Shown one piece after another: positions 1 through 64,000 of a stretch of DNA of 64,000 bases. The position numbers were made by a program, and so were the translations under genes. The DNA lies in contig NZ_JAUHLN010000001.1 in NCBI RefSeq assembly GCF_030412265.1, positions 620,001-684,000 of the forward strand. Reading direction: 5' to 3'. The notes below the pieces were generated by a model, which saw only the letters and a program-made list of their open reading frames with translations, was not told the origin of the DNA and did not search any database. Source of the DNA: Fictibacillus terranigra (GTDB lineage: Bacteria; Bacillota; Bacilli; Bacillales; Fictibacillaceae). Position 1 is the first letter of the stretch; every line of letters begins with the position of its first letter.

Positions 1-102
1 AGTTTAATGAAGAATCCAGGAGAAGTAAAGGGTTTTTGGGCGAATATTTACAAAACCTTCATGAGAAATTTAAGTTTAGTTAATAAACAACCACTATCAT
101 GA
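1..102 (+). CDS. C-terminal end of an unidentified gene (frame uncertain)
   Basis: The left edge is open in two forward frames. Frame 1 runs to a TGA at 100-102 and ends ...NLSLVNKQPLS; frame 3 runs to a TAA at 81-83 and ends ...LHEKFKFS. The frame 1 peptide looks more protein-like (mixed hydrophobic and aromatic residues), so I place the end at 102, but the choice is weak. Given the genes that follow, the likeliest identity is another polysaccharide-biosynthesis protein; no motif supports this. Confidence 0.35.
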   Translation, partial: SLMKNPGEVKGFWANIYKTFMRNLSLVNKQPLS

Positions 103-250
103 GAGTTCAGGCCTCCTTTATGCCATTTGCATAAAAAGCGAGTTTTCAAAAATTCAAATGGCCCACCGAAAGATTAAGGGAACAGCCTTATACATGCTCT
201 TTTTGGCAAGAATGATAAGAGCTTCAGGATTCAAAGGATGGTGAACAACA

Positions 251-1525
251 TTGCAGAAGGAAATGAAAACAGCAAGAGAGCACATGATCCTGATAACCAA
301 CCGTTATCCTTACCTGCCCGGGGAGCAGTTTTTAGAAACCGAAATGAAATACATGGAACCGTTATTTGAAAAAATTGAAATTGCTGCAGTTAACGGAGCA
401 GGCGAAAAACGGCCTGTGCCTGAAAAAGTAAGTGTCCATCAGCTTCCCGGACGGCCCGGGGGCACGAAAAAATACATTCATACGTTTTACAGTGTCACGG
501 CAGATGTGCAGGGCCGGCGCTGGCTTTCCAGCGAGCTGCCGAAAGCCCGTATGTTTGGAAGTAAAGGACTGCTGCAGCTGGCCAACTGGCTGAGCCATGC
601 GATCCGGATCCGGGATGAAATCAAAAGAAAGTGGCTGGATGATAAGAACTTTGACAGCCGCAAGGCCGTCTTTTATTCGTATTGGCTGACACCTTCAGCT
701 GTGGCTTTGGCGATGCTGAAGGAAACCTACGGAGATGATCTTTTTACGGTATCCCGTGCTCATGGCGGGGACGTCTACGATTACAGGCATTCCATCCCTT
801 ATCTGCCGTTTCAGGAAAGGGTGATTTCCGCCTTGGATTCGGTGCGGATGATCTCCGATGACGGAAAACAATATTTGGAAACTAAATATCCGAACTCTGA
901 TGCGCGGCTTCTCGTCAATCGCCTTGGGACGGAACGGCCTGGATTTACGGCATCACCTTCAGAAGATGGAATTCTCAGGATCGTTACGTGTTCATACGTC
1001 AAACCGGTAAAACGGCTGGATCTGCTCGTAGAGGCGTTGAAAGAAACGACTTCACGCATCCACTGGACGCACATCGGCGATGGGGAACAGCGGGAAGAGA
1101 TCGAGAATCAAGCGAAGAATGAGCTCCCGGCACAGGTTACCGTGGATTTTAAAGGGCATTGTACGCAGCAGCAGATCTTTGAGTTTTATGAGTCCCAGCC
1201 GGTGGATCTTTTTGTCAATGTGAGCGAGAGTGAAGGAATTCCAGTGACGATTATGGAAGCATTCAGTACCTCAATTCCGGTGATCGCCACCGATGTTGGC
1301 GGTGTAAAGGAACTCGTCAATGAGAACAATGGCTTCTTGATCCCATCAGACATTGATGCTGCGGAATTGGCACAGTATATCGAGCGTTTCGCTGCACTTC
1401 CGGAGGAACAGAAAATGATGTACCGTTCGAATGCCTTTAGCAAATGGGAAAAAGATTATGATGCCCAGAAAAATTACAGAAACTTTTTACACAGTGTAAA
1501 GAATGGGAGCGGAATTTTGATATGA
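251..1525 (+). CDS. GT4-family glycosyltransferase
   Basis: Predicted cytoplasmic glycosyltransferase that adds a sugar from a nucleotide donor to a lipid-linked polysaccharide intermediate. The 424-residue protein has the two-Rossmann layout of GT-B enzymes. The C-terminal donor-binding signature of GT4 is visible at about residues 324-345 (SESEGIPVTIMEAF followed by PVIATDVGG), with the conserved E-x7-E spacing. A TTG start at 251 is preceded by AAAGGATGGTG about 10 nt upstream; ATG at 263 or 284 are alternatives. The stop overlaps the start of the flippase gene by 4 nt (ATGA), so the two are translationally coupled and probably act on the same glycan. Sugar specificity cannot be read from sequence. 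Confidence 0.85.
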   Translation: MQKEMKTAREHMILITNRYPYLPGEQFLETEMKYMEPLFEKIEIAAVNGAGEKRPVPEKVSVHQLPGRPGGTKKYIHTFYSVTADVQGRRWLSSELPKARMFGSKGLLQLANWLSHAIRIRDEIKRKWLDDKNFDSRKAVFYSYWLTPSAVALAMLKETYGDDLFTVSRAHGGDVYDYRHSIPYLPFQERVISALDSVRMISDDGKQYLETKYPNSDARLLVNRLGTERPGFTASPSEDGILRIVTCSYVKPVKRLDLLVEALKETTSRIHWTHIGDGEQREEIENQAKNELPAQVTVDFKGHCTQQQIFEFYESQPVDLFVNVSESEGIPVTIMEAFSTSIPVIATDVGGVKELVNENNGFLIPSDIDAAELAQYIERFAALPEEQKMMYRSNAFSKWEKDYDAQKNYRNFLHSVKNGSGILI

Positions 1526-2850
1526 GCGACGGCAATCGAGGCTTTGTCAGAAACAGTTTCTTAACCTTTTCGAGACAGGTGACCAATATTGTCATCGGCA
1601 TATTGCTGCTTGTTGTTCTGGCTCGTATTCTGGGGCCAGCCGGACAGGGTAAGTATTCCCTGATCACCCTGCTGCCAACAGTTCTTCTGACTTTTCTTAC
1701 TCTTGGCATTAACACGTCGACGATCTATTACATCAGCAGGGGAGACGTGAAACTAAATACGGTCTACAACAATAACATCATCATCGGTACGCTTCTAAGC
1801 CTGGTCAGTATGGGGATCGGGGCGGTTGTCATCTTCTTTTTCTCGGAAAAGTTTTTCAATCAAACCCCTCATACGCTGCTGTACCTTTGCTTATTGGCAT
1901 TGCCGTTCATGTTTTTGCGCGAGTATTTTCAGACGGTCTTTCAGGGTTTGCAGGATTTTAAACTGTTCAATACGGCGATGGTCGTCAACCAGCTCGGGAT
2001 CCTTGTTTTTGTTGCAGTATTCGTCCTTGTTTTCAGGCTTGGGCTGGAAGGCGCCATCATGGCGTTTATCGCAGGAAACCTGATCAACGTGGTTTATATG
2101 GTCTATCAGCTGAAGAAAAAGCATAAGCTGCGTTTTGATATCAGAGGATTTTCGTGGGAGTATTTCCGCAAGTCCGTGAACTACGGGCTTAAAGCGCATA
2201 TCAGTAACTTTGCGAGCTTTTTGAACTACCGGATCGTTGTTTTCCTCATCGGGTTTTTCATGGTCGACTCAGCGGTAGGGATCTACGTAACCGCGATGAA
2301 CATCGGGGAGAGGCTGACGATCTTTGCGGCTTCTATATCCAACGTCCTTTACCCAAAAATCGCAGCCATAAAAACCGATGAAGAGAGAAACCATCTCACC
2401 TCTCTCGTATCAAGAAACATTATGGCGATTACGTTAATCATTGCGCTGGCAGGTACGATTGTCGCTAAGGATCTGATCGTCACTCTGTTCGGCCATGAGT
2501 ATGAGACAAGTGCGAGCCTGCTTCAAATCACTCTGCCCGGTGTGGCGCTTCTGTCGGTCGAGAAGATTCTGTCAAATGACATTGCCGGCCGCGGCAAGCC
2601 TGAGTTAAACATGTATCTTTCCATCTTCAACGTGCTGTTTAACCTGGTGCTGAACGTGGTGCTCATTCCTAGGTATGGAGTGACCGGAGCAGCATTTTCT
2701 GCGACGATCACGTATTTTGTCAGCTTCCTCGTAAAGGTCGTCTTATACAAAAAAGTGACAAACGAGCCATACCACCGCTTTTTGCTCATTAAGAAAAGTG
2801 ATCTTAAGCTCTATAGAACGGTGATTCGAAAACTAAAACTCAGGTACTGA
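1522..2850 (+). CDS. Wzx-like polysaccharide flippase (MOP superfamily)
   Basis: Predicted membrane transporter that flips undecaprenyl-linked repeat units across the cytoplasmic membrane. The 442 residues form about 12 hydrophobic segments starting at residue 15, with the N-terminal family pattern RNSFLTFSRQ...ILGPAGQGKYSL that is usual in polysaccharide-biosynthesis/MATE-like proteins. It begins inside the stop codon of the preceding glycosyltransferase and is followed after 15 nt by an epimerase gene with the ribosome site GGGAGGA, so the three form one operon. A lipid-II or teichoic-acid flippase is less likely given the context of sugar-nucleotide and glycosyltransferase genes. Confidence 0.85.
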   Translation: MSDGNRGFVRNSFLTFSRQVTNIVIGILLLVVLARILGPAGQGKYSLITLLPTVLLTFLTLGINTSTIYYISRGDVKLNTVYNNNIIIGTLLSLVSMGIGAVVIFFFSEKFFNQTPHTLLYLCLLALPFMFLREYFQTVFQGLQDFKLFNTAMVVNQLGILVFVAVFVLVFRLGLEGAIMAFIAGNLINVVYMVYQLKKKHKLRFDIRGFSWEYFRKSVNYGLKAHISNFASFLNYRIVVFLIGFFMVDSAVGIYVTAMNIGERLTIFAASISNVLYPKIAAIKTDEERNHLTSLVSRNIMAITLIIALAGTIVAKDLIVTLFGHEYETSASLLQITLPGVALLSVEKILSNDIAGRGKPELNMYLSIFNVLFNLVLNVVLIPRYGVTGAAFSATITYFVSFLVKVVLYKKVTNEPYHRFLLIKKSDLKLYRTVIRKLKLRY

Positions 2851-2865
2851 CGGGAGGATTTCAGC

Positions 2866-3783
2866 ATGAATGTATTAGTAACAGGCGGAGCAGGGTTCGT
2901 CGGGACATTTACGAAAAACGAACTGGTGAAGGAAGGGCATACCCCGATTTTGGTGGATAACTTTACGACGGGAAGCGAAAGCAATGTAAACACGGAGGAT
3001 GTGATCATCCAGAGTGATATCCTTGATCCCTCTCTGCCTGAACGGCTGCAGCCGCATGAAATTGACGCGATCATCCACCTGGCGGCCCAGACAAGTGTGC
3101 CTTCTTCGGTAGCGGATCCGCTATACGACATGAGATTGAACATTGAAGGAACGGTCAGAATGCTTGAGCTGGCGAAAGCTCTCGATGTGAAAAAGTTTGT
3201 CTTCGCATCCACAGCTGCCATCTATGGGGAGAATGAAAATGTGCCTCTTAAAGAGTGTGAACACTTTCAGCCTACCGCTCCCTATGGCATTTCAAAAGCA
3301 TCCAGCGAAATGTATATCGCCAATTTTTGTGAAACGCATAGTATCGGCTATTCGATTCTTCGCTATTCCAACATCTATGGACCGAAACAGACGAAGGATG
3401 GAGAGGGCGGAGTGATTAAGATTTTCCTCGATAAGCTGCTGAGCGGACAGCCTGTCTCCATTTTTGGGGATGGCAACCAGACCCGTGACTTTATCTATGT
3501 GGAGGACGTAGCACGTGCCAATACCGCAGCTCTGTTCTGCGAAGACGGCATTTTCAATGTCAGCGCGAACGAAGAGATCACGGTGAACGAGCTGTACCGT
3601 GTGATGGCGAAAGAAATCGGCAGCAGCCTGGATCCGGTTTACGGAGAGCCGCGTGAAGGCGATATTTACCGCAGCTGCCTCGACAACCGCAAATTCATGG
3701 CGCTTGTGAACTGGAAGCCTGAGGTGCCGCTCGCAGAAGGCATCAAACAGACGGTGGATCAGATGAAAGCACAGAGAATTTAA
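2866..3783 (+). CDS. NAD-dependent nucleotide-sugar epimerase/dehydratase (GalE-like extended SDR)
   Basis: Predicted cytosolic enzyme interconverting nucleotide sugars, probably a UDP-hexose 4-epimerase. The 305-residue protein opens with the NAD-binding motif VTGGAGFVG (GxxGxxG at residues 7-13), has the catalytic Tyr140-x3-Lys144 pair in PYGISKAS and the extended-SDR segment RYSNIYGP. It is the last gene of the first transcription unit and is followed by a terminator, which separates it from the uronic-acid sugar genes. The exact substrate (glucose, GlcNAc or their uronates) is unknown. Confidence 0.85.
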   Translation: MNVLVTGGAGFVGTFTKNELVKEGHTPILVDNFTTGSESNVNTEDVIIQSDILDPSLPERLQPHEIDAIIHLAAQTSVPSSVADPLYDMRLNIEGTVRMLELAKALDVKKFVFASTAAIYGENENVPLKECEHFQPTAPYGISKASSEMYIANFCETHSIGYSILRYSNIYGPKQTKDGEGGVIKIFLDKLLSGQPVSIFGDGNQTRDFIYVEDVARANTAALFCEDGIFNVSANEEITVNELYRVMAKEIGSSLDPVYGEPREGDIYRSCLDNRKFMALVNWKPEVPLAEGIKQTVDQMKAQRI

Positions 3784-3816
3784 CATAAAAACACGGACAA
3801 TAAGAATATATATATA

Positions 3817-3847
3817 GCACTCTTCTTCAATGAAGGGTGCTTTTCTT
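3817..3847 (+). terminator. Rho-independent terminator after the epimerase gene
   Basis: Hairpin with arms AGCACTCTTC and GAAGGGTGCT (one mismatch) around a short loop, followed by TTTTCTT. It closes the first glycosyltransferase-flippase-epimerase unit. Confidence 0.8.
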
Positions 3848-3919
3848 ATTTTTAGGGGGTCAATTGGCGGCCGGCAAAATCTCTTTTATTAAGAAAATGT
3901 AAATCTCATACCCTTTGAT

Positions 3920-3964
3920 GCTGCTAGCCCTATGGGCAAAAAGCCCCCCCAGCAGCGCCTTTTT
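3920..3964 (+). terminator. Nested hairpin with T-run in the leader of the WbpB-like gene
   Basis: In the 304-nt gap before the next gene, outer arms GCTGCT (3920-3925) and AGCAGC (3951-3956) enclose a smaller hairpin (AGCCC/GGGC), followed by CCTTTTT. It is terminator-like and could be a second terminator or an attenuator. Downstream, TATAAA at 4022-4027 with TTTACC at 3997-4002 is a weak candidate promoter (19-nt spacer). I do not recognise a riboswitch consensus here. Confidence 0.45.
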
Positions 3965-4087
3965 GTAAATGTCCTTAACAATCTCTTAACCGAGAATTTA
4001 CCTGAAATTCCTTGGAAATAATATAAAATGGACGAAGAAATCTAGTGAACAGCAAGTTATTGTTTTTACACAAAAGGAGTTTTGTCG

Positions 4088-5122
4088 ATGCTTAATTTTG
4101 CGATTGTAGGATGCGGCCATATTGCTAAGAAACATGCGGAAGCCATTGACCGGGCAGAAGGAGCAGTACTCGCTGCTGTATGTGACATGATCCCGGAAAA
4201 CATGGACTTCTACAAGGAGACGTATAACGCAAAAACGTATACGGATTACGCGGAACTGCTGGCCGATAAGGACATAGACGTGATTAACATTTGTACGCCG
4301 AGCGGCTTTCATGCAACGCTTGCCGTACAGGGTGCGGAGGCGAAAAAGCACATAGTCGTAGAAAAGCCGATTGCTCTTTTGATGGATGATACAAATGCAA
4401 TCATAGATGCGTGCGAACGCAATGATGTAAAGCTGGCGGTCGTTCACCCGAACCGATTCCGCCCGGCGATGAAAAAGCTGAAAGAAGTTGTCGAAAGCGG
4501 CAAGCTAGGAAAGATCAGCCACATTAATGCAACCGTCCGCTGGAACAGAAACCAGGCCTATTACGATCAGGCGCCATGGAGAGGAACGAAAGGATTGGAC
4601 GGCGGAGTACTCATGAACCAGGCCATCCATAACCTGGACCTCATGCTCTGGATGATGGGTGATGTGAACGAGGTGTTCAGCATGAGCGCCACTCGAATCC
4701 GTGACATCGAAGCAGAAGATGTCTGCACCGGCCTTGTCAAGTTTACGAGCGGAGCACTTGGAGTCGTTGAAACAGCGACCACCATCTACCCGAAAAACTT
4801 TGAAGAATCACTCAGCATCTTTGGTGAAAAAGGAACGATTAAAGTCGGCGGACCAACCGCAGTGAACGTGGAACACTGGAACGTTGAAGGCACGAGTGAA
4901 GAAGAAACAGCCGAACTTAAGAAACTGATAAAAGAAGATCCATTTGGAAAACCTGGCCATCAATGCATCATAGAAGACATGGTCGAAGCGATAAAAGAAG
5001 ACCGGGGGCCGATCGTCACAGGTGAAGATGGCAAAAAAGCATTAGAACTGGTCCTTGCCATGTATGAATCAGCAGAAACCAATCAGCCTGTCAAAATGCT
5101 ACCTCAGGAGGTTTTAAACTAA
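4088..5122 (+). CDS. wbpB: WbpB/WlbA-like UDP-GlcNAcA 3-dehydrogenase (Gfo/Idh/MocA family)
   Basis: Predicted NAD-dependent oxidation of UDP-N-acetylglucosaminuronic acid at C3, the second step to UDP-2,3-diacetamido sugars. Seen: Rossmann motif GCGHIA near residues 8-13, the EKPIAL active-site lysine motif near residue 92, VVHPNRFRP, and a C-terminal segment with GGVLMNQAIHNLD, all typical of the WlbA/WbpB branch. ATG 4088 is chosen over TTG 4082 because AAAAGGAG ends 8 nt before it. The gene is followed by a UDP-GlcNAc 6-dehydrogenase with overlapping stop/start, and the matching aminotransferase and acetyltransferase lie at 9369 and 10553. That context makes the WbpB assignment stronger than a generic oxidoreductase. 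Confidence 0.75.
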   Translation: MLNFAIVGCGHIAKKHAEAIDRAEGAVLAAVCDMIPENMDFYKETYNAKTYTDYAELLADKDIDVINICTPSGFHATLAVQGAEAKKHIVVEKPIALLMDDTNAIIDACERNDVKLAVVHPNRFRPAMKKLKEVVESGKLGKISHINATVRWNRNQAYYDQAPWRGTKGLDGGVLMNQAIHNLDLMLWMMGDVNEVFSMSATRIRDIEAEDVCTGLVKFTSGALGVVETATTIYPKNFEESLSIFGEKGTIKVGGPTAVNVEHWNVEGTSEEETAELKKLIKEDPFGKPGHQCIIEDMVEAIKEDRGPIVTGEDGKKALELVLAMYESAETNQPVKMLPQEVLN

Positions 5123-6462
5123 TGGAAACTCTACAGACTACACAGCGAGATGTTACAAAGCAACTGTTGAACAAAATCGAAACGAAAGAGGCTGTCATCG
5201 GAGTGGTTGGCCTTGGTTATGTCGGACTGCCGCTTGCCGTTGAAAAAGCAAAAGCAGGCTACAAGGTCATCGGCTTTGACGTTCAGGAAAACCGTGTTGA
5301 AATGGTGAATGACGGAATCAATTATATCGGAGACGTTGTGGACGAAGAGCTGGCGATGCTTACTTCTTCAAAACAGATTCGTGCGACAACGGATTACTCT
5401 CTGATCTCAGAAGTGGATGCCGTTGCGATCTGTGTACCGACTCCGTTGGATATTTACCGCCAGCCGGATACATCCTATGTAGAGAGCTCAGGTAAAGAAA
5501 TCGCACAGTTCCTTCACGAGGGCATGCTCGTCGTTCTTGAGAGCACGACATATCCGGGAACGACTGAAGAACTTCTTCGTCCGATCCTTGAATCTTCAGG
5601 GTTTACATGCGGTAAAGACTTCCACCTTGCGTATTCGCCAGAACGTGTCGATCCGGGCAACAAGGTGTTCAACACGAAGAACACGCCGAAAGTGGTAGGC
5701 GGAGTAACTCCGGAATGTACAAAAGTCGCTTCTGCTCTCTACCGTGCTGTACTTGAAGGAGAAGTGCATGAAGTTTCCAGTCCTTCAGTAGCTGAGATGG
5801 AAAAAATTCTTGAGAACACCTTCCGAAACATCAACATCGGATTGGCGAACGAGATGGCCATCCTGTGCGACAAGATGAACATTAATGTTTGGGAAGTAAT
5901 CGATGCTGCCAAAACGAAGCCGTACGGATTCATGGCCTTCTATCCAGGCCCGGGCCTTGGCGGACACTGCATTCCGATCGATCCATTCTACCTTACTTGG
6001 AAAGCCCGTGAGTACAACTATCATACCCGCCTGATCGAAACAGCCGGGGAGATCAACAACAGCATGGCTGACTTTGTTCTTGAACGCAGCATGAAGATCT
6101 TGAACCAGGAAAAGAAAGCGATGAACGGTGCGAAGGTCGTTATCCTCGGTGTCGCTTATAAAAAAGACATTGAAGACATGAGGGAATCACCGGTCATTCC
6201 AATTCTTGAAAAGCTGGACGCTGCAGGCGCCAACTTCACGGTTGTTGATCCGCATGTGAATACGTTCCGGTACATGGGCGGTATCGTAGAAACACACGAA
6301 CTATCCAAAGAAGTGCTTGAAAGTGCCGACCTTGTTCTATTAACAACAGATCATACAGCTTTTGACTATGAATTGATTGCGGAACACAGCCCTGTCCTCT
6401 TCGATACTAGAAATGCAATGAAAGAACTTTCTAATAAAGTCAAGAAGTATCACCTTCTATAA
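5122..6462 (+). CDS. wbpA: WbpA-like UDP-N-acetylglucosamine 6-dehydrogenase
   Basis: Predicted to oxidise UDP-GlcNAc (or a related UDP-HexNAc) to its 6-uronic acid using NAD. The 446-residue protein has the three-domain UDP-sugar dehydrogenase layout: N-terminal VVGLGYVGLPLA, the central VPTPL and LESTTYPGTTE segments, and the catalytic cysteine in GLGGHCIPIDPFY near residue 283, then the C-terminal NAD/UDP domain with VAYKKDIEDMRESP. The GGHCIPIDP form is typical of the WbpA/WecC/ManNAc-type branch rather than UDP-glucose dehydrogenase. Its start codon overlaps the stop of the WbpB-like gene, so consecutive steps are co-translated. Confidence 0.85.
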   Translation: METLQTTQRDVTKQLLNKIETKEAVIGVVGLGYVGLPLAVEKAKAGYKVIGFDVQENRVEMVNDGINYIGDVVDEELAMLTSSKQIRATTDYSLISEVDAVAICVPTPLDIYRQPDTSYVESSGKEIAQFLHEGMLVVLESTTYPGTTEELLRPILESSGFTCGKDFHLAYSPERVDPGNKVFNTKNTPKVVGGVTPECTKVASALYRAVLEGEVHEVSSPSVAEMEKILENTFRNINIGLANEMAILCDKMNINVWEVIDAAKTKPYGFMAFYPGPGLGGHCIPIDPFYLTWKAREYNYHTRLIETAGEINNSMADFVLERSMKILNQEKKAMNGAKVVILGVAYKKDIEDMRESPVIPILEKLDAAGANFTVVDPHVNTFRYMGGIVETHELSKEVLESADLVLLTTDHTAFDYELIAEHSPVLFDTRNAMKELSNKVKKYHLL

Positions 6463-6513
6463 GCTTGTACGCTTATAAGATGGTTATATGTTAATCTTTG
6501 TTGCTCTTGAGAG

Positions 6514-6641
6514 GGTTGATTTCCGTTCCAGGCTGCTCGCTTTCCGCGGGGCGTGCGCTGAGCCCCACGGCGCAAGCGTCTTTGGGTCTCACCTGTCACG
6601 CTTCTCCCGCAGGAGTCTCGCACCTTGCACTCCAATCAACC
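6514..6641 (+). repeat. 128-bp GC-rich intergenic repeat with short terminal inverted repeats
   Basis: The element starts GGTTGATT and ends AATCAACC (8-bp terminal inverted repeat). Its interior (CGCTTTCCGCGGGGCG, CTCCCGCAGGAGTCTCGCAC) is more GC-rich than the surroundings, and it encodes nothing convincing. From memory this resembles a family of short dispersed repeats seen between genes in many Bacillus-group genomes; only one copy is visible here. It fills most of the 309-nt gap between the WbpA-like gene and the next glycosyltransferase. Confidence 0.6.
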
Positions 6642-6698
6642 TGTCTAGGAAGATCTTACTAAAATCTTTCAAAGATCCAATCTTTAGACCAAAAATAA

Positions 6699-6726
6699 AA
6701 AACCAGGCCAGCAAAGGTCTGGTTTT
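6699..6726. terminator. Probable bidirectional terminator
   Basis: Hairpin arms AAAACCAG and CTGGTTTT, preceded by an A-rich stretch and ending in TTTT. It separates the WbpB-WbpA pair and the repeat from the glycosyltransferase genes downstream. Confidence 0.6.
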
Positions 6727-6771
6727 CCATGCAAATGGTTAACTCCCAAACTAAAGGTAGTGAACGTTGCC

Positions 6772-7989
6772 GTGAAAATCTGTCATTTAACTTCAGTCCA
6801 TCCCGCTGACGACATCCGCATTTTTGTGAAGGAATGCCGGTCACTTGCTTTTGCGGGGCACGATGTATATTTAATAGCACCTAACACCGAGAATAAAATC
6901 ATAGATGGTGTAAAAGTCGTTGGTGTATCCTCAACGGCCAGCAACCGTTATACCCGGATGTTTGCCGCAGCAAGAAGCGTGTATCAGGCAGCAATCGAAG
7001 TAGATGCTGATGTGTACCATTTCCATGATCCGGAGCTGATGACGATCGGTCTTCTTTTAAAAAAGAGAGGCAAGAAGGTCATCTATGATGTACATGAAGA
7101 CGTGCCGGAACAGGTTCTGTCTAAACAGTGGATTCCGAAGCTCTTCAGAAAGAATATCTCGGTCGCGGTCAGAAAGATGGAAAAATACGCAGCTCGCCGA
7201 TTTGATGCCGTCGTAACGGCCACACCGACGATCACGAAACGTTTTGAAACGTACAACTCCAACACGGTGACGGTTCACAACTTCCCGATTTTAAAAGAAC
7301 TGATGGGAAATCCGTCAGTAAAAGAAATAGATAAAAGGAAAGAGAACAGCTTCCTTTATATCGGCGGAATTACAGCGCTTCGCGGTATTAAAGAAATGGT
7401 ATCTGCCATCGAAGTGCTGAACGGCCAGGGACTGAACGGAGAGCTTGTGCTAGCCGGCAAGTTTGCGCCAGAACAGCTTGAACAGGAAATGAAGCAGCAG
7501 AACGGCTGGAGACATGTGGACCATAAAGGCTGGCTCAGCCGCAGCGAAGTAAAGGACGTGCTTCACCAGTCCACCGCCGGACTCGTATTGATCCGCCCGG
7601 AGCCGAGATACATGGTGTCCTACCCGATCAAGCTGTTTGAATACATGGCAGCCGGACTTCCATCGATCGCCTCCAACTTTCCGCTCTGGGAGGATTTTGT
7701 TATCGGCAACCGCTGCGGACTATGTGTAGATCCTCTCGATCCAAATGCAGTAGCTGATGCGATGAGATGGATCATGGAACATCCGGAGGAAGCCAAGCAG
7801 ATGGGTGAGAACGGACGGAAAGCAGTGATCGAGAAGTACAACTGGGAAAAAGAAAGCCAAGAGCTGGTTGCGTTATATGAAAGGTTGGCCATGGCTGACA
7901 ACAGGTCTTTAAAATGGGGTGAACAAGCAGATGAAGGTATGGATTTTAAATCACGTGGCGTTAAAACCGTCGGAAACAGGAATCACTAG
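6772..7989 (+). CDS. GT4-family glycosyltransferase
   Basis: Predicted cytoplasmic glycosyltransferase of the same locus. It opens KICHLTSVHPADDIRIF, a common N-terminus of GT4 enzymes, and carries the donor-site region IRPEPRYMVSYPIKLFEYMAAGLPSIAS with the conserved E-x7-type spacing. GTG 6772 is preferred over GTG 6760 because AAAGGTAG lies about 11 nt before it but runs into 6760. The last 25-30 residues run past the usual family end and overlap the next gene by 59 nt, which suggests loss of an earlier stop or a 3' frameshift. Confidence 0.8.
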   Translation: MKICHLTSVHPADDIRIFVKECRSLAFAGHDVYLIAPNTENKIIDGVKVVGVSSTASNRYTRMFAAARSVYQAAIEVDADVYHFHDPELMTIGLLLKKRGKKVIYDVHEDVPEQVLSKQWIPKLFRKNISVAVRKMEKYAARRFDAVVTATPTITKRFETYNSNTVTVHNFPILKELMGNPSVKEIDKRKENSFLYIGGITALRGIKEMVSAIEVLNGQGLNGELVLAGKFAPEQLEQEMKQQNGWRHVDHKGWLSRSEVKDVLHQSTAGLVLIRPEPRYMVSYPIKLFEYMAAGLPSIASNFPLWEDFVIGNRCGLCVDPLDPNAVADAMRWIMEHPEEAKQMGENGRKAVIEKYNWEKESQELVALYERLAMADNRSLKWGEQADEGMDFKSRGVKTVGNRNH

Positions 7990-9193
7990 ACACTATGACA
8001 TTGCCCATGAACTCGTAAAAAAAGACCATAAGATCCGAATATTCGCAAGCAGCTTTCTGGCCTACCGTTTTGTCTGGAGAAACAAGCAGAAGAAGAACTA
8101 TAAGGAAAACGTGAACGGCGTCATTTTCGAGTGGCTCTGGACCCTTCCGTACAAAGGAAACGGTGTGATGCGGATCCTGAACATGATTTCTTACTTCTTC
8201 ATGGCGTTGTGGCGCGGAATGATGAAAAAAGAGCGCCCCGATGCGATCGTCGGTTCGTCCGTCCACTTGTTTGCCTGCCTGGCAGCCTACTTTTTAAGCA
8301 AATGGAAGAAGGCGGCTTACATTGTGGAGATCCGGGATTTATGGCCGCGGACATTGATCGAGCTCGGATCGATGTCGAAGTATCATCCGGCCGTGCTCAT
8401 GTTTGGTGCGATTGAGAAGTTCGTATATAAAAGAGCCGATCGGATTATCGTTACTTTGCCGGGTGCTGCGCAGTACATCAAGGAGATGGGTGTGGACGAG
8501 AAAATCATCCACGTTATTCCGAATGGCATCAGCATGGACCGAATGGAAGAAAAAGAAGGCAAGAGCTCTCTGGAGGATCAGATCAACGAGATCAAAGAAA
8601 GACACGGACAGGTTGCGATGTACGTCGGGTCTCACGGCGTTGCAAATTCACTGGAAACAGTCGTAAACAGCGCCAAGTTTGTCAGCCCGGAAAAAACAGC
8701 CTATGTCCTTGTCGGAGATGGCCCTGAAAAAGACAATCTCAAAAAGCTCGCCGAAGACTATGAGCACGTTTATTTCTTTGACGGCATTCCGAAAAAAGAA
8801 GTGATGCCAACACTTGCTTTGGCAGATGTTTTGTTAGTTTCCATGCTGGACACCCAGCTTTATAAATATGGTATTTCATTAAATAAACTGAACGATTACC
8901 TGCTCATCGGGAAACCGATCCTCTTTGCCGGCAATGTTTCCAACGACATTGTGGCAGAAGCGAAAGCCGGCAAGTCCGTTTCTCCTGAAAAACCGGGGGA
9001 GTTTGCTGACGGATTGGAGGAGTTATTGAGTTTAAGTGAAGATGAAAAAGAACAGATCGCAAGAAACAGCTATCGTTATGTCAACGAGAAGCACAACATT
9101 ACGAAACTCGCCGACCGTTTCCTAGACATCTGCGCTATCCAGGAACGCGACGAAAAATCCCGCGCCTACCAGCTGAGCATGAAGGAGAACTAG
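7931..9193 (+). CDS. GT4-family glycosyltransferase (WbuB-like)
   Basis: Predicted glycosyltransferase; the pattern MKVWILNHVALKPSETGITRHYDIA with a later YIVEIRDLWPRTLIELG block is typical of the WbuB/FucNAc-transferase-like GT4 subgroup. A donor-binding half follows (MYVGSHGVANSLETVV, LVGDGPEKDNL). ATG 7931 is chosen over GTG 7919 because GGGGTGA sits about 10 nt before the ATG. The start lies inside the coding sequence of the preceding glycosyltransferase. A role in adding an N-acetylated or uronic sugar would fit the pathway but is inference. Confidence 0.8.
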   Translation: MKVWILNHVALKPSETGITRHYDIAHELVKKDHKIRIFASSFLAYRFVWRNKQKKNYKENVNGVIFEWLWTLPYKGNGVMRILNMISYFFMALWRGMMKKERPDAIVGSSVHLFACLAAYFLSKWKKAAYIVEIRDLWPRTLIELGSMSKYHPAVLMFGAIEKFVYKRADRIIVTLPGAAQYIKEMGVDEKIIHVIPNGISMDRMEEKEGKSSLEDQINEIKERHGQVAMYVGSHGVANSLETVVNSAKFVSPEKTAYVLVGDGPEKDNLKKLAEDYEHVYFFDGIPKKEVMPTLALADVLLVSMLDTQLYKYGISLNKLNDYLLIGKPILFAGNVSNDIVAEAKAGKSVSPEKPGEFADGLEELLSLSEDEKEQIARNSYRYVNEKHNITKLADRFLDICAIQERDEKSRAYQLSMKEN

Positions 9194-9260
9194 GCGGATG
9201 CGGCTAAAGAGCTTACTGCCGCTAAAGAGACCCTGAAAATCTATCCTTCAGCGTGCGAGC

Positions 9261-9283
9261 CGTGATTCGCAAAGCGAATCACG
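9261..9283. repeat. Perfect 10-bp inverted repeat without T-run
   Basis: Arms CGTGATTCGC and GCGAATCACG are fully complementary around AAA, in the 175-nt gap between a glycosyltransferase and the aminotransferase. No T-run follows, so it is not a standard terminator. It could be an mRNA-processing or stability hairpin, or an operator. Confidence 0.5.
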
Positions 9284-9368
9284 TGTAGCCAACCCGAGAA
9301 AACATCGGCAGTATGAAGTTTTTACATCAGGATGAACACTATAAAACAGACAGAAAGAGGGATCATAG

Positions 9369-10517
9369 ATGAAAGTGCCTATGCTTGATCTATCAGAACA
9401 ATACCAAATACTCAAAGAGGAGATATTTGCAAGCTTGGAGGAGATCATGTCAGGCTCTCGCTTCATTTTGGGAGACAACGTGAAAAAGCTTGAGAAGGAC
9501 GTAGCGGATTATAGTGCTGCAAAGTATGGGGTTGGCGTAGCGAACGGCAGTGACGCGCTTCATATTTCTTTGCTGGGGTGCGGTGTAAAACAAGGGGATG
9601 AGGTCATCGTTCCTTCTTTCACGTTTTTTGCCACTGCAGGTGCAGTTGCCCGTGCGGGGGCTGTTCCTGTTTTTGTCGATATCGATCCTAAAACGTACAA
9701 TATCGATCCGGCGAAAATTGAAGCAGCGGTAACCGAAAAAACAAAAGCGATTATCCCGGTTCACTTATACGGCCAGATGGCCGATATGGAGCCGATTGCT
9801 GAAATCGCGAAAAAGCATAGCCTGGCCATCATTGAAGATGCGGCGCAAGCCATCGGTTCCAAATACAAAGGAAAAAATGTCGGTGAGCTTGGCACAACAG
9901 CGACCTACAGCTTCTTCCCAACGAAAAACCTTGGCGGATACGGCGACGGCGGCATGATCATCACCAATAATGAGGACATTGCCGAAACGATGCGTGTCAT
10001 CCGCGTTCACGGCAGCAAGCCGAAGTACTATCACCACATCCTCGGATACAACAGCCGTCTGGACGAGCTTCAAGCAGGAATCTTGAACGTGAAATTCCCT
10101 CATCTGAACACATGGAGCGAAGCACGCCGTGAAAAAGCTGCGGTATATACCGAACTGCTGAATGAAAAACTTGGTGATCTAGTCGTGACTCCGTTTGTGG
10201 AAGAGCACAACTATCATGTGTTCCATCAATATACGATTCAAGTGCCCGACCGCAGCGGGCTGCAGGAATTCTTGAAAGAGCAGGGAATTGGTTCAATGAT
10301 CTACTATCCAAAACCGCTTCATCTTCAGCCGGTATTCAAAGAGCTCGGCTATAAAGAAGGCGACCTGCCTGAAACCGAAAAAGCGGCAGAGCGCGTGCTG
10401 TCTCTTCCGATGTTCCCTGAACTAAAAAGAGAACAGCAGGAATATGTCGTTGAACAGATCGCTGCTTATTTCAGCAAGAATCCTATAAACGAAACTAAAG
10501 AAAAATCATTCGCATAA
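9369..10517 (+). CDS. wbpE: WbpE-like PLP-dependent UDP-sugar aminotransferase (DegT/DnrJ family)
   Basis: Predicted to aminate the 3-keto group made by the WbpB-like enzyme, using glutamate and pyridoxal phosphate. The 382-residue protein starts MKVPMLDLSEQY, has GVGVANGSDALHISL (cofactor phosphate region), EDAAQAIGSKYKG, and the Schiff-base lysine K186 in SFFPTKNLGGYGDGG. These match sugar aminotransferases of the WbpE/DesI group. It is preceded by AAAGAGGGA and followed by an acyltransferase gene 35 nt later, giving the order expected for steps three and four. Confidence 0.82.
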   Translation: MKVPMLDLSEQYQILKEEIFASLEEIMSGSRFILGDNVKKLEKDVADYSAAKYGVGVANGSDALHISLLGCGVKQGDEVIVPSFTFFATAGAVARAGAVPVFVDIDPKTYNIDPAKIEAAVTEKTKAIIPVHLYGQMADMEPIAEIAKKHSLAIIEDAAQAIGSKYKGKNVGELGTTATYSFFPTKNLGGYGDGGMIITNNEDIAETMRVIRVHGSKPKYYHHILGYNSRLDELQAGILNVKFPHLNTWSEARREKAAVYTELLNEKLGDLVVTPFVEEHNYHVFHQYTIQVPDRSGLQEFLKEQGIGSMIYYPKPLHLQPVFKELGYKEGDLPETEKAAERVLSLPMFPELKREQQEYVVEQIAAYFSKNPINETKEKSFA

Positions 10518-10552
10518 ACGGAAGCAGGCTTTAGGAAGAAAGGGTGTTCTCA

Positions 10553-11266
10553 TTGACGGTCAGCCAGGGGAGTAATGTAGTTATAGGAAAAGATGTTCAG
10601 CTCGGTTCAAACGTGATGATCGGGCACAATGTTGTCATCTACGACGGTGTCTCCATCGGTGACAACTGCATCATCCAGGATGGTGCAATCATCGGCAAGC
10701 AGCCGGCGAGAGCCAAAAATTCAGCGCTGCCGGCACTAAAAACTTTGCCGCCGGCGAAGATTGGTTCGGGTGTTACGATTGGTACACATTCGATCATTTA
10801 CGCCAGTGCAGAGATTGCGGACGATGTCTTTGTCGCTGATCTCGCGACAGTCCGGGAGCGCGTGACGATCGGCGATAAAACGATCATCGGACGGGGCGCA
10901 GCGGTTGAGAACGACTGTGTCATCGGCGTAAAATGCAAGATCGAAACGAATGCTTACATCACGGCGTATTCAGAACTCGAAGACCTTGTGTTCATCGCGC
11001 CGGGTGTTGTTACTACCAACGATAACTATATGGCAAGGTCCAAGGAGCGGTTTAAGCATTTTAAGGGAGTTACGGTAAAAAGAGGCGGGAGGATCGGAGC
11101 TAACACAACGGTTCTTCCCGGCAAAGTTATTCATGAAGAAGCAGCAGTGGCAGCGGGAAGCCTCGTCACAAAGGATGTGGAAAGCGAGACTCTTGTCGCC
11201 GGGCACCCTGCAAGAAAATTTAAAAGCGTGCCTGATGATCAGCTGCTGAAAAATCAAGAGGCGTAA
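10553..11266 (+). CDS. wbpD: WbpD-like left-handed beta-helix N-acetyltransferase
   Basis: Predicted acetyl-CoA-dependent acetylation of the 3-amino group, giving UDP-2,3-diacetamido-2,3-dideoxy-glucuronic acid. The protein is built of hexapeptide repeats of the [IV]G-x4 type from residue 8 onward (IGKDVQLGSNVMIGHNVVI) with a loop and a C-terminal AGHPARKF block, the usual end of sugar-nucleotide acetyltransferases. TTG 10553 is preferred to GTG 10544 because GAAAGGGTG lies 7-9 nt upstream of it. The gene directly follows the aminotransferase. Confidence 0.78.
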   Translation: MTVSQGSNVVIGKDVQLGSNVMIGHNVVIYDGVSIGDNCIIQDGAIIGKQPARAKNSALPALKTLPPAKIGSGVTIGTHSIIYASAEIADDVFVADLATVRERVTIGDKTIIGRGAAVENDCVIGVKCKIETNAYITAYSELEDLVFIAPGVVTTNDNYMARSKERFKHFKGVTVKRGGRIGANTTVLPGKVIHEEAAVAAGSLVTKDVESETLVAGHPARKFKSVPDDQLLKNQEA

Positions 11267-11337
11267 CCTCTCCATGTTTCCCTTGAAAACAGCGATGAAC
11301 TTACATCTTTGGAGGAACGGCGAAGGGAGGGGAGTAC

Positions 11338-12822
11338 ATGCCTGATCTGCGAACCATCTTACAATCAAAAATCACACAAATCTTTTTAGCCTTATGCTTT
11401 GCGGCCGTTACCGGCAACTGGCTCATCGACAGAGTGCCTGTCCAGTCGCCGGTGCTGCTGACAGCAGGACTTATCGGTTATGTGGCCATAATCGCGGTTT
11501 TTATCGCCATCAAACCGGTGGTCCAGCAGATCCCATTTATGAATTTACTGCTCTACATGTTGATTTTTTCCTCGTTTCTGGGCGCAGGGATTATGAACAT
11601 TCCTGCAGGTCCCATTTCGATGTTTCCGTATCGCATGGTGTACGTTCTGATGGTGCCTGCTGTTCTTTATCTCGCGTTATTCAGAAGGGACGTCCTGCAG
11701 TGGGAGCAGGTAAGAGTCAAACCAGTGCTGTACTTTCATTTGTTCTGGATGCTTTATGCTCTCTTCTCTCTGAGCTGGAGCCGCTCGTTTTCCATGGGAG
11801 CCGTTGATCTGATCTTCTTGATCATCGGTATCTCCCTCATCTTTTTTATGGTCTTTCTCATGAAAAAGGAAGAGGAGTTCAAGTATGTGTACTGGATTTG
11901 GATAGTCATGTTCGCCGTTCTGACCGTGATCGGCCTTTGGAACCATGTCACACATCAACATCTTGCCATCTCCAGAATCAATAACGTGGCGGAATATCAA
12001 AAAGGAATTCCCACATCCGTTTTTGTCAACGAGAATGATTTTGCCAGCTTTATTTCGGTCAGCTTCTTTCTTGTTTTAGCGTTTGTTCATCGCACGAGGT
12101 CCTGGCTGATGAAGGCTGCGGGAGCTGCACTCATGCTGCTCTCGCTCTATGTGATGATTTTTACCTCGTCGAGGGCAAACTTTATCGCGATCCCCTTAGG
12201 TCTCGCCTTCTGGTTTGTCTTCTTAACGAACAAAAAAGCAAAAAGAGTGCTCGTTGTCCTCGGATTCATCGGGCTGGCTGCCGGAATTTTTATGTTTAAA
12301 GAAAAATTTGCAGCTGCCATCGGAAAGGTGGAGGGCATGCTGCACAGCTTGATGTCCAGCGGCTCGCAAACCGAGATCGCCTCAGTCGATATCCGTTCCA
12401 ATCTTATTAAGAACGGATTGCTTTTTTTCGAAAAAAGCTTTGGGTTCGGCATCGGTTCTGGGAACTCTAAGTATTATCTCATGCATTATGCAGAATTTCC
12501 GACGAAGGGAATCATCAACGTCCATAACTGGTGGATCGAGATTCTCGTCAACTATGGAGCTGTTATTTTTGCCGGTTATGTCCTTCTATATGTATGGGTC
12601 ATCCTGCAGCTATTCCGTATCTTCAGACAATCGGGTACCCTCTATGAAAAAATAATCAGTGAAGGACTGCTTGGCGGCATGATTGCTTTCTCGCTTTCCT
12701 GCATCAGCCCAAGCTCGCAGATCTCGCTAAACTACCTCTGGCTGCTTTTCGCATTCTCCATAAGCTACATTAATTTCTGGAGAGTGAAACAAAACGGGGC
12801 TAAATATCGACCAACGAAGTAA
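11338..12822 (+). CDS. Wzy-like O-antigen polymerase/ligase family membrane protein
   Basis: Predicted polymerase that joins flipped repeat units outside the membrane. About 10-12 hydrophobic segments are visible in 494 residues. A long extracytoplasmic loop before the last segments contains INVHNWWIEILVNYG, the HN(W)xxLE-type signature of the O-antigen ligase/polymerase (Wzy_C) family, and SSRANFIAIP is also characteristic. A strong site GGGAGGGGAG precedes the ATG. With the flippase, Wzz-like protein and TagO/WecA it would complete a Wzx/Wzy-dependent assembly line. Confidence 0.8.
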   Translation: MPDLRTILQSKITQIFLALCFAAVTGNWLIDRVPVQSPVLLTAGLIGYVAIIAVFIAIKPVVQQIPFMNLLLYMLIFSSFLGAGIMNIPAGPISMFPYRMVYVLMVPAVLYLALFRRDVLQWEQVRVKPVLYFHLFWMLYALFSLSWSRSFSMGAVDLIFLIIGISLIFFMVFLMKKEEEFKYVYWIWIVMFAVLTVIGLWNHVTHQHLAISRINNVAEYQKGIPTSVFVNENDFASFISVSFFLVLAFVHRTRSWLMKAAGAALMLLSLYVMIFTSSRANFIAIPLGLAFWFVFLTNKKAKRVLVVLGFIGLAAGIFMFKEKFAAAIGKVEGMLHSLMSSGSQTEIASVDIRSNLIKNGLLFFEKSFGFGIGSGNSKYYLMHYAEFPTKGIINVHNWWIEILVNYGAVIFAGYVLLYVWVILQLFRIFRQSGTLYEKIISEGLLGGMIAFSLSCISPSSQISLNYLWLLFAFSISYINFWRVKQNGAKYRPTK

Positions 12823-12834
12823 GGGAGTAAGTGT

Positions 12835-13503
12835 ATGGACACGCAAATGAAAGAAATTACAGAAAGCATCTTGCACCGATTTAAAAAGTTATTCATCCTA
12901 TTGCTGCTGATTCCTGTTCTAACAACAGTCATCGCCTACTTTATGGCAGCAAAAGCGCCGAGCTCTGCACAGGCCACCGCCAAAATAAAACTGGGGCAAG
13001 CAGAAAACTCCATGCTGAATACGCCGGAAAGTGCGAAAGAATACCTGGCGAGTGATGAGTTTTTAAGTTCTATTAAAGGCCTGAACAAGGATGAAGAAAA
13101 GGCGATGAAAGAAAAGCTGCAAGTCGCTCCAGAAACGGATACGATTATCACGCTGACCCTGGCGGATGAGAATAAAGGGAAGGCGAAGTCACAATTGAAG
13201 TCAGTGGTGAAGGCGTTCATGACCGAACGCAATCACCAGACTGAGCAATGGAAAACCACACTGGAGGATCAGATCAAGAAAGTGGAAGGAACTGAAGTCA
13301 CCGGTGAAGGAACGATCAAGAAGGAAGAATATTTATTTGACCTTAAAACAAGAGCGATGAAAATAAAAGAACCAAAGCTGCTTGAAAAGGTAGACACGGC
13401 AGAAATGGCCGGCGATCCAAAAAGGAAGGCTGTGCTCGGGCTGTTGGTAGGGCTCATGCTGAGTGCCTCCATCCTGCTGCTTCCGGAAATTTTTAAAAAG
13501 TAG
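12835..13503 (+). CDS. Wzz/YveK-like chain-length determinant protein
   Basis: A small (222-residue) protein with one transmembrane segment near residues 20-38 and a second at the C-terminus (residues about 200-216), enclosing a charged, coiled-coil-prone extracytoplasmic domain. This is the topology of polysaccharide co-polymerases that set chain length. No tyrosine-kinase partner gene is present beside it, unlike ywqCD or epsAB operons. It starts 12 nt after the Wzy-like gene. Family membership rests on topology and context more than on motifs. Confidence 0.6.
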   Translation: MDTQMKEITESILHRFKKLFILLLLIPVLTTVIAYFMAAKAPSSAQATAKIKLGQAENSMLNTPESAKEYLASDEFLSSIKGLNKDEEKAMKEKLQVAPETDTIITLTLADENKGKAKSQLKSVVKAFMTERNHQTEQWKTTLEDQIKKVEGTEVTGEGTIKKEEYLFDLKTRAMKIKEPKLLEKVDTAEMAGDPKRKAVLGLLVGLMLSASILLLPEIFKK

Positions 13504-13727
13504 CTTCAACCCTCTCATTTGGTGGTAATGAGAAGAGATGAACTGCAATATGGGGAATGGATTTTTGAATTCACAGCGGATAAGCATAGTTTTACTTTTG
13601 TTTATCAAAGTTTCGAGATATAATTTTTGAAGAGATTGAATGCGAATTTTCATGGGGCGTTGTTGGGCAACATAAGCAGGAGGACCCTTGCTTAAATCCA
13701 TTGAAGAGTTGGAAAAAGAGGGATAAC

Positions 13728-14810
13728 ATGAATGTTCAATTGATCATTGCTGCGGTTGTGTCGTTCGCGGTTGTAGTGGTCGCCATGCCTTTTATCATTA
13801 AGCTGGCGGTCCGCCTGAATGTGACCGACAAACCGAATCAACGAAAAGTGCATCAAAAAATAATGCCTCGCTGGGGTGGAGTCGGCATCTTCCTTGGCGT
13901 TGTTGTCGGATATTTTGTCTCGGGCCTGTATGAAATGCAGCTAACCGGGATTATTGTAGGTGCAGTGCTTATCGTATTGATCGGAATGATAGACGATAAG
14001 TACGAATTAAGTGCAAGAGTTAAGCTTGCCGGCCAGATCCTGGCCGCTCTTCTTGTCGCATCTACAGGGTTAACCATTGAATTGCTCACCATACCTTTTG
14101 TTGGTACATTTCATTTAGGTCCATGGGCATACATCACGACAATTTTCTGGATCATCGCCATCACGAACGCCATCAATCTGATTGACGGCCTTGATGGCCT
14201 GGCCGCCGGCGTGTCGGTTATCGTCATGGTGACGATCGCGATCATGGCGGGGTTAAACGGAAACATGATGATCCTTTCCCTTGCCCTTGTGATCGCAGCT
14301 TCTACGGCAGGCTTCCTGATGTACAACTTTAATCCGGCAAAAATCTTTATGGGCGATACAGGATCACTCTTCCTGGGGTACTCCATCTCGATCCTGTCGC
14401 TGCTTGGACTGTACAAAAGCGTTACGCTGTTCAGCTTTGTCGTACCGATCATCATCCTTGGTGTGCCGGTATTCGATACGTCCTTTGCCATCATCCGCAG
14501 AATGGCCAACAAAAAGCCGATCTCTGCGCCGGATAAAGGGCATCTGCATCACCGGTTGATCAATCTGGGCCTGTCCCACCGAAAGACCGTTCTTGTGATC
14601 TACGGGCTCAGCATCGTATTCAGCGTCGCTGCTGTAGTGTTTGAATCCAGCACATTGTGGGGCTCAGTGGTCATCGTCATCGGCCTGCTGCTGATGCTTG
14701 AGGTGATCGCCGAGATCATCGGCCTCGTGCATCATAAATACCGACCGGTGCTCTTCCTCTACAAGAAGTTCATCGGCACGATGCAGGTGAACAGTCCAGA
14801 CAAGGATTAA
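13728..14810 (+). CDS. tagO: TagO/WecA undecaprenyl-phosphate GlcNAc-1-phosphate transferase
   Basis: Predicted integral membrane enzyme that loads GlcNAc-1-phosphate on undecaprenyl phosphate, the first step of wall teichoic acid and related glycans. Seen: about 11 hydrophobic segments; DDKYELS near residue 88; NLIDGLDGLAAG near 150; FMGDTGSLFLGY; and HLHHRLINLGLSHR near 270, all diagnostic of the MraY/WecA family. ATG 13728 has AGAGGGA about 7 nt upstream; an earlier TTG at 13701 is unlikely. A TATAAT at 13619-13624 could be its own -10 box. Synteny with B. subtilis (tagO near tagV-yvyE-degSU) supports the symbol. Confidence 0.88.
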   Translation: MNVQLIIAAVVSFAVVVVAMPFIIKLAVRLNVTDKPNQRKVHQKIMPRWGGVGIFLGVVVGYFVSGLYEMQLTGIIVGAVLIVLIGMIDDKYELSARVKLAGQILAALLVASTGLTIELLTIPFVGTFHLGPWAYITTIFWIIAITNAINLIDGLDGLAAGVSVIVMVTIAIMAGLNGNMMILSLALVIAASTAGFLMYNFNPAKIFMGDTGSLFLGYSISILSLLGLYKSVTLFSFVVPIIILGVPVFDTSFAIIRRMANKKPISAPDKGHLHHRLINLGLSHRKTVLVIYGLSIVFSVAAVVFESSTLWGSVVIVIGLLLMLEVIAEIIGLVHHKYRPVLFLYKKFIGTMQVNSPDKD

Positions 14811-14827
14811 TGAACGAAACCATTTTA

Positions 14828-14877
14828 GGTGCCAGGCACCCGTTTTTGACACATGTCAAAAGCCGGTGCCAGGCACC
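14828..14877 (+). repeat. 50-bp palindromic repeat, copy 1 (diverged centre)
   Basis: First of seven 50-bp elements in the window. Outer arms are GGTGCCAGGCACC at both ends; the centre TTGACACATGTCAAA forms its own inverted repeat, replacing the TTACACA/TGTGTAA centre of other copies. It lies just 3' of tagO and is followed by TTTTTC, so it may also act as a terminator. Confidence 0.85.
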
Positions 14878-14970
14878 TTTTTCTTATCTTAAAAAAATAC
14901 AGGAAATCATAAAAAAGTGCAGAAAATCCTGTCTCTTTAAACAAGAAATCATTTTTATACTATAAGTATA

Positions 14971-14984
14971 TGTAAACGCTTCCA
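14971..14984 (+). promoter_or_regulatory. CRE (CcpA-binding site) upstream of the GH92 gene
   Basis: TGTAAACGCTTCCA matches the catabolite-responsive element consensus TGWAAACGNTWNCA at every position. TATACT/TATAAG boxes lie just upstream (14956-14966), so CcpA bound here would block early transcription. This predicts repression of the mannosidase gene by preferred sugars. The rest of the 320-nt gap holds repeat copy 1 and a long leader. Confidence 0.8.
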
Positions 14985-15130
14985 TAGGAATGACGCCGCC
15001 TATCACACGTTTTTTAGGCGGACAGGCTTTATTAGTCACTAAGCTTTAAATCCAACTAAACAAAGGAGGTGTACTTTATTAAGCTGTTATGATATCGCAA
15101 GCGGTCAAAATCATTTGGAGGTGTAACGTT

Positions 15131-18100
15131 TTGAACAATAAGAAAAGAATGCTTTCTGTATTCACGTCCACAATATTCCTTACATCGATTCTCACCCTCC
15201 CTGTCAGTCAGCCTGTGAACGCACTAACCCATACGATAGAGAAGGGTGTCGATGACTTCTATACCTCATTTGAGCAGAACCAGCCTCAGCCTTCCTGGGA
15301 AAATACAGTGGAAACCGATGCAGAAGGCCGTAAAATGTCTTCTGGAATCGATGGAAACATTCGGTATGAAGGCATCCAGGGCGACATCACTCATAAAGTG
15401 GAAAAGGTGACGGTGAGCGCGGAAAACCCGCCCAATGAGATTGGAGAGAAATTGACTGACAGAGATGTGAACACAAAATGGCTCGCATTTGAGCCAACAG
15501 GATGGATTGAGCTTAAGCTGTCAGAACCGGAAGCCGTTGTTAAGTATGCTTTAACATCTGCCAACGATTATGACGGCAGGGACCCGAAAGACTGGCAGCT
15601 CGCCGGTTCCAACGACGGAAAAAGCTGGACTGCTCTCGATACGAGAACGAATGAGGATTTTCCAAAGCGCTTTGAACGCAAACTCTACTCGTTTGAGAAC
15701 CAAACCAAATACCTCTACTACCGCATCAATATTTTGAAAAACTCAGGAGAAAACCTCACACAAATTGCTGAGATCGCCCTATCCAACGGGATTGACGTAC
15801 CCGCACCGCAGCCTGCCGATATGAAGTCCGAGCCAGGAAATGGCCCTTCAACTTCGTATACCGCAAAAACGAAGGCCGGCTGGACGGGGACAAAAGCCAT
15901 AACCTATTCAGGAACGCATCTTCCGAAAGACAGAGCGTATTCCTACAATAAAATAGTAGATGTAAACATTGAAGTGAACCGGAAAACCGAGCTCTCCTAC
16001 TACATACATCCCGAGTTTACAGACAGTGACCAAAATGACTATTCGAGCTCATATGCGGCCGTAGACCTGGCTTTCTCGGACGGCACCTATCTTCATGATC
16101 TCCAGGCATACGATCAGTATGGAATCCAGGTAAGCCCCCAAGCACAAGGTAAATCTAAAACCCTTTATATGAATCAGTGGAACTACAAGCATTCTAATAT
16201 TGGGGCTGCAGCTGCCGGGAAAACGATCAAACGAATACTCATTGCTTACGATAACCCGAAAGGCCCAGCCGTTTTTAAAGGTTCTGTCGACGATATCAAA
16301 ATTGATGGAACGCCGGTGCGCAAAGCTTACGATCATCGTTCAGATTATGTCAATATTTTGCGGGGCACACAGTCCAACAGTACGTTCTCAAGAGGAAACA
16401 ACTTTCCGGCAATCGCTGTTCCGCATGGCTTTAATTTCTGGACGCCTGTAACTGATGCAGGTTCCACAAGCTGGCTGTATAGCTATAACCAGAACAATAA
16501 TGCAAATAATCAGCCGGAGATTCAGGCATTCTCGATCAGCCATGAGCCAAGTCCGTGGATGGGCGACCGCCAAACCTTTCAGGTCATGCCATCCGATTCT
16601 GCGAAAGAAAAACCGGACGCTGATCGAAAGGCCAGGGCACTGCCGTTTAAGCATTCCAATGAAACGGCAAAACCCCATTATTACAGCGTTACCTTTGACA
16701 ATGGAATCCGTACGGAAATTACACCTACCGACCATGCCGCCTTGCAGCGGTTCACATTTAAAGGCGACAGCTCCAGCCTGATTTTTGACAATGTGAACAA
16801 CAACGGGGGCATACAGATCGACAAAGAGAAAGGCGAGGTCAAAGGCTATTCAGATGTCAAAAGCGGCCTTTCTGCAGGTGCTTCGCGCATGTTCGTCTAT
16901 GCGAAGTTTGATCAGCCGATCACGGACAGCGGCATGCTGACTGGCGAAGGAAGGGATAAGGTCACCGCTTTTGTACGTTTTAATACGAAAGACCAAAAGG
17001 CCGTTACGATGAGAGTGGCCACGTCCCTCATCTCTGTGGAGCAGGCCAGGAAAAATCTTGAACAGGAAATTTACCAGGAGGACACTTTCGATTCCATAAA
17101 ACAAAAAGCACAGAAAAAATGGGATAGCCTTCTGAACAAAATTGAGGTAGAAGGGGCGAGTGAGGATCAGCTCGTAACTTTGTACTCTAACATGTACCGG
17201 CTGTTTTTATATCCGAACTCCGGCTTTGAAAATACGGGGACGATAAAAGAACCTCATTATCAGTATGCGAGCCCGTTTTCTCCGCCAGTCAGCGAAAGCT
17301 CGCCTGTTCAAACAGGAGCAAAAATCGTGGATGGAAAAACGTACGTCAACAATGGGTTCTGGGACACGTACCGCACCACTTGGCCAGCCTATTCTTTATT
17401 CACACCTACAAAGGCGGGCGAGATGATTGATGGTTTCGTTCAGCAGTACCGTGATGGAGGATGGGTTTCCAGATGGTCATCACCAGGCTATGCGAACTTG
17501 ATGGTTGGAACGAGTTCAGATGTAGCATTTGCTGATGCCTATCTAAAAGGTGTTCACAACTTCGACGTTAAAAGCTTCTACCAATCCGCCATAAAAAATG
17601 CTTCCACCGTCAGCCCCAATCCTGGAACAGGGCGCAAAGGCCTTGCAAAGTCCATCTTTGACGGGTATACCAATACAGCTACCGGAGAGGGACTGTCCTG
17701 GTCCATGGACGGTTACATCAATGACTATGGTATTGCCAATCTCGCAAAGTCGCTGAGTGAAACCGCCGGTAAAAACGACGCAGCTAAGCTTCAATATAAA
17801 ACAGATGCCAAGTATTATTTAAATCGATCCCAAAACTATGTCAATCTGTTCAATCGTGATGAGAAATTCTTTATCGGCAGAGCACCTTCGGGTGAATGGC
17901 GGGCGAACGGAGAGGAATTCGACGCGAGAGAATGGGGCGGGGACTACACCGAAACGAACGCGTGGAACATGGCATTCCATGCACCGCAGGACGGACAGGG
18001 CCTTGCTAATCTGTATGGAGGTAAAAAAGGCCTGGCGGCAAAACTGGATCACTTTTTCAGCACTCCAGAAACAGCCCTGCATGCAGGTGAATATGGTGGC

Positions 18101-19363
18101 GTCATACATGAGATGAGAGAAGCTAGAGATGTGCGCATGGGCATGTATGGACACAGCAACCAGCCTTCCCATCACATTATGTACATGTATAATTATGCAG
18201 GCCAGCCTTGGAAAACACAGGAGAAGGTGAGAGAGGCTCTTGACCGCCTCTACATCGGGAGTGAAATCGGGCAGGGCTATGCTGGTGACGAAGACAACGG
18301 AGAGATGTCAGCATGGCAGATCTTCAGTGCATTGGGCTTTTATCCTTTAAAGATGGGAAGTCCGGAATATGCCATCGGAGCTCCACTTTTCAAAAAAGCA
18401 ACCATTCAATTGGAAAATGGGAAGAAAATTGTCATCCATGCTCCTAAAAACAGTAAAAAGAATAAATATGTTCAGGGCTTGAAGGTTAATGGAAAAAGCT
18501 ACAGCAAAACGTTTATTCTTCACTCAGACCTGGCAAAGGGCGCAAGACTGGACTTTGATATGGGCTCTAAGCCTTCGAAATGGGGAAGAGGTAAAAAGGA
18601 TGCCCCAGCTTCCATTACACAGGACTCGACAGATGGATCCTCCCTGCAGCCAAAACCCATGGGCGACCTCACAGACCATCAAGCAGGAGAAGCCAGTGAA
18701 GCACAAGGTGGAAAAGTAGAGGCTTTATTTGATAACACGTCGACTACCGCTGAAAATCTGAACAGTAAGCGGCCGGCCATACAGTATCGTTTCAAAAATG
18801 CAAAAACAGTGCAGATGTATACCATGACGTCAGCCGCTGGTCCATCCGGTGACTCCGATCCGCAGCGTTCGGATCCAAAGAGCTGGGTCTTAAAGGGATC
18901 CGTGGACGGAAAACGCTGGGTGGAGCTGGATAAGAAGGAAAACGAGCATTTCACATGGCGTCTTCAAACACGGGCATTTTCCGTCAAACAGCCTGGCCAA
19001 TACATGTACTACAAGCTTGAAATTACGGAAAACAACGGCGGCGGCAGCACCTCACTTGCTGAACTTGAGCTGCTGGGGAAAGATCTAACCTCGGATTTTA
19101 ACGAGATGAACAAGAGTGTTGACGATTTCTTTCAATCTGGAGACTTGAATGGTAAGTTAAAAAGCGCACTTGAACAAGATTTGAGCAGCGCACAGTTGTT
19201 TTATGAAAAAGGACTATACAAATTGTCAGGCAGCTATATGCAGAAGTTTATCAATCATCTCAATCAGAGAGACTCCCAACAGTATGTATCGAAGGAGGCA
19301 ATAAGGAAACTGGATGCAGATGCCCACGCTTTGATGTCTTCCCTCCTTCAGGTTGTAAATTAG
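15131..19363 (+). CDS. Secreted multidomain GH92 alpha-mannosidase
   Basis: Predicted exported exo-alpha-mannosidase acting on mannans or N-glycan-like material outside the cell. Visible order in 1410 residues: signal peptide (KKRML...LPVSQPVNA), an F5/8 type C-like carbohydrate-binding domain (about 85-210), GH92 N-terminal domain and catalytic barrel (about 390-1150) with HSNQPSHH near 1006 and the acid-residue motif DNGEMSAW near 1053, a second F5/8C-like domain (about 1190-1310), and a C-terminal FIMAH-like helical domain starting SVDDFFQSGDL. TTG 15131 with GGAGGTG 7 nt upstream gives a clean signal peptide; ATG 15089 would not. A perfect CRE lies upstream. It sits between tagO and tagV, so it is an insertion relative to B. 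subtilis. Confidence 0.9.
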   Translation: MNNKKRMLSVFTSTIFLTSILTLPVSQPVNALTHTIEKGVDDFYTSFEQNQPQPSWENTVETDAEGRKMSSGIDGNIRYEGIQGDITHKVEKVTVSAENPPNEIGEKLTDRDVNTKWLAFEPTGWIELKLSEPEAVVKYALTSANDYDGRDPKDWQLAGSNDGKSWTALDTRTNEDFPKRFERKLYSFENQTKYLYYRINILKNSGENLTQIAEIALSNGIDVPAPQPADMKSEPGNGPSTSYTAKTKAGWTGTKAITYSGTHLPKDRAYSYNKIVDVNIEVNRKTELSYYIHPEFTDSDQNDYSSSYAAVDLAFSDGTYLHDLQAYDQYGIQVSPQAQGKSKTLYMNQWNYKHSNIGAAAAGKTIKRILIAYDNPKGPAVFKGSVDDIKIDGTPVRKAYDHRSDYVNILRGTQSNSTFSRGNNFPAIAVPHGFNFWTPVTDAGSTSWLYSYNQNNNANNQPEIQAFSISHEPSPWMGDRQTFQVMPSDSAKEKPDADRKARALPFKHSNETAKPHYYSVTFDNGIRTEITPTDHAALQRFTFKGDSSSLIFDNVNNNGGIQIDKEKGEVKGYSDVKSGLSAGASRMFVYAKFDQPITDSGMLTGEGRDKVTAFVRFNTKDQKAVTMRVATSLISVEQARKNLEQEIYQEDTFDSIKQKAQKKWDSLLNKIEVEGASEDQLVTLYSNMYRLFLYPNSGFENTGTIKEPHYQYASPFSPPVSESSPVQTGAKIVDGKTYVNNGFWDTYRTTWPAYSLFTPTKAGEMIDGFVQQYRDGGWVSRWSSPGYANLMVGTSSDVAFADAYLKGVHNFDVKSFYQSAIKNASTVSPNPGTGRKGLAKSIFDGYTNTATGEGLSWSMDGYINDYGIANLAKSLSETAGKNDAAKLQYKTDAKYYLNRSQNYVNLFNRDEKFFIGRAPSGEWRANGEEFDAREWGGDYTETNAWNMAFHAPQDGQGLANLYGGKKGLAAKLDHFFSTPETALHAGEYGGVIHEMREARDVRMGMYGHSNQPSHHIMYMYNYAGQPWKTQEKVREALDRLYIGSEIGQGYAGDEDNGEMSAWQIFSALGFYPLKMGSPEYAIGAPLFKKATIQLENGKKIVIHAPKNSKKNKYVQGLKVNGKSYSKTFILHSDLAKGARLDFDMGSKPSKWGRGKKDAPASITQDSTDGSSLQPKPMGDLTDHQAGEASEAQGGKVEALFDNTSTTAENLNSKRPAIQYRFKNAKTVQMYTMTSAAGPSGDSDPQRSDPKSWVLKGSVDGKRWVELDKKENEHFTWRLQTRAFSVKQPGQYMYYKLEITENNGGGSTSLAELELLGKDLTSDFNEMNKSVDDFFQSGDLNGKLKSALEQDLSSAQLFYEKGLYKLSGSYMQKFINHLNQRDSQQYVSKEAIRKLDADAHALMSSLLQVVN

Positions 19364-19495
19364 CACCTGGCGAGTTTCTACTATCTTATTCTCTTTTCCC
19401 TGGGAAAAGGGTTGAAAGCGGTTAAATAAGGGGATGAGAGCCTTACATGAGGGGGAAACGTACTTTTTTCCTTGATCAGGGACCAGCTTTGGGAC

Positions 19496-19621
19496 GTTAT
19501 TCACGGAAATCCTTCATTTACTCACGGTTCGACACGAATTACTCACAGAAATGGACTCTTTACTCACGGAAATGGACTCTTTACTCACGGAAATTCACTT
19601 ATTAATCACAAAACCAATCAT
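19496..19621 (+). repeat. Tandem array of 21-bp units (copy A)
   Basis: Five full units and a partial sixth, each beginning near TTTACTCACGG (unit starts at 19496, 19517, 19538, 19559, 19580, 19601). Units 3 and 4 differ at only two positions. The array fills much of the 334-nt gap between the convergent mannosidase and tagV genes. A second array of the same unit lies at 40546-40650 in the opposite orientation. Confidence 0.85.
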
Positions 19622-19663
19622 TTTCATAAGATAAAACTCTAATAAACAAGCAGAAAACATAAA

Positions 19664-19689
19664 AAAACCCGCCAAATCTGGCGGGTTTT
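19664..19689. terminator. Bidirectional terminator between mannosidase and tagV
   Basis: Arms AAAACCCGCC and GGCGGGTTTT around AATC-type loop, with A-run on the left and T-run on the right, so it can serve both convergent genes. Confidence 0.9.
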
Positions 19690-19697
19690 CTACTTTC

Positions 19698-20762
19698 TTA
19701 TTCTCCTGTCCCCTGGCTATCGCTGCTGCCGTCAGCGGAAGAGGAGCCATTGCCTTTATAATCAAGGATCTCTTTCATTCGATCGGTTACTTTTTGAACG
19801 ACTTGCTCATCAGGGCTGAAGTAGTAAACACCGTTGATGTACTCATCTTGTCCCCCAATGTTCATGCGTTCAAGCTCTTTGCTTTGAATTTGTTTGTAGA
19901 AGTTCCTCATACCGAACAATTCTTTGAGTGAAATATTCGTTTGAACGTTATTTCCTACAGAGTTCAACAGGTTGTCCGCCCTTGAAATCGACTTGATGGA
20001 CAGCGCTTTGTCAGCTACGGCTTTCATCGCTTGCTGCTGGCGTTCCTGGCGGCCGAAATCCCCGCGTTTATCCTGTTTACGCATCTGAACGTACGTAAGA
20101 GCTTCATCGCCGTTCAGATCCATCTTTCCTTTGTGGAAGTAGATCTTCTTGCCTTTCAGGTTTTTCTGAGAGAAGTCGAACGGCACGTCTACGGTAATTC
20201 CGCCGACGGAATCTACGACCTCTTTAAACCCTTGGAAGTTGGTACGGACATAATAATCGATCGGTACATTAAGGAAATGCTCAACTGCATCAATCGTTGC
20301 CTGTTCTTTATGCCCTTTTTTGCCGTATGCATAAGAGTGGCCAATCTTGTCTTTGCGGCCTTCCACCGGCAAATACGTTCTTGTATCCCGTGGAATACTG
20401 ACGATCGCCGCTTCTTTCGTATCGGGATTAATGGTTAGGACCATCAGAGCATCAGAGTGGCCTGGTGACCCTTTGTAGTTTTCGACACCCATCAGCAAGA
20501 TCGTGACAGGGTCTTTACCCATTGTGACTTTATCCATGCGAAGATCGGATTTGTTGCCATGGGCAAGGCCTTTGTAGCTTTCATCCGCTGTGGATTTCAC
20601 CTTGTAGGCCAAGTATCCGGCATAAGCGACTCCACCGAGCATACAAAGCACAAGGAGAACAAGAAACATGCGGATCAATCGCCGGAATGGACGGCGTTTT
20701 CTTTTTTTTACTCTCCTTCTGACAAGCCGTGTCGGCTGCCTTTCTTCATTATAATAGCTCAT
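19698..20762 (-). CDS. tagV: LCP-family wall glycopolymer transferase (TagV-like)
   Basis: Predicted LytR-CpsA-Psr enzyme attaching wall teichoic acid or other anionic glycans to peptidoglycan. The 354-residue protein has a basic cytoplasmic N-terminus (RRRVKKRKRRPFRR), one transmembrane segment (about 29-51), and the extracellular LCP domain with ILLMGVE, SDALMVLTINP, IPRDTRTYLP (substrate-phosphate-binding arginines), VDSVGGITVDVP and ALTYVQMRKQDKRGDFGRQERQQ. A serine-rich tail ends the protein. GAGGAA precedes the ATG. Position beside yvyE and degS matches B. subtilis yvhJ/tagV. Confidence 0.88.
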   Translation of the reverse strand: MSYYNEERQPTRLVRRRVKKRKRRPFRRLIRMFLVLLVLCMLGGVAYAGYLAYKVKSTADESYKGLAHGNKSDLRMDKVTMGKDPVTILLMGVENYKGSPGHSDALMVLTINPDTKEAAIVSIPRDTRTYLPVEGRKDKIGHSYAYGKKGHKEQATIDAVEHFLNVPIDYYVRTNFQGFKEVVDSVGGITVDVPFDFSQKNLKGKKIYFHKGKMDLNGDEALTYVQMRKQDKRGDFGRQERQQQAMKAVADKALSIKSISRADNLLNSVGNNVQTNISLKELFGMRNFYKQIQSKELERMNIGGQDEYINGVYYFSPDEQVVQKVTDRMKEILDYKGNGSSSADGSSDSQGTGE

Positions 20763-20866
20763 GTTTTATTCCTCACTTTAACGGGAAAGTTCCCTAATTG
20801 ATCTCTCAATAATTCAACCCTACAGTCCATAGGTTTCGACACTTTCTGAAATAAATGGGGATAGAA

Positions 20867-21502
20867 CTACAAGATTTTTTCTTCCAAGTATTCCATTGAA
20901 CCGTCTTCTATTGTAGCATGCGCATTTGTGAGGTTTATTAAATATTCTTTAAAGTTTTGTACGTCTTCCACAGAAACATACGCAAGAATTTCAACCTGCT
21001 CAAGATAGTTAATTTCTTTGATAATGTATGGAGAGGATCTTAACTCATTCTCGACTTTGCCGAGAAGTGTATAGTCAATCTTAGTATGGACAATTTGCAT
21101 CAGTTTGCGTTCTACCACTCCGATGGCGTTCAAACCCTCGCTGACGCTTTTTCCGTAAGCGCGTATCAATCCTCCTGCACCAAGTTTGATTCCGCCGAAA
21201 TAGCGGGTAACTACGACGACGACATCTTTTAATCTTCTTTTTTTCAGAACCTCGAGCATCGGAACGCCAGCAGTGCCGCTCGGCTCTCCGTCATCGTTCG
21301 CTTTTTGAATCTGGTCGTGCTCCCCGATCAGATAGGCAGAACAGTTATGGGTCGCGCCATGATGGGTTTTTTTGATGCTTTGTATAAATTCCATCGCTTC
21401 AGCTTCAGTCGTTGCCCTTGCGAAATGAGCGATGAACCTTGACCGCTCGATGACAATCTCATGCTCGCCGGTTTCTTTGACGGTAAAATAGTTGGATAAC
21501 AT
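20867..21502 (-). CDS. yvyE: YvyE, YigZ/IMPACT-family protein
   Basis: A 211-residue member of the YigZ/IMPACT family, whose cellular role is poorly defined. The N-terminal UPF0029 domain shows the signature GEPSGTAGVPMLEVLKK and TRYFGGIKLGAGGLIRAYG near residues 75-115; a smaller C-terminal domain follows. AAGGAG lies about 10 nt before the ATG. It is divergent from degS and downstream of no other gene, as in B. subtilis. Confidence 0.92.
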   Translation of the reverse strand: MLSNYFTVKETGEHEIVIERSRFIAHFARATTEAEAMEFIQSIKKTHHGATHNCSAYLIGEHDQIQKANDDGEPSGTAGVPMLEVLKKRRLKDVVVVVTRYFGGIKLGAGGLIRAYGKSVSEGLNAIGVVERKLMQIVHTKIDYTLLGKVENELRSSPYIIKEINYLEQVEILAYVSVEDVQNFKEYLINLTNAHATIEDGSMEYLEEKIL

Positions 21503-21826
21503 TTTTCAGCGTGCTCCTTAGTAATGGATTTAAATAAATCGTAAAATAAATGGTAATGAAAAAATGTAAAGTTCACTTAAAAATTATCCCAAAAAAGCTA
21601 CAAATTGAGGGGATTTAGTGCTATCCTTCATTATAAGGCGCAAGCAACTTTCCTACAAATTTCTATGCAGAATAGACATAAAATTCCTTTTTCATACGAA
21701 TGATTTATGGAATAAATGTTTTTATTTGGATTTATGGTAAGAAAGTCCCATGTCCAATTTAGGTAGGATGGTTCTAGAACTAAAGTCTGTTCTTCTTTAT
21801 CGTTTTAATTGGAGGATATTTACAAG

Positions 21827-22987
21827 ATGGCAGCTAAAACACAAATCGATCCAAAGCTTTTAGATGGCATTCTTACAGAAACCATCAATACCGTTAAAGT
21901 AAGCCAGACTCAAGTGTTTGATATCAGCGAGGAATCGCGGCAGGAATTTTTGCGGCTGGCGAAAGAGCTTGAAGATGTCAAAGAAAAAGCGCTCGAAGCC
22001 ATTGACCGGTCGGACCTGCTTGAAGAAAGGTCCAAGATCGCCAGGTCAAAGCTGGCTCAGGTAAGCAAACACTTTCAAAAGTACAGTGAGGGCGACATTC
22101 GCGAGGCCTATGAAAGCGCAAATGCCATTCAGATCGAGATGTCGATTGCCCGCCAGACGGAGAAACAGCTGCGCGAAAAACGGAACGATTTGGAAAGGCG
22201 CTTGAATGCTCTGAAAGAGACGGTGGCTAAAGCTGAATCGCTCGTTGGGCAGATTTCGGTCGTCCTGAATTATTTAAGCGGAGATTTATTAAAGATTAAT
22301 GAACTTGTGGAGGATGCCAAGCAAAAGCAGGAGTTTGGCCTTCAGATCATTGAAGCTCAAGAGGAAGAACGCCGCCGGGTATCACGTGAAATTCATGATG
22401 GTCCGGCCCAGCTCATGGCGAATGTATTAATCCGCTCCGAGCTGGTTGAAAAAGTGTTCAATGAAAAAGGTACACAGGCTGCAGTAACTGAAATTAGAGA
22501 CTTACGAGAGATGGTCAGAGCCTCCTTAAGGGAAGTCAGGAGAATTATTTACGATCTCCGGCCGATGGCGCTCGATGACCTTGGACTCGTCCCTACATTA
22601 AAAAAATACTTGCGCAACGTCCAGGAAAGTACCGGAATTGAAATCGAGCTCGTACCCATGGGAAATGAGCGGAGATTTCATACGAAGATGGAAATAGCGT
22701 TATTTCGATTGATTCAAGAAGCTGTCCAGAATTCATGCAAACACGCCGATCCGAAACATATCTCGGTGAAGATCGAATTTACGGACCGCAATGTATCCTT
22801 ATTTGTAAAAGATGACGGTAAAGGTTTCGATGCAGGTGTTCCGCAGAAGACCAATTCGTTTGGGCTGATCGGAATGAGGGAGCGCGTAGAACTGCTTGAA
22901 GGCACACTGAAAATCAGCTCGCGCTTGAATATCGGAACCGGCGTTTATATTCAAATACCTATACGAGATCGGGAGGGTTCAGAATGA
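21827..22987 (+). CDS. degS: DegS sensor histidine kinase (cytoplasmic)
   Basis: Soluble sensor kinase that phosphorylates DegU and controls exoenzymes, competence and motility. The 386-residue protein has an N-terminal sensor domain rich in coiled coil (residues about 20-170), the HisKA_3 phospho-acceptor in [11 protein letters not shown] with His190, and an HATPase domain with [10 protein letters not shown] and DDGKGFD, then [17 protein letters not shown] 21827 has GGAGG 11 nt upstream; TTG 21809 overlaps that site. The 324-nt gap upstream, shared with divergent yvyE, shows no promoter I can call with confidence. Confidence 0.95.
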
Positions 22988-23724
22988 GAAGTCTAAATGT
23001 TTATGAATCCAGTGCAGCGGCACCGGATAAAACAAGAATTGCAATTATTGATGACCATCGATTGTTCAGGGAGGGCGTAAAGCGCATCCTGGATATGGAG
23101 GATGAATTTTCAGTCGTAGCCGAGGGAGATGACGGTTCTGAGGCTGAAGATATCGTAAATGAGCATCATCCTGATGTCGTGCTGATGGATATCAACATGC
23201 CGCACATCAACGGTGTGGAAGCAACACGCCGTTTGGTCGAAAAGGCTCCCGAAACGAAAGTGATCATCCTTTCCATCCATGATGATGAAACGTATGTATC
23301 CCATGCCGTCCAGACGGGGGCTTCTGGCTACCTGCTGAAGGAAATGGATGCTGATTCTTTGATCGAGGCTGTAAAAGTAGTCGCAGAAGGCGGAGCGTAC
23401 CTTCATCCGAAGATCACTTACAATCTTTTAAATGAGTTCCGCCGTTTATCAACATCGACGAAGAACAATGCCAACAACCCGAACAATATCGGTCTTACTG
23501 AAGTGGAGTATCGCAAACCGCTTCATATTCTGACCCGCCGTGAATGTGAAGTATTGCAGCTCTTGGCTGATGGAAAAAGCAACCGCGGAATTGGAGAAGA
23601 CTTGTTCATCTCCGAGAAGACGGTCAAGAACCATGTCAGCAACATTCTCCAAAAGATGAACGTGAACGACCGAACCCAGGCTGTGGTTGAAGCCATCAAG
23701 AACGGCTGGGTAAAAGTAAAATAA
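22984..23724 (+). CDS. degU: DegU response regulator with extended N-terminus
   Basis: NarL/FixJ-type response regulator acting with DegS. Receiver domain: [18 protein letters not shown], phospho-acceptor Asp69 in [15 protein letters not shown], then a LuxR-type HTH ([20 protein letters not shown]...[13 protein letters not shown]) at the C-terminus. The protein has about 13 more N-terminal residues than B. subtilis DegU (Asp69 rather than Asp56). The start is secure: GGGAGGG precedes this ATG and it overlaps the degS stop as ATGA. The effect of the extension is unknown. Confidence 0.95.
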
Positions 23725-23737
23725 ATACGATTGAGAT

Positions 23738-23769
23738 GCCCGGTTCTTTATGGAGCCGGGCTTTTTTTT
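23738..23769 (+). terminator. degSU terminator
   Basis: GCCCGG and CCGGGC arms around a 12-nt loop followed by eight T residues. Confidence 0.9.
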
Positions 23770-23786
23770 ATCCTTCAGCTCCTTAC

Positions 23787-25589
23787 TTAACTGGCGGTAG
23801 GGCTTGGAAACCCCTTCACACTTTCAGCCGGGAGCGAAATCTCGGCGATTGTCCCTTCTCCAACGGTGCTCGTGAAGTGCAGATGCCCCTGATGGTTGTC
23901 CAAAATCTTTTGGGCGACCATCAAGCCGAGCCCCTTGCCGTTCTCTTTTGTCGTGAAAAAAGGATGAAAGAGCTGGTTCAGGTGGCCATCGGCAATCCCC
24001 ATACCTTCGTCCTTGATCTGAATCAGCAAATTTTTGTTTGGATTTGATGTAACCGTTATCGTTACCTTGCCGCCGCCAGGCATCGCTTCGATCGCGTTCT
24101 TGATCACATTGACAAAAACCTTCTTTAACTGGTTTTCTTCGCATTTAACGGTCGCTCTGTCGATGCAAAACTGAGTATCGATCTGTGCATTGTTGAGGCT
24201 GGCCTGTCCGGTGAGAAGCCGGATGACCTGGTTGATCAAAGGAAGGAACTCAACCACTGTGGTGACCGTCATGTGCGGCTTGGCCAGCACCATGAATTCA
24301 TTGGTAATCTCGTTGATCGATTCTATGTCCTCCAGCATGATGTGTAAGTACTCTGTGAAGTTGAACATCGAGGGGTGATCAAGAAACATCTGTGTGAACC
24401 CTTTAAGGGAGGTAAGAGGATTTCGGATTTCATGGGCGACCCCGGCAGCCAGCTCCCCGACAACGGCTAATTTTTCTGATTGATGGATCTTTCTCTCCAT
24501 ACATCTCCTTTCTGTTAAATCTTTAACCGTACCGATGATGCCGGTCAGTTTGTGATTCACGAAATAAGGGATGTTAGTGATCTCTGCTTCAAATACAGTC
24601 CCGTTTTTATGTTGGATGAGCACCTCCCGTTTGATCGGTTCACCGGCGAGGGTCCGCTGAAACAGTTCTTCTGTTTTTTCTTTTTCCGATGAGGCCAGGA
24701 GAGAGGTATAGAGAGTACCTTCCAGTTCAAGTGCAGAGTAGCCGGTGATCTTTTCCAAAGCATGATTGCCCCCTGTGAACCTTCTGTCTTTACCGATCAT
24801 ATAGACGCCGTCCGGATTCAGAGCGATCAGGGAATGGTTGCGCTGTTCACTTTCATCCAGCTGCAAGGATTTCAGCTTCAGCTGCTGATCATTCATTGCT
24901 CCAAGTACATACAGCAGTGTAATGAACAAGGAGGCTACGATCACAATAGCTGTGGCGATTAAAGAGAGGCTTCCGAGACTTGGATCATGCATGGCAAGAA
25001 AAAGGTGATGAGACTTCATCAGCATCGCTTTTTCACCGATATAGTGAAGACCGGTCAAAGACGCAGCCAAGAACAGACTGTTGATGACCTGGTTGAATGA
25101 TGAAGGATGGGGAACAGAAAACTGTCGGTAGAGAGCGATGCCTGAAAATAGATAGGCAGCTGCAGCAGCGAGGCTGGATACAAGAACGTCATAGTGAAGA
25201 CTTGAGTTCATTGCCGCCGTTTTCATACCGAAATAATGAAGGGCAATGATACAGGACCCCATGAAGGAAAAAGAAAGTAAGACACTGCTCTTTTTATGAA
25301 AGGACTGGGTAAAATAAAAGGCTCCGTACGCTCCGGCAACAGCGATGAGCATGCACTGGCTGATGGCGGAAATATGATTGGCGGCTGTCAAGGACATGTT
25401 GAGCGACATCATCCCGACAAAATGCGTACCCCAAATCCCGATACCCATCGTCAGGGAAGCGCTGAACAGCCAAAAGCAGCGGGAATGATTAGTTTTCCGG
25501 TTACTTCTACGGGCAAAATCTAAAGCAACGAAAGAGTAGACGACGGAAACGACGACGGATAGAGCAACGATATATAGATTATGCTGCAT
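23787..25589 (-). CDS. MHYT-domain PAS sensor histidine kinase
   Basis: Predicted membrane sensor kinase. The N-terminal half is seven hydrophobic segments with repeated H-x-x-G/M patterns (WGTHFVGMMS, ALHYFGMKTA, GLHYIGEKA) characteristic of the MHYT domain, thought to bind metal and sense gases. A PAS domain (about residues 250-370) and a HisKA/HATPase core (VAHEIRNPLTSLKGF; NVIKNAIEAMPGGG; DEGMGI; GKGLGLMV) follow, close to sporulation-type kinases KinA-E. ATG 25589 has AGGAGGT 11 nt upstream; an ATG 24 nt earlier lacks one. No response regulator is beside it, so Spo0F or an orphan regulator may be its partner. It is an insertion between degU and degV relative to B. subtilis. Confidence 0.88.
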   Translation of the reverse strand: MQHNLYIVALSVVVSVVYSFVALDFARRSNRKTNHSRCFWLFSASLTMGIGIWGTHFVGMMSLNMSLTAANHISAISQCMLIAVAGAYGAFYFTQSFHKKSSVLLSFSFMGSCIIALHYFGMKTAAMNSSLHYDVLVSSLAAAAAYLFSGIALYRQFSVPHPSSFNQVINSLFLAASLTGLHYIGEKAMLMKSHHLFLAMHDPSLGSLSLIATAIVIVASLFITLLYVLGAMNDQQLKLKSLQLDESEQRNHSLIALNPDGVYMIGKDRRFTGGNHALEKITGYSALELEGTLYTSLLASSEKEKTEELFQRTLAGEPIKREVLIQHKNGTVFEAEITNIPYFVNHKLTGIIGTVKDLTERRCMERKIHQSEKLAVVGELAAGVAHEIRNPLTSLKGFTQMFLDHPSMFNFTEYLHIMLEDIESINEITNEFMVLAKPHMTVTTVVEFLPLINQVIRLLTGQASLNNAQIDTQFCIDRATVKCEENQLKKVFVNVIKNAIEAMPGGGKVTITVTSNPNKNLLIQIKDEGMGIADGHLNQLFHPFFTTKENGKGLGLMVAQKILDNHQGHLHFTSTVGEGTIAEISLPAESVKGFPSPTAS

Positions 25590-25795
25590 AGTATGAAAGG
25601 ACCTCCTATACATGAATATAATTTACTAATTTCTTACAATTTCGACGTTTTCCTTCTTTTAATCACAATTTTTTGCAAATATTTTCCTGGGTCCATTGGA
25701 CCTTCTTTGCAATTGGTATCAGCCTTGTGGCCAAGTCCTGTTTTTTTCGATCCCGTCTGGGGTAATAAGTAAGAAAAACAGGAGTGGTGGGCTGA

Positions 25796-26767
25796 ATGGA
25801 AAAAGGATATTATTTGACAGCAGATATTGGCGGAACGAACGTGGAGACTGCCCTTTTTAAAGATGGCACAATGCTGGGGAACAGAGAATTTCCGACACAG
25901 GAATTTGTGGATTCCGGTGTTCTTATAGAATTGGCGAAACAAGCTAAGGAGATGGCAGAGGAAGAGAACGTAAGCTGGGGGGATATTGTTTCGGCTGGAA
26001 TCGCAGCACCCGGCGTGATCGATCCAGAGGAGGGCATTGTTTTTCGTGCCCCCAATCTGAAATGGAAGGATTATGCGCTGAAAAAAGAAGCGGAGGAACG
26101 GCTGGGTGTGCCTGTTCATATTGATAATGATGTAAATGCCGGATTGCTGGGCGAAGTCTATTACGGAGCTGCACAGGGAAAGAAAAATGTCCTCCTGTTC
26201 ATGGTTGGAACAAGCATTGGGGCAGGCCTGCTGATTGATGGCAAGGTCTATCGCGGAGCAAACTGGGCATCAGGTGAGGTCGGCCACATGATCAGTGATC
26301 CAGAAGCAGCATCCGGTTCGTTTGTTCCGATCAAGGAAGGCTACGGCTTTTTAAGCAGCAAAATGGGTGGTGTGGCTATCGCCCATCATTATCGGGAAGG
26401 AAAGCGGCTGGAGGGGGGAGTGTCCGAGGAAGACCTCAACCAACTGAGAGCCGCTGATGTGTTTCAGTTCGCGGAGGAAGGGGACAAGCTCGCCCAGGGT
26501 ACGATCCGGGAGGGCATTCTTCATATGGGGATCGCCATCATAAATGCTGCTGCTCTTCTTAATCCTGAAACAGTTGTCATCGGCGGAGGAGTCGCTCAAT
26601 CGGGCAACTGGTTCCTTGGAAAAATAAAGAGCATGCTGGAAGAGTGGGTTCCGTGTCCTACCGAGGTGGTTCTTGCCGGCTTAAAGGATCAATCACCGCT
26701 CTATGGGGCTCTAGCTCTTTGCCAGCTGATGGATAAAGAGGGAAAGGTTCAGGCAGGAAATGGATGA
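25796..26767 (+). CDS. ROK-family sugar kinase lacking the zinc motif
   Basis: Predicted ATP-dependent glucokinase-like enzyme. Seen: the ATP phosphate-binding start TADIGGTNVETALF, AGIAAPGVID, the catalytic Asp in VHIDNDVNAGLLGE, and MVGTSIGAGLLIDGKV...GEVGHM. ROK proteins normally carry CxCGxxGCxE shortly after the GEVGH segment; here that stretch reads HMISDPEAASGSFVPI with no cysteines. The substrate is therefore uncertain, and a zinc-independent ROK kinase is possible. Start ATG 25796 follows a weak GAGTGGTGGG. Confidence 0.8.
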   Translation: MEKGYYLTADIGGTNVETALFKDGTMLGNREFPTQEFVDSGVLIELAKQAKEMAEEENVSWGDIVSAGIAAPGVIDPEEGIVFRAPNLKWKDYALKKEAEERLGVPVHIDNDVNAGLLGEVYYGAAQGKKNVLLFMVGTSIGAGLLIDGKVYRGANWASGEVGHMISDPEAASGSFVPIKEGYGFLSSKMGGVAIAHHYREGKRLEGGVSEEDLNQLRAADVFQFAEEGDKLAQGTIREGILHMGIAIINAAALLNPETVVIGGGVAQSGNWFLGKIKSMLEEWVPCPTEVVLAGLKDQSPLYGALALCQLMDKEGKVQAGNG

Positions 26768-26798
26768 AGGTTAGCGAAAGTAAATATGGAAAAAGAAA

Positions 26799-26822
26799 GC
26801 GCCGTTTTAATGAAAACGGCGC
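26799..26822. terminator. Hairpin between ROK kinase and degV
   Basis: Perfect 10-bp stem GCGCCGTTTT / AAAACGGCGC with loop AATG. The T-run on the + side is weak (CTGTTTCG); AAAAAGAAA on the left would serve the opposite strand. Confidence 0.65.
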
Positions 26823-26889
26823 CTGTTTCGTGTAAACTACTAACGTAGATGAGACAATGGACGAAATACTGTCAGGAAAGGAAATTCCA

Positions 26890-27738
26890 ATGAGCAAGGT
26901 AGCGATAATGACAGACAGCACGGCATATATTCCAGAACATATCAGAAACGAAAAAAACATTGTAATGATTCCGCTCAGCGTTATTTTTGACAATGAATCG
27001 TATAAAGAAGAAGTGGAACTGAACAAAGATGATTTTTACGAGATGGTCGGAAAGAGAGGTGCCCTTCCTAAAACATCACAGCCGTCCATCGGCGAACTGG
27101 CTGACACACTCGAACGATTATCACAGGATTATGACGAAGCCATCATGATCACCCTATCGAGCGGCATCAGCGGTACATATCAAAGCGCCCTAAGCGTTGC
27201 AGACATGGTGGAAGGCATCCGGCTTCATGTGTTTGATTCCGAGATCAGCTGCTCTCCGCAGGCTTATTACACATACAAAGCAGTGGAGTTGGCGAATGGG
27301 GGAGCGGACGGAAAGGAAATCATGGAGGAACTGAACCGTATCAAAGAACGCGGAATTCCGGCCTACTTCGTGGTCGATGATCTGAATCATCTTCACCGCG
27401 GCGGCCGAATGAACGCGGCTCAGCTTCTCGTCGGAAATCTTCTGCAGATCAAGCCTGTTCTTCATTTTAAGGATAAAAAGATCGTACCTTTCGAAAAAAT
27501 CCGCACGAAGAAAAAAGCGATCGCACGCATTCATCAGCTCATGGAACAATCGGTAACACCCGATGAGCGTTTGCAAGTGAGTGTGATCCATGCCCAGCGG
27601 GAAGAAGAGGCGAAAGAAATCGCAGCCGACATTCAGGGACGATACCCAAATGCAACCGTCGCGATCGATTACTTCGGTCCTGTCATCGGCACCCACCTTG
27701 GTGAAGGCTCGATCGGCATCACCTGGATGAAAAATTAA
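26890..27738 (+). CDS. yviA: DegV family fatty-acid-binding protein (FakB-like, YviA)
   Basis: Predicted fatty-acid carrier of the DegV/FakB family, which presents fatty acids to a kinase. The 282-residue protein has the N-terminal IMTDSTAYIP, TSQPSIGEL, the hydroxyl-contact ITLSSGISGTYQSA, and HRGGRMNAAQLLVGNLLQIKPVL, all family markers. ATG 26890 follows AAAGGA at the right distance. Located just upstream of comFA, as yviA in B. subtilis. Confidence 0.9.
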   Translation: MSKVAIMTDSTAYIPEHIRNEKNIVMIPLSVIFDNESYKEEVELNKDDFYEMVGKRGALPKTSQPSIGELADTLERLSQDYDEAIMITLSSGISGTYQSALSVADMVEGIRLHVFDSEISCSPQAYYTYKAVELANGGADGKEIMEELNRIKERGIPAYFVVDDLNHLHRGGRMNAAQLLVGNLLQIKPVLHFKDKKIVPFEKIRTKKKAIARIHQLMEQSVTPDERLQVSVIHAQREEEAKEIAADIQGRYPNATVAIDYFGPVIGTHLGEGSIGITWMKN

Positions 27739-27761
27739 ATAACCAAACGGAGGAATGAAAG

Positions 27762-27797
27762 ATGAAACTTCCTTTTCAACAGGAGACGGCGCCATGA
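27762..27797 (+). CDS. 11-codon leader ORF overlapping the comFA start
   Basis: ATG 27762 follows CGGAGGA with an 8-nt gap and encodes MKLPFQQETAP. Its TGA overlaps the ATG at 27794 as ATGA. Either this is a coupled leader peptide for comFA, or ribosomes bound at the same site start comFA at the poorly spaced ATG 27755. No homologue is expected to be recognisable at this size. Confidence 0.4.
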   Translation: MKLPFQQETAP

Positions 27798-29296
27798 GGT
27801 TCGTCTCTTTTTTTGCTGATGGAAAAACACTGGCGGCTCCAGATGCCCTTAAGCCGCCGGATGTCAGTGCTGCCCCTGTTCCCTTTTACAAGCTTCCAGT
27901 CCTTGATCCCCCTGATTTTTTCGGGCATCTCCCCTTTTCCCATGAACTTCAAGCCTTCTTATCAGGCAAGCTTCTCTCATTTGATGAACTCCCCTACCCG
28001 ATGGATATGATTCATGAGCATTACCTTCATGGCTGCTTAACGTATGTAAAAGGAATAGCAGTTGATGTTGGAGGCTCGTTTGTATGCAAACGGTGTGGCA
28101 ATGATAAGCCGCGGCTGTTTGCTTCTTTCTCCTGTTTTCGGTGTAAGGAGACTGAATGTGTTTATTGCAGGAAGTGCCTTGTGATGGGGCGGATCAGCCG
28201 GTGTACACCTCTCGTCCGCTGGTGCGGACCTCAGTTGGACTGGCGGGTGGATGACGTAGCGCTTGAGTGGGATGGTGATTTGTCGGCCGCTCAAAAGAAA
28301 GCTTCAGATCAAATGGTTTCCCGGATTGGTGATGAGGGTGAGCTGCTGATCTGGGCGGTATGCGGTGCAGGAAAAACAGAGGTTCTTTTTCATGGAGTGG
28401 AAAAAGCGCTGAAGGCTGGACAGAGGGTTTGTTTGGCGACTCCAAGGACAGATGTGGTACTGGAGCTGCTTCCACGATTGCGTAAAGTGTTTCCCGGTGT
28501 TACTTTGGCAGGTCTGTATGGCGGAAGCGAAGAGAAGTCGGAGGGAGCTCAGTTGATTGTTTCAACAACCCACCAGCTGTATCGCTTTCGAGAGGCGTTT
28601 GACCTTGTGGTCGTTGATGAAGTGGATGCCTTCCCGTATTCCTATGATCAGTCATTGGAATATGCAGTTCATCAGGCGAAAAAGGGAAATGCCCTGCTCG
28701 TATATCTCAGTGCTACACCAAGCAGAAAGATGAAGAAAAGTGCGTCGCTTGGTCATCTAGCACATGTAAGGATTCCCGTTCGATTTCATGGGTTTCCGCT
28801 GCCTGTTCCAAGGTTTGTTTGGTGCGGAAATTGGAAGAAAAGGCTGAAAAAAGGCAGGCTGCCAAGCAATGTAGTGGACTGGGTGAGCCATCAGTTGGAG
28901 GTAAAGAGGCAGGGATTTTTGTTTGTTCCGTCCGTTGCCGCACTTCATCAGGTGGTGGCTCTATTGAAGGCCGGTTTCCCAGGAATTGAAGGTGTACATG
29001 CAGAGGATCCGGAGCGTAAAGAGAAGGTGATGAAGTTTCGGAAGGGCGAGGTTTCAATAGTAGTCACGACGACTATCCTTGAGCGCGGGGTAACCGTTCC
29101 CTTTACGGATGTAGCCGTGCTCGGTGCGGAAGAGGATATCTTCACGGAAAGTGCTCTTGTCCAGATCGCCGGCCGATCTGGACGAAGCAAGGACGATCCA
29201 GCAGGCGATGTCTTGTTTTTTCATTATGGGAGGACGAATGCAATGGTCGATGCTAAAAGGCATATTGAGGGGATGAACAAGGAGGCGGAACTATGA
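27794..29296 (+). CDS. comFA: ComFA, DEAD-box-like DNA uptake ATPase
   Basis: Late competence protein: a helicase-like ATPase driving single-stranded DNA import during transformation. The 500-residue protein has an N-terminal four-cysteine zinc region (CKRCG...CFRC...CVYCRKC), Walker A AVCGAGKTE, DEAD-like VVDEVDAFPY, motif III LSATPS, and QIAGRSGRSKDDPAGD (motif VI). ATG 27794 with GGAG 9 nt upstream is preferred; ATG 27755 in the same frame adds 13 residues but is only 1 nt from its ribosome site. It overlaps comFC by 4 nt. Confidence 0.93.
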   Translation: MRFVSFFADGKTLAAPDALKPPDVSAAPVPFYKLPVLDPPDFFGHLPFSHELQAFLSGKLLSFDELPYPMDMIHEHYLHGCLTYVKGIAVDVGGSFVCKRCGNDKPRLFASFSCFRCKETECVYCRKCLVMGRISRCTPLVRWCGPQLDWRVDDVALEWDGDLSAAQKKASDQMVSRIGDEGELLIWAVCGAGKTEVLFHGVEKALKAGQRVCLATPRTDVVLELLPRLRKVFPGVTLAGLYGGSEEKSEGAQLIVSTTHQLYRFREAFDLVVVDEVDAFPYSYDQSLEYAVHQAKKGNALLVYLSATPSRKMKKSASLGHLAHVRIPVRFHGFPLPVPRFVWCGNWKKRLKKGRLPSNVVDWVSHQLEVKRQGFLFVPSVAALHQVVALLKAGFPGIEGVHAEDPERKEKVMKFRKGEVSIVVTTTILERGVTVPFTDVAVLGAEEDIFTESALVQIAGRSGRSKDDPAGDVLFFHYGRTNAMVDAKRHIEGMNKEAEL

Positions 29297-30006
29297 ATTA
29301 TTGTCTGTATTGTGATAAGGGGTTCTATGATCCTGTCAATTGGCGTTCTGTTCTAGGGCTGGCTGATGAAGTGCACTTTTGTGAGGTGTGCAGTTCTTCT
29401 TTCGAGAGAATTCAAGGAGAAGTATGTGAGATTTGCGGCCGCTCTTTTTCTTTATTTCCCGAGAAATATCGACAGGAAAATCGCTGTAACGACTGTTTAA
29501 GGTGGGAAGAAGACGACAAATGGCGAGGGATTCTCGCTAAGAACCGGTCATTGTATGTCTACAATGATTTTTTGAAGGAGCTGATCAGCCGTCTGAAATA
29601 CAGGGGTGATGCGGAGCTTGTGAATGGGTTTAGGCAGGAGTTAAAAGGCGTTTATCGGCAAGAATTTAAGGGGTGTGTTGCCGTTCCGATGCCGTTAAGC
29701 CGCGAACGGCACTACGAGCGGGGATTTAACCAGGCACAGCTGCTGGCAGGATTGTTGGGTGTGGAAGTGGTGCATGCCGTGAATCGGGTATTGCATGAAA
29801 AGAAACAGAGTAAAAAGTCAAGGAGAGAGCGGCTGGAAATGAGAGAAAGGATTTTCATGTTGGGCGTTGATGAAGAGCTCGTTAAAGGAAAAAGTATTGT
29901 CCTTGTGGATGATGTGTACACGACCGGAGCGACGATCCGACAGGCGGCTATCGTCTTGAAGGAGGCGGGGGCTCGGAGTATTGCCTCACTCACACTGGCT
30001 CGCTGA
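29293..30006 (+). CDS. comFC: ComFC phosphoribosyltransferase-like competence protein
   Basis: Competence protein required for DNA uptake, working with ComFA. The N-terminus holds two zinc-binding pairs (CLYCDKGF, CEVC, CEICGRSF, CNDC) and the C-terminus the PRPP-binding loop SIVLVDDVYTTGATIRQA. It overlaps comFA by 4 nt. comFB, which separates these genes in B. subtilis, is absent. Confidence 0.93.
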   Translation: MNYCLYCDKGFYDPVNWRSVLGLADEVHFCEVCSSSFERIQGEVCEICGRSFSLFPEKYRQENRCNDCLRWEEDDKWRGILAKNRSLYVYNDFLKELISRLKYRGDAELVNGFRQELKGVYRQEFKGCVAVPMPLSRERHYERGFNQAQLLAGLLGVEVVHAVNRVLHEKKQSKKSRRERLEMRERIFMLGVDEELVKGKSIVLVDDVYTTGATIRQAAIVLKEAGARSIASLTLAR

Positions 30007-30023
30007 AAATTTTTATGCCTCAT

Positions 30024-30050
30024 TAAACTAGTTGAAGCAGCTTCCGATAA
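30024..30050 (+). promoter_or_regulatory. Candidate sigma-D promoter upstream of yvyF
   Basis: TAAA, 15 nt, TCCGATAA; the sigma-D consensus is TAAA-N15-GCCGATAT. This would add a motility-specific start to the flagellar genes downstream of comF. Confidence 0.55.
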
Positions 30051-30083
30051 TTACGGTAGAGATATTAGAGGAGTGATATCGGA

Positions 30084-30476
30084 ATGGGGGAATTGAAAAA
30101 TTGCCCAAGCTGTGGAAACTTATATGTCGAGCACCTTCGTCCAGTATGTGATACATGCTTTAAGGAAGAAGAGCAGATGTTTGAAAAAGTGTTTCAATAC
30201 ATGAGGAAGCGGGAGAACCGTCAAGCCACCCTGTTTGATGTTCATCAGCACACCGGGGTGGATGAAGAGAAGATCACGAAGTTCATCCGCCAGGGAAGAA
30301 TCCGTGTGGTCGGGTTTCCGAATTTTTATTATCCATGTGAAACCTGCGAAGGGCCGACCCAGGAAGGAAGACTGTGCAGCTCCTGTAAAAAGAAGATCAT
30401 GGGTGATTTGAAAACCGATGAATTTGAAGCGAAAAAAAAACTGGTTGATCTAGGAAGGTCTTACTATACCGATTAA
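30084..30476 (+). CDS. yvyF: YvyF, flagellar operon zinc-ribbon protein
   Basis: A 130-residue protein with two CxxC pairs at each end (CPSCGNL, CDTC; CETC, CSSC) framing a helix-turn-helix-like middle (VDEEKITKFIRQGRIRV). It matches the conserved flagellar-operon protein that sits between comFC and flgM in Bacillus. Its exact function is not established. ATATTAGAGGAGTGAT precedes the start. Confidence 0.88.
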   Translation: MGELKNCPSCGNLYVEHLRPVCDTCFKEEEQMFEKVFQYMRKRENRQATLFDVHQHTGVDEEKITKFIRQGRIRVVGFPNFYYPCETCEGPTQEGRLCSSCKKKIMGDLKTDEFEAKKKLVDLGRSYYTD

Positions 30477-30505
30477 TCGAAAGTCCTATTTTTATATGAA
30501 CAGCT

Positions 30506-30532
30506 TCAGTGTTTATATTTTAAACCGATATA
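30506..30532 (+). promoter_or_regulatory. Candidate sigma-D promoter upstream of flgM
   Basis: The -10 ACCGATAT (30525-30532) is one base off GCCGATAT. The -35 at the ideal spacing is TTCA rather than TAAA. Position before flgM agrees with the known sigma-D promoter in B. subtilis. Confidence 0.5.
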
Positions 30533-30579
30533 AGAAATAGGAAACGCAGGAGTGATCCTGCAAAAAAGAGGTGAATCCT

Positions 30580-30840
30580 ATGAAGATCAATAGCTTTAAT
30601 CTCGTCAATATTAATCCCTACATGAAACAGAACCAACAATATTCCATAAAGAACGAGGAAAAGATGAAGCAGAGCGACGAAATCCAAATCTCAGCTGAAG
30701 CAAAAGATCTTCAATCATCACAGCAATTTTCAGCAAGCCGCCAGGATAAAATAAATGAAATTAAAATCCAGATCAATTCCGGACAGTATCAGCCAGACTC
30801 AAGAGAGATCGCCCGGAAGTTCTACCAATTCTGGAACTAG
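30580..30840 (+). CDS. flgM: FlgM anti-sigma-D factor
   Basis: Small cytoplasmic protein that holds sigma-D inactive until hook completion. The 86-residue product has the family C-terminal half DKINEIKIQINSGQYQPDSREIARKFYQF, matching the sigma-binding helices. ATG 30580 is chosen over GTG 30571 because AAAGAGGTG lies directly upstream and includes that GTG. First gene of flgM-flgN-flgK-flgL. Confidence 0.92.
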   Translation: MKINSFNLVNINPYMKQNQQYSIKNEEKMKQSDEIQISAEAKDLQSSQQFSASRQDKINEIKIQINSGQYQPDSREIARKFYQFWN

Positions 30841-30849
30841 GAGGACCTC

Positions 30850-31308
30850 ATGGCACTCACGGACATGACATCTTTATTAAACGAGCTGCTCCACGTCCAC
30901 CGGGAGCTCAACAGCATCGCCGAACAGAAAACAGCGATCTTAAAAACAGGTGATGTAAAGGTGCTCGATGCTTTGATGCTTAAAGAGAATGAGCATGTGA
31001 AGACCTTGATGGAGCTTGAAGAAATGCGTAATGGAACAAGCACTCTCACGATGCCACAATTGATTGATCAGGCTGGACCAAGTGAAAAGGAACAGCTTGA
31101 AGCACTTCAATATGAACTTTCAAAAGAATATATGCTTTTAAAGGAACGCAACGAACTGAACCAGCAGCTGATCCATCAGTCTCTGCAGTTTGTGAATATG
31201 TCACTGAACATGTTCATGCCGGGGCCTGAAAAAGTAACGTACAGCCGACCGCAGGCAAAGGAATACGCGGGAGCAGGGAGCTTTTCTCTGTTTGATTCAA
31301 AAGCCTAG
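30850..31308 (+). CDS. flgN: FlgN flagellar export chaperone
   Basis: Cytoplasmic chaperone for the hook-filament junction proteins FlgK and FlgL. The 152-residue, largely helical protein (LLNELLHVHRELNSIAEQKT; LMLKENEHVKTLMELEEMR) matches FlgN/YvyG in length and position, directly upstream of flgK. TAGGAGGACC precedes the ATG. Confidence 0.88.
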   Translation: MALTDMTSLLNELLHVHRELNSIAEQKTAILKTGDVKVLDALMLKENEHVKTLMELEEMRNGTSTLTMPQLIDQAGPSEKEQLEALQYELSKEYMLLKERNELNQQLIHQSLQFVNMSLNMFMPGPEKVTYSRPQAKEYAGAGSFSLFDSKA

Positions 31309-31323
31309 AACGGAGGAACATTC

Positions 31324-32841
31324 ATGGTATCAACGTTTCATGGGTTGGAGACCGCCCGCCGCGGGATGACAACCCAGCAATATGCCCTGCAAGTGACCGG
31401 GCAGAACATCGCCAATGCCAACACACCCGGATACTCGCGCCAGCGTGTAAACTTCACCCAGACCGCGCCTTACCCTGCACCAGCCATGAACCGCCCGCAA
31501 ATTCCGGGGCAGATGGGGACTGGAGTGGAGGCTGGTTCGATTCAGCGTGTGAGGGAAAGCTTCCTGGACGTGCAGTTCCGCGGAGAGAACACGAAATCCG
31601 GTTACTGGGGAGCCAGAAGCGAAGCACTTGAAAAAATGGAAGATATCATGAACGAGCCTAGTGACAACGGCTTGTCCAGGACCCTCGATCAGTTCTGGCA
31701 ATCCCTGCAGGATCTCGCAGTCAATCCTGAAGACGATGGTGCCCGTTCGGTTGTGCGCCAGCGCGGGGTAGCTGTAGCAGAGACCTTTAACTATCTATCA
31801 ACCTCGCTATCAACCATTCGTGATGACATCAAGAGTCAAGTGGATATCTCCGTTAAAGAGATCAACTCGATCGCGGAACAGATGAATAACATTAACCAGC
31901 AGATCAGTGAGATAGAACCGCACGGTTATCTTCCGAACGATCTGTATGATGAAAGAGATCAGCTGGTGGACCGTCTTTCCCAGCTCGTTAATGTGAAGGT
32001 GACGAAGACTTCGAGCAGTACTACAGCTTCCCCGCTCGCTGAAGGGAAGTACACGATTGAGATTACAGATGCATCTGGAGCATCATTAGGTACATTAGTA
32101 GATGGAAACAGCAGTCCGCTTTCTTTTAAAAGCCTGTCTGCAGACGAGAGCAACGGTAATATTTCCGGCTTTTCTTTGGGTGGAACCGCACTGGCATCAA
32201 CTGCTGTCGGAGGCAAGCTGGAGGGAATGACTTCAGCTTATAATAATGATTATCCGGCTATGCTCGATCAGCTGGATAATCTAGCTCTTGATTTTGCGAA
32301 GGCATTTAACGATGTGCACAGTAAAGGATGGAGTTTGAACGATATTAATAGCACCACTGGAACTCAAACGCCACACGACTTCTTTGCCCTTGATAATCCT
32401 TCTACACCAGCAAATGATCAAGTGAAAATTGATGGTACAACTCCTGCAAAAGGTGCAGCCAAGCTCCTTAAAGTGTCCTCAGAAATTACGGATGACCTCA
32501 AAAACATCGCGGCGGCTACAAGCAAAGCAGCTGGAGATGGAAGCAATGCATTAAATCTAGCAGGTGTAAAAGATACGACGAACTTAAAATCAAAGTATGA
32601 GGCAGCGATCGGAAAGATGGCGGTTGATGCCCAGCAGGCGAACCGAATGAGCGCGAACTCGGATACTCTCGCGAATTCCGTCGATCAGCGGCGCCAATCG
32701 GTGAGCGGAGTCTCATTGGATGAAGAGATGACCAATATGATTCAGTTTCAGCATGCATACAATGCGTCTGCCCGAATGATCACAATGGTCGATCAGATGC
32801 TCGATAAAATTATTAATGGAATGGGTATGGTAGGAAGGTAG
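31324..32841 (+). CDS. flgK: FlgK hook-associated protein 1
   Basis: Hook-filament junction protein, exported by the flagellar type III system. The 505 residues begin TFHGLETARRGMTTQQYALQ and include GQNIANANTPGYSRQRVNF, the rod/hook signature, and end with the coiled-coil NMIQFQHAYNASARMITMVDQML. The variable central part is Ser/Thr/Ala-rich. Start has CGGAGGAAC upstream. Cotranscribed with flgN and flgL. Confidence 0.95.
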   Translation: MVSTFHGLETARRGMTTQQYALQVTGQNIANANTPGYSRQRVNFTQTAPYPAPAMNRPQIPGQMGTGVEAGSIQRVRESFLDVQFRGENTKSGYWGARSEALEKMEDIMNEPSDNGLSRTLDQFWQSLQDLAVNPEDDGARSVVRQRGVAVAETFNYLSTSLSTIRDDIKSQVDISVKEINSIAEQMNNINQQISEIEPHGYLPNDLYDERDQLVDRLSQLVNVKVTKTSSSTTASPLAEGKYTIEITDASGASLGTLVDGNSSPLSFKSLSADESNGNISGFSLGGTALASTAVGGKLEGMTSAYNNDYPAMLDQLDNLALDFAKAFNDVHSKGWSLNDINSTTGTQTPHDFFALDNPSTPANDQVKIDGTTPAKGAAKLLKVSSEITDDLKNIAAATSKAAGDGSNALNLAGVKDTTNLKSKYEAAIGKMAVDAQQANRMSANSDTLANSVDQRRQSVSGVSLDEEMTNMIQFQHAYNASARMITMVDQMLDKIINGMGMVGR

Positions 32842-32851
32842 GTGACTTTTT

Positions 32852-33766
32852 ATGCGTGTAACACAAAGCATGCTGTCAGGAAACATGCTGCGTAACCTTA
32901 GCAGCAGCTATGCAAAGATGGGAGAATACCAGGATCAGCTTGCCACCGGAAAGAAAATTAAGAGACCATCCCAAGATCCGGTTGTCGCGATGAAAGGGAT
33001 GGCCTATCGTACAAACCTGGCGGAAGTAGAACAGTTTAAACGGAACTTTGGAGAAGCATACAACTGGGTGGAAAGCTCAGATGATGCTCTTGATAAAGCA
33101 ACGAGTGCTTTACAGCGTATTCGTGAACTAACGGTCCAGGCTTCCAATGGAACGTATGAAGAAAACCAGAAAGCGGCAATAGGTGAGGAAATCAAGCAGC
33201 TGAAAGAGCATTTAGTTACCATTGCGAACACCCAGGTTGCAGGAAAGTATATCTTTAACGGGAATGATACGACGAATGCACCGGTTACGTTGACAAATGG
33301 AGAAGTAACAAAAGTGTCGACCAACAGCAACGACGTGAAAATTGAACTCTCCAAAGGCATCCAGCTTGGTGTCAATGTGAAAGGTTCAGAGATTTTTACA
33401 ACCGGTACGAATCCTGGAGATGGATTGTTCAGTGATCTATCCGCATTGGAAAAGGCACTGGACTCTCAAAGCACTCCTGGAGGCTATACGAAAGAAATTG
33501 GTAACTTCCTAGGGTTGCTCGATGGTCATATTAATAAAATTGTTGCAGAGAGAGCTGAACTGGGTGCGAAGAACAATCGTCTGGAACTAATGGAAGACCG
33601 GGTGGATGAGCAGGAAGTGATCGCAAACCGCATCCTTTCTGACAATGAAGATGCTGACGTGGAACGTGTGATCACTGACATGAAATCACAGGAAAGCGTT
33701 CTTCGGGCGGCAATGGGTGTTGGCTCCCGCATTATTCAGCCATCATTATTGGACTTTTTACGCTAA
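32852..33766 (+). CDS. flgL: FlgL hook-associated protein 3
   Basis: Second junction protein between hook and filament. 304 residues with the flagellin-like N-terminal helix (MRVTQSMLSGNMLRNLSSSY; LATGKKIKRPSQDPVVAMKG) and C-terminal helix (RLELMEDRVDEQEVIANRIL). It starts 11 nt after flgK and is followed within 5 nt by a terminator. Confidence 0.95.
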   Translation: MRVTQSMLSGNMLRNLSSSYAKMGEYQDQLATGKKIKRPSQDPVVAMKGMAYRTNLAEVEQFKRNFGEAYNWVESSDDALDKATSALQRIRELTVQASNGTYEENQKAAIGEEIKQLKEHLVTIANTQVAGKYIFNGNDTTNAPVTLTNGEVTKVSTNSNDVKIELSKGIQLGVNVKGSEIFTTGTNPGDGLFSDLSALEKALDSQSTPGGYTKEIGNFLGLLDGHINKIVAERAELGAKNNRLELMEDRVDEQEVIANRILSDNEDADVERVITDMKSQESVLRAAMGVGSRIIQPSLLDFLR

Positions 33767-33770
33767 GTAG

Positions 33771-33801
33771 GAGCTATCTATGTGATAGCTCTCTCTTTTT
33801 T
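33771..33801 (+). terminator. Intrinsic terminator between flgL and yviE
   Basis: Arms GAGCTATC and GATAGCTC around TATGT, followed by TCTCTTTTTT. It lies within the gene cluster and would limit read-through into yviE-fliW-csrA. Confidence 0.8.
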
Positions 33802-33814
33802 AGGGGGAATTAAA

Positions 33815-34390
33815 ATGAGTGTTCCTCAGCTTAGAATGGAATCAACCAAAGGGCAAATCGGAATTACCACCACACCGCCTGTTCAGGAAATCGAACAGCA
33901 GCCGGCAGATCTTGAAATCCAGCAGCCAAAAGCCGATCTGAGCATCGAAACGATTCCAGGAAAGCTTACGATTGACCAGTCACAGGCCTGGGCACACATG
34001 GACTTAAAGCCCATATCGAAGAGGATTGAGGAGTTCGCACAAAGAGGATACAGCGACTGGCTGGATGGCCTGTCCAGAATGGCTGAGCAAGGCGATGAAT
34101 TGATGAGGATTGAGAACGGCGGCCAGCCCATTGCTGATCAGGCGAAGGAAAATGGAGAAGATCCGATGCTGGAATTGAACATTGGGTTTGTTCCGTCTCC
34201 TTTTAGTGTAAAAACAAACTATGAACCTCCTAAAGTTAATATTGACTGGCAGGTTAACAGGCCGATCATTGAATCAAGGATAAACAAACCTATTCACGGC
34301 TATAAACCTGGTAAGGTGCAAATTGATATGAAGCAATGGCCTTCTTTAATAATTGATGTGACAGGCCAAGAGATTGACCAAAAAAAGTAA
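33815..34390 (+). CDS. yviE: YviE, DUF6470-like flagellar cluster protein
   Basis: A 191-residue protein of unknown function found between flgL and fliW in Bacillus. The N-terminal half contains recurring short motifs of the IE/IQ-Q-P type (EIEQQPADLEIQQPKADLS), the C-terminal half repeated aromatic-poor strands (KVNIDWQVNRPIIESR). AGGGGGAA precedes ATG 33815; an in-frame GTG at 33782 lies inside the upstream hairpin. Named by synteny. Confidence 0.8.
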   Translation: MSVPQLRMESTKGQIGITTTPPVQEIEQQPADLEIQQPKADLSIETIPGKLTIDQSQAWAHMDLKPISKRIEEFAQRGYSDWLDGLSRMAEQGDELMRIENGGQPIADQAKENGEDPMLELNIGFVPSPFSVKTNYEPPKVNIDWQVNRPIIESRINKPIHGYKPGKVQIDMKQWPSLIIDVTGQEIDQKK

Positions 34391-34402
34391 AGTGGTGAAA
34401 AC

Positions 34403-34846
34403 ATGGAACTGAAAACTAAATTTCATGGTGATATAGAAGTTGAAAAAAATGATGTCATAACGTTTGAACACGGCATTCCGGGATTTGAAGAAGAGAGGGG
34501 ATTTGTTATCCTTCCGTTCGAAGATACTCCGTTTTCTGTGATGCAATCTGTATCTACATCGGGGCTTGCATTTGTAACGGCAGATCCGTTTACATATTTT
34601 CCTGGATATGATTTTACATTGCCTGAATCTGTAGTTAATGGATTAGCAATAAAAGAACAGAAGGATGTGTTTGTGCAGGTTATTGTTACATTGCGTGAAG
34701 ACCTGAAAGAATCGACAGCCAACTTGCAGGCGCCAGTCATCATTAATAAAGTAGAAAGTCTTGGTAAACAAGTGGTATTGATTGATAACAAGTACACGTC
34801 AAGACATCTTATTTTCGCCTCAGCAGCAGAAAAGCGGGGTGTTTAG
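34403..34846 (+). CDS. fliW: FliW flagellar assembly factor
   Basis: Cytoplasmic protein that binds flagellin and CsrA, linking flagellin level to its translation. The 147 residues show the family pattern [20 protein letters not shown] and [17 protein letters not shown]. It is directly followed by csrA (2-nt gap) and then hag, giving the complete FliW-CsrA-Hag partner-switch set. GTGGTG lies before the ATG. Confidence 0.95.
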
Positions 34847-34848
34847 AG

Positions 34849-35073
34849 ATGCTTGTACTCACTCGCAGGATAAAAGAAGCGATCCAGATTGGTGATGATA
34901 TTGAGATCACCATTCTTGGGATTGAAGGTGACCAGGTAAAGCTCGGGATTAATGCACCAAAGCAGGTGGAAATTCACCGCAAGGAAATCTATCTCTCCAT
35001 TAAAGAGGAAAACAGTGAGGCTGCCAATACTTCTATTAACCTTATGGATCAATTAAAAACATTAAATAAGTAG
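34849..35073 (+). CDS. csrA: CsrA translational repressor
   Basis: RNA-binding dimer that represses hag translation until FliW removes it. 74 residues starting [20 protein letters not shown] with the typical [25 protein letters not shown] core; Arg at VEIHR matches the RNA contact. Binding-site hairpins are visible in the hag leader. Confidence 0.96.
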
Positions 35074-35083
35074 TATTTTACTA

Positions 35084-35110
35084 TAAACATTCCCATTCGA
35101 TAGACGATAT
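35084..35110 (+). promoter_or_regulatory. Sigma-D promoter of hag
   Basis: TAAA (35084-35087), exactly 15 nt, GACGATAT (35103-35110): one mismatch from the sigma-D consensus. Transcription would start near 35118, giving a leader of about 105 nt. Confidence 0.88.
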
Positions 35111-35130
35111 TAGTGGTGAGCAAACAATCA

Positions 35131-35160
35131 AGAGGATTGACGGCCGCAATCGTCTTTTTT
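35131..35160 (+). terminator. Terminator-like hairpin in the hag leader
   Basis: GATTG and CAATC pair around ACGGCCG, closely followed by six T residues, within the transcribed leader. It could reduce hag transcription or close the csrA transcript. Confidence 0.5.
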
Positions 35161-35178
35161 GTTTGATAACATGACCAA

Positions 35179-35217
35179 CCACAAGGATGTGGGCGGGAAA
35201 CATTTCAAGGAGGAAAT
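35179..35217 (+). promoter_or_regulatory. Two CsrA-binding hairpins in the hag leader
   Basis: Upstream site: CCACAAGGATGTGG (35179-35192), AGGA in the loop of a 5-bp stem. Second site: ATTTC (35202-35206) and GAAAT (35213-35217) present AAGGAG, the ribosome site, in the loop. This matches the two-site arrangement known for B. subtilis hag, in which CsrA blocks ribosome binding. Confidence 0.8.
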
Positions 35218-35222
35218 AAATA

Positions 35223-37155
35223 ATGAGAATTAATCACAACATCGCGGCGCTAAATACTTACCGTCAATTGAACAGTGCTTCTACAGCACAATCTAAATCA
35301 ATGGAGAAATTATCTTCTGGACTTCGTATTAACAAAGCGGGAGATGATGCTGCAGGGCTGGCAATTTCTGAAAAAATGCGTGGGCAGGTACGTGGTTTAG
35401 ATCAAGCATCACGTAATGCTCAGGATTCTATCTCCATGATTCAAACAGCAGAAGGCGCATTAAACGAAACACATGACATTTTACAACGTATGCGTGAATT
35501 AGCTGTTCAAGCAGGAAATGATACAAATACAAGCGGGGATCGTACTGAAATACAAAAAGAAATCAATCAGTTAACTTCAGAAGTTAACCGTATTGGGAAC
35601 ACTACAGAATTTAACACTCAAAAATTGCTAAATGCTAGCGCAGGTACAGTAACTCCTGCTGCCGCTGCGGTAGCAGGTGATTATGCAATTACTATTGGTA
35701 CAGCTGACGTCACAATTGACGGTAAGATTTTCACTTACAATGCTACTGGTGGTGGAGTTACTAACTTTAAAAACTCAGCTGAGCTAGCTACTTTAATTAA
35801 TAATGACGCAACATTATCTGCGAAGTACACGGCAGCTGATGCAACAGGTAAGTTGCAATTAGTTCAAAAAGCAGGTCAAGAGTCAGCTACAGCTCCAGTT
35901 GCATCAGGGACAGGTGTTGCCTTAGCTACTACAACAGCAGGAAAAGTGGCAGCAGCTGCAAAATCTTCATTTTCTTCTCAAATTGGTGCGAACGAAAACC
36001 AAACTATGACTTTAGACTTTGCTGATATGAGAGCTGCTGCACTTGGAATTACTGGTACTTCGGCAAATTTCACTTCTACAGCAACAGTCACTGATGGAAC
36101 AAACAATACTGCAAATGAAAAAGCACTGGATGTGAGTACTTCTGCTAAGGCAGGTAATGCCGTAACTGCTATACAAGGTGCTATTGATAAAGTTTCTGCT
36201 GAACGTTCTAAATTAGGAGCTAACCAAAACCGCCTAGAGCACACAATTAACAACTTAGGAACATCTTCCGAAAACCTAACTGCTGCGGAATCCCGTATCC
36301 GTGACGTAGATTATGCTTTAGCTGCTTAGGCAGTGACAAGCACAGTCGTCCTGGCTGGTAACGGTCAGTGATAATTATCGGGTGAATTGCTGGAAACCCC
36401 TTAAGCTTTTCTTGCCACAACGTAGTTGGAAACGACAGGCGTGAAGGTTAAAAAAAGAAAAGATTGGGCAATCAGCAGCCAAGCTCCTGTCTCGAAAGAG
36501 TGGAGAAGGTTCAACGACTAGGATAGACCATCTAAGGCCAAAAGCTATGATGATGAAATCCGTAGGTGACACAATGTGGTTCAGCATTGTGGATCCGAAG
36601 TGCCCGACCCTTACTAGATTGCTAGAGGGTGAAGATATAGTCTGGTCATTTATGAAAGTAAATGTTCGCACGATGGCGAAAGAAATGATGAACCAAACAA
36701 AGAACTCTATTCTTTCTCAAGCAGCACAAGCTATGCTGGCTCAATCCAATCAAATGCCTCAAGGTGTATTACAACTCTTGAGATAATTGATTCCAAGGGC
36801 GTCTAGTTTGGCAACGAGCTAGATTATCACTGGGTGAATTGCTGGAACTTCCTAAAGCTTTCTCAACCACAGCGCAATCGGAAACGATAGACGTAACGGT
36901 TTGAAAATGAGAAAGATGTACAATGGATAATCAGCAGCCAAGCTCCTGTCTCGAAAGGGTGGAGAAGGTTCAACGACTAGAATGTACTGTCTACGGCAGA
37001 TGCTATGACAATGAGATTCGTAGGATGAGAAATCATTCGAAGTGCCCAGCCCCTTAACATTAAGGGTGAAGATATAGTCTATTCTGTTGCTGAAAAGCAC
37101 AGTGGCAAAGCAAGCCAACCAACAACCACAAGGAGTTCTTCAACTTCTTCGTTAA
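35223..37155 (+). CDS. hag: Flagellin (Hag), gene split by two group I introns
   Basis: Filament subunit exported by the flagellar apparatus. Exon 1 (35223 to about 36317, 365 codons) has the D0/D1 N-terminal helices (MRINHNIAALNTYRQL; EKLSSGLRINKAGDDAAGLA) and the start of the C-terminal D0 helix (AAESRIRDVDYA). Read unspliced it stops at 36327. Exon 2 (about 36679-36741) gives KEMMNQTKNSILSQAAQAML-A. Exon 3 (37111-37155) gives QANQQPQGVLQLLR and stop. Joined product: 400 residues with an intact flagellin C-terminus. If only the first intron is removed, exon 2 continues to a stop at 36784 and also gives 400 residues, ending QSNQMPQGVLQLLR. Introns were placed by reading frame, conserved flagellin C-terminus, a T before and G at each intron end; boundaries are provisional. 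Confidence 0.9.
36318..36678 (+). ncRNA. Group I intron 1 in hag (about 361 nt, no endonuclease)
   Basis: Self-splicing ribozyme core is visible: P element AATTGCTGGAAA (36385-36396), Q AATCAGCAGCCAAGC (36470-36484), R GTTCAACGACTAG (36509-36521) and S AAGATATAGTCT (36632-36643), with a P2 stem CTGGC/GTCAG around 36350-36368. The 5' site after TATGCT is supported by a P1 of 5 bp with a U.G pair (36314-36318 with 36328-36332). The intron ends in G (36678). A shift of both ends 6 nt upstream (36312-36672) also keeps frame. No reading frame of useful length lies inside. Confidence 0.88.
36742..36786 (+). other. Alternative flagellin C-terminal tail inside intron 2
   Basis: The first 45 nt of intron 2 continue exon 2 in frame as QSNQMPQGVLQLLR then TAA. 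Compared with exon 3 (QANQQPQGVLQLLR) there are two residue changes, while 8 of 14 codons differ only synonymously. Retained intron 2 would thus still make a complete flagellin. Confidence 0.85.
36742..37110 (+). ncRNA. Group I intron 2 in hag (about 369 nt, no endonuclease)
   Basis: Sister of intron 1: P AATTGCTGGAA (36837-36847), Q AATCAGCAGCCAAGC (36929-36943), R GTTCAACGACTAGA (36968-36981), S AAGATATAGTCT (37069-37080), and P2 stem TCTAGTT/AGCTAGA near 36802-36823 with the same TGGYAACG loop as intron 1. Boundaries after GCT (36741) and after G 37110 restore LAQANQQPQGVLQLLR. A strong P1 for this 5' site is not obvious (only GCU/GGC at 36798-36801), so the 5' end is less certain than the core. 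Confidence 0.85.
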
Positions 37156-37162
37156 TATTTCA

Positions 37163-37195
37163 AATGGTCATCTCTATGGGGGTGGCCATTTTTTT
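37163..37195 (+). terminator. hag terminator downstream of exon 3
   Basis: AATGGTCA and TGGCCATT form an 8-bp stem followed by seven T residues. Its place after exon 3, not after the earlier stop at 36786, shows that exon 3 is inside the hag transcript. Confidence 0.88.
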
Positions 37196-37233
37196 GTTCA
37201 TAGTAGATTAGTCCAGTTATTACTGGAAATCAT

Positions 37234-37259
37234 TAAAAGTTCTAATAAGTAACCGATAT
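37234..37259 (+). promoter_or_regulatory. Sigma-D promoter for flaG-fliD-fliS-fliT
   Basis: TAAA (37234-37237), 14 nt, ACCGATAT (37252-37259). One mismatch in the -10 and spacing one below ideal. Confidence 0.75.
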
Positions 37260-37301
37260 TAGTAATAACTGAATTTACGGTTTGCAGGAGGGCTTGTATC
37301 A

Positions 37302-37640
37302 GTGGAAGTTCAAGGCACGCTATCAACGATTACCAATATTTTTGCTAATAATGACCGGAAAGCTGTTAATAAAGAAAACAAGCAGTCTGAATCAATAGTA
37401 CATTCAGAAAAAGTAGCTAAAAAAGATTTAGAAAAAATGATTAGTGGAGTGAACGATTTACTGCTGCCCACTCATACATCATCGAAATTTGTTCTCCACG
37501 AAAAATTAAACGATTATTATGTGCAGGTTATTGATGACAATACAAAGGAAATCGTCCGAGAGATTCCGTCGAAGAAGTTTCTGGACATGTATGCCTCCAT
37601 GCTCGATTTTGTTGGACTTTTTATTGATAAAAAATTTTAA
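37302..37640 (+). CDS. flaG: FlaG (YvyC) flagellar protein
   Basis: 112-residue FlaG-family protein that influences filament length in other bacteria. The C-terminal domain is diagnostic: LNDYYVQVIDDNTKEIVREIPSKKFLDMYASMLDFVGL. GTG 37302 has GGAGGG 10 nt upstream. First gene of the fliD operon, behind a sigma-D promoter. Confidence 0.88.
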   Translation: MEVQGTLSTITNIFANNDRKAVNKENKQSESIVHSEKVAKKDLEKMISGVNDLLLPTHTSSKFVLHEKLNDYYVQVIDDNTKEIVREIPSKKFLDMYASMLDFVGLFIDKKF

Positions 37641-37655
37641 TGAGAGGTGAAGTGA

Positions 37656-39716
37656 ATGAGTACATTGCGCATTAGCGGGCTTGCCAGCGGTATGGACGTT
37701 GATTCCATGGTAAAAGAAATGATGAAGGCCCAGCGGTTGCCGCTCGATAAACTAAATCAAAAGAAACAATTACTGGAATGGCAAAAAGATGATTATCGAA
37801 CGATGAATACCCTTCTTTCAAGCCTGAAGGATTTGTCCTTTTCCATGAAACTGACATCTTCCTACCGTGCAAGAACGGTAACTACCTCAGATGAGAGCCG
37901 GATCACGGCAACAGCCAGTTCATCAGCAAATCCAGCTTCCTATAATATCTCTTCAGTGGAAAAACTGGCAAGTGCAGCAACCAAGGTTAACGCCGGAGCG
38001 TTATCAAAATCATCTACAGAGAAAATAGATGCCAATGCTGGCCTATATGATCAAATGACGAAGTTTGCCAGCTATGCAGACAGCTCAAGCACAGGATTTG
38101 ATTGGAAACAAGGGAGTATTGAAAAAGAAACACAAACCGTTGGAACAGCTACCGATACGATTCAATTAAAGGGAAAAAATTTAGAGAGTTCATTGCTGTT
38201 AAGCAGCACCATCAAAGTAAACGGGAAGGACTATGAGGTCGTCAGTTCCTTCAGTGATCCCAAATCACCTGGACAAGTTATTGTCGGTCAAGACGGCAAG
38301 CTGACGTTTAGTGAGCAGCTTGCGGCGAACAGCTCAGTATCGGCCACGTACTTCACACCTGATCATACAGACACTATTACTGCACCTGGCGAAACGAAGG
38401 ATTTCCAGCTTTCCAAAACTTCAATTGTGTCTGGTTCGTTAACGACTGTTGCAGTAAAAACATCAGCTGGAGCAGTTGAGAATTACACAGTGGTCAGTGA
38501 TAAGAGCCTGCTCACTACCGGTTCAAAGAATGTATATGTCGACGAGAAGACAGGCCTACTCTCAGTTGCCGATAATCTAGAAAAAGGCGCTGAAATATCA
38601 GCAACCTACAAAGAGAATTATTTGACGTTTGGCATTCAAACCTATGATACAGACGGAAAAGCAGTTAAACAGACGTTCGCAGTGAACGGATCTACGTCAT
38701 TAAACACGGTCATTAATCAAATTAATTCATCCAATGTTGGAGTAACTGCTTTTTATGATACTCAGACCGACCGAATGACGCTAACCCGGTCACAGACAGG
38801 GAACTTTAATCCGAACGGTGATGAAATCAATACAACGGGTGATTTCTTAACATGGGCGGCACGGTTTGATGGTAATGTGACTAAAAGCGGTGGGGAAAAT
38901 GCTGTCTTCACCATAAATGGGCTTAAGACGGAGCGCACTTCCAACACCTTCGCCATGAACGGAGTGACCTTCACTTTAAAACAAAAATTTGATACGGGTT
39001 CGGTTTCCTTGGCCGTGGGAAATAATGCGGATGACGTAGTAAAAAATATTAAAGCATTTTTCGATAAATACAATGAGACGATCTCAAAGGTGAAAGATAA
39101 GATTTCAGAAGAACGTTACCGAAAATATGATCCGCTGTCAGATGAAGAACGGGAAGCGATGACAGATAAACAGGCTGAGCTTTGGGATGAGAAGGCCAAG
39201 AGCGGGCTGATCAAGAGTGATCCGATTCTTTCATCCGCTTTAAATGAAATGCGCCAGAACATGTTTGCCGCCGTGACAGACAGTTCGATTAATCCAAAAT
39301 ATAACCAGTTAGCCAAGATCGGCATTACCACTTCGAGTAATTACCTTGAAGGCGGAAAGCTTGTGCTTGAAGAGGCGAAATTGAAGAAGGCGATTGAAGA
39401 TGACCCTGCCTCTGTTGAAAAGCTCTTCACCAATACGAGCAGTGTCAGCAGTGAGAACGGCCTCATGCAAAGAGTGTACGATACGTTGGGCAAGGCGGTT
39501 AACAGTATTAAGGATAAAGCGGGAAATTCCCTTCTGGTCAACAGCCAGTTTGTCATCGGGAAAGAACTGAATGATCTGGATACCCGTATCGATGCGTTCA
39601 ATGAGCGGCTGACTCAAATCGAGAACCGCTATTACAGCCAATTCACCGCGATGGAGCAAGCGATTCAGCGTTCCAACCAGCAGAGTGCCTACCTGTCACA
39701 GTATTTCAGCCAATAA
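37656..39716 (+). CDS. fliD: FliD filament cap protein
   Basis: Cap that folds exported flagellin at the filament tip. 686 residues: N-terminal RISGLASGMDVDSMVKEMMKA, a long Ser/Thr-rich variable region (about 90-430) that makes it larger than the 498-residue B. subtilis protein, and the C-terminal cap domain ending LTQIENRYYSQFTAMEQAI...LSQYFSQ. GAGAGGTGAAG precedes the ATG. In operon with flaG, fliS and fliT. Confidence 0.94.
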   Translation: MSTLRISGLASGMDVDSMVKEMMKAQRLPLDKLNQKKQLLEWQKDDYRTMNTLLSSLKDLSFSMKLTSSYRARTVTTSDESRITATASSSANPASYNISSVEKLASAATKVNAGALSKSSTEKIDANAGLYDQMTKFASYADSSSTGFDWKQGSIEKETQTVGTATDTIQLKGKNLESSLLLSSTIKVNGKDYEVVSSFSDPKSPGQVIVGQDGKLTFSEQLAANSSVSATYFTPDHTDTITAPGETKDFQLSKTSIVSGSLTTVAVKTSAGAVENYTVVSDKSLLTTGSKNVYVDEKTGLLSVADNLEKGAEISATYKENYLTFGIQTYDTDGKAVKQTFAVNGSTSLNTVINQINSSNVGVTAFYDTQTDRMTLTRSQTGNFNPNGDEINTTGDFLTWAARFDGNVTKSGGENAVFTINGLKTERTSNTFAMNGVTFTLKQKFDTGSVSLAVGNNADDVVKNIKAFFDKYNETISKVKDKISEERYRKYDPLSDEEREAMTDKQAELWDEKAKSGLIKSDPILSSALNEMRQNMFAAVTDSSINPKYNQLAKIGITTSSNYLEGGKLVLEEAKLKKAIEDDPASVEKLFTNTSSVSSENGLMQRVYDTLGKAVNSIKDKAGNSLLVNSQFVIGKELNDLDTRIDAFNERLTQIENRYYSQFTAMEQAIQRSNQQSAYLSQYFSQ

Positions 39717-39743
39717 CAAGCAATACATTAAGGGAGTGACATG

Positions 39744-40145
39744 ATGTCTTTACCAAACCCATATCAGTCGTACCAGAACAACTCGGTTCAAACGGCATCG
39801 CCCGGAGAACTGACATTGATGCTCTATAATGGCTGTCTGAAGTTTATTAGCCAGGCAAAGCAGGCCATTCACAATAAAAACCTTGAAGAGAAAAACACCA
39901 GCTTATTAAAAGCACAAAAAATCATCCAGGAGCTTATGGTCACGTTGAACATGGATGCTCCGGTTTCCCAGACTCTCATGCCGATGTATGATTATATCCA
40001 TCGCCGCCTGATTGAGGCGAACATTCAAAGCAGCGTGGAGATTTTGGGTGAGGTGGAGGGGTTTGTGACCGAATTCCGTGATACATGGAAGGAAGTTATC
40101 CATATCCATCGCCGTCAGCAGTATGGCCAAGGGGGGAGAGTATAA
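39744..40145 (+). CDS. fliS: FliS flagellin export chaperone
   Basis: Binds the flagellin C-terminal tail and prevents early polymerisation. MSLPNPYQSYQNNSVQTASPGELTLMLYNG is split here as family N-terminus, followed by TLMPMYDYIHRRLIEANI. The second of two adjacent ATGs aligns with the B. subtilis start. Because its ligand is the flagellin C-terminus, it would meet both tail variants made from hag. Confidence 0.94.
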   Translation: MSLPNPYQSYQNNSVQTASPGELTLMLYNGCLKFISQAKQAIHNKNLEEKNTSLLKAQKIIQELMVTLNMDAPVSQTLMPMYDYIHRRLIEANIQSSVEILGEVEGFVTEFRDTWKEVIHIHRRQQYGQGGRV

Positions 40146-40495
40146 TGGGAGCCATCAGCGTTTTGCTCGAAATCACTCACAACCTGCATGGTCACGTGAA
40201 GAGCGGTCTTCCAAAGGAAGAGCGTGAACCCTACATTGAGCGGTTGAATGAGCTGCTGGATCAGCGCGAAAGACTGCTGAGCGAAATCCCGGTCACTTTT
40301 ACAGAAGAAGAGAAGCGGATGGGGCTTACCATCCTTCAGCTGGATGAGATGGTTCAGCCTCTGCTCGACCGCCAGCTCGCTGAGATTCGCCGTGACATCA
40401 CATTGATGAATCAAAAGAAAACCAGCTCCCTACAGTATGCTAACCCATACGCGGCTGTTTCGGGTGACGGCATGTTTTTTGATAAAAAGAACTAA
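40145..40495 (+). CDS. fliT: FliT-like flagellar chaperone
   Basis: 116-residue helical protein (LLEITHNLHGHVKSGLPKEE; YIERLNELLDQRERLLSEI) in the fliT position. It starts inside the stop of fliS (TAATG) with GGGGGGAGAG upstream. Probably a chaperone for FliD. A longer reading frame from 40085 overlaps fliS and is rejected. Confidence 0.85.
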   Translation: MGAISVLLEITHNLHGHVKSGLPKEEREPYIERLNELLDQRERLLSEIPVTFTEEEKRMGLTILQLDEMVQPLLDRQLAEIRRDITLMNQKKTSSLQYANPYAAVSGDGMFFDKKN

Positions 40496-40498
40496 GTA

Positions 40499-40529
40499 AC
40501 TCCGGCTTGTATATGAGCCGGAGTTTTTC
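40499..40529 (+). terminator. fliDST operon terminator
   Basis: ACTCCGGCT and AGCCGGAGT form a 9-bp perfect stem followed by TTTTT. Confidence 0.92.
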
Positions 40530-40545
40530 GTCTCCATTTGTCAAA

Positions 40546-40650
40546 ATGATGTGTTTTGGGAGTAAACATGGATTTTCCGTGAGATAACGGTGAAAAACCG
40601 TGAGTAAAGTCCGCGTTTTCGTGAGTAATTCGTGTCGAACCGATAGTAAT
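40546..40650 (-). repeat. Tandem array of 21-bp units (copy B, inverted)
   Basis: Read on the minus strand, units begin at 40650, 40629, 40608, 40587 and 40566 with TTACTCACGG-type starts. A 22-bp block spanning the first two units (minus strand of 40621-40642) is identical to 19526-19547 of copy A. As with copy A it lies between convergent genes (fliT and the acyltransferase). Confidence 0.82.
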
Positions 40651-40684
40651 GATCTTCGATTTGCAAGTAAACACCAAACACCGG

Positions 40685-40722
40685 CAAAAAGCAACGGCGA
40701 TTAAGCCGTTGCTCTCTTTTTC
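40685..40722. terminator. Bidirectional terminator fliT / acyltransferase
   Basis: AGCAACGGC and GCCGTTGCT, 9-bp stem, loop GATTAA, with AAAAA to the left and CTCTCTTTTT to the right. Confidence 0.85.
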
Positions 40723-40732
40723 TTCTATTATT

Positions 40733-42586
40733 CTAGTTTACGGCTCTTTCTACAAGCTTTGCATAGGCGGATGCGCCTTCTGGCTTGAGATGGACACCGT
40801 CATTATAAAAGTATGAGGTTTGTCCGTTGCTTGCCTCGTTCCAGTTCACAAGCTTCGTATGAGGATGTGAGGACGCGACTTCCTCCAGCGTGGTGTTTAC
40901 TTCCTTTTCCCACGGACGGGGAACCTGGCTGTTGATCAGTACGATCTCTTTGTCTTTTCCGACCTTATCGAGGACGCTCACGAGCTGATCTTTGGAGAAA
41001 GGTCCGTTCGTTCCAAGCCCGATGACGACTGTGTGCCCGAGGCTTCCGTTTGCCTTCATGTGATCGATGACATCTGAAGCATCCTTCAGCTGGCGGCCGA
41101 TCTTGGCGTCAACCGTTGCCTTGGGGAATTTTTCTTTAATATAAGGTGCTACGTTCACCATGACCGAGTCACCGATCACTGAGATTCGTTCGTCCGCCGG
41201 TTTAGGCGGCGGGACAGGTGCTGGTTTTGGATCAGGCTTTTGACCAGAATCCGGTTTTGACTTCTCTTCCGGTTTTGGTTGTTCATGCTTCGGTTTCTCT
41301 TTCGGTTTTACAGGTTCAGGGTTCATGATGGCCTGCACGGCTTTCTTTTCCTGTCCTTCTTCGAGCTTGTGAAGCGTTGGGACGACAACCGTGAAAAAGA
41401 TGACGACGATGACCGCTGCAGAGCAGCCAAGGATAGACTTTTGCACGAGGGTCGCGCGTTTCCACGAATGAGTGGTTACGTTTAATTTCGATCTCCATCG
41501 TTGCAGTGCCCCATGGCGGATCGGCTCCTCAACAAAGTGCCAAGAGAGCGTGGCCAAAATAATGATTAATGCAAATTGAGTGATTTTGAGCCATGCAGAT
41601 GGATGAACATTTTCCTGTGCCGGGTTGGATAGAACAATAACCGGAAAGTGCCATAGATAGATTCCGTACGACCGGACACCGATCCAGCGAAGCGGCTTGC
41701 ATCCCATCACCATGCCAAGCCGGCTGGACGGGTGGGCAAGAGTCGCTACGACAAACAACGTGAAAATGGAAAGAATGACCATTCCGCCGCGATATAAAAA
41801 GCTATCGAATTGGCTGGTGAATCCGATCAAGAGCAGAATGCCAAAGAGACTGAGTATTCCTACCATATCGAGTGCTTTGCGCTGTTCTTTCGGGAGACGG
41901 GTGGACAGTTTTCTGCTCGGCCAAACGATGGCAAGTCCGGCTCCGATGAGCAGTGCGAAAGCTCTCGTATCGGTGCCGTAATACACACGGCTAGGATCTT
42001 CTCCCGGTGTATACAGGACAGCCATCGCAATAGCTGAAATGATGGCTGCGGCCAGTATGCTGTTTAGAATCACTTGTTTATTTTTTATGTAATGAAGGCC
42101 GAGTAACAGTATGAGCGGCCATATGAGATAGAACTGTTCCTCCACCGCCAGCGACCATAAGTGGTTGAGCGGAGAGGGAGGCCCGAACTGGGCAAAATAG
42201 GACACTTTGTGAAAAATGAGCCACCAGTTGCTTACGTATGTAAGAACAGAAAGCACATTAGCCCAGAGGTCCAGTAAAAACGAACGTTCGAAAAGAAGGA
42301 CCCAAAGAATAACGAGAGCCAGCATGGACAGCAAGGCTGGCAGGAGTCGGCGTGCCCGTCTGATCCAGAACTGTTTAAAGTTAATTTTTCCTGTTCGATG
42401 GTATTCGGCGATGATTAAATCTGTGATCAGGTAGCCGGATAGCACGAAAAAGATGCCGACACCCAACAATCCGCCCGGTGCCCATCCGAGATTTAAGTGA
42501 TAGGCGATGACGGCGAGAACAGCGAACGCCCGCAGTCCATCAATCCCCGGCATATACCGCTTGTTTTTCTGGGTAGGTTCAGGCAT
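40733..42586 (-). CDS. OatA-like acyltransferase-3/SGNH O-acetyltransferase
   Basis: Predicted membrane enzyme that O-acetylates peptidoglycan or a surface glycan. Residues 1-375 form the acyltransferase-3 domain (PGIDGLRAFAVLAVIAYHL, FFVLSGYLITDLI, about 10 membrane segments). A proline/lysine-rich linker (about 430-480) leads to an extracellular SGNH domain with the Ser nucleophile in ISVIGDSVM, GLGTNG, and the Asp/His pair in NDGVHLKPEG. This is the OatA/YrhL architecture. AAGGGGGGAG precedes the ATG. Confidence 0.88.
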   Translation of the reverse strand: MPEPTQKNKRYMPGIDGLRAFAVLAVIAYHLNLGWAPGGLLGVGIFFVLSGYLITDLIIAEYHRTGKINFKQFWIRRARRLLPALLSMLALVILWVLLFERSFLLDLWANVLSVLTYVSNWWLIFHKVSYFAQFGPPSPLNHLWSLAVEEQFYLIWPLILLLGLHYIKNKQVILNSILAAAIISAIAMAVLYTPGEDPSRVYYGTDTRAFALLIGAGLAIVWPSRKLSTRLPKEQRKALDMVGILSLFGILLLIGFTSQFDSFLYRGGMVILSIFTLFVVATLAHPSSRLGMVMGCKPLRWIGVRSYGIYLWHFPVIVLSNPAQENVHPSAWLKITQFALIIILATLSWHFVEEPIRHGALQRWRSKLNVTTHSWKRATLVQKSILGCSAAVIVVIFFTVVVPTLHKLEEGQEKKAVQAIMNPEPVKPKEKPKHEQPKPEEKSKPDSGQKPDPKPAPVPPPKPADERISVIGDSVMVNVAPYIKEKFPKATVDAKIGRQLKDASDVIDHMKANGSLGHTVVIGLGTNGPFSKDQLVSVLDKVGKDKEIVLINSQVPRPWEKEVNTTLEEVASSHPHTKLVNWNEASNGQTSYFYNDGVHLKPEGASAYAKLVERAVN

Positions 42587-43030
42587 CCAGCTCCCCCCTT
42601 ACCCAGAAATCTTTCTTCTTATTATATAGTAACCTTGCTGCCTTAAAATCTGCAGTAACTCCTCGCTGCTGGCAGCATGCAATGTAAAACATGGTTGTTC
42701 TCCCTCCATATGAAGCACATCTTTTTATCTCCCATAATAGTTTAGTGGTTTTCCAGTAGATTGAAAACAAAACATTTCTACTATTTTCGACAAAATTTCA
42801 TGTAAAAAAATTCCTGATCGCGGGGGAATTTAGCCTATGGTCTACTATAGTTCAATTGGTTTTACTGAATCAAGGAATAAATGGCTCATGGAGCTGGAAT
42901 AGGAAATATGTCGCACGGGAATAGGTACAAACTTCCGGGAATTTACCTAATTTTACTAATAACAGCTAGTTCATATGAGTGTGTACCTTCATTACAATAG
43001 GAAGAGAGAGAACAAGCGGGCGGTGATCAA
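42587..43030. other. 444-nt gap without a supported gene
   Basis: No coding region or terminator is convincing. The last 80 nt share TTACAATAG and GGCGGTGAT with the region before 51012, suggesting a common promoter (-10 TACAAT) and ribosome site for the two related decayed genes. Confidence 0.5.
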
Positions 43031-43347
43031 ATGTTATTTGACAAGCAAAAAAATACAGGATGCAGGCGGAAATGCCAGATTGGTATTCCGGCAACGTATC
43101 GGAGTCGATGCACAACCTGGATAGCCTCGGACGTGACCGCGCACATGTACAGACCCAAGCCCAAGACTGGGAGAGCAAAAGCAAAGCGAGCTATAAGCAG
43201 GCCATGTCAGAAGCGGCAAGCACCCATTTTTCATCAGCCAGTACGGGAGAACAGTTGAAAGATGCGTTAAAAAGAGAAGCGGCCAGGCTCAGACAGCAAG
43301 CCATGAGATTGAGAGGCAGGAAAGCTCGAGGAAGCAAAAAAGCTTGA
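43031..43347 (+). pseudogene. Frameshifted LXG/WXG-type secretion accessory gene, copy 1
   Basis: Starts MLFDKQK, then a run of seven A (43050-43056) shifts frame; the rest continues in another frame as MQAEMPDWYSGNVSESMHN...DWESKSKASYKQAMSEAAS...LKDALKREAARLRQQ. The paralogue at 51012 reads MIFDKQKYRMQAEM without the shift. The size, helical character and W-x-S/G motif resemble small partner proteins of type VII (LXG) toxins (YwqH/YwqI-like); no toxin gene follows. The broken frame could in principle be bypassed by slippage on the A-run. Confidence 0.6.
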
Positions 43348-43442
43348 AGAGGAAAAAAGGTTAAAAAAAGCATTAATCTTGAAGGACCGTAAAATCACAA
43401 TGTCTTTTTTACTGGCTTAACAGAATAGAAAGGGTTACTTAA

Positions 43443-43577
43443 ATGGGTTGTTTAAGTTCATTTTTTCGGTTTTTGTTTTTTGCAGTCAGCTTAATTCCTA
43501 TTATATGGTGTGGTCTCTTTTCGCTCGTCTCCTTTTTCTCCGCCTTATTTGGAGGAGGAAGCTGGATCGACCGATAG
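43443..43577 (+). CDS. 44-residue predicted membrane peptide
   Basis: ATG 43443 follows GAAAGGG by 8 nt. The product is hydrophobic for residues 5-36 with aromatic clusters (FFRFLFFAVSLIPIIWCG) and ends in GGGSWIDR. A glycine run and charged tail suggest a real small membrane protein. Not recognised. It lies between the decayed LXG accessory gene and the giant membrane protein gene. Confidence 0.45.
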   Translation: MGCLSSFFRFLFFAVSLIPIIWCGLFSLVSFFSALFGGGSWIDR

Positions 43578-43794
43578 GGGAGAAAGTTTTCTTGGAGCAG
43601 TCCTGGAAAGGCAGTGAATCGAGTTGGAAGGTTTGTAGCAAGGCGTTAGGATATTTCGCTCATAAGGAACGCTCTTTGCTGTAGAAATCTCTGCATAGCT
43701 ACCCTTTTATTTCCAAAAGTGATGTATAATGTGGTTGGTACATAGAATGAATCAATATACAGCTGCAATATTTGATGCAAAAGTGGGGTGTAGC

Positions 43795-46700
43795 ATGAAG
43801 GGTCCAGAATTGATCAAGGACTTGTTTGACCTGAAGGAAAAAGGATATCTAAAATATGAAGATTATTTGAGGGTGGTTGAAGGGATCAACCGTTATGAAA
43901 GGGACCAGAGGAGGTTTGCGGAAGGGAAGGAGCTCTATGTACAGGCGGCTATTGAACCGGAGCGGTTGGAGGAAACACCACAAGTTCAAAACGAAGAGCC
44001 CGGCCACACGAATAAGGTACCTGAGGCTCAGCCTGTACCAAAGCCTAGACCTGTTCCTCCGCCACCGGCACCAAAGCCGGCGCTCACTGCGGAACAAAAG
44101 CGGGAACGAAACTTGACGCTGCTCATGACAGCAGGCGTCGTGCTTCTTCTTCTCGGCGGGCTTACCCTCGCAACGAGCAACTGGGAGGTTTTCAGTTCTC
44201 TCACGAAAACATTGCTGGTGGGCGGGATCGCTGCGCTTTTTGGAGGGCTCGGTGCACTGTCACAGCGGGTGCTTCACATTACGAAAACTGCCTTTGCGTT
44301 CTTTGTACTGTTTGCGCTATTCGTACCGATCACCATTCTGTCGGCAGGATATTTTGAGCTGTTCGGCAGCTGGCTCAGTTTTTCAGGGGATGGAAAATAT
44401 GTGCTGGGGGCTGTTACCAGTCTGATCTGTCTGCCGGTCTATTGGCTGTTCACGAAGTCGTTTTCATCCAAATTGTTCGCCTGGTTAACGCTGATCGCCT
44501 CGGCCATCGGCTATGCGTTTGTTCTTTTGGCGTTCGGCATTGAGAAAAACGCGTTCTATTTTGCATATGCCCTTGGAAATGCGGGTTATATCTATCTTTA
44601 TCATGTACGAAAAGCGAAGGATGCAGATATCTATCAAAAGGTAATGCCTATTTTTATTCAAAGCAATCTGATCTTATCAACGTTATTCATTATCATTTCT
44701 TTCGAACAGCCGCTTTCTCAGAGCTTCAACCTGGTTTTGGCCGCTGTACTGTATTTGGCGATGAGAATGGTGAACAAGCGGGTTGAATATGAGCTCCTGT
44801 TCATGGCTTTCATTTCGTATGGACTCTATCAGCTCGTTGAACAAGCGGTGGGAGCTGGTCTGAGCCTTGTTCTTATCCCGGTCGTTCCTGTTGTGCTGCT
44901 CGCTGTTGCCCGTTATTCGAAGGGCAATCTGAAAAAGTATTATCAGATCGCCAACGGGGCTGTCTCTGCCCTTGCGTTTTTACTCGTGACGGGAAAGGGG
45001 CTGATGCTTTCAAGCGGAGAGGGGAGCATATGGATGCTTCTCGGGTACCTCGTTATCGCGGGGAACTTTGTTTACTTAAGCTATAACACGGCTTTCCGTC
45101 TCTTTACGTATCTCGCCCCTTTCTATATTTTCTGTGCTGCGTTGGAGGTATATCATCTCACCAGCTCGTCCAGCATGGAGTATTGGCCGCTGGCGGTCGG
45201 GATTTCCGGATTGGCCACGTATGTGATCGGCCAGTTCATCCAGCCGATCCGCCGCCCCAGCCTGTATATGGGCGGAGTATTCCTGCTCGTAGGTTTCGGA
45301 TTGACACTGTTGATTTCTGAGTTTTGGCAGACGGTCGTTCTTTCCCTGCTGCTGGCCGGACTTTCGGCAAGGCACTATACAACAGAAGAGGGCATGACTC
45401 AAAAAGTGTTCGCCGCAGGCGCTACGGTCTTTCTATTTTTTGCGGGCTTTTCATTGGGAATGGCGCTTATACCTGATCCGGATCATTCGCTCGCGATAGG
45501 AATAGGCACAGTACTGCTTGCTGCATTGCATTATTGGAAAAAAGGTGACCGCACTCTCGGCCAGTACGCATTGATCGGTGCCATGTTCGTTTCTCTGGCG
45601 AGTTTTATTTCGTCCTTCAGTACGGAAGCCGACTGGATCCGTTTCGTCTGCAGTCTGCTGTTTACTTTTATGATGTTTGTCGGAACACGTTATTTTAAAC
45701 AGATCGTTGGTTATGGAGTGGTGCAGGCTGGGTTGTTCTTTGTTTTTTATTCGCTGCTTCACTTAGCGGCAGATCCGCTGAGCGAACGTCTTACCCTGAT
45801 CTCGATTTCGGTGCTTCTCTTTGTTTCCTATGAAGCGTTAAAACGGGTGGAACGCCAAAGCCATCTTCCCGCGGTGATTGTGAGTCAGGCAGCTCTGCTT
45901 TATGCCGTATTCTATAACATTATTACATCAGGTGAAACACTGCCTTATCTCTTACTGACCGTCCTATACGGTTTATACGTGTGGCGCTCCGCGTTTGAAG
46001 CAGAGAGAAAATACAGTCTTTACGCGGGACTGACGGTTTTATCCGCTGCATTCGGATTTATGGTCAATGAGTGGTTTCCTAACGAGAACCGTCTTGTTTA
46101 CAGTCTGTTGCTGCTGGCTGCTTATTTTGCTGTCTCAAAAGTGTGGAAGGAACGTCTCCGATGGTATATTGTTCCGTTCACCATTTTGGTGATGGCCGAA
46201 TATCTGGCGGATTCCTATTACAGCGGAGATGTGATCTCTCTTTGGTTTTTTATGGTTATCATCTTTGTGTTTATGGCGTTTTTCCATTCTCTTAAAGGCT
46301 ATTGGAGAACAGCCGCAGCCTTCCCGCTGATTTTTTTCTGGATCGGGATGGCCCATTTATTGGATTTTTACAGTCTTTCTTCTCCGATCCGTGCGGGCGT
46401 GTGGTATGCGATCGGTATCCTGTTTACAGCTGCAGGCATGTTTTTATATGAAAAACTGTATCAACAGGAAAACGATGAAAAAGTGGATATGTACGGAATT
46501 GCAGGGCTCGTCTATGTTTGGACCGGCTGCATGCAGGCAGTGGAATGGGTGTTCATCGCAGGGCTTACGCTGATTGCGGTAGTGCTGTATCAGCATTCGA
46601 GAAGGATCAGAGTCGTTCCCATCGCCCAAAAAGTGCTTCAAACGCTTTCACTGCTCGTTAGTCTATTAACCTATTATACGATCATCGACATCATTGATTT

Positions 46701-47166
46701 CCCTGACTATCTCATGGCTGAGCTGTATGTGCTGCCATGGATCCCGGTCAGCTGCCTGCTGGCGAGAAAGACATGGAATCTCACCGAAAAGGTCAACATG
46801 TATGTCCAATACAGCTTGATCGGCGTCATCTCTTTGATCCTCATGATCGATGCGATGTACAGCTACAAGATCATCGATGCGATCATCCTTGGGACACTGG
46901 CCGTCATCTTTATCCTTTACGGTTTTGTTTCGAAACAAAAAAGCTACTTCTTCAGCGGCCTGATCGTGCTGCTGGTCAACGTACTCGTACAGACCCGGCC
47001 ATACTGGGGCAACATGCCGTGGTGGGTGTACCTGTTGATCGCGGGAATCCTGCTGATCGGGTTTGCCGGTTCCAATGAATATAAAAAACAGAAGGGCGTT
47101 GAGTCACCATCACTGAAGGAACAAATTTTGCGAAAGTGGAGTTCGTGGTTCGGCGCCTGGAAATAA
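43795..47166 (+). CDS. Giant polytopic membrane protein with proline-rich linker
   Basis: Not assigned a function. 1123 residues: a soluble N-terminal segment of about 60 residues (KGPELIKDLFDLKEKGYLKY, which resembles SHOCT/DUF2157-like N-termini), a proline-rich linker (VPKPRPVPPPPAPKPA), then about 30 or more hydrophobic segments to the C-terminus with few charged loops. This size and layout resemble DUF2157/DUF2339-type proteins. ATG 43795 with GTGGGGTG upstream is preferred; an in-frame ATG at 43729 adds 22 residues without a good ribosome site. Confidence 0.75.
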   Translation: MKGPELIKDLFDLKEKGYLKYEDYLRVVEGINRYERDQRRFAEGKELYVQAAIEPERLEETPQVQNEEPGHTNKVPEAQPVPKPRPVPPPPAPKPALTAEQKRERNLTLLMTAGVVLLLLGGLTLATSNWEVFSSLTKTLLVGGIAALFGGLGALSQRVLHITKTAFAFFVLFALFVPITILSAGYFELFGSWLSFSGDGKYVLGAVTSLICLPVYWLFTKSFSSKLFAWLTLIASAIGYAFVLLAFGIEKNAFYFAYALGNAGYIYLYHVRKAKDADIYQKVMPIFIQSNLILSTLFIIISFEQPLSQSFNLVLAAVLYLAMRMVNKRVEYELLFMAFISYGLYQLVEQAVGAGLSLVLIPVVPVVLLAVARYSKGNLKKYYQIANGAVSALAFLLVTGKGLMLSSGEGSIWMLLGYLVIAGNFVYLSYNTAFRLFTYLAPFYIFCAALEVYHLTSSSSMEYWPLAVGISGLATYVIGQFIQPIRRPSLYMGGVFLLVGFGLTLLISEFWQTVVLSLLLAGLSARHYTTEEGMTQKVFAAGATVFLFFAGFSLGMALIPDPDHSLAIGIGTVLLAALHYWKKGDRTLGQYALIGAMFVSLASFISSFSTEADWIRFVCSLLFTFMMFVGTRYFKQIVGYGVVQAGLFFVFYSLLHLAADPLSERLTLISISVLLFVSYEALKRVERQSHLPAVIVSQAALLYAVFYNIITSGETLPYLLLTVLYGLYVWRSAFEAERKYSLYAGLTVLSAAFGFMVNEWFPNENRLVYSLLLLAAYFAVSKVWKERLRWYIVPFTILVMAEYLADSYYSGDVISLWFFMVIIFVFMAFFHSLKGYWRTAAAFPLIFFWIGMAHLLDFYSLSSPIRAGVWYAIGILFTAAGMFLYEKLYQQENDEKVDMYGIAGLVYVWTGCMQAVEWVFIAGLTLIAVVLYQHSRRIRVVPIAQKVLQTLSLLVSLLTYYTIIDIIDFPDYLMAELYVLPWIPVSCLLARKTWNLTEKVNMYVQYSLIGVISLILMIDAMYSYKIIDAIILGTLAVIFILYGFVSKQKSYFFSGLIVLLVNVLVQTRPYWGNMPWWVYLLIAGILLIGFAGSNEYKKQKGVESPSLKEQILRKWSSWFGAWK

Positions 47167-47174
47167 TGAAACAA

Positions 47175-47207
47175 GGACAGTTCCTCTAAGGGGGCTGTCT
47201 CTTTTTT
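47175..47207 (+). terminator. Terminator after the giant membrane protein
   Basis: GACAG/CTGTC stem with flanking G.T pair, followed by CTCTTTTTT. Confidence 0.65.
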
Positions 47208-47282
47208 AAGCGTTCAATGGTTTGTGTAAAAGGCGAGGGATTGATAAAATAAACCGAAAATTCCCAGTCAGGAGGAGCAGCA

Positions 47283-48050
47283 ATGAATATAACGGGAAAT
47301 ACCATTTTGATTACAGGTGGAGCATCAGGGATCGGACTGGCCTTCGCTGAGCGGTTTTTAAAAGAAGGAAACAAGGTCATTGTAGCAGGCAGACGGGAAG
47401 AAAAACTGGCAGAAGCCAAAGAGAAGTACCCGGAATTGCACACAAAAGTGTGTGATGTTTCCAAAGAAGACGAACGCATCGCTCTGTTTGAATGGGCATC
47501 CAGTGAATTTCCAGATCTCAATGTACTCGTAAATAACGCAGGCATTCAGCAGCGCGTCAATTTGCAAAACGCCGACCATGACTGGAGTTATTATCAAAAG
47601 GAGATGGCGATCAATATTGAAGGTCCTATCCATTTGTCCATGCTGTTTATTCCACACCTGAAGAAACAAAAAAGGGCAGCCATCATGAACATAACGTCAG
47701 GGCTGGCGATACAGCCTGGTGTCTGGGTTCCGATTTATAGTGCGACAAAAGCGGCCATGCATTCCTTTACGCTGACACTGAGATATCAGCTCGAAGACAC
47801 GAATATCGAGGTAGTGGAAATTCTGCCGCCAGCGGTGAATACGGATCTAGGCGGTGTCGGGCTGCATACGTTCGGCGCTCCGGTGGATGATTTTGCGGAT
47901 ACCATTTTTGAAGGACTGAAAAAAGAAAAAGTGGAGGTTGGCTACGGCGGGACAGAAGAGCGTCTTAGCGCACCGAGAGAAGAAATTGAGCAGGGGATTT
48001 TGGCAGCTTGGCAGAATTTCCTGAAAAGCAATCCCGAATTTATGAAGTGA
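47283..48050 (+). CDS. Short-chain dehydrogenase (DltE-like)
   Basis: Classical SDR of 255 residues: cofactor motif ITGGASGIGLAFAERF (residues 10-25), Arg in VAGRREEKL suggesting NADP(H), VLVNNAGIQQRVNL, and catalytic Ser-Tyr-Lys in MNITSGLAIQPGVWVPIYSATKAA. The downstream EILPPAVNTDLGG pattern is typical of DltE/YoxD-type SDRs. Substrate unknown. GGAGGAGCAGCA precedes the ATG. It is a single-gene unit followed by repeat copy 2. Confidence 0.85.
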   Translation: MNITGNTILITGGASGIGLAFAERFLKEGNKVIVAGRREEKLAEAKEKYPELHTKVCDVSKEDERIALFEWASSEFPDLNVLVNNAGIQQRVNLQNADHDWSYYQKEMAINIEGPIHLSMLFIPHLKKQKRAAIMNITSGLAIQPGVWVPIYSATKAAMHSFTLTLRYQLEDTNIEVVEILPPAVNTDLGGVGLHTFGAPVDDFADTIFEGLKKEKVEVGYGGTEERLSAPREEIEQGILAAWQNFLKSNPEFMK

Positions 48051-48088
48051 TCTTTCATCCCCTTTCAGTTGGAAAGGGGGCTTTGTTT

Positions 48089-48138
48089 GGTGCCAGGCAC
48101 CGCTATTACACAAGTATGTAAAGGCGGTGCCTGGCACC
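48089..48138 (+). repeat. 50-bp palindromic repeat, copy 2
   Basis: Arms GGTGCCAGGCACC and GGTGCCTGGCACC, centre TTACACAAGTATGTAA. Lies between convergent SDR and TPR-regulator genes. Confidence 0.92.
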
Positions 48139-48155
48139 TGGTTGTTGGCACCATT

Positions 48156-49394
48156 TCAAATGAAAGAGCTCTCGACGCTGTTGGCTTCACAGTAGTATTC
48201 GCTTGAGCGTTTGTATTGTTTCTTTCGGTAATAATAATCTCCGAGCTGTTCATAGCACATACGGATGTACATGAATTCATCCTTTTGCTTGAAGATCGGA
48301 AGGGCGGTCTCCTCCAGAAAGATTTTATAGTCCTCCTCGTTACGCCTTTTTTGTACCTGAAATTGGAGGATCTTCAGCAAGCAATAGGTTTCATTCAATT
48401 CCCCTTTTAAGAGCACGAGCCCCTTTTCAATCCAGCGGGTGGCATCCTCAACTTCATTCAGCTGAAAAAGGTTACTGGCGAGAAGGTAGATCGTAAGCTC
48501 CCCGCCTTGCAGTTCTTTGCGGACATTCAGTGATTTTAGGAAGTAATCGATCGCTTCCCACGGTTTCTTTTGCTTATGATAGACAATCCCCATATTATGA
48601 TAGATATGTACTTTTAAATGGCCGATATCCGGCAGGGACTCTATGCCTTTCAGCGCCTTTTTAAAATAAGAGAGGGCAGTAGCATGTTTATTGATCCGGT
48701 TGTAGTTGATGCCCAACAGGATATAGCAATCGACCACTTTAAAAAATAGGATGTTTTTATTGAACTCTTCCATCGCCCGCTCGGAGTGAAAGATGGAAAG
48801 TGTGATCTTGCCCAACCGGCTGTAGATGAGTGCAAGCTGGTAATGGTATTCCGGCTCATTCACATACTCGCTTGCTTTTAAATACAGCTCCAGCGCTTTT
48901 TGAAAGCGTCCTTTTAAGTATTCATTCAAACCTGAAAAGTAAAAATAGTACGCTTCAATCTCTTTTGGCATATACGCCATGTATTTTTCAGCAAAAGCCA
49001 GCTGTTCTTCTGCCTGTTTAAAATCCCTTATAAGAAGAAAATGGCGAGTCGCAGCCAAGTGAAACATCGTTAAGAGTTCTATGTCGGAGATGCCTTTAAT
49101 CTTCTTCTCAATCGCTATGTAATGTTCGGTGGAGGCCGGCCGGTTTCTCGCTTTTATATCTTCATACCAGTCAAAAATCATCTTCTTGATGCCATCGGCT
49201 GAGGAGGATTGCAGCAGCTCATCGTATTCTATATTCAGCCTTTTGCAAAGCAAAATAAGAATTTCCCGAGAAGGGACGATGCTGTTGTTCTCGACTTTAC
49301 TAAGGTAGGGAACTGAACATATGCCAGAAGTGAGCTCTTTTTGGGTAAGTTTGTTTTTTTCTCTGAAATATTTTATTTTCTCCCCTCTAATCAT
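48156..49394 (-). CDS. XRE-type HTH regulator with TPR domain (RRNPP-like)
   Basis: 412 residues: an N-terminal XRE helix-turn-helix (EKIKYFREKNKLTQKELTSG...SKVENNSIVPSREIL) and a long C-terminal region of TPR-like helical repeats (YHYQLALIYSRLGKITLS; VHIYHNMGIVYHKQKKPWEA). This is the layout of peptide-sensing PlcR/NprR/PrgX regulators. No exported pheromone gene is visible next to it: the 3' side holds only a repeat. It is divergent from a FAD monooxygenase gene across a 269-nt region full of inverted repeats, so it probably controls that gene. Confidence 0.8.
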   Translation of the reverse strand: MIRGEKIKYFREKNKLTQKELTSGICSVPYLSKVENNSIVPSREILILLCKRLNIEYDELLQSSSADGIKKMIFDWYEDIKARNRPASTEHYIAIEKKIKGISDIELLTMFHLAATRHFLLIRDFKQAEEQLAFAEKYMAYMPKEIEAYYFYFSGLNEYLKGRFQKALELYLKASEYVNEPEYHYQLALIYSRLGKITLSIFHSERAMEEFNKNILFFKVVDCYILLGINYNRINKHATALSYFKKALKGIESLPDIGHLKVHIYHNMGIVYHKQKKPWEAIDYFLKSLNVRKELQGGELTIYLLASNLFQLNEVEDATRWIEKGLVLLKGELNETYCLLKILQFQVQKRRNEEDYKIFLEETALPIFKQKDEFMYIRMCYEQLGDYYYRKKQYKRSSEYYCEANSVESSFI

Positions 49395-49417
49395 GATTCA
49401 CCTCTTCATCTATTCTA

Positions 49418-49555
49418 TTTTTTTCTATATCATATCATAGAAAAAAACGGATTTTTCCTATAATATACATAATTTTACCGAATTACAACCTTATTTGTCT
49501 GTAAATGGTAATAAGGTTCGAAAGAATGGGGAATAAGTCGAATTTCCTAGGAAAT
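49418..49555. promoter_or_regulatory. Three inverted repeats in the divergent promoter region
   Basis: (1) TTTTTTTCTAT / ATAGAAAAAAA, 49418-49447, 8-nt spacer; (2) AACCTTAT / ATAAGGTT, 49487-49518, 16-nt spacer; (3) perfect palindrome ATTTCCTAGGAAAT, 49542-49555. Any could be an operator of the adjacent XRE-TPR regulator. Confidence 0.5.
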
Positions 49556-49663
49556 AATCTGTCGATACCTGTTCATATTTACTGTTTTTATAAGTGAAAA
49601 AGGACTTGAGCCGTGAAGGAAGAAAGTTAGGCATAGGGAAATTTAAAAAAGGAGTTGAAGCTT

Positions 49664-50839
49664 TTGAAAAAGCGTATTGGAATCGTAGGAAGCGGAACGG
49701 CCGGATTGCAGCTGGCTTACGCTTTAAAGGATGATTTTGAAGTCATCATGGTTTGTCATCGTACACCAGAACAGCTGCGCAGCGGCCGGATCATGTCCAC
49801 GCAGGTACATTTCGGGCCGACACGTGCCCGCGAGGAACGTTTTCATATGCCGAAATGGGAAAGCAATTCATTGATTGAAAGTATTCATATCACGGTCGGG
49901 GATCAAAAGCTGTTTGCAGGGATGCTTGAAAAAACAGGTTTATCCGTCGATCAGCGCCTGGCTTACTCTCGCTATGCTGAAGATTTGGAAAGAGCTGGTG
50001 TTTCCTTTCAGCAGAGGAAGGTGGAAAAAGAGGACATTGAAGAATTGCGTGACGAATTTGATCTGGTCATTGACTGTACAGGGAAAAACGGCCCCCTTGT
50101 CCCGTTTCCGATTGAAAAAGAACTTACCCCGTTTCAAAACCCACAGCGTAAGAGTATCGTAGGATATTTTAAAGGAGTAAAGCCCATCTCTCCTCTTGGG
50201 GTCAACGTGACGGTGATCCCGGAACTCGGGGAGATGTTTGAGATTCCGTCTGAAACGGAGTACGGTCCTGTTACCATCCTTTTCATTACAGCCGTTCCAG
50301 AGGGGCCGTTGGATATGTTTAAAGGCATTAAGACACCTGAAGCATTCACGATTAAAATGAGAGAAGCCGTTGAGATGTTTTTCCCGCACATCCATGAGCG
50401 AATAGTGGATTTAGAGTTTGCCCTATGTGATGAGAACGGCTTCTTACAGATCGCGATTACACCTGAAGTACGTATCCCTTATCTCAACAAGAACGGCAGG
50501 CTGTACCTGGGCTGTGGAGACAGCGTGATTCTCAACGACCCGATCACCGGACAGGGAAGCAATCTCTCATCCTATTGTGCGGAAAAATTATCTGACCTGC
50601 TGATCGAACATAAGCATGCGGATAATTGGGATGAAGAGATGGGACGTTTATACTGGGAACGGATCAAGCCGTTTGTTAAAGAGGTGACAGAGTGGACGAA
50701 CGCGATGATTCAGCCTCTTCCCGGCCATATCGTTCAGATGCTGCTCAGTGCTGCAGAAGATCAGCAAAAAGCGGATAAAATCGCCCGCTGGTTCGAAAAC
50801 CCATCCACCGCTCACGAAGCATTTCTCACGAAGGTTTAA
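49664..50839 (+). CDS. StyA-like FAD-dependent monooxygenase
   Basis: Predicted flavin monooxygenase of the styrene monooxygenase (StyA) group. 391 residues: FAD motif IGIVGSGTAGLQLAYAL, the group feature STQVHFGPTRAREER near residue 50, VIDCTGKNGPL, and the second flavin motif LYLGCGDSVILNDPITGQGSNLSS. No separate reductase gene (StyB) is adjacent. TTG 49664 has AAAAAGGAG about 9 nt upstream; TTG 49655 would be too close. The divergent XRE-TPR gene is its likely regulator. Substrate unknown. Confidence 0.8.
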   Translation: MKKRIGIVGSGTAGLQLAYALKDDFEVIMVCHRTPEQLRSGRIMSTQVHFGPTRAREERFHMPKWESNSLIESIHITVGDQKLFAGMLEKTGLSVDQRLAYSRYAEDLERAGVSFQQRKVEKEDIEELRDEFDLVIDCTGKNGPLVPFPIEKELTPFQNPQRKSIVGYFKGVKPISPLGVNVTVIPELGEMFEIPSETEYGPVTILFITAVPEGPLDMFKGIKTPEAFTIKMREAVEMFFPHIHERIVDLEFALCDENGFLQIAITPEVRIPYLNKNGRLYLGCGDSVILNDPITGQGSNLSSYCAEKLSDLLIEHKHADNWDEEMGRLYWERIKPFVKEVTEWTNAMIQPLPGHIVQMLLSAAEDQQKADKIARWFENPSTAHEAFLTKV

Positions 50840-50847
50840 AGATTGAG

Positions 50848-50897
50848 GGTGCCAGGCACCAGTTTTACACACTTGTGTAATCTCGGTGCCTGGCACC
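50848..50897 (+). repeat. 50-bp palindromic repeat, copy 3
   Basis: GGTGCCAGGCACC, TTACACACTTGTGTAA centre, GGTGCCTGGCACC; 8 nt after the monooxygenase stop and followed by CTTTTG, so it could terminate transcription. Confidence 0.92.
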
Positions 50898-51011
50898 CTT
50901 TTGTCTAGTCTTATCACCCTGTTTTAGCAAATTTTAGTAACTTAGTCTAGTACCTCCATCCCTTTTTCTTTTTTACAATAGAATGACAGAGATAGAGCAG
51001 GCGGTGATGTT

Positions 51012-51337
51012 ATGATTTTTGATAAGCAAAAATACAGGATGCAGGCAGAGATGCTGGATTGGTATTCGCACAAAGTGAATGAATCGATGCAAAAGCTCGA
51101 CCAGCTTAGATGGGGTCGAAACCGTGTGCTGACAAAAGGGGATACGTGGGGAAGTAAAAGCAAAGCTACATACCTGCAAATCATGTCAGAAAGTGCAAGC
51201 ACTACTTTGCTTCGGCAAGTACAGGAGAACAATTGAAAGAAGCGTTAAAAAGGGAAGCCGCCCGGCTAAGAGAAATGGCAGATGAAATGGAGAGGCAGGA
51301 GAAACTCGATGAGTCAAATAAACGTCAAGCCCGATGA
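51012..51337 (+). pseudogene. Frameshifted LXG/WXG-type secretion accessory gene, copy 2
   Basis: Paralogue of 43031. Intact start MIFDKQKYRMQAEMLDWYSH...DTWGSKSKATYLQIMSESAS, then a frameshift near 51205; the other frame continues FASASTGEQLKEALKREAARLREMADEMERQ to a TGA at 51335. Alignment with copy 1 (TGEQLKDALKREAARLRQ) shows where the frame is lost. Upstream, TACAAT and GGCGGTGAT resemble copy 1. Both copies are broken at different points. Confidence 0.65.
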
Positions 51338-51425
51338 ACTCGAAGCTCTGGCCAAGGATATAGAGAAATTAGAAGATCAGTGCGACGACATAAAAGATGC
51401 GCTAAAATGGAACTTCGAACAATGA
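51309..51425 (+). CDS. 38-codon remnant of a WXG-like (YwqI-type) gene
   Basis: ATG 51309 with CAGGAG 8 nt upstream encodes SQINVKPDELEALAKDIE followed by KLEDQCDDIKDALKWNFEQ and stop. It looks like the N-terminal part of the small helical partner that normally follows in LXG toxin loci, which should be about 90 residues. No toxin gene follows, so this is the edge of a lost module. Confidence 0.5.
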   Translation: MSQINVKPDELEALAKDIEKLEDQCDDIKDALKWNFEQ

Positions 51426-51592
51426 TTATTATGAACTCTTCTTAGGTAATAATATTTACTTTTTTGGAACTGCCAGTGTTGATCGTCCACTAGTTTACAT
51501 TCTTACTCAAGTCTAATAAGGTAATCGTTCAAAAAAGGTAGTGCTTAATTTCGATAGTACATGATTTTTGTATACGTTTAAAAAATAGTGAA

Positions 51593-51620
51593 AAGCCCTG
51601 GATAAACTCATCCAGGGCTT
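51593..51620. terminator. dhaKLM operon terminator
   Basis: AAGCCCTGGAT and ATCCAGGGCTT form an 11-bp perfect stem; A-rich sequence on the left gives a T-run for the minus-strand operon. The 200 nt between it and the LXG remnant hold no gene. Confidence 0.88.
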
Positions 51621-51631
51621 CCCTTATCATT

Positions 51632-52000
51632 CTACCTAGAAAACTCTCCCTCCAGCGCCTTCACAATCTCCTCCACCGACTGTCCTTGTCCGCTCTGAAC
51701 AGCGGCGAGGAACGCGCCCTCAACAAGCGGAACATCCGCAAATTGAATGGTACGGCCACCGGTATAGAGCTCGAGTGCCATCTCGGCGTTCATGGTCGCG
51801 GAGCCAATATCAGTTAAGATGATGGCGTCGTCGGTTATGGCAGAGAAAGCTTCTTCAATCCTGGAGACGTCTGTGCCTATTTTCCCCCCCTCCAGGCCCG
51901 CCGCATTATGAATCTCCACATCTGATGCCATCTCAGCGAGGAGTTCTTTGAGACCGTCCGCCAATTTTTCGCTATGAGATACAAGAATGAGATTAACCAT
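51632..52000 (-). CDS. dhaM: DhaM, PTS phospho-donor subunit of dihydroxyacetone kinase
   Basis: EIIA-like subunit that passes phosphate from HPr to DhaL-ADP. 122 residues with the phospho-accepting His9 in LILVSHSEKLADG and DIGSATMNAEMALEL. Only the EIIA domain is present, as in Gram-positive DhaM. Start overlaps the dhaL stop by 8 nt. Last gene of dhaK-dhaL-dhaM. Confidence 0.93.
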   Translation of the reverse strand: MVNLILVSHSEKLADGLKELLAEMASDVEIHNAAGLEGGKIGTDVSRIEEAFSAITDDAIILTDIGSATMNAEMALELYTGGRTIQFADVPLVEGAFLAAVQSGQGQSVEEIVKALEGEFSR

Positions 52001-52595
52001 TCAGCACCTCCGCAATCTGGCGAAGCAGAATGGAGCTGGATAGGGCACCCGGATCCTGAACACCCTTGGTGGCGTCGCCGAAATAGGAGGCCCGTCCTTT
52101 AGTTGCCTTTAATTCCTTCGTATCTGCCAATGCGTTTTCAATGACCGTTTCAAGCGGTTCAGCACCCATTAGAGCTTCAGTAAACGGCTCCCAAACATCC
52201 AACATGGTCTTTTGGCCGGTTTGTGATTTTCCGCGGGCGGCAACGCCTTCAACGGCCTCACGAAAACCGTCGTACAGTTGATCACCCTCAACCGCTTCTT
52301 TTCCGTTCCATTTGGACGCGAATTTTACAAAGACAGTGCCGAAAAGGGGACCGGATGCACCGCCGACCGTCTTGATCAACGTCATGCCGACAAGCTTGGA
52401 AAGCTCACCGAGATCTTCAAAAGGATCCTTGCCCTGCAGTTCTTTTTTTAACGCCTGAAAACCGCGTGACATGTTAATGCCGTGGTCACCGTCTCCAATC
52501 TCCCGGTCAAGGTCTGTGAGTTCGTCTTTTTGCTGTTCGATCTGATCTGCTGTGTTTAGCAGCGCTTGTTGTAATGCTTCTGCAGTTAGTTTCAT
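51993..52595 (-). CDS. dhaL: DhaL, ADP-binding subunit of dihydroxyacetone kinase
   Basis: Transfers phosphate to dihydroxyacetone bound on DhaK. 200 residues with the Mg-ADP motif DLDREIGDGDHGINMSRG (residues about 28-45) and GGASGPLFGTVFV, SQTGQKTMLDVW. Two nucleotides separate it from dhaK. Confidence 0.94.
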   Translation of the reverse strand: MKLTAEALQQALLNTADQIEQQKDELTDLDREIGDGDHGINMSRGFQALKKELQGKDPFEDLGELSKLVGMTLIKTVGGASGPLFGTVFVKFASKWNGKEAVEGDQLYDGFREAVEGVAARGKSQTGQKTMLDVWEPFTEALMGAEPLETVIENALADTKELKATKGRASYFGDATKGVQDPGALSSSILLRQIAEVLNG

Positions 52596-52597
52596 TT

Positions 52598-53587
52598 TTA
52601 TTCACCTCTCACTGGAAATCCGATCGTATTTGATGGGGCATCCAAGTACCCGAGTAATTCATCGTCCACGGCAAGCAGTGTGATGGAAAATCCGTGCATC
52701 TCTAGTGCTGTCATATAGTTTCCTGTATAGCTGCGCTCTATTTTATAATCTTGCTGTTCCAATTGTTCACTCACATATTTATAGGTCAGATAAAGCTCGG
52801 ACACTGGTGTTCCTCCCATACCGTTCACCATGACGGCGATCCGTTTGTCGGTCACTTCTGAGGTGAGTTTATCCAGCAGCTGAGCGACGATCTCTTTTAC
52901 CGAAGCAATGGGTTTCCGCTCAATGCCTTTCTCTCCATGGATCCCTATACCGATCTCCATTTCATCCTTAGGCAGCTCGAAGCCTGGTTTTCCGCTTTCC
53001 GGCATATAGCAGGGGGAGAGGGCCATTCCGATGGACCGCACTTGGCGAATCGCTTTTTCGGCGACCTGTTTTACCTCTTTTAACGATTTTCCTGAAGCGG
53101 CTGCAGCACCGGCAATTTTATGAACGAACACCGTACCGGCCACACCGCGTCTGTCATCATGGTTTTGGATGGCGATATCATCATTGACGATCACTGTCTC
53201 TACCTGGATGCCTTCGAGCTCTGCCAGTTCCTTGGCCATGTCAAAGTTCATCACATCGCCTGAATAGTTTTTGACGATCAGCAGGACACCAGCACCTCCG
53301 TCTGCCGCCTTGATCCCTTCGAGCACCATGTCCGGTGTCGGGGAGGTGAATATTTCCCCGCAGACCGCCGCACTAAGCATGCCTTCCCCAACATAGCCTG
53401 CATGAGCGGGTTCGTGTCCGCTTCCTCCGCCGGAAACGAGTCCGACCTTTCCTGAAGGGGTACCGCCTTTTCTTTTTATCAGATTTACGCCTTCCACTCT
53501 TTCATAATGACCGGGGTGGGAGCGTACGAGTCCGTCAACGATGTCTGATACGAATTGATTGGGATCCTGCATGAGTTTATCCAACAT
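52598..53587 (-). CDS. dhaK: DhaK, dihydroxyacetone-binding subunit
   Basis: Binds dihydroxyacetone covalently through a histidine. 329 residues: GLVSGGGSGHEPAHAGYVG near 50, NYSGDVMNF, and the hemiaminal His in IGIGIHGEKG near 218. AAGGAGAGATG precedes the start. First gene of the operon, with a CRE-like site about 90 nt upstream. Confidence 0.95.
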   Translation of the reverse strand: MLDKLMQDPNQFVSDIVDGLVRSHPGHYERVEGVNLIKRKGGTPSGKVGLVSGGGSGHEPAHAGYVGEGMLSAAVCGEIFTSPTPDMVLEGIKAADGGAGVLLIVKNYSGDVMNFDMAKELAELEGIQVETVIVNDDIAIQNHDDRRGVAGTVFVHKIAGAAAASGKSLKEVKQVAEKAIRQVRSIGMALSPCYMPESGKPGFELPKDEMEIGIGIHGEKGIERKPIASVKEIVAQLLDKLTSEVTDKRIAVMVNGMGGTPVSELYLTYKYVSEQLEQQDYKIERSYTGNYMTALEMHGFSITLLAVDDELLGYLDAPSNTIGFPVRGE

Positions 53588-53673
53588 TCATCTCTCCTTA
53601 TCTGCTTGAAATCGAGTACGGATAAGAACCCGTTACTATAACTTTCGCCTGAAATCTAGAAAACTGTCAAGGA

Positions 53674-53688
53674 ATTAAAACGCTTTCT
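53674..53688 (-). promoter_or_regulatory. CRE-like site upstream of dhaK
   Basis: ATTAAAACGCTTTCT fits the loose CRE consensus WTGNAANCGNWNNCW except for T in place of the first G. It suggests CcpA control of glycerol/dihydroxyacetone use. Confidence 0.45.
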
Positions 53689-53759
53689 TATTATTCCCCG
53701 CGCCTTTTTGTTTGAATCATAGAAAAGCTTCAGGGTGAAATTAGTCGGTGTTATCCGCA

Positions 53760-54350
53760 TCATCCGTTTGCAATTACCGGATCATCAAGCGCGGCATGTA
53801 CGCCCCAATAATAAAATAGGAGAGAGACCCGCCACGAGGGTGTCCCAAGGGGCATGGATTAAATGATCGGTTTTTGCTCCAGGTCCGTAGCTTCCGGCAT
53901 AGGACATGGCGAGCAGAAATAAATAGTAGATAATGAGCCACCATCCGGATTTTAGGTGGAGCTTAACTATTTCTTTCGTATGCGATGGTTCACGATAGGC
54001 AAAAACGAAATATAGAATAAGAGACAGGATGGTGATCGGTATGATGAACGAAACGACCTTCCATTTGCTCCAATAGATGACGAGTGTCGCACCGACAAAA
54101 GCGAGCGGTGTGACGATTTTGGCCGCACGGAGCAGGAATGGGCGTTCCAGCTTTGGTACTTTATGGCGAAGGGACATTAAAGAGACCGGCCCGACGATGA
54201 AGGTTAGCGCTTTTAACGAGGTGCTGGCGTCCACTAAATCTGCCCATGCCTGGAATCGGTATGGCAGCATCCAAATGATGGCCAGGACAAGAGCGAGCCA
54301 AAGGGCAGTTCTGCCGCCTTTAAAAGCACCTCCTTATTCGTTCACTTTGT
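53760..54350 (-). pseudogene. Truncated and frameshifted APC-family permease
   Basis: Only the C-terminal part of an amino-acid permease remains. Reading from about 54350: KGGRTALWLALVLAIIWMLP, then LPYRFQAWADLV, SLKALTFIVGPVSLMSLR, RPFLLRAAKIVTPLAFVG and VIYWSKWKVVSFI, which are APC C-terminal membrane segments. No start codon precedes the first of them. Near 53825 (CT repeats) the frame shifts: the open frame ends ...GLSPILLLGRTCRA at 53785, while the other frame continues LFYYWGVHAALDDPVIANG to 53760, the normal family ending. Non-functional as it stands. Confidence 0.85.
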
Positions 54351-54410
54351 GTACAAGTATAGTTAAATTTCCCTGAAATTCTCCCGTATAAACCGCGGCA
54401 AAAATAAAAA

Positions 54411-54443
54411 CCAGTTCTTTCAGGTTTTGACCTGAGAAACTGG
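54411..54443. terminator. Bidirectional terminator downstream of tnrA
   Basis: CCAGTT...CAGGT pairs with ACCTG...AACTGG (about 14 bp with one mismatch); AAAAATAAAAA lies on the left and TTCTTTTCT on the right. Confidence 0.75.
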
Positions 54444-54451
54444 CTTCTTTT

Positions 54452-54781
54452 CTACCTTTTTATCATATTGAAATGCGCGTTCAGCTGCCCCCTGATCATC
54501 GTATCCCGCAACTGCTCTTTTCTTGTTCGTTCCTCTGCTTTTTTCAGCTCCTTTCTGATCTCATGCGTCTGAACCCCGTCTTCTCTCTTGTCTGCTATGC
54601 TCATCAGCATCTCCACATCTGAAAAGGAATACTTGCGTGTGCCTTTTTCTGTCCGGGCAGGAAAGATTAAATTCCGCTCCTCATAATACCGGATCTGCCT
54701 GACCGATAACCCCGTTAATTCTTTAACCGTGCCGATGGAAATCACTTTTTTCTCTTTATATGATGAACTCTCATTAGACAC
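54452..54781 (-). CDS. tnrA: TnrA, nitrogen-limitation regulator (MerR family)
   Basis: Global regulator active under nitrogen limitation, silenced by feedback-inhibited glutamine synthetase. 109 residues: MerR helix-turn-helix ([20 protein letters not shown] and [19 protein letters not shown]), the [15 protein letters not shown] helix, and the C-terminal [12 protein letters not shown] tail that contacts glutamine synthetase in B. subtilis TnrA (GQLNAHF is conserved). GTG 54781 follows AGGAG by 8 nt; in-frame ATGs 54790/54787 lie too close. A perfect TnrA box upstream predicts autoregulation. Confidence 0.92.
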
Positions 54782-54860
54782 CCACATCACTCCTTTGTCA
54801 GTGGTGGCACGAAGTTCTTTCCATTACTATAATGTTTTCTTACGCTAAAGAAAAGGAGTA

Positions 54861-54877
54861 TGTTAGATTTTCTCACA
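54861..54877 (-). promoter_or_regulatory. TnrA box upstream of tnrA
   Basis: TGTTAGATTTTCTCACA matches TGTNA-N7-TNACA at all fixed positions, about 80 nt from the tnrA start. Confidence 0.8.
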
Positions 54878-54903
54878 TGAGTTTTTGCCATCTGAAAAAA
54901 GTG

Positions 54904-54955
54904 CGTAAGGTAATCTTACAGGTTAGGGGATTTTCCTGTTTTCCTTTTTTATAAT
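54904..54955 (+). promoter_or_regulatory. TnrA box and -10 box of the lrgAB-like operon
   Basis: CGTAAGGTAATCTTACA (54904-54920) has one mismatch to the TnrA consensus. A TATAAT -10 lies at 54950-54955. The box centre is about 50 nt before the predicted start of transcription, the spacing known for TnrA-activated genes such as nrgA. Confidence 0.65.
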
Positions 54956-54991
54956 AGCCTTAACATTTCCGGGTAACTGAGGAGGGATCGC

Positions 54992-55354
54992 GTGAAGACA
55001 TTGCTTTGGCAGTTTGGGATCATCCTTATGGCCTTAGGAGCCGGTAACGCAGCGTCGGCGTTCTTTCATCTGCCGCTGCCGGGAAGCATCATCGGGATGT
55101 TTTTGCTGTTAGCTGGCCTTCTCACAGGGATTGTCAAACTGGAATGGGTGGAAGGTGCCGCGAACTATCATCTCCGGCACATGACGCTCTTGTTTATCCC
55201 GCCGGTTGTAGGTCTCTTTTTGAACTGGGGAACCGTTCATGTCCAGATATGGAAGGCCCTGATCGTGCTTTCATTGAGCAGTTTATGTATTTTGCTTGGC
55301 ACAGGATTTTCTGTTGAATATTACGAAAAACGAAAGAGGAGGAGAGATTCATGA
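54992..55354 (+). CDS. CidA/LrgA family membrane protein
   Basis: Small (120-residue) protein with four hydrophobic segments of the holin-like CidA/LrgA family: LPLPGSIIGMFLLLAGLLTG and LLFIPPVVGLFLNW are the family markers. These proteins act with LrgB partners in murein hydrolase control or in export of pyruvate or other small acids. GTG 54992 has GAGGGA upstream. It overlaps the LrgB-like gene by 4 nt and sits behind a TnrA box. Confidence 0.88.
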   Translation: MKTLLWQFGIILMALGAGNAASAFFHLPLPGSIIGMFLLLAGLLTGIVKLEWVEGAANYHLRHMTLLFIPPVVGLFLNWGTVHVQIWKALIVLSLSSLCILLGTGFSVEYYEKRKRRRDS

Positions 55355-56052
55355 GCATGATGTTAGGGAACGCCATGATGAGTATTGTAACGACCGGCCT
55401 TGCGTATGCTTTTGGCCTTAAAGTCTACCGCAGAAGCAATCACAATGTCTGGCTCAATCCGTTATATACGGTCACGCTGCTTCTGTTTCTCCTGCTGCCT
55501 TTTCTTCATATGGATGTAAAAACATATGAACAAGGAAGCAGCATCTTTTCCATTCTTCTTCAAACAGGCATAGTCTCGCTTGCTATTCCTGTTTATAAAC
55601 AATATCCGCTCATTAAAAAAAATATAAAGAAGATTACGGTGGGGATTGTCAGCGGGGGAATAGCTGGAGTAGCTTCTGCTGGCGCATTCGCTGTTCTGCT
55701 CGGCTTTAAAGGGAACGTGGTCGCTTCCATGCTTCCAAAAGCAGCCACGCTGCCGGTAGCGCTGTCTGTCTCAGATACATTGGGAGGAACGTCTTCTTTG
55801 ACGATTTTATTTGTGCTGGTTTCTGCATTATTCTCCCTCATCGTCGGTCCCCGGGTGCTTGACCGATGCAACATTAAAAGTAAAACAGCCCGCGGACTCG
55901 CGATGGGGATTTCCGCACAGGCGCTCGGAGCGAACCGGTCGTTTCAGTGGGGAGAAGAAGAAGGTGCCATGGGAAGCGTCGGCATGACGACAACTGCCAT
56001 TCTGGTTTCGGTTTTCATTCCAGCGGGCATGATAATAACGGCGTATTTATAA
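55351..56052 (+). CDS. CidB/LrgB family membrane protein
   Basis: 233 residues, about 6-7 hydrophobic segments, partner of the preceding gene. Family markers: GIVSGGIAGVASAGAFAVLL, LPKAATLPVALSVSDTLGGT, GLAMGISAQALGANRSFQWG and GAMGSVGMTTTAILVS. Coupled to the LrgA-like gene by overlapping ATGA. Confidence 0.9.
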   Translation: MSMMLGNAMMSIVTTGLAYAFGLKVYRRSNHNVWLNPLYTVTLLLFLLLPFLHMDVKTYEQGSSIFSILLQTGIVSLAIPVYKQYPLIKKNIKKITVGIVSGGIAGVASAGAFAVLLGFKGNVVASMLPKAATLPVALSVSDTLGGTSSLTILFVLVSALFSLIVGPRVLDRCNIKSKTARGLAMGISAQALGANRSFQWGEEEGAMGSVGMTTTAILVSVFIPAGMIITAYL

Positions 56053-56071
56053 AAGGAGGGGATCATTCAGC

Positions 56072-56239
56072 ATGGAACAGAAAAAACAGACCCTGATCAC
56101 AAAGCTGATCGATGCAGGCTACTATAAATCAGAGAACGGCCACCTGCACGAACTGAGCATAGAAGAGCTCTTAAAGGAATACCAGACAATCAAGCTGATC
56201 GATGGTGGTGCCAGGCACCGCCATTACACAAGTATGTAA
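56072..56239 (+). CDS. Fbp-like small protein whose C-terminus is repeat-encoded
   Basis: 55 residues. AAAAGGAGGGG precedes the ATG. The core ITKLIDAGYYKSENGHLHEL followed by SIEELLKEY matches the Fur-regulated basic protein family (FbpA/B/C-like). The last 11 residues (GARHRHYTSM region) and the stop codon lie inside the 50-bp repeat at 56207, so the repeat has replaced or extended the original end. No Fur box is evident; it lies 19 nt after the lrgB-like gene and may be cotranscribed. Confidence 0.65.
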   Translation: MEQKKQTLITKLIDAGYYKSENGHLHELSIEELLKEYQTIKLIDGGARHRHYTSM

Positions 56240-56256
56240 TCGCGGTGCCTGGCACC
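56207..56256 (+). repeat. 50-bp palindromic repeat, copy 4
   Basis: GGTGCCAGGCACC, TTACACAAGTATGTAA centre, GGTGCCTGGCACC. It overlaps the 3' end of the Fbp-like gene and abuts a long terminator hairpin. Confidence 0.92.
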
Positions 56257-56302
56257 CCATGATAAAAACACCTTCCTCTCAGAAGGTGTTTTTATCATGG
56301 GG
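56255..56302. terminator. 21-bp perfect hairpin after the Fbp-like gene
   Basis: The 21-nt arm at 56255-56275 is fully complementary to 56282-56302, loop CTCTCA. The stem includes AAAAACACCTTC / GAAGGTGTTTTT, a terminator-like A/T pair. The 270 nt beyond contain no supported gene until the MFS remnant. Confidence 0.8.
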
Positions 56303-56576
56303 TTTATTAAATAAAACAGTGAATATTTAATAAATGATTTTATTAACATGGTTAAAATACAAAAAAAGAACTAGATTACCATAATAATCGTTCATAAAGA
56401 ATTATCGTATGGAATGAAAAAACCAAATAGAGATGGAAACAACCATAAAGGAGGAAGAGAAAGGGGAGAAAACTAATTTTTGAGCAAAAAGTGCCGAATC
56501 GAGGGTTCCCTTTAGACGGGTAGAAGGGAAATCGCAATAAGGGCTCTGTTGCGCCTCATGAAGGGCCGAATTTCCG

Positions 56577-56840
56577 TTGGAAGACAAATCCAGATTCGCT
56601 TGTGAATGGCGTTCCGGAATAATCATCCGCGGTCATGGCTACAGGCGGAGTAAATGGGAAACACAAGCTCATCTGATCATGGAAGCCTCCATCCAAGGGG
56701 TTAATGACTCATACTTGGTGATTTTAATCATCGGCATCCTTTTTTTCCTTCTCGCCTTCTTTATTAAACGCGTGGATCAAGCTCCCGAAATAAAGTCATC
56801 AAACATTCACCTGGACAAAGCAGTCATCGTAAAAGCTTGA
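56577..56840 (+). pseudogene. C-terminal remnant of an MFS-type transporter
   Basis: The frame ends with GVNDSYLVILIIGILFFLLAFFIKRVDQ, split here as a last transmembrane segment and basic tail typical of the 14-segment EmrB/QacA-like exporters. Upstream residues do not look membrane-like and no ribosome site is seen. The rest of the transporter is missing, so I treat it as a remnant from about 56650 onward. Confidence 0.5.
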
Positions 56841-57015
56841 TTCAATACGTGGCTTTTTTTAAGAATATCTATCTAATGAAAACCGCATGGATTTGGGCGG
56901 TTTTCCTTTTGGGTCTGTAACTTTTTCCACTTTGGTTCGTATATGTGGTATGGTTTGTTTAGATGAACTTACAGATTCTTACTTCTTGCCGCATAGATTA
57001 TTGGAGGAATGATGA

Positions 57016-58263
57016 ATGGCTGAAAGAGCTGAGAAGAAGAACCAGTCTAAGTTCTGGACGGTTCTTGCCGCAATCGGTGTGTTTTTGCTTGGAAAATTAA
57101 AATGGGTTTTTGGATTATTAAAACTGGGAAAATTTGCGACGCTTATCTCCATGATCGTGTCCCTCGGTGCGTATGCCGTTTTTTATGGATGGAAATTTGC
57201 TGTAGCTCTCGTGTACCTGCTATTTGTTCATGAGATGGGCCACCTGGTGGCGATGAAACGAAAGGGTATACCGACATCTCCAGCCATTTTTATCCCGTTC
57301 ATGGGTGCGGTTGTTGGGATGAAGGAAATGCCGAAGAACGCGAAGGATGAGGCATTTGTGGCCTATGCTGGTCCGCTGTTCGGCTTGCTGTCGTTTTTGC
57401 CGGCCGTTTATTTGTATGAGACTCAAGGGTCTCCGTTCTGGGGGCTGGTCGTCTTTCTTGGCGCCATGCTGAACTTGTTTAATCTGTTTCCGGTATCTCC
57501 GCTGGACGGCGGCCGGATTGTTGGAGTCCTCTCTACAAAATTATGGCTGATCGGGCTCATTTGTATGATCCCGTATATGTTTATTTCACCCGATCCGATC
57601 ATCTTTTTAATCTTCTTGTTCGGAATCGCTACTTGGTGGAAACGGGTACGTGAGGATTATGTTCTTCAGGAGAGCAGCCAGGCACTGGAAATCTACCGTA
57701 AAGAGGAAGAAAAGGTCCATTCCCTTGTGAAGGAAATGGACGAATACAGGGAGCTCCCTAATTTTCCGTATATCGTCGACACATTTATCGATGAGGGAAG
57801 GGTGAAGCAGGAGCGGTTGATGCGCCAGGTTCCTGCCGGATGGAATATTCCTTTCTTCCATGATAAGAAACGGCTGAAAAAAGCCGCCTTGCTGACAAAG
57901 CTGGAACTCCTCGCAAAGCGGGAGAAATGGTTCCTCTTTATTTTTAAAGAGGAAGTGATGAAAGAACGGGAGAAAGCACGGCTCCTCTCTGAAAGAGCCA
58001 TTGATACCGAAGAAGATGATCATTGGGAAGAACCGGAGGCCGGCCGTCCTGAACGGGTCGTTGAAGCATACCTATCTGCTGTAAGAGATGAAGCGGATAA
58101 ACAGCAGGAAGAAGTCGGCCGACGTAAAAACTATTACGTCGCGAACATGAAAACGAAAATTACAGTGCTGATCCTGTATCTTGCACTTGCTGGTGTATTG
58201 TCCTACTTTGCCGTATACGGTCATACCATCATGGAAGTCCACCGCGAGCTGTTGACGAGATAG
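57016..58263 (+). CDS. Site-2-protease-like M50 membrane metalloprotease
   Basis: Predicted intramembrane zinc protease. 415 residues: metal-binding HEMGH at 72-76 inside a hydrophobic segment (VYLLFVHEMGHLVAM), the third ligand region NLFPVSPLDGGRI near 160, about six hydrophobic segments, a long soluble middle (about 225-370) rich in charged residues, and one C-terminal membrane segment. The soluble domain makes it longer than SpoIVFB-type enzymes. Substrate unknown. TGGAGGAATGATG precedes the start. Confidence 0.85.
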   Translation: MAERAEKKNQSKFWTVLAAIGVFLLGKLKWVFGLLKLGKFATLISMIVSLGAYAVFYGWKFAVALVYLLFVHEMGHLVAMKRKGIPTSPAIFIPFMGAVVGMKEMPKNAKDEAFVAYAGPLFGLLSFLPAVYLYETQGSPFWGLVVFLGAMLNLFNLFPVSPLDGGRIVGVLSTKLWLIGLICMIPYMFISPDPIIFLIFLFGIATWWKRVREDYVLQESSQALEIYRKEEEKVHSLVKEMDEYRELPNFPYIVDTFIDEGRVKQERLMRQVPAGWNIPFFHDKKRLKKAALLTKLELLAKREKWFLFIFKEEVMKEREKARLLSERAIDTEEDDHWEEPEAGRPERVVEAYLSAVRDEADKQQEEVGRRKNYYVANMKTKITVLILYLALAGVLSYFAVYGHTIMEVHRELLTR

Positions 58264-58273
58264 GCCTTTTTTA

Positions 58274-58323
58274 GGTGCCAGGCAACGCCATTACACACTT
58301 GTGTAAACGCGGTGCCTGGCACC
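58274..58323 (+). repeat. 50-bp palindromic repeat, copy 5
   Basis: Left arm GGTGCCAGGCAAC carries one change; centre TTACACACTTGTGTAA; right arm GGTGCCTGGCACC, then CTTTTTATT. Ten nucleotides after the M50 protease stop. Confidence 0.9.
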
Positions 58324-58356
58324 CTTTTTATTTAATAAATGCTCTGAATTTTCATA

Positions 58357-58382
58357 TAAACTTTACCTCTAGCAGCCGATAA
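58357..58382 (+). promoter_or_regulatory. Sigma-D promoter of the chemoreceptor gene
   Basis: TAAA (58357-58360), 14 nt, GCCGATAA (58375-58382): one mismatch in the -10, spacing one below ideal. Confidence 0.75.
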
Positions 58383-58424
58383 AAAGGAAAACAAAACTAT
58401 CTGCAGCTTTAGGGGGATCAGAGG

Positions 58425-60437
58425 ATGTTTAAAAAATTACAGTCTAAACTAATGGTATCCATCGGTATATTAGTAGCATTATCGCTAATCACCGTTTCTT
58501 TGTTTACCTACCGGCAAACGAGCGGGGAAATGCAATCCAGTATTGAACAACAGGCAACGGGGGTTACCGGTCATTTAAAGAAAACAACTGAAATGTATCT
58601 GACACTATATGGGGATACCATTGAACGCTACAGCCGTGACAGCAGGGTAATCAGTTATCTTCAAACCTTGGAAAAAGATGAAAAGAAAGGCCTGGGTCAA
58701 AAGTGGCCATTGGTAGACGATGATTATCAAACTTTTCTTCAATTGAATAAAAACGCAGCCGTTTTATATGTCGGGGCTGCAACAAAGCAATTTAAAACGA
58801 CGCCTAAAATTGATCTGCCGCCTGGATTTGATCCAACATCGCGGCCATGGTATCAGAAGGCTGTGAAACAGCCGGATCAAATTTTATGGACGGACCCCTA
58901 TATTGACGCAAGCTCGGGAGAATATGTAGTGACAGTCGCCAAAAGTATTGTTGAGCCTGGAAGCAGCAGGGTCCTGGGAGTACTTGGGCTTGATTTAAGC
59001 TTGGCTGGTTTATCCAAGATAATCAATGAAACCAATGTCGGGTATAAAGGGTATCCCATACTTTTGGATGGGAAAGGTATTGCTTTAGTTCATCCGGCAC
59101 AGCAAAAGAAAAACCTTTCTAAAACAAGTTATGTAAAGAAGGTTTTGGGAAGCCATGACGGATTGGTTCATTACACAGGCAAAAGCAGCAAGTATTACCT
59201 GTTTTATCAGACGATCGATAAAACCCATTGGAAAATAGGAGTCGTATACGACCAAAAGGTATTAATGGCCGGTGCTGCTAAGCAAGGGAAAATCATGCTG
59301 TTGATTACGGTGCTATCCGTTATTGCTTCGTTGATCGTTACGTATTTTCTTTCGCGCAGCATCGCTAGACCGATAATTGAAATGCGAAATAAAATGGAAC
59401 TGGTTGCTGAAGGGAACCTGACGATAAAATTGCAGGAAAAAGGAAGAGATGAGATTGCTCAATTAACCGTTCATTTCAACAAAATGGTGGATGATATAAG
59501 AAGATTGATCAGTTCAGTGGAAACTTCCATTTTCCAAGTGACCGATTCAGCGTCAAATCTAACCGCTGTCGCTGAAGAGACGATAGCTACTAGTGATGAA
59601 GTGGCTACTGCCGTGACAGAAATTGCTGCAGGGGCAACGAAGCAGGCCGAGGATGCAGAAGAAACCAATAACAGGACACTTGAACTGTCAAACCATATAC
59701 AAGAGCTTCATAGCCAGACAGACAAGATGCTGGGCTTATCCGATCAGGCTTTTGAAGCGAATCAGACAGGAATAGCCAAGATCACCCTGCTGGATGAAAA
59801 ATCGAAAGAGACGGGCAGCGTGCTAGAAACCATAGGCATCGTTATCGGTGGGCTTTCGGAAAAAGTACAGGAAATCGAAGAAGTGGTCCAAACCATCACG
59901 GACATATCCAATCAAACGAATCTGCTCGCCCTCAACGCCAGCATAGAAGCTGCGAGAGCTGGTGAAAGCGGCAAAGGGTTTGCCGTTGTAGCAAATGAAG
60001 TAAGAAAACTTGCTGAGCAATCCAAACACGCAACGGAACGTATCCGACGAACGATTGAAGGGATTGAGACTGAGACAGAACGTGCAGTAAAAGAGATGGA
60101 GAACACAAGAAATATCTCTGTTGAGCAAAAAGAGAGTGTGAAGAACACCATTCAGGCTTTTCGCCTTATTTCAAGTACGGTCCTGCAAATTGTTGAATCC
60201 ATTTCCGGCGTTAAAAAAGAGGTTGAATTTGTTCGATCCTTTAAGGAAGAAGTTGTAGCATCCATTCAAAATATCGCAGCGGTAGCGGAACAATCTGCAG
60301 CCGCCTCACAACAAGTCAGCGCTTCAACGGATGAGCAATTACGCGCGCTTGACAGTGTGGCTCAATCAGCAAATGAACTGAACGCGGCGAGCAGCCATTT
60401 ACAGGATCAGATCAAACACTTTAGCCTCGCACCGTAA
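58425..60437 (+). CDS. Methyl-accepting chemotaxis protein (dCACHE sensor)
   Basis: Transmembrane chemoreceptor. 670 residues: TM1 about 10-30, periplasm-side (extracellular) double-CACHE sensor about 35-280 with [20 protein letters not shown] and [13 protein letters not shown]2 about 288-308, HAMP linker, and the signalling tip [20 protein letters not shown] followed by [18 protein letters not shown]. Methylation helices flank the tip. The DPYID-type segment suggests an amino-acid or organic-acid ligand. AGGGGGATCAG precedes the ATG; a sigma-D promoter lies upstream. Confidence 0.93.
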
Positions 60438-60455
60438 ATCATCGGATTTCAATAC

Positions 60456-60492
60456 GAAGCACAGCCTTTACACCGTGTAAAGGCTGTGCTTC
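60456..60492. terminator. 17-bp perfect bidirectional terminator
   Basis: GAAGCACAGCCTTTACA and TGTAAAGGCTGTGCTTC around CCG, then ATTTTCATTT, between the convergent chemoreceptor and yqhV genes. Confidence 0.85.
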
Positions 60493-60496
60493 ATTT

Positions 60497-60769
60497 TCAT
60501 TTCCTAATCCCATATACAATCAGCCCAAGACCAGCCAGCACCCATAACAGCTTTCCAGTACTGATCTTCGCGGTAATGCCGACAAGACCCAAGGACATGG
60601 TAGAGAAAAAAATGATCGGACCGATAATGGACAAGGTGGAATTGATCAGCAGTGCTTTTTCAACCGAATTAAAGCGAAGCATTAAAAATGCAGCAGATAC
60701 CTCACACAGGCCGGACACCATTCGAATCAGAGCCATTCCAAGAACAACCTTCTCAAACACCTGAAACAT
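60497..60769 (-). CDS. yqhV: YqhV-like membrane protein (DUF2619)
   Basis: 90 residues, three hydrophobic segments: VLGMALIRMVSGLCEVSAAF, LLINSTLSIIGPIIFFSTMS and ISTGKLLWVLAGLGLIVYG. The pattern MLRFN...KALLINSTL...ISTGKLLW matches B. subtilis YqhV, a protein of unknown function. GGGGGTTG lies before the ATG. Repeat copy 6 lies about 20 nt upstream of the start. Confidence 0.85.
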   Translation of the reverse strand: MFQVFEKVVLGMALIRMVSGLCEVSAAFLMLRFNSVEKALLINSTLSIIGPIIFFSTMSLGLVGITAKISTGKLLWVLAGLGLIVYGIRK

Positions 60770-60787
60770 CTATTCAACCCCCATGCG

Positions 60788-60837
60788 GGTGCCAGGCACC
60801 TAGATTACACACATATGTAAAAGCGGTGCCTGGCACC
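60788..60837 (+). repeat. 50-bp palindromic repeat, copy 6
   Basis: GGTGCCAGGCACC, TTACACACATATGTAA centre, GGTGCCTGGCACC. It lies 5' of yqhV rather than 3' of a gene, so not all copies can be terminators. Confidence 0.92.
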
Positions 60838-61018
60838 GCCTGCTCCATACAATATATGTTGTCCACCCCAAAGTAGAAGTGAATAATAATTGATTGGTTC
60901 TCTTGTCCGGAACAGGTGTACCATTACAAAATGGCACGTATTTATTTAGTATTTTACAAGAATTTTTGCTGAAAAAGATTATTCGACAAAACTTCTCAAT
61001 ATTCGCTAAATGAAGAGT

Positions 61019-61047
61019 TTGACAACAAATTTTTAAATGTGTAATAC
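61019..61047 (+). promoter_or_regulatory. Sigma-A promoter of the cold-shock gene
   Basis: TTGACA, 17 nt, TAATAC. The -35 is a full match. The leader of about 50 nt before the ATG contains no obvious cold-shock box. Confidence 0.8.
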
Positions 61048-61103
61048 TATGATTGTATAGGGCTCCTATACAGATCGTCATGATGAAGGGATAGTGAAAG
61101 TGC

Positions 61104-61301
61104 ATGCAAGGTAAAGTAAAATGGTTTAATGCAGAAAAAGGGTTTGGCTTTATCGAAAGAGAAGACGGAGATGATGTTTTCGTACACTTCTCAGCTATCA
61201 ACTCTGAAGGTTACAAATCTCTTGATGAAGGCCAAGAAGTTGAGTTTGAAATCGTTGATGGAGCTCGCGGTCCTCAGGCAGCCAACGTAACTAAACTATA
61301 A
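61104..61301 (+). CDS. CspB/CspC-family cold-shock protein
   Basis: 65-residue RNA chaperone: [20 protein letters not shown] with RNP1 (KGFGFI) and RNP2 (VFVHFS), ending [12 protein letters not shown]. Length and sequence fit Bacillus CspB/C/D. Followed by a strong terminator, so monocistronic. Confidence 0.95.
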
Positions 61302-61325
61302 TGTAAACTAGCCGATACATCGGAT

Positions 61326-61358
61326 AATAACCCGGCATTCTTAGAATGCCGGGTTATT
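61326..61358 (+). terminator. Cold-shock gene terminator
   Basis: AATAACCCGGCATTC and GAATGCCGGGTTATT form a 15-bp perfect stem with loop TTA, followed by TATGTTTTTATT. Confidence 0.92.
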
Positions 61359-61378
61359 TATGTTTTTATTGTGTAATG

Positions 61379-61428
61379 GGTGCCTGGCACCGTCATTACA
61401 CAAGTGTGTAAAAGCGGTGCCTGGCACC
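61379..61428 (+). repeat. 50-bp palindromic repeat, copy 7
   Basis: GGTGCCTGGCACC at both ends with centre TTACACAAGTGTGTAA, between the cold-shock gene and hpf. Confidence 0.92.
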
Positions 61429-61468
61429 ATTTGTCGATTATGTAAATGTTTTGTCAAGATATTTTAAA

Positions 61469-61495
61469 GTTTACACAGGAATTGATAAAGGGTAT
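61469..61495 (+). promoter_or_regulatory. Candidate sigma-B promoter of hpf
   Basis: GTTTAC, 15 nt, GGGTAT resembles the general-stress consensus GTTTAA-N12-15-GGGTAT. B. subtilis hpf (yvyD) is known to be sigma-B dependent, which supports the call. Confidence 0.55.
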
Positions 61496-61534
61496 ATCGA
61501 AATATATATACATCACGGAAGGAGGAGTTAAGAT

Positions 61535-62092
61535 ATGCAATTTAACATTCGTGGAGAAAACATTGAGGTGACTCCGGCTTTAAGGGAGTATGTAGAAAAG
61601 AAAGTTGCTAAACTTCAACGCTATTTTAACGAAACTCCGAACACTGACGCGCATGTCAACCTGAAGGTCTATAACAATGACCAATCCGTTGAGGTGACCA
61701 TCCCTATGACAGGGTTGCTGCTCCGTGCTGAGGAAAGCCATACGGATATGTATGCTGCAATTGACCTCGTAATTGAAAAATTAGAGCGTCAGATTCGTAA
61801 ACATAAAACAAAGGTGAACCGCCGTTCCAAACAAAACGGAGGCATTCATGAAATGATTGCCAACAGTGCAGACGCAACAACAACATTAGTCGTGGATGAC
61901 GAGGAAGATGACGAGTTTGAAATCGTCCGTGAAAAAAGATTTGATTTTAAACCGATGGATACTGAAGAAGCTATCCTGCAAATGGATCTGCTAGGCCATA
62001 ATTTTTTCGTTTATAATCATGCGGAAACCGGTACAACAAATGTGGTGTATAAACGCAGAGATGGAAAATATGGATTGATCAGCCCGGAATAA
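61535..62092 (+). CDS. hpf: Long-form ribosome hibernation promoting factor
   Basis: Binds 30S and dimerises 70S ribosomes to 100S in stationary phase. 185 residues: N-terminal beta-alpha domain (MQFNIRGENIEVTPALREYV; RSKQNGGIHEMI) joined by an acidic linker (VVDDEEDDEFEIVREKRFD) to the C-terminal dimerisation domain (KPMDTEEAILQMDLLGHNFF; RRDGKYGLI). GGAAGGAGGAG lies before the ATG. This is the distal end of the B. subtilis-like syntenic block. Confidence 0.95.
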   Translation: MQFNIRGENIEVTPALREYVEKKVAKLQRYFNETPNTDAHVNLKVYNNDQSVEVTIPMTGLLLRAEESHTDMYAAIDLVIEKLERQIRKHKTKVNRRSKQNGGIHEMIANSADATTTLVVDDEEDDEFEIVREKRFDFKPMDTEEAILQMDLLGHNFFVYNHAETGTTNVVYKRRDGKYGLISPE

Positions 62093-62106
62093 TCAACTAA
62101 AACAAA

Positions 62107-62151
62107 ACAGCCGGCCAAGGGACGCATCAATTGTCTTTTGCGCCGGTTTTT
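62107..62151 (+). terminator. hpf terminator
   Basis: GCCGGCC... pairs imperfectly with ...GCGCCGG over a loop of about 25 nt, followed by TTTTTT. Confidence 0.6.
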
Positions 62152-62238
62152 TAATGCCATCTTTTCATGTCCATTCAAAAAAGGACTTTGGCTGCTCAGC
62201 AAGAAATGAGTATAGAAAGATAAAAATGGGGGATCTGC

Positions 62239-63066
62239 ATGCTTTCAGAAAAACAGCTGTCACAAATAAAAAAACTTCAGCAGCAATGCGAATCATTCGA
62301 AAACCTGCGATTGAAACTGAACTGGGACATGCTTGAACAGCGGACGGATGAAAGAAAGGAGGACTTTTTTCATTATGAGGCAGGTGAATTAGCTGCATTT
62401 ATCGGCCTATACGGTTTCGGAAACAAAGTGGAGATGTGCGGCATGGTCTTTCCAGCACATAGGCGGAAAGGGATTTTCACCTCCTTATTTAAGGAAGCGG
62501 CGGAGGCTGTCAAATTCCAGCGATACGAACAGATCCTGCTGAATGCTCCCTCCACTTCACATACTGCAAAGGGATATTTAAAAAAGGTTCCTTGCCGTTT
62601 TGCCTTTTCAGAGCATCAGATGAGATGGCAGGAAGGGCCGATTCAGCTGGAAGAGGGGGTCACGTTAAGGCAATCTCGTCCCGAGGACTTTGCGTTTGAG
62701 GTTCAGATAGATGTGGATTGCTTTGGATTCCATCCCGATAAGGCCCATGAGTATAACCAAAGCATAAAGAACGACGATAGGCAGCAATTCTACATTATTG
62801 AGAACAATGGAAAAGCGGCAGGAAAAGTCCGGGTGGCTGCCGATTCAGGGGAGGCCTGGATCTATGGCTTTGCAGTTGCTCCATCCGAACAGGGGAAAGG
62901 GATCGGCCGTAAGATGCTGAAAACCATTATCGCCGATCAGCACCAGCAAGGGAACTCGGTTTTCCTGGAAGTGGAAGCGAAAAATAACCATGCCTTGAAG
63001 CTTTATGAAGCATGCGGCTTTAAAGTGTACTACACACAGGATTATTACCGTTTGTCCAATGGATGA
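62239..63066 (+). CDS. Tandem GNAT-family N-acetyltransferase
   Basis: 275 residues that contain two GNAT-like halves: a degenerate N-terminal one (FPAHRRKGIFTSLFKEAAEA, an acetyl-CoA loop of R-x-x-G-x-F type) and a C-terminal one with YGFAVAPSEQGKGIGRKML and NNHALKLYEACGFKVY, the usual motif A and B. Substrate unknown. GGGGGATCTGC precedes the ATG. Single-gene unit between hpf and a transporter gene. Confidence 0.85.
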   Translation: MLSEKQLSQIKKLQQQCESFENLRLKLNWDMLEQRTDERKEDFFHYEAGELAAFIGLYGFGNKVEMCGMVFPAHRRKGIFTSLFKEAAEAVKFQRYEQILLNAPSTSHTAKGYLKKVPCRFAFSEHQMRWQEGPIQLEEGVTLRQSRPEDFAFEVQIDVDCFGFHPDKAHEYNQSIKNDDRQQFYIIENNGKAAGKVRVAADSGEAWIYGFAVAPSEQGKGIGRKMLKTIIADQHQQGNSVFLEVEAKNNHALKLYEACGFKVYYTQDYYRLSNG

Positions 63067-63143
63067 ATCGGGTGAACACTCATTGTGTTTTTCTGCAATA
63101 ATGCCTATAATTTTACATGATCATGAAAAAGGGGATATTAACT

Positions 63144-64000
63144 ATGAAGAGTATTTTAAAGACCTATCGTTTTCCGCTCATTCTTCTGCTGGCAATCGTC
63201 ATCGGAAGCATCATCGGTTTTACGCAAGGTAAGGATGCAGCTGTATTAAAACCGTTTGGTGATATATTTTTGAATGCGATGTTTATGATCGTCGTACCGC
63301 TCGTTTTCTTTTCCATCTCATCCGCGATCGCTTCCATGGGCGGGGTCAAGCGTCTAGGGAAAGTCATGGGCTCCATGTTGGTTGTTTTCCTTTTTACAGG
63401 AGTCATTGCTTCCGTCGTCGCAATGGCTGGAGTTAAAATTTATTCTCCGTCAAAAGGCGTTAACATCGAGCTTGTAAAGCCTGAGGAGGCGGCAGAGAAA
63501 GTTTCACTCGGTGACCAGATCGTTCAAACACTGACCGTATCTGATTTCTCCGAATTGTTTTCACGCTCGAACATGCTCGCTCTAATTTTATTTTCTGTAT
63601 TGATGGGTGTGGCTGTTTCAATGATCGGTGGAAAAGGGAAACCATTCGCTGACTTCCTTAAATCAGGAAGCGAAGTGATGCTGAAGATGGTCAGCCTTGT
63701 GATGTATTATGCACCGATCGGTTTGGGGGCGTATTTTGCAGCATTGATCGGGGAGTTTGGACCAACTCTTCTAGGATCTTATCTGCGCGCCGTTCTGTAT
63801 TATTATCCTCTTGCTATTATCTATTTCTTTGGATTTTTCTCGCTATATGCTTATATGGCCAGTGGTAAAGCGGGTGTCCGCCACTTCTGGAAGAACATGC
63901 TTTCTCCATCATTGACGGCTCTTGCCACTTGCAGTTCAGCTGCTTCCATTCCTGTTAACCTTGAAGCCTCTAAGAAAATGGGTGTGCCGAATGATATTAG
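63144..64000 (+). CDS. Dicarboxylate/amino acid:cation symporter (DAACS), cut by window end
   Basis: Predicted sodium- or proton-coupled glutamate/dicarboxylate transporter. 285 codons are inside the window. Seen: the N-terminal segment RFPLILLLAIVIGSIIG, IFLNAMFMIVVPLVFFSIS, and the serine-rich reentrant loop ALATCSSAASIPVNLE characteristic of GltP/GltT/DctP. ATG 63144 follows AAAAAGGGGA. The rest, with the NMDGT-type motif, would lie beyond 64000. Confidence 0.9.
   Translation, partial: MKSILKTYRFPLILLLAIVIGSIIGFTQGKDAAVLKPFGDIFLNAMFMIVVPLVFFSISSAIASMGGVKRLGKVMGSMLVVFLFTGVIASVVAMAGVKIYSPSKGVNIELVKPEEAAEKVSLGDQIVQTLTVSDFSELFSRSNMLALILFSVLMGVAVSMIGGKGKPFADFLKSGSEVMLKMVSLVMYYAPIGLGAYFAALIGEFGPTLLGSYLRAVLYYYPLAIIYFFGFFSLYAYMASGKAGVRHFWKNMLSPSLTALATCSSAASIPVNLEASKKMGVPNDI

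Follow-up and report, generated by a model that had tools for sequence, protein, structure and literature searches.

That flagellin genes can contain self-splicing group I introns is known from the work of Hayakawa and Ishizuka (2009, 2012) on Geobacillus stearothermophilus and thermophilic bacilli, where splicing is reported to be temperature-dependent (PMC3984707, PMC4853749). These introns, cited as IA2, resemble those of the hag gene considered here in being group I introns of flagellin genes, and the accessible parts of the two sources mention neither a duplicated tail nor an LAA ending. The nearest precedent appears to be the group II intron C.te.I1 in a surface-layer gene of Clostridium tetani, where unspliced RNA makes up approximately 75-95% of the mRNAs (PMC3919590). 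There too a surface protein is concerned, and the unspliced mRNA encodes a complete isoform. According to the excerpts available, C.te.I1 is served by several downstream exons and gives distinct isoforms, whereas the hag intron belongs to group I, brings its own copy of the coding end and yields an almost identical protein.

An early in-frame stop codon is present in most group I introns (PMC3073962, PMC3984707). Those of phages and bacteria share with hag a stop located before the ribozyme core, which is thought to shield folding from ribosomes. As far as these sources describe them, such stops serve folding only, whereas the codons before the hag stops are under selection at the protein level. 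IStrons are group I introns reported to use alternative splice sites and to give rise to protein variants (PMC4853749, PMC4227781). An IStron would carry a transposase ORF along with the intron; the hag introns lack one, as neither the ORF list nor Pfam revealed an IStron-type transposase between 36312 and 37110. The tags added by tmRNA (ssrA) are reported to end commonly in LAA and to lead to ClpXP (PMC9382460), and in Bacillus thuringiensis GFP was reported to be dimmer when its tag ended in LAA or LVA than when it ended in AAV or ASV (PMC5732988). Among the literature matches listed, from a search that subscription papers mostly fell outside, neither a duplicated tail nor an LAA ending in flagellin introns was described, and the best 15 of 46 matches for ssrA together with introns held nothing on this arrangement. 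Flagellin introns as such are known, and the spare-tail arrangement reported here appears to be new among the matches listed, which is not proof of novelty.

The window, a stretch of 64,000 nucleotides from Fictibacillus terranigra, contains a flagellar cluster with FliW, CsrA, flagellin, FliD and FliS as identified by Pfam. The flagellin gene, hag (35223-37155), is interrupted by two group I introns within its last 37 codons (Table 1). Both match RF00028 over the whole model, intron 1 with 94.2 bits at 36318-36664 and intron 2 with 83.2 bits at 36783-37102 (cut-off 50), and these are the only matches to this family in the genome. The consensus of sigma-D promoters is TAAA-N15-GCCGATAT, and a possible promoter of this type is located upstream of hag. 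The terminator-like consensus that matches directly downstream of exon 3 occurs at five sites in the region, compared to 2.1 expected.

Table 1. Features of the hag locus, with positions in the window.
Feature	Position	Strand	Evidence
Possible sigma-D promoter of hag (TAAA, 15 nt, GACGATAT)	35084..35110	+	By eye against the consensus
hag exon 1, 363 codons, ending ...RDVD	35223..36311	+	Pfam Flagellin_N and first part of Flagellin_C
Group I intron 1	36312..36672	+	RF00028; T before 5' site in 57/57 relatives; last base G
Intron 1 read-through YALAA-stop, in P1 extension hairpin	36312..36329	+	Translation; predicted fold; 54/57 relatives ending AA
hag exon 2 (MAKEMMNQTKNSILSQAAQAMLA), 23 codons	36673..36741	+	Sequence and intronless relatives
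Group I intron 2	36742..37110	+	RF00028; GCT before 5' site in 110/110 relatives; last base G
Spare C-terminus QSNQMPQGVLQLLR-stop inside intron 2	36742..36786	+	14-codon tail in 113/116 relatives; dN/dS 0.046
Intron 2 3' arm of P1 extension (TTGATT) and guide sequence (GGGC)	36787..36800	+	Partners AATCAA and GCU|C; fold; arm permutation
hag exon 3 (QANQQPQGVLQLLR-stop), 14 codons and stop	37111..37155	+	Purifying selection in relatives
Terminator-like hairpin and T run, directly 3' of exon 3	37162..37195	+	Consensus match

Joining of the three exons results in a protein of 400 residues. When intron 1 is removed and intron 2 retained, the reading frame continues from exon 2 into the intron (CAATCC...AGATAA) and encodes QSNQMPQGVLQLLR followed by a stop codon at 36784-36786; this product, with a C-terminal peptide ending in SNQMPQGVLQLLR, is also 400 residues long. 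A first-pass annotation of this DNA had noted the equal lengths, which translation reproduces base by base, and had counted the differences between the two tails correctly: they differ at residues 2 (S in the intron, A in exon 3) and 5 (M and Q), with synonymous differences in 8 of the 14 codons. Exon 1 covers the 86 positions of Flagellin_C up to position 50, and exon 2 together with the intron tail covers positions 51-86. The proposal that a retained intron 2 is neutral for the protein stands, but on a condition that had been left out: intron 1 must have been removed, as the protein otherwise lacks 37 residues and ends in YALAA. This intron 1 half of the arrangement was absent from the first-pass annotation, which had captured one part of a conserved design with two introns.

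The last base of both introns is a G (36672 and 37110), as expected for group I, and lies 8 nt past the end of the Rfam match. The base preceding the insertion point of intron 1 is a T in all 57 genes that have the intron (GAT), compared to 32 of 69 genes without it. For intron 2 the numbers are 110 of 110 (GCT) and 13 of 18, the latter including two genes (L172 and L217) that were later found to bear an intron with a variant core. This T is the U of the U-G pair that marks the 5' splice site of group I introns; in the guide sequences, GUC pairs with GAU (intron 1) and GGC with GCU (intron 2). Intronless relatives are contiguous at both sites, reading DVD-MAKEMM and MLA-QANQQ. The contiguity, the invariant T and the terminal G with guide pairing together place the splice sites where they had first been put.

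Other placements were considered and rejected. Placing the 5' site of intron 2 further downstream, close to QGVLQLL, where the Rfam match starts (36783), is contradicted by the T before 36742, which is invariant only in genes with the intron, by the 3' ends located 8 nt past the Rfam match and by the covariation of the P1 arms. A 3' site of intron 2 at 37102 is out of frame with sensible 5' sites, as checked by hand, and a 5' site of intron 1 between CUGCU and UAG is ruled out by the junction of DVD and MAKEMM in intronless genes. Three ORFs of at least 60 amino acids (79, 88 and 98 amino acids) are located mainly in the introns. Pfam assigned only the flagellin C-terminus to the first and nothing to the other two, and neither the ORF list nor Pfam gave a homing endonuclease ORF in the hag introns.

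Relatives were collected from 34 genomes at the family level, from a pattern scan of 84,980 named species and from an order-level set of 397 genomes, of which 158, in 70 of 135 genera, contained similar intron DNA; 40 further regions were added. The pattern scan gave 68 stretches, nearly all from Bacillales by genus name; two labelled Pseudomonas and Roseomonas look mislabelled or contaminated. Sampling was by the group I family model, by a core pattern without the tail and by intron 2 DNA, using as query either the whole intron or the part from 36780 on, which includes the last 7 bases of the tail. De-duplication left 116 introns at site 2, of which 61 come from named records, 54 from other genomes and one from the window. 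Since the count demanded ATG-Leu-GCT before a CA or TA codon, introns located elsewhere in the gene would escape it. Four anchors first typed as site 2 (L005, L031, L082 and L233) were dropped as non-flagellin.

An in-frame tail followed by a stop codon was found in 113 of the 116 distinct site 2 introns, always with 14 codons and always ending in VLQLL and one more residue, so that chance can be set aside as the source of the tail. The stop codon is TAA in 105, TGA in 5 and TAG in 3. One of the introns without a tail is located in a fragment lacking an upstream flagellin (L099, near 5527) and has two stops within the tail, indicating that the tail can decay once the upstream gene is lost. A further copy without an upstream flagellin exon (L228, near 2123) was left out of the 116. 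The second tailless intron, in the second flagellin gene of L213, is treated below. The third is a true exception: in L221 (intron start around 886) the spare tail is 44 nt long, one base short, and frameshifted into the guide region, while exon 3 is intact. As the gene looks intact, the tail is not indispensable everywhere.

Exon 3, for which a decaying leftover would have spoken against the proposed arrangement, is intact in 111 of the 116 genes (107 by pattern and four by eye), and for the remaining five (L121, L124, L130, L132 and L148) the retrieved sequence stops short of the end of the exon. The pattern required Q-A at the start, so that codons 1-4 of exon 3 are uninformative on conservation. 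An intronless flagellin (L159) naturally ends in QSNQMPQGVLQLLR, which makes this a workable C-terminus. Among the sequences compared, the combination of intron tail and exon 3 is old and conserved, spanning many genera.

The first-pass annotation had suggested that both tails have been kept by selection, and the relatives bear this out. Codons 6-14 of the intron tail have a dN/dS of 0.046 (80 unique tails), compared to 0.585 and 5.1 when the same DNA is read one or two bases out of frame, and exon 3 has a dN/dS of 0.088 (41 unique copies); these figures are based on the first 84 of the final 116 introns. As sequence pairs are not independent, changes were also counted on a tree of the intron core (107 rows, 104 with tails). 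In codons 9-13, 152 nucleotide changes in the intron tail and 121 in exon 3 have occurred, without a single amino acid change in either. Residues 2-5 changed 63 times in the intron copy and 9 times in exon 3, where the pattern largely fixed residues 1-4; more change in the intron copy is expected here, since codons 2-4 also serve the P1 extension. Selection on both tails at the protein level is thus well supported.

The alternative offered with that suggestion, namely that the tails come from different flagellin alleles mixed by recent recombination, did not hold. Identity between tail and exon 3 is 0.717 within the same gene and 0.720 between different genes, and synonymous sites have diverged nearly to saturation between the copies within a gene (pS 0.74). 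The shared protein sequence is therefore explained neither by recent duplication nor by gene conversion between the tails, the latter being rejected on the comparison of own and other copies.

The two tails of a gene agree at residue 8 in 101 of 104 genes and at the last residue in 100 of 104. Residues specific to certain lineages occur in both copies (last residue Q in 10 genes and G in 3; residue 8 A in 7 and S in 3), and the mismatches are K/R in three genes, Q/R in one and S/G in three. With only four independent contrasts on supported branches (median p 0.125), independent co-evolution of the two tails is suggested but not significant. Translation of exon 3 in frame requires splicing, whereas the intron tail can be translated only from unspliced mRNA, so selection on both implies that both messages are probably made, which is as far as sequence by itself can lead. 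Intron 2 is then probably spliced in some transcripts and retained in others, with both mRNAs mattering to the cell, and translation of both into complete proteins, as in C. tetani, would follow.

In the tail of intron 2, codons 2-4 make up one side of the P1 extension and covary with its other side, which lies ahead of the guide sequence. When 36733-36806 is folded, the minimum-energy structure holds the pairings GCUC/GGGC and AAUCAA/UUGAUU, with a z-score of -1.67 and 11 of 200 shuffles folding at least as well. Across 80 distinct arm pairs, own arms pair with a mean of -8.26 kcal/mol, which none of 200 permutations reached, compared to -7.38 kcal/mol for swapped arms, and compensatory pairs are exemplified by GAATAG/CTATTC in L135 and CAATAG/CTATTG in L162. 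In intron 1 the own arms also pair better than permuted ones (0 of 300 permutations).

This pairing could suggest that the tail is kept merely as a P1 extension hairpin, its coding capacity being incidental, and the predicted fold of the window contains an additional pairing within the tail (CUCAAG/CUUGAG). We consider this very improbable. Codons 9-11, unpaired but for one base, have undergone 74 nucleotide changes without a replacement; the 14 codons and a stop persist in nearly all copies, with three different stop codons in use, and frameshifts in the tail are rare (1 of 116, in L221). Just as hard to credit is that the tail was left behind by intron insertion or allele mixing, the copies being alike through gene conversion or recency. 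Two homologous tails do flank the ribozyme, as an insertion duplication would leave them, but the near-saturated silent sites, own copies that are no closer than foreign ones and the occurrence of the arrangement across many genera all oppose it.

The first-pass annotation had further suggested that splicing could change the tail presented to FliS and the filament core. A regulated switch, in which the splicing of intron 2 is tuned, for instance by temperature, so that the C-terminus changes from S/M to A/Q and alters the behaviour of the filament or of a chaperone, seems unlikely, though less so than the two former explanations. It would fit the temperature-dependent splicing reported for flagellin introns of thermophilic bacilli (PMC4853749) and the S at residue 2 in 93 of the 113 intron tails. 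Exon 3 mostly has A at this position, but the pattern that identified 107 of the copies required it; the four copies found by eye have A in three cases and S in one (L227). The remaining 20 intron tails have A themselves, and the paired and covarying codons 2-4 make RNA pairing a likely reason for the preference of S over A. Furthermore, residue 5 of the intron tail changed 36 times on the tree whereas residues 9-13 never did, and no second function of the tail is evident. Rescue of the unspliced product by the tail within intron 2 is the likely reading.

Read-through into intron 1 ends in AA in 54 of 57 distinct introns and in LVA in two and LAV in one of the others. YALAA accounts for 45 of the AA endings and YVLAA for three, with YAIAA, YDLAAA, HTEAA, YDLAA, YDSAA and YAFAA found once each; 48 of the 57 genes also contain intron 2, and Fictibacillus arsenicus (L110) and F. 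nanhaiensis (L142) are examples with both introns. The YALAA of the window has the C-terminal LAA that, with its working variants, characterises ssrA-type degrons, and shares its final ALAA with the tmRNA tag of the host, GKTNNNLALAA. The tmRNA tag is added in trans to stalled ribosomes, whereas the YALAA of hag is encoded in cis by the intron. Tags ending in AA were found in 33 loci among the 34 genomes with a pattern that itself required AA, and ARAGORN predicted tags for five of 12 loci, all with an AA end. As a control, 11 introns in another protein gene, presumably nrdE, were inspected and none ended in AA: their frames read ...LVEQGGSR before the stop, with ...GGSR-stop in ten and ...GGSRRGKTA-stop in one. 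These (L005, L031, L035, L036, L082, L084-L087, L090 and L091) are the 11 of 21 non-flagellin anchors with a long upstream frame.

YALAA is a probable degron for the truncated flagellin. That it is instead a by-product of a conserved GCUGC/GCAGU stem without any role in proteolysis, with intron 2 acting as proposed, is less probable but a serious competitor. The AA codons are located in the paired and nearly invariant coding arm (GCUGC) and could be retained for the sake of RNA pairing, and most AA endings derive from one inherited sequence, so that 54 of 57 does not represent 54 independent events. Changes of the leader on a tree of intron 1 (54 rows) point the other way. Position 15, the third base of codon 5, changed 23 times and position 18, the last base of the stop codon, 9 times; both are unpaired and silent. 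All other positions changed 0-4 times; among the latter the unpaired positions 2, 8, 16 and 17, which set the peptide or the stop, changed 0, 2, 0 and 0 times. The opposite arm is more variable, by a count uncorrected for insertions, and HTEAA, YDSAA and YAFAA have retained AA despite changes in other residues.

A possible further case is the second gene of L213 (intron start around 2913), in which the spare tail at site 2 has been lost and the frame reads QFEQIAA-stop with other codons. This may be an independent AA ending, a rescue tail changed to a degron. It is the sole such case, and its fold is unclear: the usual P1 is absent and part of the AA codons is paired in the prediction, for which reason an initial view of these codons as unpaired was dropped.

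It is an old question how self-splicing introns persist in bacterial genes that are translated, when ribosomes may arrive before the intron has folded. The sequences seem to hold an answer, in that the introns encode an outcome for the products of early ribosomes. With transcription and translation coupled, ribosomes can arrive at a 5' splice site while the ribozyme is still to be completed, folded and spliced out, and each intron would then code for the fate of the protein they make. With a stop codon immediately ahead of the guide sequence, the ribosome would be released before it enters the ribozyme core. Intron 2, inserted only 14 codons from the end of the gene, is near enough to carry the missing end, and its spare codons would give a complete flagellin whether spliced or not. 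Intron 1 would supply an ssrA-like degron that directs the shortened flagellin to ClpXP. For the gene in the window, flagellin production would be gated by the splicing of intron 1, and it would make no difference whether intron 2 is spliced.

That each intron encodes the fate of its unspliced product, proteolysis for intron 1 and completion for intron 2, we regard as quite probable. Sequence and comparison establish the two introns with their splice sites, the duplicated tail, the selection on both of its copies and the conserved AA ending. Within this reading we infer that coupling is the cause, that the intron 1 product is degraded and that the two tails are functionally equal. The wider proposition, to which we incline with some reserve, is that flagellin introns of Bacillales provide a cis-encoded degron followed by a replacement C-terminus, as a protein-level adaptation to coupled translation, with the output of flagellin reporting the splicing of intron 1. 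From an evolutionary angle, the selection described above is evidence that translation of unspliced messages from a bacterial gene is frequent enough for selection to act, and two predictions follow, one of a rescued protein and one of a degraded protein. The ends of flagellin genes in such genomes may also be misannotated.

The distribution of the introns at short range is patchy: among the seven genomes of the genus to which the window belongs, only one other (G001) has a flagellin intron, and only intron 1, and four species are without any group I match. As a separate observation, group I matches overlap the 3' end of the tmRNA gene in several relatives (L044-L047 and L066-L080). ARAGORN reported no tmRNA in the seven such loci tried; in one example (G023:C5) the matches are located at 901554-901891 and 901880-902170.
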